Source: an uncultured Paracraurococcus sp.
GTDB lineage: Bacteria > Pseudomonadota > Alphaproteobacteria > Acetobacterales > Acetobacteraceae
Length of the DNA: 44,810 bases
Reading direction: 5' to 3'
NCBI GenBank assembly: GCA_903896535.1
Contig: CAITYE010000108.1
Location: 1 to 44,810, forward strand
Part shown: positions 1-44,810 of the stretch, piece by piece
Numbering within the stretch: the first letter of the stretch is position 1
Layout of the letters: each line of letters begins with the position of its first letter
Translations under genes and position numbers: made by a program
The notes under the pieces: model-generated
Databases searched by the model: none
Told to the model about the DNA's origin: nothing
What the model saw: the letters and a program-made list of their open reading frames with translations, nothing else

Positions 1-66
1 CCTTCCCCCGCTGCCGCGCGGGGGCGGGCGGTGCTTGGCCGCCGCCGGCCTCGTGCCGCGTGACCT

Positions 67-79
67 CCCCCCCCCCCCC
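67..79. repeat. 13-nt poly-C tract upstream of tail-spike gene
   Basis: An uninterrupted run of 13 cytosines lies 62 bases before the ATG of the tail-spike gene, followed by A and four more C. The surrounding 1-141 segment is very GC-rich and holds no gene I can support. One forward frame is open from base 2 to 238, but it is proline/arginine-rich and overlaps the next gene by about 100 bases, so I regard it as a shadow or, less likely, the tail of an upstream phage gene. Homopolymers of this length are slippage-prone; a phase-variation role is inference only. Confidence 0.75.
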
Positions 80-141
80 ACCCCTCAGCCAACCCGCGGA
101 CTGCGCGCGTCGCAGCAGCCGCCTAACGGGATCAATCGCCA

Positions 142-3100
142 ATGCCCGATGCAAGGATTAGCGAACTGCCGGCCGCGGTCGCCCCAAGCGACAGCGATCT
201 CACCCCGCTCGTGCAGACCAGCGGCAGCGCAGCCCTAGAGACCCGCCGTGCGACGGTTGCGCAGTTGCGAAGTGCCGTCCTGGTCGATCGTGGCGCGCAT
301 GTGCGCGACTACGGCGCGGTCGGCGATGGCGTCGCGGATGATGCGCCAGCGATTCAGGCCGCCATCACGGATTTGAAAGCCAAGGGTGGCGGTACGCTTC
401 AATTCGGCGCGCGGGTCTATCGCATCGCCTCCGCCGTCGCCATCGCCGATGCCGCGATCCGGCTGCAGGGCATGGGCTACACCGAAGGCAAAGGGGGCGG
501 CCAAGGCACCTGGCTCAAGATCGATGCCCAGGAGTTTGTTCCCTTCACCTTCAGCGGCCTCGCCACGCGGGGCAGCGGGGTGCGCGACCTTGGCGTGCAG
601 CAGGCCCAGCCGGCGATCGCGCCGGGCTGGTCGCCCGCCCCGTATAATCCGGTCTTCAAGGTGCTGGACTGCCTGGGCGGTGTGGAGTTCGACAACATTT
701 TCCTGGCCGGCGTCAGCACCGGCATCTACGCGAATAATTCAGGCCGCCTGGATGTCCGGCGCCTGCGCGGGCAGGTGCTGATCCGCGGCATTGAGATCGA
801 TAGCAGCCCCGATCTGCCGCGCCTGACCGGCGTTCATTTCTGGCCGATCTGGTCCGCCGATGCCGCCGTGCTTGCCTGGCAGCAGGCCAATGCTGATGCG
901 GTGCTGCTGCGTCGTTGTGACGGCGCCTTCCTCGATCAGACATTTGTCCAGGGCTACCGCAGCGCGCTGCGCCTTGGCGCCTCTGTCACCAGCACCGGGA
1001 CCGCGACGAAGGTCCAGATCGGCCAGTTGCAGGCGGCAAACACCCAATACGGCCTGTTGGTGGAAGCCGATGGCGTCACCGGCCAGATCGCCAGCCTCGC
1101 CCACCAGGCCGAAGCCTATGGCGGTTCGGGCCAACCGATGCCCGGCGGCAGCGGGCTGCGGATCAGCGGCAGCAATAACCGGCTGCAGATCGGCAATCTT
1201 CGCATCGACGCGGCCGAGGATAGTGCGGTCGCGATCACCGGCACGGGCAATCGCCTCGATCTCTTCTCACTGCGCTGTGCGCGCTACAATACGCGCAACA
1301 CCGGTGCCGCGGCCCTGGCGATCGCCGATTCGGGCAGCGCGGCACCGAACGAGGTCTATCTCGGCGCCCCGCCGCTGCTGGAAGCCGGCAATGGTGGCCC
1401 GCTGGCGACGCCCGGGACCAATGCCGTCCTCGCCACCGGCGCACCGGGTGGTTCGGCAGCGAAGCCCGGGCTTCAGGTCGGCGCCAGCGATACCGGCGTC
1501 TTTTCCCCGGGCGCCGGCACCCTCGCCCTGGCCGCAGCCGGCACCGAAGCGCTGCGGGCCTCGGCGAGCGGGGTCAGCATCGCCAAGACGCTCCGCATCG
1601 GCACCAACCAGGGCAACATCGACGCAACCGGGTTGCAGATCGGTGGTGCCGATCCGACCGATCCCTTTTGTTCGATGTTCAAGAAGGATGGCCACGCCAA
1701 CTGGACCATCCTGCAATCCGGCATCAACGAGAATCCCATCGAGCTAAGCCTTTATGGTGCCCAGGCCCAGGGCCGCTGCAGCTGGGCCGCGGGCGCGAGC
1801 GCGGTGACGGTGCTGAACGGCACCACGCCGCGCGCCGACTGGATCGGCCGGCTGTTCTACTGCGCGAACACTTATTTTCTGGTCAGCGGCGTGGCGGGGC
1901 AGGTGGTGACGCTGGCCGCCGCGACCCTCGCGGCCACGCCGCTTGCTCTGGTAGACGGTCCGGCCCCCGGCGCGGCGCTGGCCAGCGCCGGCAACAGCGA
2001 CTTCTACGTCATTGATACCAGTTTCGTCGGCACCTGCGATGTCGCGGGGACTGCCGTGACCTGGCGCAGTGGGCAGAAATTCGCCTTCGTGCAGCAGATC
2101 ACGATCGGCGGCACCACGTACCGCGTCGCCGCGGTGAACAGCCCGACGAGCCTCACTTTGGTCAGCAGCGCCGGCAACCAGATCAATGCCAGCTTCCTCG
2201 GTCGCGGCAATATCAATCACCAGATCAGCACTTTTCGCCTGCAGGCGAAACTCGGCGCCTATGAGAGCAACCTGACCTTCGCCGCGCAGGCGACGGGCGC
2301 CTATACCATCGGCTCCTTCGGCGCCCAGGATGGCGCTGGCGCCACCCAGGCGTCCTGCTACCCGGTCAATATCTCGGTCGGCTACACGGGACCCTATCAG
2401 CCGCAATACCTGTTCGAGGCGCATGCCGGCTCCGGCGACTGCAACAGCTTCGACGGGCGGGTTTCACTGGGGGGTCTTGGTGGGTCTGAGGCCTTGCGCG
2501 CGATCCGCAATCCGTCCGGCGCCCTCAATCGCGTTGAGGTCGTGGGCGGCGCGGCCGGGTCGGGCAATGCGACGATCCGCGCCCGTGGCAAGGATCCGGC
2601 TGTCGCCTTGGCGTTCGATGCCCAAGGTGCGGCGGGCCATGATTTCACCAATGGAAGCTACAGCGCCTATCAGCTGCGCGTCGCGGGGCCGGCCAATGCG
2701 ACCGCTTACGCGGCGATTGATAGCGGGGTCGGCTTTGCCGGCCTCACCGCCCGGCCGCAGGGGGCGGGCAATACGAACGCGACCCTTTATCTGGGGCGCA
2801 GCGGCGGCGGCACTGTCAGCCTGGCCTACGATCCGGCGCCCTCCAGCAATGGCCGGGAACTGGCGACAACCGGTTGGGTGGCGGCGCAAGGCTACCTCTC
2901 GACGGTGCCGGTGGCCGGCCCCGCCAGTTTGGGCGGTATCAAGCCGGGCAGCGGTGTCTCGGTTGCCGCCGATGGCACGCTCAATGTGACCGTTAGCGGG
3001 TCTGGTGGCGGCAGCAGTATCAGCGGCCTGCCGACCCAGGGCAGCGCCAGCGCCAGTGATCGGGTCGGGATGAGCATCGGCGGCGCCGATGCCACCATGA

Positions 3101-5640
3101 CCTTCGCCAGTTTCGCCAGCCTGATCGGCAGTTATCTCTCGGCGCCGATCCTGGCTGCGCCGCCCGCCACCCGGATCTATCAGCGCGATACGACCACCGG
3201 CGGGCCGGCCGGCAGCATTGCCAATAAGGGCGCCGGCGCTGTCGCGGTCACGGCGAGCCTGAGCCTGCCGGTGACGTCGCTGGAATACCGCAGCGTCGAT
3301 GCCGGGACCGGTACGGCGCTGATGAACTGGATGAGCGCCGGGTCCAACCTTGCTGCCGGCACCCAGGCCCTGACGTTGAGCCTGCCGGCGGGAACCGCCT
3401 GGCAGAAGATTCAGCTCCGCGCCAATGGCTTCGATGCGAGCATCGTCACCGGTGCCAGCGCGATTGCGGTCGGCGACGTGACCGCGCTAGCCGGCCAATC
3501 CCTTGCCGCGCTCGCCCTCTCCGATGCGGGGCTGACGAACTGGGGCGGGGCCAATGTGCTGCCGGCGGGCCTGACACCGCATGCCGCGACGGCGATGTAC
3601 GGCAATGTCGCGGCGACGGCCGGCTCTGGCTTGCTCAATCCGACGGTCGCCTGGGGCACTCTTGCCTCCGGCGGTTTCTACGGCTCGGCCTTCGCGGTGG
3701 AATACCTGAACCGGATGGTTGCCGCTGCCGGCGTCGCCCAGGCGCTGGTCGGGCTGGGCGTCGGCGCCACTGCGATCGCCCAATGGGCGACCGGCCAGAG
3801 CCTGAACAGCATCTTCAAGAGCTACGTGGCCAATGGCGCCGGCAACAAGATCGGGGCGCTGATCTGGATCCAGGGTCACGACGACAGCTCAGCCGCGAAT
3901 TTTGTCTCCCAGGCCAGCTACCAGAATGCACTCACCGCGCTGCTTGCCGATTTCACCACCACGTTCAATGGCCGCAGCTTCGTCCGCGCCATCATGGCGA
4001 TCCCAAGCATCGGGTCGGGCAGCGCCAATGCCACCTACACCATCCCGGCGAATATCCAGGCGATCCGGGCGGCGCAGCTGGCCTATGCCGCAGCCAATCC
4101 GACGACGACCGTGCACGTGACAGCGCTCGACCTCGCTTTGACCGATGGGGTGCACCCCAGCCAGGCGAGCGGCGCGGTAACCTTGGCGCGGCATTTCTAC
4201 CGGGCGGTCGGCAAACAGCTTGGCCTGCTCGCCAAGCCGGCGCTAGGCCCGGCGATGACCGGCGCGCAGCAACGCGCGAGTGGCGCCAGCGCGAGCCTGG
4301 TGGTGAATGTCAGCCAGCAGGCGGGGGCGACCGCCTGGCAATCGAGCGGGACGGCGGCCTCCCAGTTCCGGGTCTTCAATGCCGGGGGGACGGCGACCGA
4401 ATACGTGGTGACCGCCTGCGACCTGACCCAGCCAGGCCGTATCCTGCTGACCATCGCCAATCCACCCGGCGATGCCCAGGCGCTGGACATTCATTACCGC
4501 TACCCGCTCGACAGCGCGGCGGCGCTGGCCGGGGGGATCTACGACAACAACCTCGATGGCGACGGCCTCGCTACCGGCCGGCCGCTGCAGATGCTATCCG
4601 CGCCGGTCACTGCCGCCGCCGCGCTTGCCGCCGGCCCGGCGAGCGGTGGCAGCCTCTCCGGCAGCGCCGCGACCCAAGGTGTCGGCGCCAGCTTCAGCTT
4701 TGGCCTGACCGGCGGCACCAGCGGCTTCGTGGCGCTGAGAACCGGCGGTGTGGACGAGGCGGGGAGCGGGGTCAGCGGCACCAGTGGCAGCCTGGTGCTG
4801 ACACCGCTTGCCGCAGGGACCTATACCGCGCGGCTCTACGGCGCGAGCGGCGGGGCTTTGCTTGCGGAAACGCCGAGCTTCGTGGTCGCGGCTGCGGGCA
4901 CCAGCGGCGGCGTCTTCGCCACCACCGCTGGATTGCGGGCGTGGTATCGCCCCAGCCTCATCAGCAGCGTGGCCTCCAGCGGTGGCAGCGTCTCGCAGGT
5001 CAATGACCTCTCGGGCAACGGCTTCCACGCGACCCGCGCCAGTGGTGCCCAGCCGACACTCGTGGCGGGCACGCCAAATGGCCAGCAGGTGCTTGCCTTC
5101 AATGGCGCCAGCCAGGCGCTGATGATCAATGGGCTCGCGGCGGATCTGTCCGGCACCGCCATCGCCGCCCATTGGTTCATGGTCGCCCGATTGACCGCGG
5201 CGGTACCGAGCGGCGGCTGGGTGGCGCCAGTCTCGCTCGGGCAGTCTGACGTGACGCCGCGGATCGGCTTCTATGCCTCGACGAGCCAGCATTTCAACTT
5301 CGTCGAGGGCAATGCCTACACATCGGTCGCTAATACGCCCGTGACCAATCAATGGTACCTGGTCGAAGGCACCTTCGATCCTGCCAGCGGCGCCGTGACG
5401 ACTTATGTCAACCAAACGCTGGCGGGAACGGTCGTCAATCAACCGGCCGCTGTCGGCAACAACGCCCTCTCTGTCGGTCGGATCGGCTGCGCCTGGAACG
5501 CCGCGGCGGAGAGCAGGTACTTCGGCGGCCAGATCGCCGAGCTCGCGGTCGTCAAAGGCCGCATCGTCAGCGGCAGCGAGCGCAGCGCCATCCTGCAGGG
5601 GCTCAATGCCGCCTACGGGCTTGGCCTGAGCATTGTCTGA
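142..5640 (+). CDS. Modular phage tail-spike/tail-fibre protein with beta-helix, SGNH-esterase-like and LamG-like domains
   Basis: This 1832-residue protein is built like a receptor-binding phage tail protein. Residues about 50-80 carry the DYGAVGDGVADD motif that opens Pectate_lyase_3-type right-handed beta-helices, and the beta-helix probably runs to about residue 450. Around residues 930-950 is a GIKPGSGVSVAADGTL segment typical of tail-fibre repeats. Residues about 1115-1350 resemble an SGNH/sialate O-acetylesterase fold, with GQS (candidate nucleophile Ser) near 1117, WIQGHDD near 1243 and a C-terminal DGVHPS (candidate Asp/His) near 1335. Residues about 1597-1832 look like a concanavalin/LamG sugar-binding domain (WYRPSL, DLSGNGFHA, GQIAELAV). 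No signal peptide is visible, as expected for a virion protein. It probably binds and deacetylates or cleaves a surface polysaccharide. The ATG at 142 gives the typical short N-terminal virion-attachment stretch; its ribosome site is weak. The next gene is a second tail protein 29 bases downstream. Confidence 0.85.
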   Translation: MPDARISELPAAVAPSDSDLTPLVQTSGSAALETRRATVAQLRSAVLVDRGAHVRDYGAVGDGVADDAPAIQAAITDLKAKGGGTLQFGARVYRIASAVAIADAAIRLQGMGYTEGKGGGQGTWLKIDAQEFVPFTFSGLATRGSGVRDLGVQQAQPAIAPGWSPAPYNPVFKVLDCLGGVEFDNIFLAGVSTGIYANNSGRLDVRRLRGQVLIRGIEIDSSPDLPRLTGVHFWPIWSADAAVLAWQQANADAVLLRRCDGAFLDQTFVQGYRSALRLGASVTSTGTATKVQIGQLQAANTQYGLLVEADGVTGQIASLAHQAEAYGGSGQPMPGGSGLRISGSNNRLQIGNLRIDAAEDSAVAITGTGNRLDLFSLRCARYNTRNTGAAALAIADSGSAAPNEVYLGAPPLLEAGNGGPLATPGTNAVLATGAPGGSAAKPGLQVGASDTGVFSPGAGTLALAAAGTEALRASASGVSIAKTLRIGTNQGNIDATGLQIGGADPTDPFCSMFKKDGHANWTILQSGINENPIELSLYGAQAQGRCSWAAGASAVTVLNGTTPRADWIGRLFYCANTYFLVSGVAGQVVTLAAATLAATPLALVDGPAPGAALASAGNSDFYVIDTSFVGTCDVAGTAVTWRSGQKFAFVQQITIGGTTYRVAAVNSPTSLTLVSSAGNQINASFLGRGNINHQISTFRLQAKLGAYESNLTFAAQATGAYTIGSFGAQDGAGATQASCYPVNISVGYTGPYQPQYLFEAHAGSGDCNSFDGRVSLGGLGGSEALRAIRNPSGALNRVEVVGGAAGSGNATIRARGKDPAVALAFDAQGAAGHDFTNGSYSAYQLRVAGPANATAYAAIDSGVGFAGLTARPQGAGNTNATLYLGRSGGGTVSLAYDPAPSSNGRELATTGWVAAQGYLSTVPVAGPASLGGIKPGSGVSVAADGTLNVTVSGSGGGSSISGLPTQGSASASDRVGMSIGGADATMTFASFASLIGSYLSAPILAAPPATRIYQRDTTTGGPAGSIANKGAGAVAVTASLSLPVTSLEYRSVDAGTGTALMNWMSAGSNLAAGTQALTLSLPAGTAWQKIQLRANGFDASIVTGASAIAVGDVTALAGQSLAALALSDAGLTNWGGANVLPAGLTPHAATAMYGNVAATAGSGLLNPTVAWGTLASGGFYGSAFAVEYLNRMVAAAGVAQALVGLGVGATAIAQWATGQSLNSIFKSYVANGAGNKIGALIWIQGHDDSSAANFVSQASYQNALTALLADFTTTFNGRSFVRAIMAIPSIGSGSANATYTIPANIQAIRAAQLAYAAANPTTTVHVTALDLALTDGVHPSQASGAVTLARHFYRAVGKQLGLLAKPALGPAMTGAQQRASGASASLVVNVSQQAGATAWQSSGTAASQFRVFNAGGTATEYVVTACDLTQPGRILLTIANPPGDAQALDIHYRYPLDSAAALAGGIYDNNLDGDGLATGRPLQMLSAPVTAAAALAAGPASGGSLSGSAATQGVGASFSFGLTGGTSGFVALRTGGVDEAGSGVSGTSGSLVLTPLAAGTYTARLYGASGGALLAETPSFVVAAAGTSGGVFATTAGLRAWYRPSLISSVASSGGSVSQVNDLSGNGFHATRASGAQPTLVAGTPNGQQVLAFNGASQALMINGLAADLSGTAIAAHWFMVARLTAAVPSGGWVAPVSLGQSDVTPRIGFYASTSQHFNFVEGNAYTSVANTPVTNQWYLVEGTFDPASGAVTTYVNQTLAGTVVNQPAAVGNNALSVGRIGCAWNAAAESRYFGGQIAELAVVKGRIVSGSERSAILQGLNAAYGLGLSIV

Positions 5641-5669
5641 CGCAGCACTCCAAGCAGAAAGGAAAGCCC

Positions 5670-6044
5670 ATGCCCGATCTGACCGATTACGCGAAGAATC
5701 TCCTCGGCCGCGCCTTGTGCGGCCGGCTGCCGGCCGTGCCGAGCCAGGTCTTTCTCGGCCTCGGGACCGGCGGCAGCGATACCGGCGGCCTGACCGGCGA
5801 GCCCATCGGCACCGGCTATGCCCGTCAGCGGGTGACCTTCAGCGGTAGCGGCGCGCAGCAGAACACTGATGCCGTCACGTTCACCTTCGCCGCGGCGCCC
5901 GGGACCTTGACGCATTGCGGGCTGTTCGATGCGGCAAGCGGCGGCAACCCGCTGACCTGGTCAGCGCTTACCAGTTCGGTTGCCGTCACCGCTGCGGGAA
6001 CGGTGACGATCGGCGCGGCTGGCTTGAACATCAGCGCCGGCTGA
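5670..6044 (+). CDS. Small phage tail structural protein, Gp80-like family
   Basis: A 124-residue protein starting 29 bases after the tail-spike stop, behind a good AGAAAGGAA ribosome site. It shows the pattern of small Gp80-like phage structural proteins: an N-terminal helix with DYAKNLLGRAL, a VFLGLGTGGSDTGG segment, GYARQRVTFSG, a TFTFAAAPGTLTHCGLFDA core and a glycine/alanine-rich beta C-terminus. In phages these sit next to tail-fibre genes and are minor tail or baseplate-associated proteins. It has no enzymatic motif, signal peptide or membrane segment. The family call is from pattern recognition. The exact position in the virion is unknown. It is the last recognisable phage gene in the window. 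Confidence 0.7.
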   Translation: MPDLTDYAKNLLGRALCGRLPAVPSQVFLGLGTGGSDTGGLTGEPIGTGYARQRVTFSGSGAQQNTDAVTFTFAAAPGTLTHCGLFDAASGGNPLTWSALTSSVAVTAAGTVTIGAAGLNISAG

Positions 6045-6228
6045 AGCACATCGATCAACACTGCAGCAGGACGACGTTCTACTCACCGGCACGCTGTTCG
6101 CGCGTTGCCGCGTGATAGGGCGTCGCTCCTGGTGCAGGTAACCGCGAGGAGCCATGCCACGCATGCCCGCGCAACTTGATAAGCTCGCGCATCCTCAACT
6201 ATTCTGACCCGATAACCGGGAGAGTGCT

Positions 6229-6804
6229 GTGAACCCGTTTGATACTCTGCGCAGCACCCCGCCCATGGCACGGGTCGCAGCCTGTGAAGGGTGCGGCAGC
6301 CGGGTGACAGGAATTGGCAAGCCACGCGACGCGGCGGCGCTGAAGGATGTGGCGACCGCGGTGCGACGGCTTATGCTCCCGGCGCGCAACATGCCACGCC
6401 GCGAAGGCGGCCGTGCCGGGCGAGTCGGCACGATCATGGGTGGCATGGAGAAGCCGGCCCGCCTGTTAGCGGGCGGCAAACGGCAGATGGCCGGCTTCCG
6501 CTGCCCGGGGAACGTGCTGGGTTTCACCAACCGCGCTGCCCACCCCTTCGTTGCCGTGCTCCTGACCGATGCCAATCGCTGGCGGCTCGAACGCTCGCAG
6601 CTGCTGGATCTGCTCAAGCGCTATCCGGCGGCCGTGCACCGCCTGCCCGACCCCTGCGTTCAAGAACTGACGGCGGCGCAGGAACAACGCGTCCCCGTCG
6701 GCCATTTCTATGCCGCGGCGCGGGTTGCCGCATTTCTGCAGCGGGTGAAACGCCTGGTTGCGGAGGCGCTGGGCGCGCTCGCAGAAGGTGCCGTATATGC
6801 GTGA
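6229..6804 (+). pseudogene. Crp/Fnr-family regulator remnant lacking the HTH domain
   Basis: The 191-residue product keeps the outline of a Crp/Fnr sensor: CEGCGS near residue 19, then a cNMP-binding-like barrel whose end reads RLLAGGKRQMAGFRCPGNVLGF (shown split: residues 79-89 and 90-100), then a dimerisation helix with LTAAQEQ and AARVAAFLQR. It stops where the C-terminal helix-turn-helix should begin, and the N-terminal barrel is poorly conserved. A GTG start with a GGGAG ribosome site is present, and the stop overlaps gmhB by 8 bases. I infer a decayed regulator whose DNA-binding half was lost, leaving it inactive or possibly only a dimerising inhibitor. It lies between the phage tail genes and housekeeping genes, a common place for such damage. 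The 184 bases before it (6045-6228) show nothing I can identify. Confidence 0.6.
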
Positions 6805-7372
6805 TGCATCGAGGGGATTGCCTAGTAAGGCGCTGTTTCTGGACCGCGACGGCATCATCAATCACGATTCCGGCTATACCCATCGGCGCGAGGATTTCGT
6901 CTTCATGGACGGCATCTTCGATCTTGCGGCCTGCGCCGGTCGCGCTGGCTTCCTGCTGGTCATCGCGACCAATCAATCAGGCATCGGCCGTGGACTCTAT
7001 ACGGAAGACGACTTCCACCATCTGATGCGCTGGGTGACGGGCGAATTCGCCGCCCGCGGCGCACCGATTGCACGGGTCGAGTTCTGCCCCGAGCATCCCA
7101 CCGCCGGCATCGGTCCCTACCGGCGGGTGACCGATCGGCGGAAGCCCGGCCCCGGGATGCTGCGCGATGCGGCTGCGGCACTCACGCTAGACCTGCCGGC
7201 TAGCGTCATCGTCGGCGATAAGGCGAGTGACGCCGAGGCCGGGCGTCGGGCGGGGGTTGGTACGCTGATTCTCGTCTCCGACGATCCGGCCGAGCGCCGC
7301 CTCGCGCCGCCGGGGACCCTGGCGATGACGTCGATCCGCGCCGTGACCGACTGGCTCCTGCGGGTCACCTAG
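6797..7372 (+). CDS. gmhB: D,D-heptose 1,7-bisphosphate 7-phosphatase-like HAD phosphatase
   Basis: A 191-residue HAD-superfamily phosphatase of the GmhB/histidinol-phosphatase group. In ADP-heptose synthesis for lipopolysaccharide, GmhB removes the 7-phosphate of D-glycero-D-manno-heptose 1,7-bisphosphate in the cytoplasm. Visible motifs are FLDRDGIINHDSGY (catalytic aspartates near residues 16 and 18), IATNQSGIGRG (motif II), a RRKPGPGM segment (motif III lysine) and IVGDKASDAEAG (motif IV). The zinc-loop CPEHP half is present, but the usual CxCRKP half reads TDRRKP, so two zinc cysteines are missing. The ATG at 6797 has an AGAAGG site 6 bases upstream; a longer in-frame start at 6758 would lie inside the regulator remnant and is less likely. 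HldE, the partner kinase, is encoded about 32 kb away in this window. Confidence 0.82.
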   Translation: MRDASRGLPSKALFLDRDGIINHDSGYTHRREDFVFMDGIFDLAACAGRAGFLLVIATNQSGIGRGLYTEDDFHHLMRWVTGEFAARGAPIARVEFCPEHPTAGIGPYRRVTDRRKPGPGMLRDAAAALTLDLPASVIVGDKASDAEAGRRAGVGTLILVSDDPAERRLAPPGTLAMTSIRAVTDWLLRVT

Positions 7373-7416
7373 TGGTGCGTGCCAGACGGATGGTACCGTC
7401 TGGCACGCACCACTAG
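7369..7416. terminator. Perfect 21-bp inverted repeat at gmhB 3' end
   Basis: Arms 7369-7389 and 7396-7416 are exact reverse complements, with a 6-base loop. The arm contains the gmhB stop codon. The stem is GC-rich and very stable, but no T-run follows, so it would be an atypical intrinsic terminator or an mRNA-end stabiliser. It is much longer than the other hairpins in the window. Confidence 0.6.
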
Positions 7417-7535
7417 CCATTGATTTGGTGGGCCGATTCACCCCTAGAGCAGCCTCCCGTGGCCTTGGGGTGGACACCGGCGGCGACCGCTCTGATGATT
7501 CGAATCCATCATCCCATGCTCGGAGTCGTTCGCTT

Positions 7536-8933
7536 ATGCTGCCATGCTTCGCGCCGCCGAATGTGCCCGCGCTGCCGTTATATGCGGTTGGCCCGGCGGC
7601 GCTGCCCGCGCTGCGGGCCCGACTCACGCCGGCTGCCGCGGCTTTCCTCGATGCCTCGGGTTTTTCGGCGAAGCCGCAGGAAGTGCAGCTTCTCCCGGCC
7701 GATGCGGGGCTGGCGGGTGCTGTTCTCGGCCTCGGTGAGAAGCCGTCGACACCCTGGTCCTTCGGCGCGTTGCCCCAGCTGCTGCCGGCCAATAGTGTCT
7801 GGCAGCTGACAGATCCGGACCTGGCGGCGCGTGGGGCGCTCGGCTGGGCGCTCGGCGCCTATCGCTACAGCGCCTTCAAGCCACCGGGGCGTGCGCCGGC
7901 CAAGCTGGTCCCGCCGCCCGGCAGCGAGGCGGCGCTGGATGCGGCCGCCGCGATCTATCTGGCGCGAGATCTGATCAATGCACCGGCCAATGTGATGGGG
8001 CCGGCCGAATTGTCGGCGGCGGTCAGCGCCCTTGCGGCGCGATATGGCGCACGTTTCACGGAGATCAGTGGCGAGGCTCTGACGGAGGGCTTTCCCGCCG
8101 TCGCGGCGGTCGGGCGTGCTAGCGTCCGGCCACCGCGGATCGCCATGCTGGAATGGGCGCCGCCGCAGCCGCCGGGCGCCAAGCCGGCGCCGCTGATCGC
8201 GCTGTGCGGCAAGGGGGTTTGCTTCGACACGGGCGGTCTCGATCTCAAGCCTTCGGCGGCCATGCTGCGCATGAAGAAGGACATGGGCGGTGCGGCCATT
8301 CTGATCGGCCTGGCCGAATTATTGTTGCGCAGGCAGGCCCCGGTGCGGCTGCTCCTGCTGGTTGGCGCGGTGGAGAATGCGGTGGGCGGGGATGCTTTCC
8401 GCCCGCTTGATGTCCTGGCGACCCGCGCCGGGATCAGCGTCGAAATCGGGAACACGGACGCCGAAGGCAGGCTCGTTCTGGCGGATTTGCTGACCTTCGC
8501 CGCGGAGCGGCAGCCGGATTTGATCATTGATGCGGCAACCTTGACCGGCGCGGCTCGGGTCGCCCTCGGCCCGGATCTGCCAGCGCTCTTTGCCTCGGAT
8601 GATGCCATGGCGGCGCGGCTGCTGGCCACTGGCCGAGAGCAGGACGACCCGCTCTGGCAACTGCCACTCCATGCCGATTACGAAACTTGGCTCGATAGTT
8701 CGATAGCCCAGATTAACAACGTTTCCACAAAACCCTTCGCAGGCTCTGTAATCGCGGCATTGTTCTTGCGCCGTTTCGTCCCTTCTGCTATCCCGTGGAT
8801 GCATCTTGATGTCTATGCTTGGAACGATGCTCATCGTCCCGGCAGGCCTGAGGGAGGCGAAGCCCAGAGTTTGCGGGCCTTGGCCGCGACGATCCTCTCC
8901 CTCTATCCACCCGGATCGGCGGCGATGAGGTAA
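7536..8933 (+). CDS. pepA: Leucyl aminopeptidase, M17 family
   Basis: A 465-residue cytosolic metallo-aminopeptidase that removes N-terminal residues from peptides, aiding peptide turnover. The catalytic half is complete: GKGVCFDTGGLDLKPS (metal-binding Lys/Asp), MKKDMGGAA, VENAVGG, and the signature NTDAEGRL, which carries Asp and Glu metal ligands and the catalytic Arg. The length fits the shorter M17 proteins common in alphaproteobacteria. I start it at the ATG at 7536 with CGGAG about 10 bases upstream; the frame is open to 7425, but the extra residues are low-complexity and unlike the family. It stands alone, between the palindrome at 7369-7416 and a 164-base gap with no recognisable feature before the MarR-type gene. 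Confidence 0.92.
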   Translation: MLPCFAPPNVPALPLYAVGPAALPALRARLTPAAAAFLDASGFSAKPQEVQLLPADAGLAGAVLGLGEKPSTPWSFGALPQLLPANSVWQLTDPDLAARGALGWALGAYRYSAFKPPGRAPAKLVPPPGSEAALDAAAAIYLARDLINAPANVMGPAELSAAVSALAARYGARFTEISGEALTEGFPAVAAVGRASVRPPRIAMLEWAPPQPPGAKPAPLIALCGKGVCFDTGGLDLKPSAAMLRMKKDMGGAAILIGLAELLLRRQAPVRLLLLVGAVENAVGGDAFRPLDVLATRAGISVEIGNTDAEGRLVLADLLTFAAERQPDLIIDAATLTGAARVALGPDLPALFASDDAMAARLLATGREQDDPLWQLPLHADYETWLDSSIAQINNVSTKPFAGSVIAALFLRRFVPSAIPWMHLDVYAWNDAHRPGRPEGGEAQSLRALAATILSLYPPGSAAMR

Positions 8934-9097
8934 CGATTTCGGGACAGGCACGCGAATTCATAGTCTGGCGTTGGTGGAGTGGCCATATCCCTCGTGGTCA
9001 ATACGGGTCGAATGACGTGGGGCCCATCGAGGAACGAGCTTCTCCGACGCGGGATAGGAACGAAACCCGAAGGGGATGAGGGACGAAGGACGAAGAA

Positions 9098-9484
9098 ATG
9101 ACCGTACACACCAACCCCGATCAGCTGGTCGGCATATTGCGCGACACCGTGGTCTCGCTTGTTCGGCGCGACGGGCCGGATCTTTCCGCCCGCCAGCTTG
9201 GGGTTTTTCTGACCGTCTATCTGACGGATGGGCCGCACACCGTGCGCGGCTTGGCAGCCGAACTGAACGTTTCTAAGCCGGCGATCACCCGCGCACTCGA
9301 CCGGCTGGGTGAACTTGACCTCGCCCGCCGTAAAGTGGACCCCATGGATCGCCGCAGTGTCATCGTGCAGCGCACCCTGAAGGGGACCGCTTTCCTGCGC
9401 GACATGCGCCAGATCATGGCTGAAGCCGAAGCAGCCGTCCCGGCTGAAGGCGAAGCGGGCGAGGCCGCGCGCAAGGCCGGCTGA
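9098..9484 (+). CDS. MarR-family winged-helix transcriptional regulator
   Basis: A 128-residue protein with a MarR-type winged helix. Residues about 30-100 hold LSARQLGVFLTVYL (helix 1), VRGLAAELNVSKPAITRALDRL (shown as helix-turn-helix, residues 49-70) and the wing KVDPMDRRSVIVQ. It is shorter than typical MarR proteins (about 140-150 residues), with a trimmed C-terminal dimer helix followed by an alanine/glutamate-rich tail. The ATG at 9098 has GAAGGA upstream. Its ligand and targets cannot be told from sequence. The gene converges on the yej operon end, with a hairpin between them. Confidence 0.8.
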   Translation: MTVHTNPDQLVGILRDTVVSLVRRDGPDLSARQLGVFLTVYLTDGPHTVRGLAAELNVSKPAITRALDRLGELDLARRKVDPMDRRSVIVQRTLKGTAFLRDMRQIMAEAEAAVPAEGEAGEAARKAG

Positions 9485-9499
9485 GCCGATCTTCACAAC

Positions 9500-9534
9500 G
9501 CTGTCCGTCCGGCCGATATGGGCCGGGCGGCAGC
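9500..9534. terminator. Hairpin between convergent marR-type gene and yej operon
   Basis: Bases 9505-9514 and 9521-9530 form a 10-bp stem (one G-T pair) with a 6-base loop, and 9500-9503/9531-9534 extend it past a single bulged base. It sits in the 60-base gap between two convergent genes, where a bidirectional terminator is expected. There is no poly-T tail. Confidence 0.5.
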
Positions 9535-9544
9535 ACACTACGTT

Positions 9545-10003
9545 TCAGACAGACCCAGTATCCTGTGCGCCCGTCGGCAAGGTTGTCAGATCGGCCGGCA
9601 GGTCCCGCACCCATTGCCGCCAATCTGTCCGACGCGTGGCCGCCACTTCCTGCCCTTCGCCAGATTTCGCATAGAGGCTGAGCGCCCCGGACGCCCACCA
9701 GAAATCGAAGTCCCGCTCGCTGGTCAGGACCAGCGCCGCTGTACGATCGAACACCGCGTCGCGCACCTTGGGCATGTACCGTGTAAGCCACCACCAGCAG
9801 CCAACTGCCAGCACCGCTGCGCCCAGATAGAAATGCAGCAGGGCAGTTGCCCCGAGCGAGACCACCAGGATGGCAACCGCCGGCACCAGGTTCTCCGCCG
9901 CCCGATAGACCGGGCTGCCCGAGCTGTTCATCCGGCGGATATGCACGCCGAGCTTCACCTGGCTCGCATCCAGTAATTCGCGCAGCCGCTCCAACTCCGT
10001 CAT
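9545..10003 (-). CDS. Small membrane protein at the end of the yej operon, function unknown
   Basis: A 152-residue protein with an N-terminal amphipathic stretch, two adjacent hydrophobic segments at about residues 39-55 and 58-74, and a polar C-terminal domain rich in Trp (DFWWASGALSLY). I do not recognise a family. Its ATG overlaps the yejF stop codon in an ATGA arrangement, so it is translationally coupled and belongs to the yejABEF transcript. It could be an accessory or unrelated inner-membrane protein; the sequence offers no catalytic motif. Confidence 0.7.
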   Translation of the reverse strand: MTELERLRELLDASQVKLGVHIRRMNSSGSPVYRAAENLVPAVAILVVSLGATALLHFYLGAAVLAVGCWWWLTRYMPKVRDAVFDRTAALVLTSERDFDFWWASGALSLYAKSGEGQEVAATRRTDWRQWVRDLPADLTTLPTGAQDTGSV

Positions 10004-11604
10004 GGCCCCTCCGCCAGGCTCCGCAGATCGAAAGCCGCTGCCATCAGGCTGCGGGTATAGGGCTGGGCCGGCGCCGCAGTCAGCGTCTCCGCCTCCCCCG
10101 CCTCCACCACCTGCCCATCCTTCAGGACGATGATCCGGTGCGAGAGCGCGCGGACGACCCGCAGATCGTGGCTGATGAACAGGTAGGCCAGCCGATGCCG
10201 TTGTTGCAGCGTTCGCAGCAGCTCCACCACCTGCGCTTGCACCGAGACATCGAGCGCGCTGGTCGGTTCATCAAGCACGAGCAGGCGTGGCTTCAGCACC
10301 AGGGCGCGGGCGATCGCCAGGCGTTGGCGTTGCCCACCGCTGAACTCATGCGGGTATCGCTCGATCATCGCGGGATCGAGACCCACCTCGGTCAGGGCTG
10401 CCGCCACCGCCGCCACCCGCGCGGCTGGCGGCAATCGTGGTTGATGCACATCCAGCCCCTCGCCGACGATCTCCCCGGCCGAAAGGCGTGGTGAGAGGGC
10501 ACCGAAGGGGTCCTGAAAGACGATCTGCATGCGGCTTCGCAGCGGCCGCAACGCCGCGCGGCTAAGGGGCTGGATGTCCCGTCCCTCGAAGTCGATCCGC
10601 CCGCTCGCCGTCTCCAGCCGGATCAGCGCCAGGCCGAGCGTAGTCTTGCCGCTGCCCGATTCGCCGACGAGACCGACTGTCTCGCCCTCACGGATCGTCA
10701 GGCTAACACCATCGACCGCCTTCACGAACCCCACGGTCCGCCGCAACAGGCCGCGACGGATCGGGAAATGCACCTTTACATCCTCGGCCTGCAGGATGGT
10801 GGCGGCATCGGGTGGTACGGGCGCAGGCCGGCCCCGCGGCTCGGTCGCCAGCAGCATCTGGGTATAGGCCTCGCGCGGTGCGGCGAAGATGGCACGCGTT
10901 GTGCCCTGCTCTACAGCATGCCCATCCTTCATCACGACCACGCGGTCGGCGTGCTTGCGGACGATGTTCAGGTCGTGCGTGATCAGCAGCATCGCCATGC
11001 CCAGGCGGCGCTTCAGTTCTTCCAGCAGTTCCAGGATCTGCGCCTGGATGGTCACATCAAGGGCGGTCGTCGGCTCATCGGCGATCAGCAGCTTCGGGGT
11101 ATTGGCCAGCGCCGCGGCGATCATCACCCGCTGCCGCTGGCCGCCCGAGAGCTGGTGGGGAAAGGCATCGAGCCGCGATTCCGCTTGCGGCAAGCGAACA
11201 TCGCGCAAAAGTTGCAGCGTGCGTTCGCGGAGTGCGGTGGCAGAGAGCGGCTGATGCAGGCTGATCGCCTCCCCGACCTGACGGCCGATATCGTGCAGTG
11301 GATTGAGTGAGGTCATCGGCTCCTGAAAGATCATCCCGACCGTGCCGCCGCGCAGCCGCCGCAGCATGGGCTCCTCCGCCCGCAGCACGTCGATGCCGTC
11401 GAGGATGATCCGTCCCGTCGGGTTGCTCGCCACGGTGGGTAGCAGCCGGAGCGTCGAGAGCGCGGTGACGGACTTACCGCTGCCGGATTCGCCCACCAGG
11501 GCCACCGTCTCGCCAGGCTGGACGGTGAAGGAGACGCCCTCAACGACGCGTCGTCCACCGAAGGCGACCGAAAGATCCTGCACGTCGAGGAGTGGCCCGC
11601 TCAT
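10000..11604 (-). CDS. yejF: Dual-ATPase subunit of YejABEF peptide ABC importer
   Basis: A 534-residue protein with two complete ABC ATPase domains in tandem, the hallmark of YejF. Each half has Walker A (GESGSGKS near residue 37; GESGSGKT near 314), a signature (LSGGQRQR; FSGGQRQR) and Walker B with a glutamate (LLIADEPTTALD; LLVLDEPTSALD), and C-terminal oligopeptide/dipeptide-type extensions. It powers uptake of peptides such as microcin C in enterobacteria and certain peptide antibiotics in rhizobia (family knowledge). The start overlaps the yejE stop by 4 bases. Nothing is missing. Confidence 0.93.
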   Translation of the reverse strand: MSGPLLDVQDLSVAFGGRRVVEGVSFTVQPGETVALVGESGSGKSVTALSTLRLLPTVASNPTGRIILDGIDVLRAEEPMLRRLRGGTVGMIFQEPMTSLNPLHDIGRQVGEAISLHQPLSATALRERTLQLLRDVRLPQAESRLDAFPHQLSGGQRQRVMIAAALANTPKLLIADEPTTALDVTIQAQILELLEELKRRLGMAMLLITHDLNIVRKHADRVVVMKDGHAVEQGTTRAIFAAPREAYTQMLLATEPRGRPAPVPPDAATILQAEDVKVHFPIRRGLLRRTVGFVKAVDGVSLTIREGETVGLVGESGSGKTTLGLALIRLETASGRIDFEGRDIQPLSRAALRPLRSRMQIVFQDPFGALSPRLSAGEIVGEGLDVHQPRLPPAARVAAVAAALTEVGLDPAMIERYPHEFSGGQRQRLAIARALVLKPRLLVLDEPTSALDVSVQAQVVELLRTLQQRHRLAYLFISHDLRVVRALSHRIIVLKDGQVVEAGEAETLTAAPAQPYTRSLMAAAFDLRSLAEGP

Positions 11605-12641
11605 GCTGCGCCGCCTGGCAGCTTGCGTGGGTCGAAGGCGTCGCGGACGCCCTCGCCCACGAAGACCAGCAGCGTCAGCACGCCGCCGAGGATCACGAAA
11701 CCGGTCAGCGCCAGCCAGGGCGCCTGGAGATTGTTCTTGCCCTGGCTGAGCAATTCCCCGAGTGAGGGCGACCCGGGCGGCAGCCCGAAGCCGAGGAAAT
11801 CGAGCGAGGTGAGGATGACGACCGAGCCCGAGAGAATGAAGGGCAGGAAGGTCAGCGTCGCCACCATCGCGTTTGGCAGGATGTGCCGCACCATGATGCG
11901 GGCATCGCCGACGCCCAGCGCCCGCGCTGCCCGCACATAGTCGAAGTTCCGCCCGCGCAGGAATTCAGCGCGCACCACGCCGGTCAGTCCCATCCAGGAA
12001 AAGAGCAGCAGGAAGCCGAGCAGCACCCAGAAGCTTGGAGTGATGATCGAAGCCAGGATGATCAGCAGGTAGAGTTCTGGCATGCCGCGCCAGACCTCGA
12101 TGAAGCGCTGGAACAGCAGATCGAGCGTGCCGCCGTAATAACCCTGTACCGCCCCCGCCGCGATGCCGATGACGGAGGAAAGTAGGGTGAGTGCGAAGCC
12201 GAATAGCACCGAGATACGGAACCCGTAGATGACCCGCGCCAGCACGTCGCGCGCCTGGTCATCGGTCCCAAGCCAATTGCGCGCTGAAGGCGGCGAGGGG
12301 GCTGGTCGATCGAGATTCCGCACCACGGTGTTGTAGGCGAAGGGGATCGCCGGCCAGATCAGCCAGGCGTCACGCGCGGCCAGGTCCCGGCGCAGTTCCG
12401 GATCGTACCAATCCATCTCGGTCGGCAGGCCATCCGGCAGGATATCGCTTTCGGCATAGTCGGCGATCACGGGACAGAACCAGCGGCCATCGACCCGCGC
12501 GAGCAGCGGGCGGTCATTGGCGATGAACTCGGCGCCGAGCGTGAGGAAGAACACCGCGAGGAACAGCCAGAGCGACCAGAAGCCACGCCGGTTGGCACGG
12601 AAATTGGCCAGCCTGCGCCTGACAAGCGGCGTGAGCGTCAC
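11601..12641 (-). CDS. yejE: YejABEF peptide importer permease
   Basis: A 346-residue inner-membrane permease of the binding-protein-dependent (BPD) transport family. It has an N-terminal transmembrane helix ([19 protein letters not shown]), a periplasmic loop with [14 protein letters not shown], and a five-helix BPD core containing the cytoplasmic EAA-type loop ([21 protein letters not shown]) that docks on the ATPase. The length matches E. coli YejE (about 341). It forms a heterodimeric channel with YejB. The gene overlaps both neighbours by 4 bases. Confidence 0.92.
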
Positions 12642-13750
12642 CGTCGCGCCTCGAAATCGATGCGCGGATCGACCAGCATGTAGCTGAGATCACCGACGAT
12701 CTGCATGACGAGGCCGATCAGGGTGAAGATATAAAGCGTGCCGAACATCACCGGATAATCGCGCCGGATCGCAGCTTCGAAGCCAAGCAGGCCGATCCCG
12801 TCGAGGGAGAAGATGATCTCGACCAGCAGCGCCCCGGTGAAGAGAATGCCGATGAAGGCAGCCGGGAAGCCCGCAATGATCAGCAGCATGGCGTTGCGGA
12901 AGACATGGCCATAGAGGATGCGGCTCTCGCTCGCCCCCTTGGCGCGGGCCGTCATCACATATTGCTTGTTGATCTCCTCGAGGAAGCTGTTCTTGGTCAA
13001 CAGCGTCAGCCCGGCGAAGCCGCCGATGACCAGGGCAATGGTCGGCAGCACCATATGCCAGGCGTAATCAACTGCCCGCGCCAGGAATGACGCTCCCTCG
13101 AGCCCCGGCGACAGCAGGCCGCGCAGCGGGAACCATTGCAGGAAACTGCCACCGGCGAACAGCACGACAAGCAGGATCGCAAACAGGAAGCCCGGAATCG
13201 CGTAGCCGACCAGCACCAGCGCCGAGGTCCAGAGATCGAAGCGACTACCGTCGCGCACCGCCTTGCGGATGCCGAGCGGGATGGAGACAAGATAGATGAT
13301 CAGGGTTGACCAGAGCCCGAGTGAGATGGAGACCGGCATCTTCTCGACGATCAGGTCGAGTACGGGCTTGTCGCGGAACAGGCTGCGGCCGAGGTCGAAG
13401 CTGGCATAGCCGCGCAGCATGTCCCACAGCCGCGTATGCCAGGGCTTGTCGAAGCCGAAAGCCTTCTCGATTTCGGCGACCACGGCGGGATCGAGACCGC
13501 GGGCGCCGCGATACCGGCTACCGGAATCGCTGCCGCCGGTATTCTCTCGCCGTTCCTGGCTTTGCCGCACCTCGCCCTGGCTTTCGCCGGATAATCGGCC
13601 AAGCGTGCTGCCGGCTTCGCCCTTGATCTCCGCCAGCATCTGTTCCACCGGCCCGCCGGGGGCGAACTGCACGATCGCGAAATTGATCAGGATGATGCCG
13701 AGCAGTGTCGGCACCATCAGCAGCAGGCGACGGAACAGATAGGCTCCCAT
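12638..13750 (-). CDS. yejB: YejABEF peptide importer permease
   Basis: A 370-residue BPD-family permease, the partner of YejE. It has an N-terminal helix with [20 protein letters not shown], the long periplasmic loop characteristic of YejB (residues about 40-110, here rich in Ser/Arg/Gly and slightly expanded), and an EAA-type loop ([21 protein letters not shown]). The C-terminus ends with the YejB-like [12 protein letters not shown]. It starts 4 bases after the yejA stop codon and overlaps yejE, so all are on one mRNA. Confidence 0.92.
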
Positions 13751-13754
13751 ACCG

Positions 13755-15623
13755 CTAGGGCTGCGACCGGGTGTCGCGCCGGCCCTGTTCCACCGTGGCG
13801 GCGCGGGTGGGCTCGATCCACCAGCTGTCGAGCGCCAGGGCGTATTTGGGGTTGCGCGCCGGCCGGCCGAATTTGTCCCAATAGGCGATCCGGAAGGTCC
13901 GGTTGTGCCATTGCGGCACGACGAAATCGCCCCACAACAGAACCCGATCCAGGGCGCGTGTCCGTGCCAGCAGCTCCGCCCGATCGGGCGCGGCGATGAC
14001 GTATTCCACGAGTTCGTCGATCACCGGGTCGCAAATGCCGGAGACGTTCTGGCTGCCCGGCTCCTGCGCCCGCGCGCAGCTCCAGTAATCGCGCTGCTCA
14101 TTGCCGGGGGAGAGGCTCTGTCCCTGGCCGTCCACCGTCATGTCGTAATCGAAGCTGTCGATCCGCACCTGATATTGTGCGGGATCGACCGAGCGGACCC
14201 GGGGCTCCATGCCCAAGCGGCGCAACACTTCCACATAGGGCAGTGCCACGCGCTCGAAGCTCGGGCCGTTCAGCAGAATCTCGAAGGCGAAGGGCTCGCC
14301 CTTCGCGTTGACCAGCTTGCGATCCTTCACGGTCCAGCCCCCCTGCCGCAGCAGGTCGAGCGCCCGGCGAAGCCCCTCGCGGTTATTGCCGCTGCCATCG
14401 GTCACCGGCAGGCGGTAGGGGTCAGTGAACAGGGCATCCGGCACGCGGCCCCGATATGTCTCCAGGATCTCCCGCTCCCGTCCCTCCGGTACGCCGGAGG
14501 AGGCGAGGTCGGAGTTCGAGAAGAAGGAGGCAGTGCGCGCATAGCTGCCGTAAAACAGGTTGGCGTTCATCCACTCGAAGTCGAAGACCTCGATCAGCGC
14601 CCGCCGCACCCGGGCGTCCTGGAAGATGGGCCGGCGCAGGTTCAGCGCGAAGCTCTGCATACCGGTCGGGATTTCGTGGCGGATCTCGTCTTTCTTGACC
14701 AGGCCGCGGCGCACCGCGGGAAAGTCGTAGGCGGTCGCCCATTCCTTGGCGATGTTCTCGGTCCGAAAATCGATCTGTCCCGCCTTGAAGGCTTCCAGCG
14801 CCACCGTCGAATCGCGGAAATATTCATAGCGCATCAGGTCGAAATTGGCGGTGCCCTTCGCGGTCGGCAGGTCGCGCGCCCAGTAGTCCTCGACCCGGCG
14901 ATAAACCAGGCTGCGCCCCGCTTCGAACCGGTCCAGCCGATAGGGGCCGGAGCCGAGCGGCGGGTCGAGGGTTGGCCGGGCGAAATCGCGGCCTTCCCAG
15001 AAATGCTTCGGCAGGACCGGCATCTGGCCGACGATCAGTGGCAGTTCGCGGTTCTCGTTCGTCTTGAAGCGATAGACAACGCGGCGTGGGCCTTCGGCGA
15101 CCACCTCGGCGATGTCGGCCCAATAGCCGCGATAGGTCGGCCGGCCTTTCTCGCGCAATGTCGTGAAGGTGAACACCACATCCTCGGCGGTGACCGGGCG
15201 GCCATCATGCCAGCGGGCCTCCGGGCGGAGTTCGAAGGCGACCCATTGCTGGTCGCGGGGCAGTTCGATCCGTGCGGCGAGGTGGCAATACTCGGTGCTC
15301 GCCTCGTCGGCACTCTCCTTCAGCAGGGTGTCGTACAGATTGCCGAGACCGACCGCAGGCGTGCCGCGCAGGATGAAGCCATTGAAGCTGTCGAAGCTGC
15401 CGAGTGCGGTCAGCGCGATCTCTCCCCCCTTGGGGGCGTCCGGGTTGACCCAGGGCCAATGCCGGAAATCGGCCGGCAGGGACGGGCCGCCGAGTAGCGA
15501 GAGCGCATGGGTGCGGGTGATGCCATCCGCATCCGGCGCCCCGGCCGGCATCGCCGCCCGCGACGAAGCGGGCGAAAGGGCGGGCAGGGCGAGGCCCAGG
15601 GCAAGGAGATGGCGGCGCTGCAT
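13755..15623 (-). CDS. yejA: Periplasmic peptide-binding protein of YejABEF
   Basis: A 622-residue extracellular solute-binding protein family 5 member. The N-terminus [20 protein letters not shown] is a signal peptide with an arginine pair. The mature part shows the family 5 pattern: [41 protein letters not shown] and a C-terminal WDKFGRP motif found in YejA. It captures peptides in the periplasm and delivers them to YejBE. The frame is open to 15890, but the signal peptide marks the ATG at 15623; no strong ribosome site is visible there. The gene begins 38 bases after hisN stops. Confidence 0.9.
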
Positions 15624-15661
15624 GCTTGGGAGGATGGGGGCTCGCCCCGGCCGGCACAACC

Positions 15662-16441
15662 TCAGCCCGGCGCCTGAAGATGCGCGACCGCCGCTGGCAG
15701 CAATCGGGGATCGCCGACCGCCAACACCTGGCCCCGGCTTGCCAGGGTCAGCGGCTGGCCTGCCCAATCGGTCACCCGCCCACCAGCCCCTTCCACCACG
15801 GGCACCACCGCCGCCCAATCCCAGGGCTTCATCGTGCTCTCGCAGATGACATCGACCAGACCCAGCGCGGCGAGACCATAGGCGTAGCAATCCCCGCCCC
15901 AGGTCACCCGCCGCGCCGCTGCCCGCAGCCGCTCAAAGCCCGGCCGATCGGCGGGCTCGAACATGTCGGGGCTGGTGCAGGAGAGTTCCGCCTCGGCCAG
16001 CGTGGCGCAGGGACGGCACCGCGCCACGCCACCGAAGGGCGAGCGGAAGCGGGTCGGGTGGCCGGTGAGACCCAGCCAGCGCTCGCCCGTCACGGGCTGG
16101 TCGATCAGCCCAAGCACCGGGCGGCCGCGATGCAGCAGCGCGATCAGCGTGCCGAAGAGCGGTCGGCCCGTGACAAAGGCCCGGGTCCCATCGATCGGGT
16201 CGAGCACCCAGAGATACTCTGCGTCCGCCCGGTCCGGACCGTATTCCTCGCCCCAGACGCCGTGCTGCGGCAGACGTTCGGCCAATAGCGCGCGGATCGC
16301 GCGTTCGGCGGCCCGATCGGCTTCGGTGACCGGGCTGGCATCGCCCTTCGCTTCGACCAGCAAGCCGCTGCGAAAGAGCGGGCGGATCACCTGCCCGGCA
16401 AGCTCGGCCGCTGCTTCGGCCACCGCGACGAACGCGTCCAT
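15662..16441 (-). CDS. hisN: Histidinol-phosphatase of the inositol-monophosphatase fold
   Basis: A 259-residue Mg-dependent phosphatase. The IMPase motifs are complete: GEEYG (metal Glu, residues about 65-69), LDPIDGTRAFVTGRP (metal aspartates, about 80-94) and a C-terminal KPWDWAAVVPVVEGAGG (metal Asp). RAFVTGRPLFGTLIAL and GGDCYAYGLAALG match the HisN subgroup, which hydrolyses L-histidinol phosphate in histidine synthesis; myo-inositol-phosphatase activity cannot be excluded. It lies first in a run of minus-strand genes with yejABEF and is divergent from pheA, with 69 bases between the starts. Confidence 0.85.
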   Translation of the reverse strand: MDAFVAVAEAAAELAGQVIRPLFRSGLLVEAKGDASPVTEADRAAERAIRALLAERLPQHGVWGEEYGPDRADAEYLWVLDPIDGTRAFVTGRPLFGTLIALLHRGRPVLGLIDQPVTGERWLGLTGHPTRFRSPFGGVARCRPCATLAEAELSCTSPDMFEPADRPGFERLRAAARRVTWGGDCYAYGLAALGLVDVICESTMKPWDWAAVVPVVEGAGGRVTDWAGQPLTLASRGQVLAVGDPRLLPAAVAHLQAPG

Positions 16442-16510
16442 CTATCCCCCGTTTGCGCTGGTCCCGGGGGCCGATTAGAAGCGCGGACCCTCTGCTGGCA
16501 AATCTTCGAC

Positions 16511-17359
16511 ATGACCCAGACCATCGCCTTCCAGGGCCTGCTCGGCGCCTATTCCGATCTTGCCTGCCGCGCCGCCTATCCCGGCTGGCAGACGCTGCCC
16601 TGCCCGAGCTTTGAGGCCGCGATGGATGCGGTGCGGAGCGACGCCGCGCAATTGGCCATGCTGCCCTGCGAAAACTCCCTCGCGGGCCGGGTGCCCGACA
16701 TCCACCGGCTGCTGCCGGAAAGCGGCCTTTCCGTGGTGGGCGAGCATTTCGAGCGGGTGGAGCATTGCCTGCTGGCGCCGCAGGGCGCGACGCTCGCCTC
16801 GCTCAAGCGGGCGCACAGCCATCCGGTGGCGCTCGGCCAAGTGCGGAACATCCTGCGCGACCTCAACCTGGTCCCGGTGATCGAGGCCGATACCGCCGGT
16901 GCCGCGGCGCTGATCGCCGAGCGCGGCGGCATCGAGGATGCGGCGATTGCCTCCGCACTCGCCGCCGAGATCTATGGGCTGGAGATCCTCCAACAGAATG
17001 TCGAGGACGCGGCCCACAATACCACCCGCTTCTATGTCTGCTCCCGCACACCTGCGCCGCCCTTGTCCGGCACTGCGGATTGCGTGACGAGTTTTGTTTT
17101 TCGAGTCCGCAACATCCCCGCCGCGCTCTACAAGGCGTTGGGCGGCTTCGCCACCAATGGCGTGAACATGACGAAGCTGGAGAGCTATATGCTGGACGGT
17201 GAGTTCACTGCGACGCAGTTCCTGGCGGATGTGGATGGCCACCCGGAGGATAGCAATCTCCGGCTGGCGCTTGAGGAGCTGCACTACTTCTCGCGCGAGG
17301 TGAGGGTGCTCGGCACCTACAAGGCGCATCCCTATCGGCTGGCGCATCAGGGGAAGTAG
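16511..17359 (+). CDS. pheA: Prephenate dehydratase (monofunctional PheA)
   Basis: A 282-residue enzyme converting prephenate to phenylpyruvate in phenylalanine synthesis. Residues 1-180 form the catalytic domain: the N-terminal FQGLLGAYSDLA, LPCENSLAG, the TTRF motif (catalytic Thr near residue 174) and EDAAHNTTRFYV. Residues about 190-275 form an ACT regulatory domain with KALGGFATNGVNMTKLESYM. The usual ESRP allosteric motif reads ESYM, so phenylalanine feedback may be altered. There is no chorismate-mutase domain. The ATG at 16511 gives the normal N-terminus. The gene is divergent from hisN. Confidence 0.92.
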   Translation: MTQTIAFQGLLGAYSDLACRAAYPGWQTLPCPSFEAAMDAVRSDAAQLAMLPCENSLAGRVPDIHRLLPESGLSVVGEHFERVEHCLLAPQGATLASLKRAHSHPVALGQVRNILRDLNLVPVIEADTAGAAALIAERGGIEDAAIASALAAEIYGLEILQQNVEDAAHNTTRFYVCSRTPAPPLSGTADCVTSFVFRVRNIPAALYKALGGFATNGVNMTKLESYMLDGEFTATQFLADVDGHPEDSNLRLALEELHYFSREVRVLGTYKAHPYRLAHQGK

Positions 17360-17364
17360 CCGCG

Positions 17365-17830
17365 GCTCCGCTGCCCGCATCCGGCTGCGCTTGGCCATGT
17401 GCTTGATATCGACGAGGCCGACCCGCTCCAGCACCGGGCGGCACGTAATTGCTGACGCGGCCGCGCAGGCCCTTCTTCAACCCGTACCAACCGGCGACTG
17501 GGTTGCTCTCATCGCAGCCCCAGGCTTCGGTGCTAGAGCATGCTGCGTTCACATGCGTTCACGCAGCATGCTCTAGCATGTGTTGGATCGCGCGATTCAG
17601 CGCCTTCGGCGATTCCGCCTCAACGCATCGCGCTCTAAGCGGCACCCAACCGCCCCGTGCCTGTGCAGCATGGCGTGGGGATGCGCGATGCAGCGGGGGT
17701 GGCAGCGCAACTCGGCCTTGCCGAACTGCACGACCAGGGCCGGTAGGTCGCGTGTGGCATCGCAGAAGGCGAGGAGCTTGGATTGCAGGCTTGGCGTCGG
17801 CAGTATCGGGGGGGTGCCCCGGTACCCTGG
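17365..17830 (-). pseudogene. Unidentified decayed gene split by a repeat element
   Basis: Between pheA and the DUF2237 gene there is no intact gene over about 510 bases. On the minus strand two frame pieces look protein-like. The first (about 17810-17640) reads ILPTPSLQSKLLAFCDATRD then LPALVVQFGKAELRCHPRC. The second, beyond the repeat at 17531-17640, reads WGCDESNPVAGWYGLKKGLR then GRVSNYVPP, and an apparent frameshift continues as VLERVGLVDIKHMAKRSRM. Third codon positions are GC-rich and second positions balanced, as in coding DNA. The first piece has no early start codon. I do not recognise the family. I infer a dead gene interrupted by the repeat, but chance frames remain possible. Confidence 0.35.
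17531..17640 (+). repeat. Dispersed ~110-bp repeat, copy 1
   Basis: The element starts with a perfect 18-bp inverted repeat (17531-17548 and 17561-17578, 12-base loop), followed by a spacer and a conserved block, GATTCAGCGCCTTCGGCGAT at 17594-17613, then CCGCCTCAACGCATC and CGCTCTAA. A second copy lies at 30034-30141 in opposite orientation. It has no coding capacity of its own, so it looks like a small non-autonomous mobile or structured-RNA repeat. Confidence 0.75.
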
Positions 17831-17869
17831 TGGCCGCGGACCGCTGGCCGATGCCCCGCCGATGCACCC

Positions 17870-18286
17870 TCAGAGCGGCGGCGGCTCCACGGCATGCGCC
17901 TGCAGATCGGCCAGCGAACAGACCTCCAGCGCCGCCACATGCGTGGCTTCCAGCAGCACCTGCGGCGCCCGGCCGGCCAGCCGCGCTTCCTCCCAGCGGG
18001 CGGCGCAGAGGCACCACTGGTCGCCCGGGTTGAGGCCGGGGAAGCCGTATTCCGGCCGTGGTGTCGAGAGGTCGTTGCCACGGGCCTTGGAGAAGCCGAG
18101 GAATTCCTCGGTCATGACCGCGCAGACCACATGCAGGCCGATATCCTGCGGTCCGGTATTGCAGCAGCCGTCCCGAAAGAAGCCGGTCAGCGGCGCCACC
18201 GAACAGGGCAGGAGGGTACCGCCGAGGACGTTCGTCGCCGCCGGTCGCTCCTCTCGCCGCCGCCCGAAGGCACCGCCATCGGGCAT
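17870..18286 (-). CDS. DUF2237 family protein
   Basis: A 138-residue cytosolic protein of the DUF2237 family, whose function is unknown. The family signature is complete: NVLGGTLLPCS, GFFRDGCCNTGPQDIGLHVV, CAVMTEEFLGFSKARGNDLS, PEYGFPGLNPGDQWCLCAAR and an ATHVAALEVCSL tail. The many conserved Cys and His residues suggest metal or redox chemistry (inference). The ATG at 18286 is one base after the pckA stop codon, so the gene is probably co-transcribed and coupled with pckA. The frame is open upstream to 18343, but only inside pckA. Confidence 0.85.
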   Translation of the reverse strand: MPDGGAFGRRREERPAATNVLGGTLLPCSVAPLTGFFRDGCCNTGPQDIGLHVVCAVMTEEFLGFSKARGNDLSTPRPEYGFPGLNPGDQWCLCAARWEEARLAGRAPQVLLEATHVAALEVCSLADLQAHAVEPPPL

Positions 18287-18287
18287 T

Positions 18288-19883
18288 TCAGGCCGCCGCG
18301 CGGATTGCTGCGGCCAGGACGTCCTCGCTGACGCCGCCGGCAAAACCCTCGAAATTCGCTTCGAAGCGTTTCACGAGATCGGCCGCGGTGCGGTCATAGG
18401 CGGCCTTGTCGGCCCAGGCATTGCGCGGGTTCAGGACTTCGGAGGGAATCCCCGGCACCGCCTTCGGGATGGAAAGACCGAAGAAAGGATCCGTCTCGAA
18501 CGTCACCTTCGCCAGCGAGCCGTCGAGCGCGGCCCGCAGCAGCAGGCGCGTATGCTGGATGCTCATCCGCTGGCCGACCCCGTAGGCGCCGCCGCTCCAG
18601 CCAGTATTCACCAGCCAGCAATCCGCGCCGTGCTTATCGATCAGGCCCGAGAGCAGCTTGCCGTAAACTTCGGGATGGCGCGGCAGGAAGGGCGCGCCGA
18701 AGCAGGTGCTGAAGGTCGCCTGTGGCTCCTTGCCGAGCCCCTTCTCAGTGCCGGCGACCCGGGCGGTGTAGCCCGAGAGGAAGTGATACATGGCCTGCGC
18801 CGAGGAGAGCTTGGAGATTGGCGGCAGCACGCCGAACGCGTCGGCCGTCAGCATCACCACATTCTTCGGCAGCCCGGCCCGGCCGCCAGCGACCGTGTTC
18901 GGGATGTACTCGAGCGGGTAGCAGGAGCGGGTATTTTCGGTCAGCGAGCCGTCATCGAGATCAAGCCGCCCGTGGGCGTCGCCGACAACATTTTCCAGCA
19001 CCGCGCCGAAGCGGTGGGACGCCTCCCAGATCTGTGGCTCCGCCTCACGCGAAAGCCGGATCACCTTGGCATAGCAACCGCCTTCGAAGTTGAAGACGCC
19101 GCCATCGGACCAGCCATGCTCGTCATCGCCGATCAACTGCCGCTCCGGGTCGGAGGACAGGGTGGTCTTGCCGGTGCCGGAGAGGCCGAAGAACAGCGCC
19201 ACATGGCCATCCCGTCCGAGATTGGCGCTGCAATGCATCGGCAGCATGCCCTTCTCCGGCAGCAGCCAATTCATGACGGTGAAGATCGATTTCTTGATCT
19301 CGCCGGCATAGCTGGTGCCGCAGATCATGATCGTGCGGGCGGCGAAAGAGAGTGCGATGCAGGTACCGGTGCGGCAGCCATCGGTGGCGGGATCGGCCTC
19401 GTATTCCGGCGCGTGCAGAATGGTGAAATCCGGCTTGAAATCCGCCAGTTCCGACCGCGGTGGACGGATGAACATGTTGCGGGCGAACAGCGCATGCCAG
19501 GCATTCGTGGTGACCAGTCGGACCTTGATGCGGTGCGCGGGATCGGCGCCGGCATAGAGGTCCTCGGTGAACAGGACCGGGCGGGCGCCAAGCCAAGCCT
19601 GCACCTTGCCCCGTAGGCTGCGGAACTTTTCCGGCGCCATCGGCTGGTTGATCCGGCCCCACCAGACCTGATCGTGCACTTCCGGGTCATCGACGACGAA
19701 CTTGTCCTGAACCGAGCGCCCGGTATGCACGCCGGTCACCGCCATGAAGGCGCCATCGGCCGATAGGCGGCCCTCGCCACGACGGAGCGCGTGCTCGATC
19801 AGCGGTGCGGCGGTCAGGTTGGCATGCACGATCGGGCCCGCTGCAACGCCAGTTCCTGCGAGGGCGGTATCGGACGTAGTCAT
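18288..19883 (-). CDS. pckA: Phosphoenolpyruvate carboxykinase (ATP)
   Basis: A 531-residue enzyme that converts oxaloacetate and ATP to phosphoenolpyruvate and CO2, the entry step of gluconeogenesis. Visible motifs are TGVHTGRSVQDKF, the MHCSAN segment, the kinase-1a P-loop GLSGTGKTTLS, FEGGCYAK with a metal/substrate-binding region, and RSCYPLEYIPN. The length is normal for the ATP-type. The ATG at 19883 has a GGAGG site 5 bases upstream; in-frame codons up to 19964 lack one. In several alphaproteobacteria pckA lies beside chvI/chvG and is ChvI-dependent; here the HugZ-like gene lies between them. The DUF2237 gene follows on the same transcript. Confidence 0.95.
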   Translation of the reverse strand: MTTSDTALAGTGVAAGPIVHANLTAAPLIEHALRRGEGRLSADGAFMAVTGVHTGRSVQDKFVVDDPEVHDQVWWGRINQPMAPEKFRSLRGKVQAWLGARPVLFTEDLYAGADPAHRIKVRLVTTNAWHALFARNMFIRPPRSELADFKPDFTILHAPEYEADPATDGCRTGTCIALSFAARTIMICGTSYAGEIKKSIFTVMNWLLPEKGMLPMHCSANLGRDGHVALFFGLSGTGKTTLSSDPERQLIGDDEHGWSDGGVFNFEGGCYAKVIRLSREAEPQIWEASHRFGAVLENVVGDAHGRLDLDDGSLTENTRSCYPLEYIPNTVAGGRAGLPKNVVMLTADAFGVLPPISKLSSAQAMYHFLSGYTARVAGTEKGLGKEPQATFSTCFGAPFLPRHPEVYGKLLSGLIDKHGADCWLVNTGWSGGAYGVGQRMSIQHTRLLLRAALDGSLAKVTFETDPFFGLSIPKAVPGIPSEVLNPRNAWADKAAYDRTAADLVKRFEANFEGFAGGVSEDVLAAAIRAAA

Positions 19884-20043
19884 AATTTCCTCCAAGGCGA
19901 ATAGCCAGCAAGCAAAAGAAGAGTGGTAAGGTGTAGCACCTTTCATCCCGGTCAGGTCGGGCAAAATTAAGGCGCGCCGATCGGGACGAAATTTAAGCTT
20001 GGCCCAAGTTTATGGCCTTGCAGAGCTTTGTGTCACCAACTGG
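19884..20043 (-). promoter_or_regulatory. pckA leader region
   Basis: The 160 bases between the HugZ-like gene and pckA are AT-richer than their surroundings and should hold the pckA promoter. A clear GGAGG ribosome site lies at about 19889-19893 on the minus strand. A small hairpin (AAGGTG/CACCTT, 19928-19942) falls in the probable leader. A GTCAC motif near 20032 resembles those upstream of chvI. I cannot place -35/-10 boxes with confidence. Confidence 0.4.
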
Positions 20044-20775
20044 TCATATTTTTGCGTCCACCTGGCCCGCGCGCCCCGCCCGGGCGGCCTCGATCAGACC
20101 GACACGGACCGCCTCGGCGCTGCTGGCCGATTGCGCCCAGGCGAGGCGGCGTACCACCTCCCCAAGCCCGAAATCGGCCCCATCGGAGTCCACCCCGACC
20201 ATGCGCCAAGGTCCCGTCGGGCCGCCGAGTAGGCCGGCGCCGATCGCCGCAACGGCGGCCGCGTGATCGCTATTCATATGCTCGATGATGCCTTCTGCGG
20301 CACCCTCGATCGCGGCGACCGCGGCCGGGTCGGGCCGCAGATCGGCCTGCCGGATCCGCACTGCGCGTGCGAACCCCCCCACCAGTAGGGCGCCGCCGGG
20401 GGTGATCCGCCACAAGGCAAAATCGCCGAAATCGGCATAGAGTGCGGCATAGGGGTGCTTCGCCAACCACCGCGCCTTCAGCGCCGTGGCCTCCGCCGCC
20501 GGCACCTCGGCGGCGATGCCGGTCAGGGTCAGGCGCGGGGCGGTCTGCGGATTGGCGCCCTCTGCCGGCCCTGTGAACAGCAGGGCGCAGCGCGGCTCGG
20601 CGCGCAGTTGCCGGGTGTGCTCGGACAAGGAGGAGAGCAGCAGGAGAGGCTCGAAGCCCGGTGAGAAGGCCGGGGTCACCAGGCTGGCGAAGGGCTGTCC
20701 CTCCGCCTGTGTGGCCAGAACCGCGGACCCGGCGGCGCGGGCGAGGCAGCGCGCAGCAAAACCCTCATCGGACAT
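20044..20775 (-). CDS. HugZ-like pyridoxamine-phosphate-oxidase-fold protein with DUF2470 domain
   Basis: A 243-residue protein with two parts. Residues about 1-150 form a split-barrel flavin/heme-binding domain (GSAVLATQAEGQPFASLVTP, LSEHTRQLRAEPRCALLF, RLTLTGIA). Residues about 160-240 form a DUF2470 domain containing IIEHMNSDHAAAVAAI and VGVDSDGADFG. This is the HugZ/pyridoxamine 5'-phosphate oxidase-related architecture; members include heme oxygenases, but many are uncharacterised. The HMNSDH histidines fit the HugZ heme-binding region. It is divergent from chvI and is upstream of pckA in the same direction, 160 bases apart. Confidence 0.83.
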   Translation of the reverse strand: MSDEGFAARCLARAAGSAVLATQAEGQPFASLVTPAFSPGFEPLLLLSSLSEHTRQLRAEPRCALLFTGPAEGANPQTAPRLTLTGIAAEVPAAEATALKARWLAKHPYAALYADFGDFALWRITPGGALLVGGFARAVRIRQADLRPDPAAVAAIEGAAEGIIEHMNSDHAAAVAAIGAGLLGGPTGPWRMVGVDSDGADFGLGEVVRRLAWAQSASSAEAVRVGLIEAARAGRAGQVDAKI

Positions 20776-20902
20776 GCCCTGTCATCCCTCCTGACATCCC
20801 TGACGTCACATCGTCACCCGGGTTGTGCCACAATGCCGCACCAGATCGCCGCCTAGTGTCACCCTAACGTGCCGGCAGCCGCCGGTAGAGGAGGATCGCC
20901 CG
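20776..20902. promoter_or_regulatory. Divergent promoter region between hugZ-like gene and chvI
   Basis: The 127-base gap separates two divergent starts. It contains the palindrome TGACGTCA at 20801-20808, overlapping two CGTCAC motifs 8 bases apart (20804 and 20812), and a further GTCACC near 20859. AGAGGAGG at about 20887-20894 is the chvI ribosome site. The GTCAC motifs could be response-regulator sites (autoregulation), but this is inference. Confidence 0.4.
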
Positions 20903-21604
20903 ATGCCCGCGACCATCGCCCTGGTCGATGACGACCGCAACATCCTCACCTCGGTTTCCATGACCCTGGAGCAGGAGGGGTTCCAGGTCCGGACCTATAC
21001 CGATGGCGAAAGCGCTCTGCAGGGTTTGCTGGCCCGCCCGGCCGACCTCGCCGTGCTGGATATCAAGATGCCGCGCATGGACGGCATGGAGTTGCTACAA
21101 CGGCTGCGCCAGCGGAGCAGCATGCCGGTAGTCTTCCTGACCTCGAAGGACGAGGAGGTTGACGAGTTGATGGGTCTCAGGCTGGGGGCCGACGACTACA
21201 TCACCAAGCCCTTTAGCCAGCGCCTGCTGCTGGAGCGCATCCGTGCCCTGCTCCGGCGCAAGGATGCGGCGGCGGCCGAGGCCGCGGGCCAGCCGGCCGG
21301 CGGGGTGATCGTGCGCGGCGACCTGGTGCTGGACGAGACCAAGCACACCTGCACCTGGAAGGGGCGCGATATCCAGCTGACTGTCACCGAATTCCTGTTG
21401 GTGAAGGCATTGGCGCTGCGCCCGGGCATGGTGAAGAACCGCGACCAGTTGATCGACGCCGCCTATGGCGAGAACATCTATGTCGACGATCGCACCATCG
21501 ACAGCCATGTGAAACGCGTGCGCAAGAAGTTCCGCCAGGCTGACGACGACTTCGCGCAGATCGAGACCCTGTACGGCATCGGCTATCGCTACAAGGAGCA
21601 TTAG
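20903..21604 (+). CDS. chvI: Two-component response regulator, ChvI type
   Basis: A 233-residue OmpR-family regulator. The receiver domain (residues 1-120) has the acidic pair DDD near 8-10, the phosphoacceptor Asp53 in [10 protein letters not shown], a Thr in [20 protein letters not shown] and Lys in ITKPF. The latter stretch is nearly diagnostic for ChvI. The C-terminal winged helix (about 140-233) has the [16 protein letters not shown] and [17 protein letters not shown] segments. ChvI controls envelope, acid-response and central-carbon genes including pckA in several alphaproteobacteria. The ATG at 20903 has an AGGAGG site. chvG follows after 12 bases. Confidence 0.93.
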
Positions 21605-21616
21605 CCTAGGTTTCGG

Positions 21617-23281
21617 GTGGTGCCCGATGTCGGCCGCATGACCGAACCGCCGGTGCAGGCGAAGCGGCATCGCTTCGTTTCGCCGCTGCTGCGGCGGATT
21701 CTGCTGCTGAACGCCCTGCCGCCGGCGCTTCTCGCCGCGGCGATGCTCTACCTTGACCAATACCAGAATGGGTTGCTGGGGGCCGAGGTGGAGGCGCTGC
21801 GTACCCAAGCCAGGATCTATGCCGGCGCGATCGCCGAGACGGCGACCCAGATGCAGGATGACCGCCCGGTCCTGGTGCCCGACATCGCCCGGCCGCTGCT
21901 GCGGCGCCTGGTTGATCCTTCGCCCAACACCCAGGCGCGGCTTTTTGATAATACCGGTCTTGTGGTCGCCGACAGCCGGGTTCGCGAAGCGGCTGGCGGC
22001 GCGGTGGTGGCCGAACCCCTGCCGCCGCCCGAGCCGCGTGGCGCGCTCTCTACCGGCATCGCCGGCTTGTACGAGCAGCTGCTGCATTTGCTGCCACGGC
22101 AGGCGAAGACGGAGGTGGAGGTAGACGTCAATCCGGACGCGCCTTCCTTCGATTGGCAGCCCAATTTGGGCCCCGATCGGCGGGAGGAGTTACGCCTGGC
22201 GCTGGAGGGCGGCGTGACCCCTTATATCCGTCGCACCGCCGACGGCCGGCTCCTGGTCTCGGTCGCCGAGCCCGCGCGGCGGGGCAATCAGGCCTTCGCG
22301 ATCGTCCTGCTGACCCGCGAGGCGCGTGAGGTCGACCAGCGCTTGTTCGAAATCCGTGCCAGCGTGTTAGGGATCTTCGGTCTCGCTCTGGCGCTGACGG
22401 TGGCGCTATCCTGGTATCTGGCGCGGACCCTGGCGACACCGATCATGCAGCTCGCCGGCTCTGCCGCGGCGATGCGCCAGGGTGAGGGCCGGAGCGGCAG
22501 CGTCCCGGCCAGCCTGCTGCGGCGGGAAGACGAAATCGGTATCCTGGCGCGCGACCTGCAATCAGCCGCGCGCGACCTATGGTCGCGGATCGACCTGAAT
22601 GAGCGTTTCGCCGCCGATGTGGCGCATGAACTGCGCAATCCCCTGACCAGCGTCCGCAGTGCTATCGAAACCCTCAGGCGCATCGACAATCCGGAGCAGC
22701 AAAGGCGACTGCTTGCGATCATCGCCGATGATGCGGTGCGGATGGATCGGTTGATCGCCGATATCAGCGACAGCTCTCGCGTCGATGCGGAATTATCGCG
22801 CACCGTGGCGGCGCCGGTGGATGTGGCGCCCATGCTGGCCACCCTGGCCGAATTGCATAACGCGACCCGTGCCGATGCCGATCCCGTGATCGAGTTGGAG
22901 GCGCCGCCCGAAGGGCTGGTGGTGCGCGGCGTGGAAGGCCGGCTGGTCCAGGTTTTCCGTAACCTGCTGGGCAACGCCATCTCCTTCAGCCCCGAACGCG
23001 GCCGGGTGTTCGTGCGCGCCCGTGAGGCCGGACCCATGGTGGAAATCCTGGTGGAGGACGAGGGCCCGGGTATTCCGGAAGCCCGCCTTGAGGGGATTTT
23101 CGACCGCTTCTATTCCGAACGCCCGCGTGGCGAACGCTTTGGCCAACATTCGGGCCTTGGCCTGTCGATCAGCAAGCAAATCGTCGAGGGGCTGCGCGGC
23201 CGCATCGCCGCGGAGAACCGGCGCGATGCGGAGGGCCGCGTAACGGGGGCCCGCTTCATCATTCGCCTGCCGGTCGCATAG
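21617..23281 (+). CDS. chvG: Sensor histidine kinase, ChvG type
   Basis: A 554-residue inner-membrane kinase that phosphorylates ChvI. An N-terminal helix (LLRRILLLNALPPALLAAAM, residues about 24-44) and a second near 250-270 (GIFGLALALTVALSWYL) flank a periplasmic sensor domain. A HAMP domain follows, then HisKA with His337 in DVAHELRNPLTS, and an HATPase domain with N-box NLLGNAISFSP, EDEGPGIP and GLGLSISKQ. In ChvG the periplasmic ExoR repressor normally controls activity; exoR is not in the window. I use the GTG at 21617, which has CTAGG upstream; the ATG at 21638 is an alternative that removes seven residues. Confidence 0.92.
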   Translation: MVPDVGRMTEPPVQAKRHRFVSPLLRRILLLNALPPALLAAAMLYLDQYQNGLLGAEVEALRTQARIYAGAIAETATQMQDDRPVLVPDIARPLLRRLVDPSPNTQARLFDNTGLVVADSRVREAAGGAVVAEPLPPPEPRGALSTGIAGLYEQLLHLLPRQAKTEVEVDVNPDAPSFDWQPNLGPDRREELRLALEGGVTPYIRRTADGRLLVSVAEPARRGNQAFAIVLLTREAREVDQRLFEIRASVLGIFGLALALTVALSWYLARTLATPIMQLAGSAAAMRQGEGRSGSVPASLLRREDEIGILARDLQSAARDLWSRIDLNERFAADVAHELRNPLTSVRSAIETLRRIDNPEQQRRLLAIIADDAVRMDRLIADISDSSRVDAELSRTVAAPVDVAPMLATLAELHNATRADADPVIELEAPPEGLVVRGVEGRLVQVFRNLLGNAISFSPERGRVFVRAREAGPMVEILVEDEGPGIPEARLEGIFDRFYSERPRGERFGQHSGLGLSISKQIVEGLRGRIAAENRRDAEGRVTGARFIIRLPVA

Positions 23282-23401
23282 AACCGTACCTATAAAGCTG
23301 GAATCGCCGGCGCTGATCGCACGCGAGTTTTCTTTTCTCAAGACCGCAATCTGCGCCACCCTCTGCAGGGTCGCGTTGCCAGTGCGGCAAGGGAGGGCGC
23401 C

Positions 23402-24334
23402 ATGAATGCGATCGTGATCAGCGAGACGATGGATGACGGCGCGGTTGCGCGCCTTGCAGCGGTGCATCCGACGCATTACGACCCGCACCTCGTCGATGAC
23501 CCGGCTGCGCTGCGGGCGGCCTTGGCCGACGCCCGCGCCCTCATCATCCGTAACCGGACCAGTGTGGATGCCCCGTTGCTGGCCGCCGCGCCGCGATTGC
23601 GCGTGCTCGGACGCCTCGGGGTCGGGCTCTACAATATCGATCTCGCCGCCTGCCGGGCGCGTGATGTGGACGTCATCCCCGCGAGCGGTGCCAATGCCGA
23701 TTCGGTCGCTGAATACGTCGTATTGGCGCTGGGGACGCTGATTCGCGGCAGCTTCGCGGTGACCGAAGCCATCGGGCGCGGCGAATGGCCGCGTGAGGCG
23801 TCGCGCCAGGGCCGCGAAATGGCGGGAAAGACCCTCGGCATTATTGGCTTCGGCGATATCGGCAGTCGCGTCGCCCGGCTTGCGCAAGGGTTTCGGATGA
23901 CGATCGTGGCCCATGACCCGGTGTTGCCCCAGGATCATTCAGCCCTGCGGGAAACCGGGGCGCGCATCGTCGGACTGGAGGAGCTGCTGGCAACGGCCGA
24001 CGCGATCACCCTGCATGTCCCGTTGGCCCCGGCAACGCGCCATCTGATCAACGGGGCGCGGCTCGCGGCGATGAAGCCAGGGGCGGTCCTGATCAATGCG
24101 TCCCGCGGCGGTGTGGTGGAAGAAGCCGCATTGGCCGCTGCGCTGAGGGCTGGACAACTCGGGGGAGCTGCGCTCGATGTCTTCGAGACCGAGCCGCTGC
24201 CGGTTGGCTCGCCGCTGGCCGGTGCGCCCAACCTGTTGTTGACGCCGCACATCGCGGGTGCAACCCGGGAAAGCCATGTTCGGGTCTCCCAACTGATCGC
24301 CGGGCGCGTGCTGGTGGCCTTGGCGATGACCTGA
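23402..24334 (+). CDS. D-isomer-specific 2-hydroxyacid dehydrogenase, sulfolactate-dehydrogenase-like
   Basis: A 310-residue NAD-dependent oxidoreductase. The N-terminal substrate domain has IIRNRTSVD and LGRLGVGLYNID. The Rossmann fold shows GIIGFGDIGSRVARL (GxGxxG), and the catalytic triad is Arg in NASRGGVVEE, Glu in FETEPLP and His in TPHIAGATRESH. The RNRT, GANADSVAEYVV and TPHIAG-TRES patterns recall (S)-sulfolactate dehydrogenase SlcC, but substrate assignment within this family is unreliable and no other sulfolactate genes are nearby. AGGGAGG precedes the ATG. The 120 bases after chvG hold no other clear element. Confidence 0.8.
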   Translation: MNAIVISETMDDGAVARLAAVHPTHYDPHLVDDPAALRAALADARALIIRNRTSVDAPLLAAAPRLRVLGRLGVGLYNIDLAACRARDVDVIPASGANADSVAEYVVLALGTLIRGSFAVTEAIGRGEWPREASRQGREMAGKTLGIIGFGDIGSRVARLAQGFRMTIVAHDPVLPQDHSALRETGARIVGLEELLATADAITLHVPLAPATRHLINGARLAAMKPGAVLINASRGGVVEEAALAAALRAGQLGGAALDVFETEPLPVGSPLAGAPNLLLTPHIAGATRESHVRVSQLIAGRVLVALAMT

Positions 24335-24398
24335 CGGATGGCTTGCACCGACCGGCGGTCTGGCCATATCACCGGTATCCCTGCCGCGATGGCCGATC

Positions 24399-25169
24399 TT
24401 GTCCCAAGGCAGCCTCCCGAACCGCGACGCCACGTCCCGTCCGCCCGAGCCGCATCGGATCTGCGGCAGCGCAGCGGTGCGCGCGGTGTTCCTGCGCCGG
24501 CCTGAGCAGGTGCTAAGGCTCTTTTATACCGCGGAGCGGCGTCGCATCGCCGGCCCGCTCTGCGCCCATCTTGCACGGACCCGCCGTCCTTACCGCGAGG
24601 TTGAGGGGGAGGAGCTCGCGCGCATCGCGGGTACGCCGCATCACGGCGGGATTTGCGCGGTTACCGCGCCGCGCCGTGCCCTGACCTTACCTGGGCCGGC
24701 CTTGCCGGCAGACTTGAGCCCAGCACGGCTGCTGCCGCTGCTCGACGGCATCGGCAACCCGCATAATCTCGGGGCGATCGCCCGCTCGGCCGCTTTTTTC
24801 GGGGCGAGCGCCATGGTGCTGGCGGGCGATGGTCGGCAGGCGGACCTCTCGGACGCAGCGTTCCGGGTGGCCGAAGGCGGCCTCGAGCATCTCCGGGTCC
24901 TCAGAACCGATGACCTGCCGGCGTTGCTGCGCGGCATGCAAGGCCGCTGGCGGAGCGTCGCCGCTGTTGCCGCGGGCGGTCTGCCGCCGGACGCGATCCC
25001 GCGGGATCTGCCGATCGCCCTGCTCCTCGGTAATGAGGAACAAGGCCCCTCTCTCGCCAGCATCACCGCCTGCGACTGCCGTCTGACCCTGCCCGGCAGC
25101 GGCGCGGTCGAGAGTCTGAATGTCGCCGCCGCCGCCGCGGTCCTGTTCCACACCTTGGGCAGCCGTTGA
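24399..25169 (+). CDS. SpoU/TrmH-family RNA 2'-O-methyltransferase
   Basis: A 256-residue methyltransferase. Residues about 18-95 form the small RNA-binding SpoU_sub_bind domain (HRICGSAAVRAVFLRRPEQV, GGICAV), and residues about 105-250 form the SPOUT knot domain with DGIGNPHNLGAIARSAAFFGA (motif 1, shown to 20 residues in part), LLLGNEEQGPS (motif 2) and LPGSGAVESLNVAAAAAV (motif 3). It methylates a tRNA or rRNA ribose; the exact target (for example 23S G2251 or tRNA) is not determined. The first in-frame start is TTG at 24399; no upstream ATG exists. Its stop abuts the mlaE ATG directly. Confidence 0.85.
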   Translation: MSQGSLPNRDATSRPPEPHRICGSAAVRAVFLRRPEQVLRLFYTAERRRIAGPLCAHLARTRRPYREVEGEELARIAGTPHHGGICAVTAPRRALTLPGPALPADLSPARLLPLLDGIGNPHNLGAIARSAAFFGASAMVLAGDGRQADLSDAAFRVAEGGLEHLRVLRTDDLPALLRGMQGRWRSVAAVAAGGLPPDAIPRDLPIALLLGNEEQGPSLASITACDCRLTLPGSGAVESLNVAAAAAVLFHTLGSR

Positions 25170-26291
25170 ATGCCTGCCGCCGGGCCGGCCGCGACCGCGC
25201 AGATGCAGTGCAGCGAGGGGGCGGATGGCGTTCGCCTTCGCATCGCCGGCCACCTCGATGCCGCAGCCGCCGCGCGGCTTTGGCGCCCGGCGAGCGCGGC
25301 TGCGGCTGGTGCTAAGCGGTTGGTCATCGATGCCGCCGATCTCACCGGCCTCGATACCGCTGGCGCGGTCCTGCTACTGCATCTGGAAGCCAGCATCCCT
25401 GGCGCCCGGACCGAGGCCCCGACCGACGAATCGCTGGCGGGTTTGCTGGCCCGCAGTCGGGCCGCGCTTGCGCAGCCGGTCACGGCTGCGCCGGCGGCGC
25501 TGCCGCTTCTCGCCCAGCTTGGCCAAGCGACGCTGGATGCAGGGCAGCATGGGCTCGACCGCGTGAGCTTCCTCGGAGAGGCGGTGATGGCTGGTGCCGG
25601 CATGCTGCTGCACCCTTGGCGGCTGCGGCTGTCGGAGGCGCTCCGGCATCTGGACGAGGCGGGGCTGCGCGCCTTTGGCCTGACGCTGCTGCTGGGTTTC
25701 CTGTTGGGCCTGATCCTCGCCTTTCAATCCTCGATCCCGATGCGGCAATTCGGGGCGGAGATCTACATCCCCAATCTCGTCGGCATCTCGCTGCTGCGCG
25801 AGTTGGGCCCGCTGATGGCCGCCATCATCCTGGCTGGCCGGACAGGTTCGGCCTTTGCGGCCGAACTCGGTACGATGACGGTCAATGAGGAGATCGATGC
25901 GCTCCGGATCATGGGGATCGATCCCATTGCCTGGCTGGTGCTGCCGCGCCTGCTGGCGGCTGTGCTGGTGATGCCGGTGCTGGCCCTGGTACTCAGCCTG
26001 GCCGGGTTGCTCGGCATGGGCATCGTGATGGTGGTGTTGGGCTTCCCGCCCGTCGCTGTGCTGAAGCAGGTGCAGAACGCGGTGCAGATCAAGGATCTGG
26101 TCGGCGGGCTGTTCAAGGCGGCGATCTTCGGCCTGGTCGTCGGGCTTATCGGTTGCCGCGCCGGCCTGGGCGCCGGGCGCGGTCCGCGTGCCGTTGGTGA
26201 TGCCGCCACCACGGCGGTCGTCGGCGGCATCGTCGGTGTCGTCGTGCTGGACGGCATCTTCGCCGTGCTCTTCAACCGGCTGGGGTGGTGA
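25170..26291 (+). CDS. mlaE: MlaE-family permease with N-terminal STAS domain
   Basis: A 373-residue inner-membrane permease of the MlaE/YrbE family, part of the Mla system that moves phospholipids between the membranes. Residues about 15-75 form a STAS domain (LRIAGHLDAAAA, VIDAADLTGLDTAGA), so the MlaB-like subunit is fused. Residues about 150-373 hold the MlaE core with the signature LRELGPLMAAIILAGRTGSAFAAELGTM (given in part) and VNEEIDALRIMGIDPI. This fusion is common in alphaproteobacteria. It starts at the ATG immediately after the methyltransferase stop. Confidence 0.9.
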   Translation: MPAAGPAATAQMQCSEGADGVRLRIAGHLDAAAAARLWRPASAAAAGAKRLVIDAADLTGLDTAGAVLLLHLEASIPGARTEAPTDESLAGLLARSRAALAQPVTAAPAALPLLAQLGQATLDAGQHGLDRVSFLGEAVMAGAGMLLHPWRLRLSEALRHLDEAGLRAFGLTLLLGFLLGLILAFQSSIPMRQFGAEIYIPNLVGISLLRELGPLMAAIILAGRTGSAFAAELGTMTVNEEIDALRIMGIDPIAWLVLPRLLAAVLVMPVLALVLSLAGLLGMGIVMVVLGFPPVAVLKQVQNAVQIKDLVGGLFKAAIFGLVVGLIGCRAGLGAGRGPRAVGDAATTAVVGGIVGVVVLDGIFAVLFNRLGW

Positions 26292-26293
26292 GC

Positions 26294-27088
26294 ATGTCGG
26301 GCACGACGGAAACCGAAGTGGTGATCCGGGTCCAGGATCTTGCCATGCGCTTCGATGGTCGGACGATCTTCGAACATGTGACCTTCGACGTCCGCCGCGG
26401 TGAGGTGTTCGTGATCCTCGGCGGCTCCGGCTGCGGCAAATCGACGCTGCTCAAGGCGATGATCGGCCTTTTTGAACCGGCCGAGGGGCGGGTCACGCTG
26501 TTGGATGAGGAGATGACCGGCTTGGCCGGCGCGGAGCGCCGGGCCTTGCTGCGCCGGATCGGGGTGATGTGGCAATCGGGCGCCCTGTTCGGCTCGGCCA
26601 GCCTGGCCGAGAATATCGAGGTACCGCTCGAGGAACATACCGACCTGCCAGCCGAGGCCCGGGCGATGATCGCGCGGGTGAAGCTCGGGCTGGTTGGCCT
26701 TGCGGATGCCGCGCAACGCCTGCCGGCGGAGATCTCGGGCGGCATGGCCAAGCGGGCCGGTATCGCCCGCGCCATGGCGCTTGATCCGCCGATCCTGTTC
26801 CTCGATGAGCCCTCGGCCGGCCTTGATCCGATTACCTCGGCCGGTCTCGATGCGCTGATCAAGGACTTGGCGCGCAGCCTGGGGACGACCTTCGTCGTGG
26901 TGACGCATGAGTTGCAGTCGATCCTGGCGATCGGTGATCGCTGCGTCATGCTCGACAAGGAGGCGAAGGGCGTCATCGCCGAAGGCGACCCGCGCGTCCT
27001 ACGCGAACACAGCGAACACCCCATCGTCCGCGCCTTCTTTCGGCGCCAGGCGATGCCGACACCGGCCCCGGCCGGGCAGGGCGCTTAG
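26294..27088 (+). CDS. mlaF: MlaF-family ABC ATPase
   Basis: A 264-residue ATPase driving the Mla lipid transporter. Walker A is GGSGCGKSTLL, the Q-loop lies in VMWQSGALFGSAS (a MlaF-type signature), the ABC signature reads ISGGMAKRAGIARAM and Walker B is ILFLDEPSAGLDP, followed by a switch His in VTHELQS. The ATG at 26294 sits 2 bases after the mlaE stop; GTG codons at 26285 and 26288 are possible coupled alternatives. mlaD follows after 2 bases. Confidence 0.92.
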   Translation: MSGTTETEVVIRVQDLAMRFDGRTIFEHVTFDVRRGEVFVILGGSGCGKSTLLKAMIGLFEPAEGRVTLLDEEMTGLAGAERRALLRRIGVMWQSGALFGSASLAENIEVPLEEHTDLPAEARAMIARVKLGLVGLADAAQRLPAEISGGMAKRAGIARAMALDPPILFLDEPSAGLDPITSAGLDALIKDLARSLGTTFVVVTHELQSILAIGDRCVMLDKEAKGVIAEGDPRVLREHSEHPIVRAFFRRQAMPTPAPAGQGA

Positions 27089-27090
27089 TC

Positions 27091-28158
27091 ATGGCCCGTT
27101 CCCGCGGTCTCTTTCTGCGTGTGGGCACCCTGGTTCTCGCGGGCCTCGCATTGGTCGTTGGCTTCGTGCTCTTCCTGACCGCCAACCGCATCGGCGCTAG
27201 CAGCCAGATCTATGAATGCTATTTCCGGGAATCCGTGCAGGGGCTGGACCAGGGCAGCGCTGTCCGCTTCCGCGGCGTGGCGATCGGACGGGTAACCGAG
27301 ATCGGGTTGGTCGCCGCTGCCTATCGCGGACAACGCAGCGACGCCGAGAGCACCGAATACCACCTGGTCTTTGTGAGGTTTGCCGTGGATGAACGACGGA
27401 CTGGCGAGACTGACAGCGTCGAGACGGCGATTCGCCAGGGGCTAAGAGTGCGGCTTGCGTCCCAGGGTATCACGGGGGTCAGTTATCTCGAACTCGACTT
27501 CGTCGATCCGCAGCGGTTCCCGGTCATGCCGGTGCCCTGGAAGCCACGCTATTCCTATATCCCGTCCATCCCCTCGAACCTCGCCCAGGTCCGCACCGCG
27601 GCGGAGGCCATCCTGCAGCAATTGCAGGATGCCGACCTGCCGCGCTTGCTGCAGGAGACGATTGGGCTGATCGCCGACGCCCGCGCCCAGGTGAAAAGCG
27701 GCGATCTGGCGGTCACGTTGCGCGAGGCGGCAGGGCTGCTGCGGGATGTGCGGCAGATCACCGGTCAGGCGGACCTCCCCGCGCTGATCGCTTCCCTGCG
27801 ACGGACTGGCGGCGATGTCGAAAGCACGCTGGGCGAGTATCGCCGCGCCGCCAGCGATGCCAGGGCTGTGATCAACGGCCGCGACCTGCGCGCGGCGCTC
27901 ACCAATGTTGCCTCCGCGGCGGCTGAGCTGCGCACCGCCGCGGCAAAATTACCGGCGAGCATGGGCAACATCGATACCAGCCTGCGCGCCGCGCGCAATA
28001 CAACCCTCGATCTCCAGGCCGAACTGGTACCGATCTTGCGGGACCTCCGCGCGACCATGAGCAATCTGCGCGACACGACCGAGCAATTGCGGCGCAATCC
28101 GTCGCAAACCTTGCTGGGCGCACCGCCGCCCGCCCCTGCTGGGGAGCCTCGCCGATGA
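27091..28158 (+). CDS. mlaD: MCE-domain protein, MlaD family
   Basis: A 355-residue periplasmic lipid-binding protein anchored by one N-terminal helix (LFLRVGTLVLAGLALVVGFV). Residues about 38-125 form the MCE domain (SVQGLDQGSAVRFRGVAIG, GITGVSYLELDF). The long C-terminal half (about 150-330) is rich in heptad-like Leu/Ala repeats, predicted helical, that may form the channel-like barrel or bundle seen in longer MCE proteins. MlaD receives lipids for the MlaEF transporter. The stop overlaps the lipoprotein start by 4 bases. Confidence 0.9.
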   Translation: MARSRGLFLRVGTLVLAGLALVVGFVLFLTANRIGASSQIYECYFRESVQGLDQGSAVRFRGVAIGRVTEIGLVAAAYRGQRSDAESTEYHLVFVRFAVDERRTGETDSVETAIRQGLRVRLASQGITGVSYLELDFVDPQRFPVMPVPWKPRYSYIPSIPSNLAQVRTAAEAILQQLQDADLPRLLQETIGLIADARAQVKSGDLAVTLREAAGLLRDVRQITGQADLPALIASLRRTGGDVESTLGEYRRAASDARAVINGRDLRAALTNVASAAAELRTAAAKLPASMGNIDTSLRAARNTTLDLQAELVPILRDLRATMSNLRDTTEQLRRNPSQTLLGAPPPAPAGEPRR

Positions 28159-28796
28159 TCCGACCCCGCCGCGCCATTTTATCGCTGCCGCTTGGCCTTG
28201 CCGCCTGCACGGTACTGCCGGACCGTCCCTATCGGGATACCGAGCGCTTCGCCCTGTTGCCGGAGCGACCGACCCGTAACCCGCCAGCGCCGCGTGGACC
28301 GGTGCTGTTGCTGCGTAGTCTGCGGGCTGCGCCGGGGCTGGAGGCGCGCAGCCTGCGCAGCGTCTCTGCGGCCGGTCAGGTGCGCGCCGATGCCTGGGCC
28401 GAATGGGCCGCGCCGCCGGCCGAGCTGGCGGAGGAGGCGCTGCGCCGATGGCTGGCGACGAGCGGCCGGTTTGGGGCCGTCATCGCCCCCGGCTCCCGCG
28501 TCAGGCCGAGCTATATCCTGGAAGGCGAGCTGACCCGGCTGGAGACCCGACCCGCGCTGGCAGAGGCGTTCGCCGGCTTGGCATTGCTGCTGACCAATGA
28601 CGATGCCAGCGATTCACCCCACCTGCTGGTACCGATCCTGGCTGAGGGCCGCGCGCCGCTGCCCGGCGGAGGGACCGCCGGCCCGGCCGCTCAGGCCGCA
28701 GCGCTGACGGCGGCGCTGGCCGAGGCCTTGGCCGCCGCTGAGCGGGGGATTCTCGCGGCCCTCAGCCCGGCTACTGCCCAAAGGCGGGCTTTGTAG
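28155..28796 (+). CDS. ABC-type transport auxiliary lipoprotein (PqiC-like)
   Basis: A 213-residue lipoprotein; the lipobox LGLAAC puts the acylated cysteine at residue 18. The core RGPVLLLRSLRAAPGLEARSLR and DAWAEWAAPPAELAEEAL pattern fits the ABC_trans_aux/PqiC family, which sits in the outer membrane next to MCE transporters. It takes the place of MlaA/MlaC in this operon, neither of which is present here. It ends the transcript started by the methyltransferase or mlaE. Confidence 0.83.
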   Translation: MIRPRRAILSLPLGLAACTVLPDRPYRDTERFALLPERPTRNPPAPRGPVLLLRSLRAAPGLEARSLRSVSAAGQVRADAWAEWAAPPAELAEEALRRWLATSGRFGAVIAPGSRVRPSYILEGELTRLETRPALAEAFAGLALLLTNDDASDSPHLLVPILAEGRAPLPGGGTAGPAAQAAALTAALAEALAAAERGILAALSPATAQRRAL

Positions 28797-28832
28797 GGTT
28801 CCCCCGGCGGGGCGTTCTGCTAGCGTGTTGGG

Positions 28833-29126
28833 ATGAGCGAGATCGATCCCCAGCACGCGATCCACGATATCGGCGGGCTTAGCCGCTTCCGCTGCACCCC
28901 GGTTGAACGCGATGAGGCGCCACCTGACGGCTTCGGCAAGCGGGTCGATGCTTTGCGCCAGGTCCTCGCCGCCAAGAAGCTGATGACGGTGGACGAGCTC
29001 AGGCGCTGCATCGAGGCGATCCCCGAGCCCGAGTATTTCGCGCTGACCTATTACGAGCGTTGGCTGACCTCGATTGGGACGCTGATGGTCGAGAAGGGCA
29101 TCGTGAAGGCGGAGGACATCGCATGA
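28833..29126 (+). CDS. Nitrile hydratase beta-like subunit, N-terminal half (three-subunit type)
   Basis: A 97-residue protein matching the N-terminal half of nitrile hydratase beta: IHDIGGL near residue 10, then EAPPDGFGKRVDALR, a LRRCIEAIPEPEYFALTYYE-type helix and WLTSIGTLMVEKGIV. In ordinary nitrile hydratases this is fused to an SH3-like half; here the fused chain is split into two genes, as in toyocamycin nitrile hydratase (subunits near 98 and 102 residues) and thiocyanate hydrolase. Sizes here (97 and 103) fit the former well. It may also insert cobalt, as small beta-like activators do in other systems (inference). The stop overlaps the next ATG in ATGA. Confidence 0.82.
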   Translation: MSEIDPQHAIHDIGGLSRFRCTPVERDEAPPDGFGKRVDALRQVLAAKKLMTVDELRRCIEAIPEPEYFALTYYERWLTSIGTLMVEKGIVKAEDIA

Positions 29127-29434
29127 GCGTGCCTCTTTTGGCCCCTGGCGATCGCGTGCTGGTGAAGGACGACTGGCCGGAATTCCGCGGGCCTGCCCAT
29201 ATCCGGACGCCGCACTATCTGCGCGGGAAGCCAGGCCGTGTGGTGCGCGTTCTCGGCGGCTTCGCCAACCCGGAAGACCTCGCCTTCGCCCGGCCGGCAC
29301 CGAAGCGCGTGCTGTACCACGTCGTGTTCGAACGCCCGCCCCTCTGGCACGAGGGGGAGGCCGGAGATGACGTGCTGGTCGAAATTTTCGAGCATTGGCT
29401 GCAACCTGTCCCGGCAGAAAGGCAAGCGGCATGA
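29123..29434 (+). CDS. Nitrile hydratase beta-like subunit, SH3-like C-terminal half
   Basis: A 103-residue protein with the SH3-like barrel of nitrile hydratase beta: LAPGDRVLVKDDWPEF, HIRTPHYLRGKPGRVV, and YHVVFERPPLW plus EIFEHWLQP at the C-terminus. RTPHYLRGK is the strongly conserved beta-subunit stretch that contacts the active site. The gene begins in the 3' end of its neighbour and overlaps the alpha gene by 4 bases, giving a coupled beta-N/beta-C/alpha order like scnBAC. A longer in-frame start at 29060 would overlap the previous gene and is unlikely. Confidence 0.85.
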   Translation: MSVPLLAPGDRVLVKDDWPEFRGPAHIRTPHYLRGKPGRVVRVLGGFANPEDLAFARPAPKRVLYHVVFERPPLWHEGEAGDDVLVEIFEHWLQPVPAERQAA

Positions 29435-30033
29435 GCACCCCTGCCCGTCCCGAATCCCTCGCCCGGCTCGACCGGCTGGTCGCCGCCCTGATCGCCAAGG
29501 GTATCGTCACCGAGTCCGATCTCGTCGAGGCCCAGGCCCGGACGGATCGCGCCAGCCCGGAGGTCGGCGCCCGCATGGTGGCGCGTGCCTGGCTCGATCC
29601 TGACTGGCGGCGACTGCTGCTCGGCAACGGTGCCGAGGCGGCCGAGCATATGGGCGTCTCGATGGCCGGCGCACCGCCGCTCGGCGTATTGGAAGACACC
29701 GCGACGCTGCATCATCTGGTCGTTTGTACCCTGTGCAGTTGCTACCCACGCGCCGTGCTCGGCTATCCGCCGTCCTGGTACAAGAGTTTCGAGTATCGCA
29801 GCCGCGCAGTGCGTGATCCGCGCGGCGTGCTCGCGGAATGGGGCACGACGCTGGCCGCCGGTTGCCGCGTGCGGGTGGTCGACAGTACCGCGGATTACCG
29901 TTGGATGGTGCTGCCGATGCGCCCCGCCGGGACCGAGGGCTGGTCGGAGGATCAGCTGGCCGCACTCGTCACGCGCGATGTGCTGGTCGGGGTTGCGTTG
30001 CCGCGCCTTCCGGTTGCTCTCGCGGCCGAATAG
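29431..30033 (+). CDS. Nitrile hydratase/thiocyanate hydrolase catalytic alpha-like subunit (Co-type)
   Basis: A 200-residue catalytic subunit that binds the low-spin metal. The claw motif is C99-T-L-C102-S-C104 in VCTLCSCYP; the Thr marks the cobalt type (Fe types have Ser), and C102 and C104 are normally oxidised to sulfinic and sulfenic acids. AEAAEHMGVS, LGYPPSWYKS and YRSRAVRDPRGVLAEWG follow, as in the family. Reactions known for relatives are nitrile to amide, or thiocyanate to carbonyl sulfide and ammonia; the substrate here is unknown. No metal-chaperone gene is seen nearby. The ATG overlaps the previous stop. Confidence 0.87.
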   Translation: MSTPARPESLARLDRLVAALIAKGIVTESDLVEAQARTDRASPEVGARMVARAWLDPDWRRLLLGNGAEAAEHMGVSMAGAPPLGVLEDTATLHHLVVCTLCSCYPRAVLGYPPSWYKSFEYRSRAVRDPRGVLAEWGTTLAAGCRVRVVDSTADYRWMVLPMRPAGTEGWSEDQLAALVTRDVLVGVALPRLPVALAAE

Positions 30034-30141
30034 CCTAGCGCGGGATGCGTTGAGGCGGCATCGCCGAAGGCGCTGAATCCCGCGACCAAACAAAAATTAG
30101 AGCAGGGTGCGTGAACGCATGTGAACATAGCATGCTCTAGC
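30034..30141 (-). repeat. Dispersed ~110-bp repeat, copy 2
   Basis: The reverse complement matches the copy at 17531-17640 end to end. It has the same GATTCAGCGCCTTCGGCGAT block (with a CGATG variant) next to GCCGCCTCAACGCATC, and the TAGAGCATGC hairpin with TTCACATGCGTTCACG in its loop. The arms (30098-30111 and about 30127-30140) are less perfect than in copy 1, and the spacer is A/T-rich. It lies directly after the nitrile hydratase alpha stop. Confidence 0.75.
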
Positions 30142-30163
30142 GCGACTGGCGCTTTGTGAGACG

Positions 30164-30211
30164 AGAGCAATATCCGGTCAGGTGGACTCACCTGAACGGA
30201 TTTCTTGCTCT
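30164..30211. repeat. Second palindromic element, possible bidirectional hairpin
   Basis: Outer arms AGAGCAA/TTGCTCT, inner arms ATCCG/CGGAT and TCAGGTG/CACCTGA (loop 30085-30188 region, GACT at 30185-30188) form an imperfect hairpin, followed by a run of A. It is a different sequence from the ~110-bp repeat, although both start with AGAGCA. The downstream 30212-30330 holds no gene and should contain the MFS gene promoter; I cannot identify boxes. Confidence 0.6.
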
Positions 30212-30330
30212 AAAAAACATAACGGTTTGAGCGAGTCGTCTGGGAGGGAGGATAGCATCGTCGCGCCCAATGTATCGCTTGTCGGGCTTCGCTGGGCTGA
30301 ATCCAGCTTGAGACGACCTTGCCGTCTCCC

Positions 30331-31701
30331 ATGAACCCCTCCATGCCGGGGACTGCGCCGCCTGCTGAGGAGGACGGCCTGCCCATGCCGCGCCGCATTT
30401 TTGCGGTGCTGGCGGTCTCCGCCTCAATCTGCATCACCGTGCTCGACAGCTCGATGGTCAATATCGCGCTGCCGGGTATCGCCCGGAACCTTGGGATCAC
30501 GCCGGCGACGGCGGTTTGGCTGCTGAACGCCTATCAATTATCCGTGGTAACCATGCTGCTGCCGCTCGCCTCGCTCGGCGAGAAGCTGGGCTTCAAGCGG
30601 GTCTTCATCGGGGGATTCCTGCTGTTCGGCATAGCCTCGCTCGGGGCAGCCCTGGCCTCCTCTTTCGCGACGCTGCTCGGTTTTCGTGTGCTGCAGGGGA
30701 TCGGCTCGGCAGCGGTCATGAGCCTGACGGCGGGCATGATCCGCAACATCTACCCGATCCGCATGCTCGGTCGGGCCATTGGCATCAACGCGACGGTGGT
30801 CGCCGTCTCCGGCGCTTCGGCGCCCTCGATCGCGGCGGCGATTCTGGCCGTCGCACCCTGGCAAGCCCTGTTCCTTCTGAACGTGCCGGTCAGCCTGCTT
30901 GGCATTGCCATCGGGTTTGCCGCGCTGCCCGATACCGGCGGCCGCCGGCAGCGGTTTGATTGGCAGAGCGCGGTGCTCAATGTGGCCGCGCTCGGCTTGA
31001 TCTTTCTCGGTGTCGATCTGCTACTGCTGCAACCTTGGTTGGCGTCTGGGCTTCTCGTCTCCGGGTTGGTCGCCGGCGTCCTGCTCGTGCGACGCCAGCT
31101 CAGCCAGCCGGCCCCATTGCTGCCGCTGGACCTGCTGGCGATCCGCCCAATTGCCTTTGCGATCGGTGCCTCGATCTGCGCTTTTTCATGTTGGTATACC
31201 AGCTTCGTGTCCCTGCCATTCCTGCTGCAGGAAGCGGGATATAGTCAGGCGATGACCGGGCTGATCATGACGCCCTGGCCCTTCGGCATGGCGCTGTCGG
31301 CGCAGATCGCCGGCAAGCTGTCGGACCGCTTGCCGACCGCCATGCTCTGTGCCGCTGGCATGGCTGGGCTCGCGCTTGGCGTGGGTCTGCTCGCGGCGCT
31401 GATCGAGGTCGGACATCCGGTCCTGCTCGGCCTCCTGATGGCGGTTTGCGGCGCCAGCTTCGGCCTGTTCTCGACGCCGAATAATCGGACCATCATCGGC
31501 TCAGCGCCCAAGGCGCGCGCCGGTGGCGCCGGTGGGATGCAGGCGACCGCCCGCCTGTTGGGGACGACGGTCGGCACCACAATCGTCGCGCTCTGGTTCC
31601 AGACGCTGGGTGCTGCGGGGGCTTGGCCGGCGCTGGTCACCGGCCTGCTCGGCGCGACATTGGCGGGGTTGCTGAGCCTCGGCCGCCGCCGCCTGGGCTG
31701 A
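30331..31701 (+). CDS. MFS drug-efflux transporter, EmrB/QacA (DHA2) type
   Basis: A 456-residue membrane protein with about 14 hydrophobic segments, as in the DHA2 family. The motif A/D region includes VLDSSMVNIALPGIARNLG and WLLNAYQLSVVTMLLPLASL, and GEKLGFKRVFIGGFLLFG. It probably exports drugs or other small molecules by proton antiport. I place the start at the ATG at 30331; the in-frame TTG at 30319 is less likely. The gene faces an RlmM-like gene convergently, 24 bases away. Its substrate is unknown. Confidence 0.85.
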   Translation: MNPSMPGTAPPAEEDGLPMPRRIFAVLAVSASICITVLDSSMVNIALPGIARNLGITPATAVWLLNAYQLSVVTMLLPLASLGEKLGFKRVFIGGFLLFGIASLGAALASSFATLLGFRVLQGIGSAAVMSLTAGMIRNIYPIRMLGRAIGINATVVAVSGASAPSIAAAILAVAPWQALFLLNVPVSLLGIAIGFAALPDTGGRRQRFDWQSAVLNVAALGLIFLGVDLLLLQPWLASGLLVSGLVAGVLLVRRQLSQPAPLLPLDLLAIRPIAFAIGASICAFSCWYTSFVSLPFLLQEAGYSQAMTGLIMTPWPFGMALSAQIAGKLSDRLPTAMLCAAGMAGLALGVGLLAALIEVGHPVLLGLLMAVCGASFGLFSTPNNRTIIGSAPKARAGGAGGMQATARLLGTTVGTTIVALWFQTLGAAGAWPALVTGLLGATLAGLLSLGRRRLG

Positions 31702-31725
31702 TCCTGTCGACCTTGGCGGTGCCGT

Positions 31726-32634
31726 TCAGCGCGCCCAGATGAAGGTCAGCTCGTGCTTGTTGTGGGCCCCGTGGAACAGGCGGCCACCGGGCAGGGCGGC
31801 GAAGCGGGCGGCGGTGTCGTGATCGGTCGCGCCCTGGAATTTCAGCGTGCAGCAGATGTGTCTTGCCCTGCCTGCGGCCATCCAGCGCTCAATGAGGGTG
31901 AGCAGCCGGGCCGGGTAGCAGATCACGTCGCTGAACAGCCAATCGACTGCCGGTTCCTGTTGGGGATCGAGACCGAAGGCGCTTTCCTGGCGCCACGTGA
32001 CATTGGGCAGCGCAGCGATGGCCGGGTCGAGCGGCGCTTTGTCGAGGGCGATGACCTGCGCCCCGAGCTGGGCCAGGGCCCAGCTCCAACCGCCCGGAGC
32101 GGCTCCCAGGTCCAGGCAGGTCTCGCCTGGTGCCGGCCAGCGGCCGAAGCGCGTGAGTGCTTCCCATAGCTTCAGGTAGGCACGGCTGGGCGGGCCTTCG
32201 CGATCTTCCACGAATTGCACGGCGCCGTTCACGAAAGGGCTGGTCTTCTGCGGGCTCGCCAGCAGGCGGTCGGGCGAGAGCAAGGTCCAGGCGCCGAGAT
32301 GGCCGCTCGGCGCCGACTCAGGAAAGTGCAGCGGCCGCGCCTTCACCGGCGGCAAGCGTTCGGCGATCAAAGCGGCGCGACGATGATGGCCGGCGGCGTA
32401 GAGCGCCCAGTTTCGCTGCACCCCCCGCAACGCATCGGCGGCCGCTTTCACCGAGGGCGCGGGCACCTCCATCGGGGCGGTCCAGGTCTCAAGCGCCCAG
32501 GCCGGCGCGGCCGGCGGGTCCGGGCTGAGCGCGAGGCGGCCATGCCAGGCCACGATGCCGTGGCCGGCCCGTTGCAGTTCCTCGGCGAGATCCGCCTCGA
32601 AGCCAGCCGCGGCGAGGTAGGCCGCGCCGATCAT
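31726..32634 (-). CDS. RlmM-like SAM-dependent rRNA ribose methyltransferase
   Basis: A 302-residue FtsJ/RlmM-type protein. The N-terminal part (about 1-110) resembles the THUMP-like RNA-binding domain; the C-terminal Rossmann fold has LDLGAAPGGWSWALAQLGAQ (SAM site), DWLFSDVICYP and a TLKFQG plus HELTFIW (FtsJ catalytic K-D-K-E pattern). RlmM methylates 23S rRNA C2498 in E. coli; the match is to the family, and the target is inferred. The ATG overlaps the DUF423 stop by 4 bases. Confidence 0.78.
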   Translation of the reverse strand: MIGAAYLAAAGFEADLAEELQRAGHGIVAWHGRLALSPDPPAAPAWALETWTAPMEVPAPSVKAAADALRGVQRNWALYAAGHHRRAALIAERLPPVKARPLHFPESAPSGHLGAWTLLSPDRLLASPQKTSPFVNGAVQFVEDREGPPSRAYLKLWEALTRFGRWPAPGETCLDLGAAPGGWSWALAQLGAQVIALDKAPLDPAIAALPNVTWRQESAFGLDPQQEPAVDWLFSDVICYPARLLTLIERWMAAGRARHICCTLKFQGATDHDTAARFAALPGGRLFHGAHNKHELTFIWAR

Positions 32635-32996
32635 CGCCGGAACGCCGAAAGGCCGAGCAACGCCCAGCCCAGCATGAGTAATGTACCGCCCAGTGGGGCC
32701 ACCGGCCCCAATGAAAGGCCGGCCAGCGCGCTGGCGTAGACGCCGCCGCAGAACAGCAGCAGGCCGGCGGCGAAGGCCGCACCCGCCGCATGCGTCAGCC
32801 AGCTGGCATGCCGTTCTGCCCAGAGGCCGGTGGCAAGCAGGGCAAGCGCGTGCCAGCCTTGCATCCGCAGCGCGTTCTCCAGCGCCGCCAGGGCGCGTGG
32901 ATCAAGCCGCGTTGGCGCCGCATGCGCCGCCCAGGCGGCGAGCGCCACCGCCAGCAGCCCGGTGAGCGCGCCGAGTCCGATCCAAAGCCGCGTCAT
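32631..32996 (-). CDS. DUF423 small membrane protein
   Basis: A 121-residue inner-membrane protein with four hydrophobic segments: LWIGLGALTGLLAVALAAWA, WHALALLATGLWA, THAAGAAFAAGLLLFCGGVY and GGTLLMLGWALLGLSAF. AAHA followed by ALENALRMQGWHALAL is the DUF423 (YgdD-like) signature. Function is unknown. It overlaps the endonuclease V gene by one base and the RlmM-like gene by four, so it is part of one operon. Confidence 0.85.
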   Translation of the reverse strand: MTRLWIGLGALTGLLAVALAAWAAHAAPTRLDPRALAALENALRMQGWHALALLATGLWAERHASWLTHAAGAAFAAGLLLFCGGVYASALAGLSLGPVAPLGGTLLMLGWALLGLSAFRR

Positions 32997-33691
32997 CAGG
33001 AGGCCGCCCGCCGCGCTGTATTGGCCGCAAGATGCGCGAGCCGCGTGGGTTCCGGCAGCCGGTAGCCACGGCCACACTGGCGTACCCAGGCCAGGGCAGT
33101 GGGCAGGGCAATCCGATGCCCGGGCGAAATCCACAATGGTCCAGCACCACGGCGGCTGCGCAGCACGGCGCCGATGCGGCGGCCTTGCCATTCCAGCGCC
33201 TGTGTCGCGCCGGGGGCTTCGCCGACCGGTGCGGTCGGGGCTCCCACCAGCGCATGTTTGGCGACGCCGATCGTCGGCGCATCCAGCGCGATACCCAGAT
33301 GCGTTGCCACCCCGAACCGCCGTGGATGGGCGATACCGTGCCCATCGACCAGCACGAGGTCGGGGCGATTCGTCAGTTGATCCCAGGCAGCGAGCAGCGC
33401 GGGCACTTCGCGGAAGCCAAGATAGCCGGGCACATAGGGCAGGGGCGCGGGCATGGTCGCCGCCGCGCTCTCCAGCAGTTCGAGATCCGGCCAGCGCAGG
33501 ACGACGATTCCAGCATGCACGAGGCGTCGTGGATCGAAGCGGGCGCAACTGACATCGACGCCTGCGATGAGCCAGACGGGCGGCAGATCATCACCGACGA
33601 CAACGCGCTCGGCAATAGCGAGTTGGGCAATGCGGGCCGCAGCGATATCGGGCGGCGAAAGCCAGGCTGACGGAAGGGCCGGTCGCGTCAC
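32996..33691 (-). CDS. nfi: Endonuclease V
   Basis: A 231-residue DNA repair nuclease that cuts next to deaminated adenine (hypoxanthine). Visible pieces are AGVDVSCARFD (catalytic Asp near residue 45), PYVPGYLGFREVPALLAAW (wedge PYVPG motif and Glu), LVDGHGIAHPRRFGVATHLG (the catalytic Asp-Gly-His) and IGVAKHALVG. All main residues are present. It overlaps the metal-binding SBP gene by 4 bases, an unusual partner. Confidence 0.9.
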   Translation of the reverse strand: MTRPALPSAWLSPPDIAAARIAQLAIAERVVVGDDLPPVWLIAGVDVSCARFDPRRLVHAGIVVLRWPDLELLESAAATMPAPLPYVPGYLGFREVPALLAAWDQLTNRPDLVLVDGHGIAHPRRFGVATHLGIALDAPTIGVAKHALVGAPTAPVGEAPGATQALEWQGRRIGAVLRSRRGAGPLWISPGHRIALPTALAWVRQCGRGYRLPEPTRLAHLAANTARRAAS

Positions 33692-34584
33692 GTCTCGGTC
33701 ATGGCGGAAATCATCAGGCGGACATTATGGCGCATCATGGCTTCATATGTGCCGGCGGGCCCATCCGGGGGGGATAGGGCGTCGGTGTAGATGGTCCCTT
33801 TCACTGGCACGCCAGCTTCCAGGGCAACGGTCCGGATCAGCGTGTCGTTGCCGATCGGGCTACGGAAAAGGGCGGTGATCTTTTCTTCCTTCATCCGCCG
33901 GACGATTGTCGCGATATCGAGCGGTGAGGGCGCCGTCTCGGCGGTTCCGGAGGTGGGCGCTACCACGTTCACGCCGTAGGCATCGCTGAAATAACGCAGT
34001 GCCGCGTGCGGTGCGACGAGGACGCGCCGCTTATCGGGGATTGCCGCGAGTTCCTTGCGGATGTCGTCGTCGAGCCGCGCGAGCTTCGCCATGAGGGTCG
34101 AGATACCCGCACGCGCCTCCCGCTCGGCGCCACTCGGGAGGATCGGGTAGAGGCCGCTGGCGATATTCAGGGTGTAGGTGCGGGCCCGCTGGACATCCAT
34201 CCAGGCGTGCGGATCAGCAATCCCGTTGAATAGGAGTGGGTTCAGGCGCTCGGTCGTCGTGACGATCGGTGCGACGGTGCGCGCACCGCGCATCAGGCGT
34301 TCGATCCAGGGGTCAAGACCGAGGCCGTTGCGGACTACCAGCGCGGCGCCGCGCAATTTCTCGGCATCGGAGGGGCGTGGCTGAAAGTCGTGCGCGTCCT
34401 GATCCGGACCGATCAGGACGCGAAGCTCCACGGTATCGCCGGCGATCTGGGCGACGAGATCGCCGAGGATGGAAAAGGTTGCGATCACAATGGGTTTGGA
34501 CTGCGCCCGGGCCGGCAGGGCCAGGAGTGCCGGAAGCGCCAAAAGGGCCCGACGGCGAAGGGAGATGGTGGAGGAACGGATCAT
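33688..34584 (-). CDS. Periplasmic metal-binding protein (ZnuA/TroA family), without its transporter
   Basis: A 298-residue cluster A-I solute-binding protein with an N-terminal signal peptide (RRRALLALPALLALPARAQ). Likely metal ligands are His in DAHDFQP, His in ADPHAWMD, His in VAPHAALRYFSDAYGV and Asp in IYTDALS, so the site looks complete; zinc or manganese is likely. No ABC ATPase or permease lies nearby, which is unusual, so it may serve a transporter elsewhere or act as a periplasmic metal chaperone. Its ATG overlaps the DUF2225-like gene stop. Confidence 0.83.
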   Translation of the reverse strand: MIRSSTISLRRRALLALPALLALPARAQSKPIVIATFSILGDLVAQIAGDTVELRVLIGPDQDAHDFQPRPSDAEKLRGAALVVRNGLGLDPWIERLMRGARTVAPIVTTTERLNPLLFNGIADPHAWMDVQRARTYTLNIASGLYPILPSGAEREARAGISTLMAKLARLDDDIRKELAAIPDKRRVLVAPHAALRYFSDAYGVNVVAPTSGTAETAPSPLDIATIVRRMKEEKITALFRSPIGNDTLIRTVALEAGVPVKGTIYTDALSPPDGPAGTYEAMMRHNVRLMISAMTET

Positions 34585-35354
34585 TTATTATTGTGCCGCC
34601 CGTTGCCGCCAAGCCAGCGACGCAGCCGGCTCAGCAGCCCTTCGCTTTTGCCGGCAATCTGTTGATGGCTGGCATGGGGCCGGCGCGCTGGCGGCGGCAG
34701 GGCGCTGGCAATGGTATGCCGGCCGGTATCGCGCTCGGCAATCAGGCGCTGTTCCAGGCTTATCACCTGCGCGATCGCTTCCGCCGGGGCGGCCCGGCGC
34801 TGCGTATCGGCGCTCGCCGCCGCGTCCGGCCAAGCCGCGGCGCGGCGAAGGGCATCGATCACCCGGACGTTCTGCTCATCATCAAGCGGCGGCCCCCCGC
34901 GCCACAGGGCCACCGCCTCCAACCGCCAAAGCCGCGCGAGATCGTCGCGGCTAAGGTCATCGGCGACCCATGCGGCGTGCAGCGTCGCCTCGGCTGCGGC
35001 GTGCAAGGAGCCCGTCTCCTCAAGCACATGCGCCCAGACGAGAAAGCGCCTGGCCAGCGGCGGGTAGCTCGTCTCCGCGACCAGGGCGCGGAATGGCGCC
35101 GCGCCGACCGCTTGCGCCGCCGCCGGATGGGCACGGGTGATGTCGGGCGCGGCATAGCCGCAGGTTGGACATTGCTGGAGCCACCGCGCCATGGTCGAGC
35201 GGACCGGTTCGCCGGGCCGCAGGTCGAGGTCGGGGGCCTGTTCCGGCGGATTCGGCCGGAATGCTGGCTGCCGGCTACCTACCCCACAGACTGCGCAACG
35301 CGGCAGCGGCGTTTCCGTCGAGGTGCGGGATTGGGCTGATGACGGCAAAGGCAT
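34581..35354 (-). CDS. DUF2225-like zinc-ribbon protein
   Basis: A 257-residue protein with an N-terminal zinc ribbon: CAVC near residues 20-23 and CPTC near 62-65, with DLDLRPGEPVRSTMARWLQQ between them and GYAAPDI after, the DUF2225 pattern. The rest is helical and TPR-like (FLVWAHVLEETGSLHAAAEA, TLHAAWVADDLS), and the C-terminus is basic. Function is unknown. It is the first gene of the five-gene overlapping operon. The 145 bases upstream should hold the operon promoter. Confidence 0.68.
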   Translation of the reverse strand: MPLPSSAQSRTSTETPLPRCAVCGVGSRQPAFRPNPPEQAPDLDLRPGEPVRSTMARWLQQCPTCGYAAPDITRAHPAAAQAVGAAPFRALVAETSYPPLARRFLVWAHVLEETGSLHAAAEATLHAAWVADDLSRDDLARLWRLEAVALWRGGPPLDDEQNVRVIDALRRAAAWPDAAASADTQRRAAPAEAIAQVISLEQRLIAERDTGRHTIASALPPPARRPHASHQQIAGKSEGLLSRLRRWLGGNGRHNNK

Positions 35355-35499
35355 GGATTGAGGGTACCCTGCGGCGAGCCGGCCTGGAAATGGACGCGAT
35401 GCCGAAGGTAAAATACTACTCCGGACAACCTGCGCTTATAAGGGCCTTCGTACCCGCCATGGCAATGCCTGCACTCGCCTTGGTGGTGCGCGCCGTGGC

Positions 35500-36849
35500 T
35501 CAGTGGCGTGACCAGACCGTCGGGCGTACGGCGATGGCAGCGCATATACCGAACACTGTGATGCCGAGCGCGACGGCCACGAATTGTCCCATCAATCCGA
35601 GGCCTAAGACATCGCCGAGGAGCCAACCACCGCCCACCGCCGTGACGATTCGCGCCAGGGCGCCGAAGAAGGGCCCGCGCATCCGCCCCGCGCCCATGGC
35701 GGCGAAATAGAGCGCCATGCCCACCCCGAAGCCCGGCAAGGCCGGTCCCATGATGGCCAGCGCCTGCCGGGCGATCGCTACCACCGCTGGATCCTCAGAG
35801 AATACCCTGGCCGTTGCCGTGGGAAACAGCCCGACCAGAAGCCCGACGCCGACAGTCACCGCGAAAGCCATGCCGGCGCCGACCCAGGCGATCCGCCGAG
35901 CGGTCGGCCAATCGCCACCGCCCACGGCCCGCCCGACCAGCGCGGTCAGCGCCGAGCCGACGCCGAAGGCAAGCGGCACCATGAGGAATTCGAGCCGCGC
36001 CGAAATGCCATAGGCCGCAACTGCCGACTGGCCGTAGGCGGCGAGACGGGCGGTCACCAGGATGGTGGTCAAATTGGCGATCGTCGCCATGCCGCAGGCG
36101 ACCAGGCCGACCGATAGGATGCGCTTGAACAAGTGGGCTTGCAGCGGCACGCGCAGGTGCGGCGTAAATCCTGCGCCGCCGCCGAATACGGCGATCGCCA
36201 TGCCCAGCGTCGCCGCCCACATGCACAGGCCGAAAGCGATTGCGGCCCCTGGCAGACCGAGCCCCGCCGGCTCCATCAACCCCCAGGCGAGGGGCGGATA
36301 GCAAAGCCAGGCGAGCAGCAGGACCCGGGTTGCCAACGCGTGCCTGCCGCCGCCGCGTAGGACGGACGCAAGTGTATTGGCGAGCCAAGTCGGCACCGCG
36401 CCCAGGCCGAACAGCCAGGCGCAATAGCCGGCAGCCGCCGAAGCGGCTTCGGCGCCGCCGATCCAGCCGATCAAGGTATGGGGAAAACCAGCCAGGATCG
36501 CGACGAAGAGCGAGGCGAAGCCCAGCGCGATCAGCAGCGCGTGTAGCACCAGCGCTGAGGCTTCGTCCCGTCGCCCCGCCCCAAGGGCGCGGGCGATGGC
36601 GGAGACGATCCCCCCGCCCATGGCACCTGTCGACATCTGACTCATCAGCAAGGCGAAGGGCAAGACCACCGCCCAGCCCGCGAGCGCTGCCGTGCCCTGG
36701 CGGGCGGCGAGCCACGGCTCGATCAACTGACACGCGGACTGCACCGCGGCGCCGAGTGTCGTCGGGGCTGCCAGCGCGAGGATGCGGCGCGCCAGGATCG
36801 CCAGACCCGGCGGGGGTACGGGCGGCGCCGTGGTGGCGGGGTCAGCCAT
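35500..36849 (-). CDS. MATE-family efflux transporter
   Basis: A 449-residue exporter with about 12 hydrophobic segments arranged as two similar halves, each starting with a MATE-like stretch: LALAAPTTLGAAVQSACQLI and LSVGLVACGMATIANLTTIL. It uses a sodium or proton gradient to pump cationic drugs or metabolites. Frame is open upstream, but the ATG at 36849 leads into a normal N-terminus. It diverges from the enolase-superfamily gene with 163 bases between, so the two may share regulation. No specific substrate can be inferred. Confidence 0.88.
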   Translation of the reverse strand: MADPATTAPPVPPPGLAILARRILALAAPTTLGAAVQSACQLIEPWLAARQGTAALAGWAVVLPFALLMSQMSTGAMGGGIVSAIARALGAGRRDEASALVLHALLIALGFASLFVAILAGFPHTLIGWIGGAEAASAAAGYCAWLFGLGAVPTWLANTLASVLRGGGRHALATRVLLLAWLCYPPLAWGLMEPAGLGLPGAAIAFGLCMWAATLGMAIAVFGGGAGFTPHLRVPLQAHLFKRILSVGLVACGMATIANLTTILVTARLAAYGQSAVAAYGISARLEFLMVPLAFGVGSALTALVGRAVGGGDWPTARRIAWVGAGMAFAVTVGVGLLVGLFPTATARVFSEDPAVVAIARQALAIMGPALPGFGVGMALYFAAMGAGRMRGPFFGALARIVTAVGGGWLLGDVLGLGLMGQFVAVALGITVFGICAAIAVRPTVWSRH

Positions 36850-37012
36850 GCGACAGGGCGGACCATCGGACAAGGCAGCAGAGGTGCAAGACGATCTCCA
36901 AACTCGGCTCCGCATGCCAGCCGCCCCCGCCTCTGACAAGCGCGGATCGAAGGTATCCAAGAGCTGCACTTTGCGCTTCGCTGCGGGGACGCCCATCGGA
37001 GGGAGCGCTGCA

Positions 37013-38122
37013 ATGAAGATCGACCGGGTCTCGCTCACCCTGTTCGCCTGGGACGGTATTCCGCCGACCCGCTACCACGCCGCGGCGAAGCTGGAGAGCG
37101 GGAGTTCCGCGCTCGGCCTGCTGACGCTCGGCACCGATGCCGGCGTGGTCGGGCACGCGTTTCTGGGCTCGGCGACTCATACGGCGGCGAATGATGGGCC
37201 GGGGCTGATCCGCTTTCTCAAGCCGCTCTTGCTCGGCCGCGATCCGCTCGACCGGGAGGCGATCAACGCCACGCTCTGGCCCTTTTCCAGGATCGTCTCG
37301 GTGCGCGCGATCGGCGCGGTCGATGTCGCTCTCTGGGATTTGGCGGGCAAGGTGGCTGGCCAGCCGATCCACCGGCTGCTCGGCACCAGCCGGCACAGCA
37401 TCCCCGCCTATGCGAGTTCAGCGATGCTGGAGGGCGCGCAGGCCTATGCCGCTGAGGCGGTGATGTTTCGCGACAAGGGCTGGGCCGCCTACAAGATCCA
37501 CCCGCCGCAGGATCCGGCGACCGATATCCGCGTCTGCGAAGCGGTCCGCCGCGCGGTCGGCGACGATTTTCCGCTCATGCTCGATTCCACCTGGGCCTAT
37601 GATTTCCCCGCCGCACTCCGGGTCGGTCGGGCGATCGAGAAGCTGGGTTTCCTCTGGTACGAGGACCCGCTCCACGACCAGGACATCACCAACTACGTCA
37701 AGCTACGCCAAAAGCTGGATATCCCGATCATGGCGACGGAGTACCCGGCAACCGGGCTCGAAAGCTACGCGCCCTGGATCATGCTGCAGGCGACCGATTA
37801 TCTGCGCGGCGATGTCGCCGTGAAGGGGGGCATCACGACGCTGCTCAAGACAGCGCATCTCGCCGAGGCGTTCCGCATGAACTATGAAATCCACCACGGC
37901 GGCAACTCATTGAATAACGTGGCGAACCTGCACGTTGCCTGCGCCATCCGGAACACCACGTATTTCGAGGTGCTGCTGCCGGACGGGGCGCATAAATACG
38001 GGTTGTCCGAAGACATTCAGGTCGGACGCGACGGGCTGGTGCATGCACCAACCGGGCCGGGGCTGGGCGCCGCAATCGACTTCGCGCTAATCGAGGCGAA
38101 GACGATCGCGGTTCTCGAATAG
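37013..38122 (+). CDS. Enolase-superfamily enzyme of the mandelate racemase/muconate lactonizing group
   Basis: A 369-residue (alpha/beta)7-beta barrel enzyme. The candidate metal ligands are Asp191 (LMLDSTWAY), Glu217 (WYEDPL) and Glu243 (MATEYPAT). The general base region has Lys161-Ile-His163 in AYKIHPP, and an Asp267/His294-295 pair (RGDVAVKGG; EIHHGGNS) suits a mandelate-racemase-type dyad. The expected Lys-x-Lys is Lys-x-His. It probably dehydrates or racemises a sugar acid or similar carboxylate; substrate cannot be assigned. A GGAGGGAG site precedes the ATG at 37013. It is divergent from the MATE gene and convergent with the IalB-family gene, 4 bases away. Confidence 0.85.
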   Translation: MKIDRVSLTLFAWDGIPPTRYHAAAKLESGSSALGLLTLGTDAGVVGHAFLGSATHTAANDGPGLIRFLKPLLLGRDPLDREAINATLWPFSRIVSVRAIGAVDVALWDLAGKVAGQPIHRLLGTSRHSIPAYASSAMLEGAQAYAAEAVMFRDKGWAAYKIHPPQDPATDIRVCEAVRRAVGDDFPLMLDSTWAYDFPAALRVGRAIEKLGFLWYEDPLHDQDITNYVKLRQKLDIPIMATEYPATGLESYAPWIMLQATDYLRGDVAVKGGITTLLKTAHLAEAFRMNYEIHHGGNSLNNVANLHVACAIRNTTYFEVLLPDGAHKYGLSEDIQVGRDGLVHAPTGPGLGAAIDFALIEAKTIAVLE

Positions 38123-38126
38123 CCCG

Positions 38127-38723
38127 TCAGCTTTCTTCGCGCTGCAGGGCATCGAGCGCGGCGGTGAGGCCGCGGAAGGACACCGGCACCTGCTGCGAGT
38201 TGCCCGCCGGGTCGCGCCATTCCAAGCGTGCGCCTTGGTCCGCCGGGCGGGTGCGCAGGCGGCGCAGAAGGGTTTCGTCGCGCAACTCGATTTCGGCAAA
38301 GCAGGCTGGTGGCTGCGGCAGGCAGTGTCGGAAGGGCATGGTCAGGGCCGCCTCATTGCCTTCGAACACCATGCGCACCGGGGTATTGACCAGCACCGCC
38401 GCCGGCAACCGGGCCACCAGCTTCAAGGGATCCGTGCGCTGGGCGCGACCGACAGCGAGGACCGAGACCGGCTGCTGCTGCTGGTTCTGGACGATCTGCA
38501 GGATTTCGCAGAGCTTGCCCGTCGCAGGCGCGGTCGAGCCAGCCGCTGCGGGCCGCGGCACGCATTGCATGCCCCAATCGCCGAACTGCGCCGTGGTCCG
38601 CTCCGGACTATCGCCGGCTGCGGAGGGGGCGGCCGGCGCCTGTGCCATGGCTGCACAGGGCAGGATGGCGCAGAGCACGGCAAGCCAGCCGAAGCGCGAG
38701 CGGTTTCGAATATGCTGCGTCAT
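38127..38723 (-). CDS. Invasion-associated locus B (IalB) family periplasmic protein
   Basis: A 198-residue exported protein with an N-terminal signal peptide (WLAVLCAILPCAAMAQAPA). The IalB pattern is clear: QFGDWGMQCVPR, LCEILQIVQN, LPAAVLVNTPVRM, FRHCLPQPPACFAEIEL and VSFRGLTAALDAL. Conserved Cys residues (MQC, LC, HC, AC) suggest disulfides. IalB relatives are common and mostly uncharacterised in alphaproteobacteria; the name comes from Bartonella. The gene converges on the enolase-superfamily gene. Confidence 0.87.
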   Translation of the reverse strand: MTQHIRNRSRFGWLAVLCAILPCAAMAQAPAAPSAAGDSPERTTAQFGDWGMQCVPRPAAAGSTAPATGKLCEILQIVQNQQQQPVSVLAVGRAQRTDPLKLVARLPAAVLVNTPVRMVFEGNEAALTMPFRHCLPQPPACFAEIELRDETLLRRLRTRPADQGARLEWRDPAGNSQQVPVSFRGLTAALDALQREES

Positions 38724-38823
38724 GCGTTACCCGCCTCCAATTCCGTCATCATCAGGCACGACCTTTTACACCAAGCTGCCCGGCCGCGCGATTCGGGACT
38801 TTCCCCAGCCCCTTACCGCGGCC

Positions 38824-40242
38824 TCATCCGCCGCCGGCGGGGAGGGGCCCGGGCCGACGTACCGTACCGCCCCATTCCTGGACAAGGTCGCTTTCCCGCG
38901 AACCATTTGTGGCCGGATCGGGGGCCTGCACAAGTACGTCCGGTCGGAGCAGGCGAATCAGATCGGCGGGCGTATCCCCACCGAACCGGGCCACCAGATC
39001 GACGCCGGCCAATTCGGCGAGGCGGCCGGCTTCCGGATCGGTATCGGAGAGGGCGATCACGAGCCGGTCGCACCATGACCGGGCTTGGACGATGATATCG
39101 GCTGCCGTTGTCCTGTCGCCGGCCAGGAAACCCACCCGGCACCCACTCCGGCGCCAGCGCTCCACGCGTTCTGCGGCTTCCGCCCTGGTTGCGATCTTAC
39201 GGCTGGCGAGGCGACCCGGGGTCAGGACCTCCAGGAACTCGTCTTCCCGCACCACGGCGATGCCGGTTTTACCCATCGCAATTCCCGCAGCGAGCGCGCC
39301 AAGGCGGGCAACGATGCCGATCGGGAGGCCCGCCGCGGTTGCCGCGGCAGCCACGGCGACCACCGCGTCGCCGGCCCCGGCCGGATCGACCACCTCGGCG
39401 ATATGGCTTGGAAAATGGCTGACCGTCTCGCCGGCCCCCTCATCACTCACCAACGTAACGCCGTCCTGGCCACGGATAACGAGCACCGCGCCGAAGCCGT
39501 ACGCGGCCCGCAGTGCTATCGCTGCCGCGGCAATTTCCTCCTCGGTGCCGACCGGTTGGCCCGTCGCCTCGGCGAGTTCGGCCAGATCGGGCATGAATAG
39601 ATCAGCGCCCGCGTAGCGGGCATGCTCTCCGCCCTTGGGATCGACGAGCACCTTGCGGCCCGCGGTCCGCGCTGCGGCGATGAGTCGCGCCGGGGTATCG
39701 CCGGCCAGCACGCCCTTTCGATAGTCCGAAAGCACCATCACAGCGGTTGCCGCTACCGCATCCGCGGCGATCCGGACCAGGCGCTCGGCCAGCCGTGGAT
39801 GGATGGGGAGCGCCTGCTCGTGATCGGCCCGCAACAATTGCTGGCCGGAGGCGATGAAGCGGGTCTTTGTGGTGGTCGCCCGCCCGCCCTGCACCAGGAG
39901 CCAGGGCTCGACACCGGGCTGCCCGCCGATCAGTCCCGTGAGATCGCTTCCCGCCTGGTCGTCCCCGACCACGGAGACGAAGGCAACCGCCCCGCCAAGC
40001 GCTGTAAGGTTGCGCACCACATTGCCGGCGCCGCCAGGCAAAGCCACTTCGCGTTCCACCGAAAGGACAGGAACCGGCGCTTCGGGGCTGACCCGCTCGA
40101 CTTTCCCATAAACGTATCGATCGAGCATGGCGTCGCCGATCACAAGGACGGCGCCGCGCCGGAGCAGGCGCACCGCGTTGGCGATCTCAGCGGCTAACGG
40201 ACCTTGAAGGCCGGGGCGAGGGGCAGGCGCGGGTCCGTGCAT
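38824..40242 (-). CDS. hldE: HldE-like heptose kinase with degenerate adenylyltransferase domain
   Basis: A 472-residue protein in the HldE (heptose 7-phosphate kinase/heptose 1-phosphate adenylyltransferase) layout. The kinase half (residues about 15-330) looks complete: LPGGAGNVVRNLTALGG, VDPKGGEHARYAGADLF, and the ATP/Mg motif DPAGAGDAVVAVA. The C-terminal half (about 345-472) keeps the outline (VQARSWCDRLVIALSDTD, GDTPADLIRLLRPDVLVQ, DLVQEWGG), but the nucleotide-binding NGCFDxLHxGH is replaced by LAGDRTTAAD, and the RLKGP segment is absent. So the protein may phosphorylate heptose but should not transfer AMP. The ATG at 40242 gives the standard N-terminus; the frame is open to 40407. Confidence 0.8.
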   Translation of the reverse strand: MHGPAPAPRPGLQGPLAAEIANAVRLLRRGAVLVIGDAMLDRYVYGKVERVSPEAPVPVLSVEREVALPGGAGNVVRNLTALGGAVAFVSVVGDDQAGSDLTGLIGGQPGVEPWLLVQGGRATTTKTRFIASGQQLLRADHEQALPIHPRLAERLVRIAADAVAATAVMVLSDYRKGVLAGDTPARLIAAARTAGRKVLVDPKGGEHARYAGADLFMPDLAELAEATGQPVGTEEEIAAAAIALRAAYGFGAVLVIRGQDGVTLVSDEGAGETVSHFPSHIAEVVDPAGAGDAVVAVAAAATAAGLPIGIVARLGALAAGIAMGKTGIAVVREDEFLEVLTPGRLASRKIATRAEAAERVERWRRSGCRVGFLAGDRTTAADIIVQARSWCDRLVIALSDTDPEAGRLAELAGVDLVARFGGDTPADLIRLLRPDVLVQAPDPATNGSRESDLVQEWGGTVRRPGPLPAGGG

Positions 40243-40322
40243 TCCGGGTCCGGTACCGCATGCCGCCCCCGGGGCGCAAGGCAGGCGCCCGCTTGGTCCT
40301 GCCGGCCCCGGCGCTGCGGTCT

Positions 40323-41039
40323 TCACGTCTGCAGGAAGCCTATCCGGTCGTCCTCCAGGACGGCACAGGTCAGCCAGCCACCAAAGCAAGCGCCGGTATC
40401 GATACAAATCCTGTTATGCTGCAATTCTGGCTCCGGCACGGGCGTGTGGCCATGCACCACGACCAGCGGGAAATTCTCTTCCGATGAGAGGAAGGGCTCA
40501 CGGATCCAGAGGAGATCGAGGGGATTTTGTTCGTTGAGAGGCACGCCGGGACGAATCCCGGCATGCACAAAGAGATAATCGCCGGCGATGAAGCGCAGCG
40601 GACAACTGCGGAGAAAGCCGAGATGCGCAGCGGGTAGGTTGGCGACGACTTCCGCAAGCGGCGCGTGGGCCGCGATGCCATAGCTGCCAAGCGTCGCCGA
40701 GCCGCCATTTTCAAGCCATCGCTCAAGCCCGTCGCGCGGCGGTTTCGGCGCACAGAGGTCAAGCATCATCGCCTCATGATTGCCGAGCAAGCAGACCAGA
40801 TTGCGCACCGGGACGGGCGGTGGGCTGAGCAACCGCTCAATGACCGCAGCGCTATCGGGCCCGCGGTCGATCAAATCACCGATATAAAGCAGGGTTGCCT
40901 CCGGCACCGGCCGCCGGCGCAAATCGGCAGCGATCTGGGCATGCAGGCGATCCAGTTGATCGATGCAGCCATGCACATCGCCGATCGCGTAGATCCGCGT
41001 GCCAGGGGGCAGCGCCCCAGGAGAAAGGGTTTCGTTCAT
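40323..41039 (-). CDS. Calcineurin-like metallophosphatase (PP1/ApaH type)
   Basis: A 238-residue metal-dependent phosphatase. The full motif set is visible: GDVHGCIDQLD (residues about 20-30), GDLIDRGPDS, LLGNHEAMMLD, a VHAGIRPG His and the late VVHGHTP. This set is shared by protein serine/threonine phosphatases and symmetrical diadenosine tetraphosphatases; the substrate is not clear. The gene lies 80 bases upstream of hldE in the same direction. In-frame GTG codons at 41045 and 41042 precede the ATG at 41039. Confidence 0.85.
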   Translation of the reverse strand: MNETLSPGALPPGTRIYAIGDVHGCIDQLDRLHAQIAADLRRRPVPEATLLYIGDLIDRGPDSAAVIERLLSPPPVPVRNLVCLLGNHEAMMLDLCAPKPPRDGLERWLENGGSATLGSYGIAAHAPLAEVVANLPAAHLGFLRSCPLRFIAGDYLFVHAGIRPGVPLNEQNPLDLLWIREPFLSSEENFPLVVVHGHTPVPEPELQHNRICIDTGACFGGWLTCAVLEDDRIGFLQT

Positions 41040-41111
41040 CACCACGCCCTAGATTGACCGAGTTGCGCGGTGGCTCAACCCCCATCGTGGCCCGCGCCAG
41101 GAACGCGCCCG

Positions 41112-42107
41112 ATGATGAATCATTTCAATGGCGCCGCTGAGACGGTCGCGACCCCTTTGGCGGCGGTGCTCCGAAAACAGCTACGTGGCGCCGTGGACCA
41201 GGCGGCAATGCTTCTCCCCGACCTGCCCGCGATCCGGGCCGGCGCGGATCGCCGCATGGCGACCGCGCTGCTGGAGGAAGCCGTGCGGATCGGCGGCGGC
41301 ACGGTCTATCGCACCGCCTCAGGCGCCGATCTGCTTTGCGGGACCGCGCGGCCGGCGGCGATCCGGGCCGCGGGTGCCATCTCCCGCTTGCTCGATGGCG
41401 CGCTGGCACCGCCGATCTGGCGACTGCCGGAGGAAAGCGGCGAACTTCTGGCCTGGGCGGCCCCTGAACAGCTGGCCCCCACAGTTCCGCGTCCCGCCAG
41501 CGGCCAGGTCGACCTGGCTGGCTTTCGCCTCCGCCTGGAAGGCCTAGGGGCGGACCAGATATTGGTCTCAAACACCGTGCGAGACGCCGACGGCCAGCCG
41601 GCAGGACGTCAGCTGACGCTACACCGAGAGAGGCTGATCGCAGACCTCGCCGCCTCCGGGTCGGATGCGGATTTGCTGGCGCATGCCGAGGATCGGCTGG
41701 CGCGGCGCCTGTTGCCGGGCCTTGGTGTCTGGGCGGCGAGCGGCCAAGGCTTGCGCCTGATCCCGCTGCCCTTCCAACGGCTGCCGCCGCGCGCCCAGAC
41801 CGGCGGCGCCGTCGGGGTGGTGCCGCTCGCGCTCGCGGACATCGGCGCGCTCGGCGAACAACGCCAGCGGCTGCGCGAACTTGGCTGGCAACTCGCCGTT
41901 GCTGGGCTGGATGCGCATGTCCTGATGCATCTTCAGGCGCTGGCGCTGCCTGCCGACTTGCTTCTACTGCGTTGGTCGCCGGCGTTGGCGGATCGAGACC
42001 TCCCCGCCGCGGCGCCGCGCGAGCGCCTCTTTCTCACCGCCGCCGATGCGGCGGGGCGCGCCTGGGCCGCATGCGCCAGGATCGGGCTGATCGAGAGCGC
42101 GCCATGA
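41112..42107 (+). CDS. Tandem EAL-like degenerate protein, first copy
   Basis: A 331-residue soluble protein I assign only by pattern. Residues about 60-90 (GGTVYRTASGADLLCG) resemble the same area of the next gene product. Residues about 230-320 have the shape of the later half of an EAL barrel: VVPLALADIGALGEQRQRLR, LGWQLAVAGLDAHVLMHLQA, LPADLLLLRWSPAL and RLFLTAADAAGRAWAA. The catalytic EAL, the DD pair and Lys are missing, so it should not hydrolyse c-di-GMP. I infer a binding or scaffold protein. The stop overlaps the next start by 4 bases; the start at 41112 has AGGAACG upstream. Confidence 0.6.
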   Translation: MMNHFNGAAETVATPLAAVLRKQLRGAVDQAAMLLPDLPAIRAGADRRMATALLEEAVRIGGGTVYRTASGADLLCGTARPAAIRAAGAISRLLDGALAPPIWRLPEESGELLAWAAPEQLAPTVPRPASGQVDLAGFRLRLEGLGADQILVSNTVRDADGQPAGRQLTLHRERLIADLAASGSDADLLAHAEDRLARRLLPGLGVWAASGQGLRLIPLPFQRLPPRAQTGGAVGVVPLALADIGALGEQRQRLRELGWQLAVAGLDAHVLMHLQALALPADLLLLRWSPALADRDLPAAAPRERLFLTAADAAGRAWAACARIGLIESAP

Positions 42108-43234
42108 GCACAGCTTATCCGCCCGAACGGCATGCCGATGCCTTGGCGCTCGCACAGCTGCTCCGTGACTCGCTCGCGGCGGGAGCGGAGCGAGAAGCCT
42201 TGCATCTGCGCCTTTCGGAGTTGCCGGCGCAGCTGCGCGTCGGGCCGCGCCGGGAGCTTCTCGACGCGGCATTGGCGCCGGCCTTGCAGCCCGCCCGTAG
42301 CCGGCTTTTCGCGCTGCCGAATGGCGATCTGGTCGCGATCTCGCCACGTCAGGGTGCGCCCATGCGGCAGGCCCAGCGGGCGCTCGGCGCGCTGCTTGGA
42401 ATGCCGTCTGCCGCACCGCTGCTCGCCTTGCCGCGGGATACGCTGACCTTGATGGCCGCGGTGGACGCGGCGATCGCGGCGGACGTCCCCATACCGCCAC
42501 GGTCAAAGGACACAACGCCCGACCCTGCCGCGCCGTTCACCATCGATGATCTGGCGGCGCTTGAGCGGGCGTTGCAGACCGCCGATCTCAGCTTCTTCCT
42601 CCAGACCAGGCCGGTGAACCGGTTGGTTCCCGGCAGCCCGCCCACGCCGGCGTGGGAGGAATTGCGGCTGGATTGGCCAGCCTTGCGCGCTGCCTTGCAA
42701 CTGGACAGCGACCCCGCGACCGCGCCCTGCCTTGGCCGGCGGCTGCGGCGACGCATCGAACAACGCCTGCTGGCGTCGATGGCCGACCCGCTGGAGCTGC
42801 GCCAGCGCGGGCCGATCGGTCTCTGCCTCTCTGCCGCGACGCTGGGCGAGCCAGCGTTTCTGCATATCGATGCCCTGCTCGGGGCGGCGCAGCGGGCGAG
42901 GGTGGTCATCGCCCTGCCGATTGCGGACCTGCTCGCCGACGCCGAGGGGTTTGCCTTCGCCCGCCGCTTTCTGCGGGTCCGCGGCTACCGGGTGGCGCTC
43001 GATTGCCGAGGTGCGCGTGACCTCGCCCTGCTGACCGCCGCCACGCTCGGCGACGATCTGTTGCGCCTGCCATGGGCGCCCGACCTACCGGCGCAAGCGG
43101 CGCTGCTGCCGCCCAATCGCGGCCAGGTCGTCCTGATGGGGGCCGACCGACCGGCCGCTTTGGGGTGGGGCTGGGAGGAGGGGATCAGCCTGTTCGAGGG
43201 CAGGCTGCTCAGCCTCTTCGCGCCCGGGGAGTAG
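42104..43234 (+). CDS. Tandem EAL-like degenerate protein, second copy
   Basis: A 376-residue soluble protein. Residues about 66-95 (RSRLFALPNGDLVAIS, QAQRALGALLG) align in type with the first copy. Residues about 205-376 look like a degenerate EAL barrel: GPIGLCLSAATLGEPAFLHI, ARVVIALPIADLLADAEGFA, RRFLRVRGYRVALDCRGARD, DDLLRLPWAPDL and a C-terminal ALGWGWEEGISLFEGRLL that parallels the EAL ending where the loop reads WG..GI..FQG. The DD metal pair is DC, and the EAL tripeptide is absent. It is likely enzymatically inactive. Probably co-translated with the first copy; ampG begins 32 bases later. Confidence 0.62.
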   Translation: MSTAYPPERHADALALAQLLRDSLAAGAEREALHLRLSELPAQLRVGPRRELLDAALAPALQPARSRLFALPNGDLVAISPRQGAPMRQAQRALGALLGMPSAAPLLALPRDTLTLMAAVDAAIAADVPIPPRSKDTTPDPAAPFTIDDLAALERALQTADLSFFLQTRPVNRLVPGSPPTPAWEELRLDWPALRAALQLDSDPATAPCLGRRLRRRIEQRLLASMADPLELRQRGPIGLCLSAATLGEPAFLHIDALLGAAQRARVVIALPIADLLADAEGFAFARRFLRVRGYRVALDCRGARDLALLTAATLGDDLLRLPWAPDLPAQAALLPPNRGQVVLMGADRPAALGWGWEEGISLFEGRLLSLFAPGE

Positions 43235-43266
43235 GCGTCTCGGCCGAGGTCTGGTACCGGCATGGT

Positions 43267-44547
43267 ATGGCTGAGGCTGAAGCGATTCGACCGTCGCGCT
43301 GGCGCGACCGCAACCTGCTGCTGCTCGGTATCCTCGGCTTCTCGGCTGGGGTACCGCTGCCGCTCGTCGCCGGCCAGGTGCTCCGGCAATGGTTCGCCGA
43401 GAGCAACCTCTCGCTCTCGACCATCGGGCTGACCGCGTTGATTGGGCTGGCCTACGCCAACAAGTTCCTCTGGGCACCCGCGCTTGATGCCCTGCGCCCG
43501 CCAATCACCGCCTGGCTCGGTCAACGCCGCGGCTGGCTGCTGCTGATCCAGGCTGCGCTGGTCGTGACCATCGCTGCCGTGGGTTTCACCGATCCTACGG
43601 CGGGTGCGGCGCGGACGGCGGTGATCGCGGCGTTGGTCGCCTTCCTCTCGGCCAGCCAGGACATCGTTATCGACGCCTATCGGATCGAGCTTCTGGGTGC
43701 GGACGACGAACGCCAGGCCTGGGGACTGACAACCTATGTCTGGGGCTATCGGCTGGCGCTGCTGGCGAGCGGTGCCGGCACCCTTTTGGTGGTCGGCCCG
43801 CTCGGCTGGTCGGGCGCTTATCTGTTCGGCGCTGCGCTGATGCTGCCCGGCCTCATCGCCACCTTGCTGGCGCAGGAGCCGCCGCTGGTGGGGCGCGCGG
43901 GGCCGCTTGGCTGGCGGGGACGCTTGCGCGGCGCGGTTGTGGAGCCGTTCAAGGATTTTCTCCGCCGTCCCAATTGGTTGGCGATCCTGCTGTTCATCGG
44001 GCTGTTCAAGCTGGGTGAGGCGCTGGCGGGCGTGATGACAACGCCGTTCTACCGAGCGCTCGGTTTCTCGCGGGAGGATGTGGCGACCGTCGCCACGGTG
44101 TTCGGCATGCTAGCCACCTTTTGTGGCGCGATGGCGGGCAGCTGGCTGGTCGGGCGGCTGGGCGTCAGACTGGCGCTGGTGATCACCGGTCTCGCGCAGA
44201 TGCTCTCGAACCTGATGTACGTCGCTTTGTATCACGCCGGGCATTCGATGCCGATGCTTTGGCTGCAGGTTGGGATCGAGAGCGGCACCGATGGGCTGGC
44301 TGATGCTGCTTTCCTGACCTGGCTATCCGGCTTGACCAGCCGCAGCTTCACCGCGACGCAATACGCCTTGCTTTCCTCCCTCGCTGCCGTACCGCTGCGC
44401 ACCCTGGGCGCGAGCTCCGGCTGGCTGGCGCAGGAACTGGGCTGGCCCGGCTTCTTCCTGCTAACGACCGCCGCGGCGCTGCCTGCGCTCTGCATCATGC
44501 TGTACCTGCTGCGGGTCCTGCCCAAGACGGATATCAAGGCAGGATAG
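43267..44547 (+). CDS. ampG: AmpG-family muropeptide permease (MFS)
   Basis: A 426-residue MFS transporter with about 12 membrane segments. The AmpG signatures are clear: LGFSAGVPLPLVAGQVLRQW, NLSLSTIGLTALIGLAYANK, SASQDIVIDAYRIELL (the region of the AmpG DAYR motif), ERQAWGLTTYVWGYRLALLA and TATQYALLSSLAAVPLRTLG. It imports GlcNAc-anhydroMurNAc peptides for cell wall recycling. The ATG at 43267 gives the usual N-terminus; the frame stays open to 43072 inside the upstream gene. The 186 bases after the stop hold nothing recognisable until the tRNA. Confidence 0.88.
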   Translation: MAEAEAIRPSRWRDRNLLLLGILGFSAGVPLPLVAGQVLRQWFAESNLSLSTIGLTALIGLAYANKFLWAPALDALRPPITAWLGQRRGWLLLIQAALVVTIAAVGFTDPTAGAARTAVIAALVAFLSASQDIVIDAYRIELLGADDERQAWGLTTYVWGYRLALLASGAGTLLVVGPLGWSGAYLFGAALMLPGLIATLLAQEPPLVGRAGPLGWRGRLRGAVVEPFKDFLRRPNWLAILLFIGLFKLGEALAGVMTTPFYRALGFSREDVATVATVFGMLATFCGAMAGSWLVGRLGVRLALVITGLAQMLSNLMYVALYHAGHSMPMLWLQVGIESGTDGLADAAFLTWLSGLTSRSFTATQYALLSSLAAVPLRTLGASSGWLAQELGWPGFFLLTTAAALPALCIMLYLLRVLPKTDIKAG

Positions 44548-44733
44548 ATCGCGGCCGATCGTCGCGGGTCCGGGATCGAGATCGACGATCTGCTGCACTG
44601 CGGCTGGGGCGATCGTATCGGGGTGTTCTAAGTGGTTGAGCATGTCTGGCGTCCGCGGCCGAGAGGAGCGGGATCGCCGCGAGGTCCGCGCGGGTGTGCG
44701 CACCGGGTCGTTGGCTATCGGGCAGCGAAAAAC

Positions 44734-44810
44734 TGGTGTCCTCGGCGGGATTCGAACCCACGGCCCCCAGATTAGGAATCTGGTGCTCTATCCGGCTGAG
44801 CTACGAGGAC
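44734..44810 (-). tRNA. tRNA-Arg (anticodon CCU)
   Basis: On the minus strand the sequence folds as a complete cloverleaf: a 7-bp acceptor (GTCCTCG/CGAGGAC), D-stem GCTC/GAGC, anticodon stem CCAGA/TCTGG with loop TTCCTAA (anticodon CCU, reading AGG), T-stem GTGGG/CCCGC with TTCGAAT, and an encoded CCA end at 44734-44736. It reads rare AGG codons. The 5' end coincides with the last window base, so the gene is complete. tRNA-Arg genes are frequent integration sites; whether an element lies beyond is not visible. Confidence 0.95.

Follow-up and report, generated by a model that had tools for sequence, protein, structure and literature searches.

LapD, the top structural match for the proteins described here both in their EAL halves and in dual-domain architecture, is an enzymatically dead receptor of the membrane; it has HAMP and periplasmic output domains as well as an ExLxR pocket. 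FimX combines a degenerate GGDEF and a degenerate EAL domain with REC/PAS domains and binds c-di-GMP via ExLxR (PMC10333796). The ExLxR motif accompanies c-di-GMP binding in FimX, LapD, and CsrD paralogues (PMC10333796). CsrD, the RNase E specificity factor, is also a degenerate GGDEF-EAL protein; the E. coli type is without the L of ExLxR and fails to bind c-di-GMP (PMC10333796). YdiV/RflP and STM1697 have the EAL fold and act by protein contact, and YdiV/STM1697 show neither cleavage nor binding of c-di-GMP (PMC10333796). GGDEF heteromers in E. coli provide examples of degenerate GGDEF/EAL proteins acting via protein contacts (PMC5635695). An EAL domain without the EGVE base is classed as inactive (PMC12900916).

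Here we describe a tandem pair of genes, A and B, in a 44,810-nucleotide stretch of DNA (the window) from an uncultured Paracraurococcus sp. of the Acetobacteraceae. Whereas LapD has membrane, HAMP, and output parts and an ExLxR pocket, A and B consist of GGDEF-like and EAL-like domains only, are paired, and lack ExLxR. FimX is a close fold match; however, neither its REC/PAS domains nor its ExLxR was seen in A or B. In contrast to CsrD, the A and B proteins have no membrane or HAMP-like part, occur as a tandem pair, and are alphaproteobacterial. The CsrD equivalog model of NCBIfam did not match the window proteins, and three relatives matched it weakly, scoring no more than 15.5 bits where the cut-off is 663. 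YdiV/RflP and STM1697 differ in being stand-alone, unpaired EAL proteins without a GGDEF-like domain. No description of the A/B pair was found in the literature searched, many subscription papers being beyond reach.

Results

Paralogy, fold, and domain composition

The features of the locus are listed in Table 1. As a preliminary description of this DNA had noted, the two genes overlap. The stop/start overlap, ATGA, would couple their translation, and most A/B relatives likewise have a short overlap or a small gap between the genes.

Table 1. Features of the A/B locus and its neighbors in the window
Feature	Position	Strand	Description	Evidence
Gene A	41112..42107	+	331 aa, degenerate GGDEF-like + degenerate EAL-like protein, first of pair	ORF; A lineage in tree
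A GGDEF-like domain	41151..41471	+	N-terminal, aa 14-120	Secondary structure; Foldseek and VIA alignments to dual-domain proteins spanning aa 2-331; weak collinear GGDEF profile match, E 0.017
A GGDEF-signature remnant	41319..41333	+	S-G-A-D-L, aa 70-74	Profile alignment, residue mapping
A EAL-like barrel	41508..42104	+	aa 133-331, ends early near final strand; 0/9 catalytic residues	VIA Z 13.6 to LapD EAL 3pjt_A
A/B overlap	42104..42107	+	Stop/start, ATGA	ORF coordinates
Gene B	42104..43234	+	376 aa, degenerate GGDEF-like + degenerate EAL-like protein, second of pair	ORF; B lineage in tree
B GGDEF-like domain	42125..42487	+	N-terminal, aa 8-128	Model, Foldseek, VIA
B GGDEF-signature remnant	42320..42334	+	N-G-D-L-V, aa 73-77	Residue mapping
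B EAL-like barrel	42536..43231	+	aa 145-376	VIA Z 15.9 to LapD EAL 3pjt_A
B E186	42659..42661	+	EAL glutamate equivalent; E-L-R-L-D replaces E-x-L-x-R	Residue mapping
B WGWEEGISLFEGRLL	43166..43210	+	Residues 355-369, final EAL strand equivalent; E365 replaces RocR Q372	Residue mapping
HldE/RfaE-like kinase	38824..40407	-	Conserved divergent neighbor, outside the pair; adenylyltransferase half eroded	
Calcineurin-like phosphatase	40323..41045	-	ApaH/PrpE type, conserved divergent neighbor	
AmpG-type MFS transporter	43267..44547	+	Present where most relatives have ABC-2 ATPase + permease	

A and B are ancient tandem paralogs. Direct BLASTP of the window pair alone gave E=2e-4, and profile-profile comparison of the A family with the B family gave E=8e-54. 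The latter alignment was collinear over the whole length, with the "GDL" segments and the EAL-like halves of the two proteins in register.

Structure models were made with AlphaFold2 from one alignment of 59 proteins for B and another of 49 for A; mean pLDDT was 90.6 for B and 87.9 for A. Both models contained an EAL-like barrel. In Foldseek searches of the PDB, the top matches were GGDEF-EAL dual-domain proteins, namely MorA, PA0575, PA0861, LapD, and DosP for B and MorA, LapD, and PA0861 for A, with E values to MorA 4rnf of 4.9e-11 (B) and 7.7e-8 (A). The structures closest to the EAL halves by VIA were the EAL domains of LapD and FimX. Alignment to LapD EAL 3pjt_A gave an rmsd of 3.4 over 205 residues for B and of 3.1 over 188 residues for A, placing both in the EAL-type barrel fold. 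B could be aligned with LapD 6pwk_B over 282 residues across both domains (Z 16.3), and the large rmsd of that alignment suggests that, in the model, the domains of B are arranged differently.

Comparisons at the sequence level gave the following results. Neither window protein matched the EAL family PF00563 at E up to 10 or reached the Pfam gathering cut-off. Orthologs did reach the cut-off of 31.3 bits: B of locus L058 scored 41.5, A of L062 scored 36.8, and B of L062 just reached 31.3. An EAL profile matched the C-terminal halves at E 1.4e-5 and 2.3e-4, compared to 0.039 or worse for six unrelated control profiles. Within the genome that the window comes from, the B profile matched a bona fide EAL protein (E 3.9e-4); in a sequence search of the PDB it found no EAL chain, whereas with the A profile EAL chains came up at E 0.002-0.05. 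The C-terminal WGWEEGISLFEGRLL of B, which the preliminary description had recognized as EAL-like, lines up with the "...G.(Q)G" final strand of EAL domains. An unrelated TIM barrel was rejected, both because, in the Foldseek ranking for A, EAL proteins occupy 48 places ahead of any other barrel and because orthologs pass the EAL cut-off. Taken with the tree described below, these comparisons bear out the proposal of a paralogous pair of non-catalytic EAL-fold proteins.

That proposal missed a second domain. Both models have an extra N-terminal alpha/beta domain of ~110-120 residues, and no domain beyond this one and the EAL barrel was found in them. The whole-length alignments of A and B to GGDEF-EAL structures take in the N-domain. 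With the GGDEF profile, the N-domain of A gave the match listed in Table 1 and that of B none. Homology of the modeled N-domain to GGDEF thus appears probable mainly from structure, and we call it only "GGDEF-like" because the sequence support is weak. Each protein therefore consists of a degenerate GGDEF-like domain followed by a degenerate EAL barrel. The "GDL" segments, previously reported to match, are indeed homologous, S70-G-A-D-L of A aligning with N73-G-D-L-V of B. They occupy the position of the GGDEF signature and therefore fall outside the EAL half. Scans of Pfam and NCBIfam assigned window A and B to no family, and a plasmid tblastn search gave no match.

Catalytic and c-di-GMP-binding residues

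Nine catalytic positions of RocR were scored: E175, N233, E265, D295, D296, K316, E352, E355, and Q372. B of the window retains two of them (E186 for E175 and D300 for D295) and A none; both have Asp at E355. The statement that the pair is without any catalytic residues consequently holds for A and not for B. Residue mapping did confirm that the EAL tripeptide and the DD are absent from both proteins. The GG(D/E)EF active-site motif is also absent (NGDLV in B, SGADL in A). Catalytic turnover of c-di-GMP by A/B was rejected on these residues; because those needed by a diguanylate cyclase or phosphodiesterase are missing, turnover is, as far as residues can predict it, essentially excluded.

Among the relatives, E175, N233, E265, D295, K316, and Q372 were invariant in 25 orthologs that occur as single genes and in A and B alike of 13 non-Acetobacteraceae pairs, so that six of the nine positions were presumably kept in the family ancestrally. 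In these distant members, Gly almost always takes the place of D296, Ala or Cys mostly that of the general base E352, and Asp mostly that of E355. The same members have E-x-[FY]-x-[SA] in place of E-x-L-x-R, and the replacements are consistent (E-x-[FY]-x-S, D-G, [AC]-R-x-[DE], and F-Q-G-R). To judge from the residues, such a uniform pattern looks like remodeling rather than random decay. In Acetobacteraceae, 22 loci have all six positions in A and three or fewer in B, and none shows the reverse. Oleispirillum naphthae (L171) has a pair in which the pocket is intact. In the clade containing the window, the pockets of A and B are both eroded.

These observations bear on two alternatives. One is that the family retains a site, enzymatic or ligand-binding, remodeled for a different small molecule (another nucleotide or a phosphate ester); A would be the working subunit, B a pseudo-subunit, and the window pair a decayed end state. 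The invariant E/N/E/D/K/Q set with its consistent replacements in distant members, and its retention by Acetobacteraceae in A and not in B, would be expected if this were so. However, canonical EAL chemistry is unlikely in the distant members because E352 and the second Asp, D296, are gone, and of the six positions window A keeps none and window B two; we regard this explanation as doubtful, though worth weighing.

The other alternative is that the dead EAL pockets bind c-di-GMP and signal to a partner, e.g., an ABC exporter, in the manner of LapD and FimX. Their EAL domains being the best structural matches, and the six pocket residues being kept in 25/25 single genes and 13/13 non-Acetobacteraceae pairs, are consistent with such a receptor. 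ExLxR, the mark of degenerate EAL domains that bind c-di-GMP (PMC10333796), was nevertheless found in none of the 59 B and 49 A proteins; no Arg was among the residues listed at the R position, which were mostly Ser or Ala. Moreover, the window copies have lost most of the remaining pocket residues too. Because ExLxR is absent family-wide, canonical c-di-GMP binding of the LapD/FimX type is predicted to be unlikely, and a receptor of this kind seems to us an improbable explanation. The first guess of the preliminary description, a c-di-GMP module, is disfavored by the absence of ExLxR in every member examined and was probably wrongly put first among the possible roles.

A tail with four cysteines closes most A proteins of the Acetobacteraceae, each Cys being present in 37/38; the window and Roseicella copies of A are without it, and window A has also lost the last strand. 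The tail (e.g., L144:2511-3788) may serve as a zinc or Fe-S site.

Distribution and history

Of 289 sampled genomes of the window's class, 91 contained a match to the B profile. In the wider phylum outside Alphaproteobacteria, the profile gave only a few weak C-terminal matches. Most of the named relatives belong to the Acetobacteraceae or are other Rhodospirillales-like Alphaproteobacteria. A tree of 97 proteins placed all 36 first-of-pair genes on one side of a single branch (SH-aLRT 94) and the second-of-pair and single genes on the other. We conclude from this division that one old A/B split was followed by side-by-side inheritance, with some genomes having B only. The window copies had their nearest relatives in Roseicella, and the window clade had long branches.

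A B-type gene without an adjacent A was present in 25 sampled alphaproteobacterial loci (L058, L060, L094, L100-L105, and others), several of which adjoin hldE or the phosphatase gene. Because these loci keep B alone, B is not always dependent on A. Where both are present, the distances of A and B were correlated given HldE (partial r 0.80, 0/2000 Mantel permutations; 0.81 with the window clade removed), a correlation of rates that can stem from shared locus history. At one locus, that of Limobrevibacterium gyesilva (L127:9992-11102), B is split into two ORFs by a frameshift or an assembly error; the A, ABC-2, histidine phosphatase, and SYLF genes there look intact.

Neighborhood and the ABC-2 exporter

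A survey of gene order showed a conserved tandem and a conserved exporter context that the preliminary description had missed. The usual order is hldE(-), calcineurin-like phosphatase(-), A(+), B(+), ABC-2 ATPase(+), ABC-2 permease(+), histidine phosphatase(+), and SYLF protein(+). For loci with enough sequence, the partner gene was adjacent in 45/47 and hldE or the phosphatase adjoined in 41/42. The ABC-2 ATPase and permease genes were downstream in 37/54 loci, usually ~160 bases or less from B; the other 17, and the window, are without them. Within the family, 18 genomes had both the pair and the permease, 2 the pair only, 6 the permease only, and 10 neither (Fisher p 0.0014, shared ancestry uncorrected). 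These results suggest that A/B may be linked to the exporter. The six genomes with an ABC-2 permease and no detectable A/B pair (G002, G007, G014, G023, G026, and G034) show that the exporter can exist without the pair.

The match of the window's HldE-like protein to the adenylyltransferase domain is confined to positions 71-125 of 144, and the protein has lost its NGCFDxxHxGH motif; altered HldE adenylyltransferase motifs also occur in many Acetobacteraceae neighbors. The idea that pocket erosion tracks erosion of these motifs was unsupported for A (p 0.45), and lineage and truncated HldE loci confound the value for B (p 0.003). Also near the locus, at 38127-38723 (-) of the window, is a gene for an IalB-family (PF06776) protein.

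Because third-codon-position divergence between the window pair and Roseicella (0.51-0.56) exceeds that at positions 1 and 2 (0.30-0.39), coding of A and B has been maintained. This result bears on whether the locus is in decay, the window pair becoming non-functional after loss of the exporter. Features that would fit decay are the long branches of the window clade, the loss of the last strand and Cys tail from A, the eroded adenylyltransferase half of the adjoining HldE, and the exporter permease itself, no homolog of which was found in the window's genome with a profile that was positive in 31/60 relatives. Yet the frames are open, the ATGA coupling is preserved, and the excess of change is at third positions; in addition, Roseicella relatives (L179, L184) with equally eroded pockets still have ABC genes nearby. 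We consider decay of the locus very unlikely.

Discussion

Because their active sites are lost, and because the pair is ancient, kept together, and often located beside an ABC exporter, A and B are most likely a two-part binding or scaffold device and not an enzyme. The conserved tandem order, the correlated rates, and the asymmetric loss of site residues support a putative heterodimer.

We favor, with modest confidence, the following mechanism as the best explanation as a whole. A and B would associate as a heteromer that works through binding and conformational coupling instead of catalysis. The ancestral A, together with B in the least derived pairs, would have had a remodeled EAL pocket for a ligand that was probably other than c-di-GMP, and B would then have turned into a pseudo-subunit. 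The complex may have served as a regulator or scaffold of an envelope process, with the neighboring ABC-2 exporter as a plausible candidate. In the window lineage, where both pockets are eroded and the exporter genes are gone, the pair is for these reasons most likely an interaction module; it may now act purely through protein-protein contacts, in principle like YdiV or CsrD.

A more specific history can be proposed, which we hold only tentatively and think rather unlikely in its entirety. In an alphaproteobacterial branch of GGDEF-EAL proteins, the EAL pocket might have been rebuilt to a set pattern (E-x-[FY]-x-S, N, E, D-G, K, [AC]-R-x-[DE], Q) for a ligand other than c-di-GMP, and a subsequent duplication might have yielded a working A and a pseudo-subunit B controlling the ABC-2 exporter, with the window representing a late, pocket-less state.

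Degenerate GGDEF-EAL proteins have usually been studied singly, as c-di-GMP receptors. A/B is an old, strictly ordered pair without the c-di-GMP motif, and its pocket is invariant in many members and was lost first in one subunit. Because the motif is gone, the pocket is kept, and one subunit loses it first, A/B offers a natural test of how a second-messenger enzyme becomes a binding or scaffold device. It also points to a function for proteins in the window's lineage that match no Pfam or NCBIfam family.
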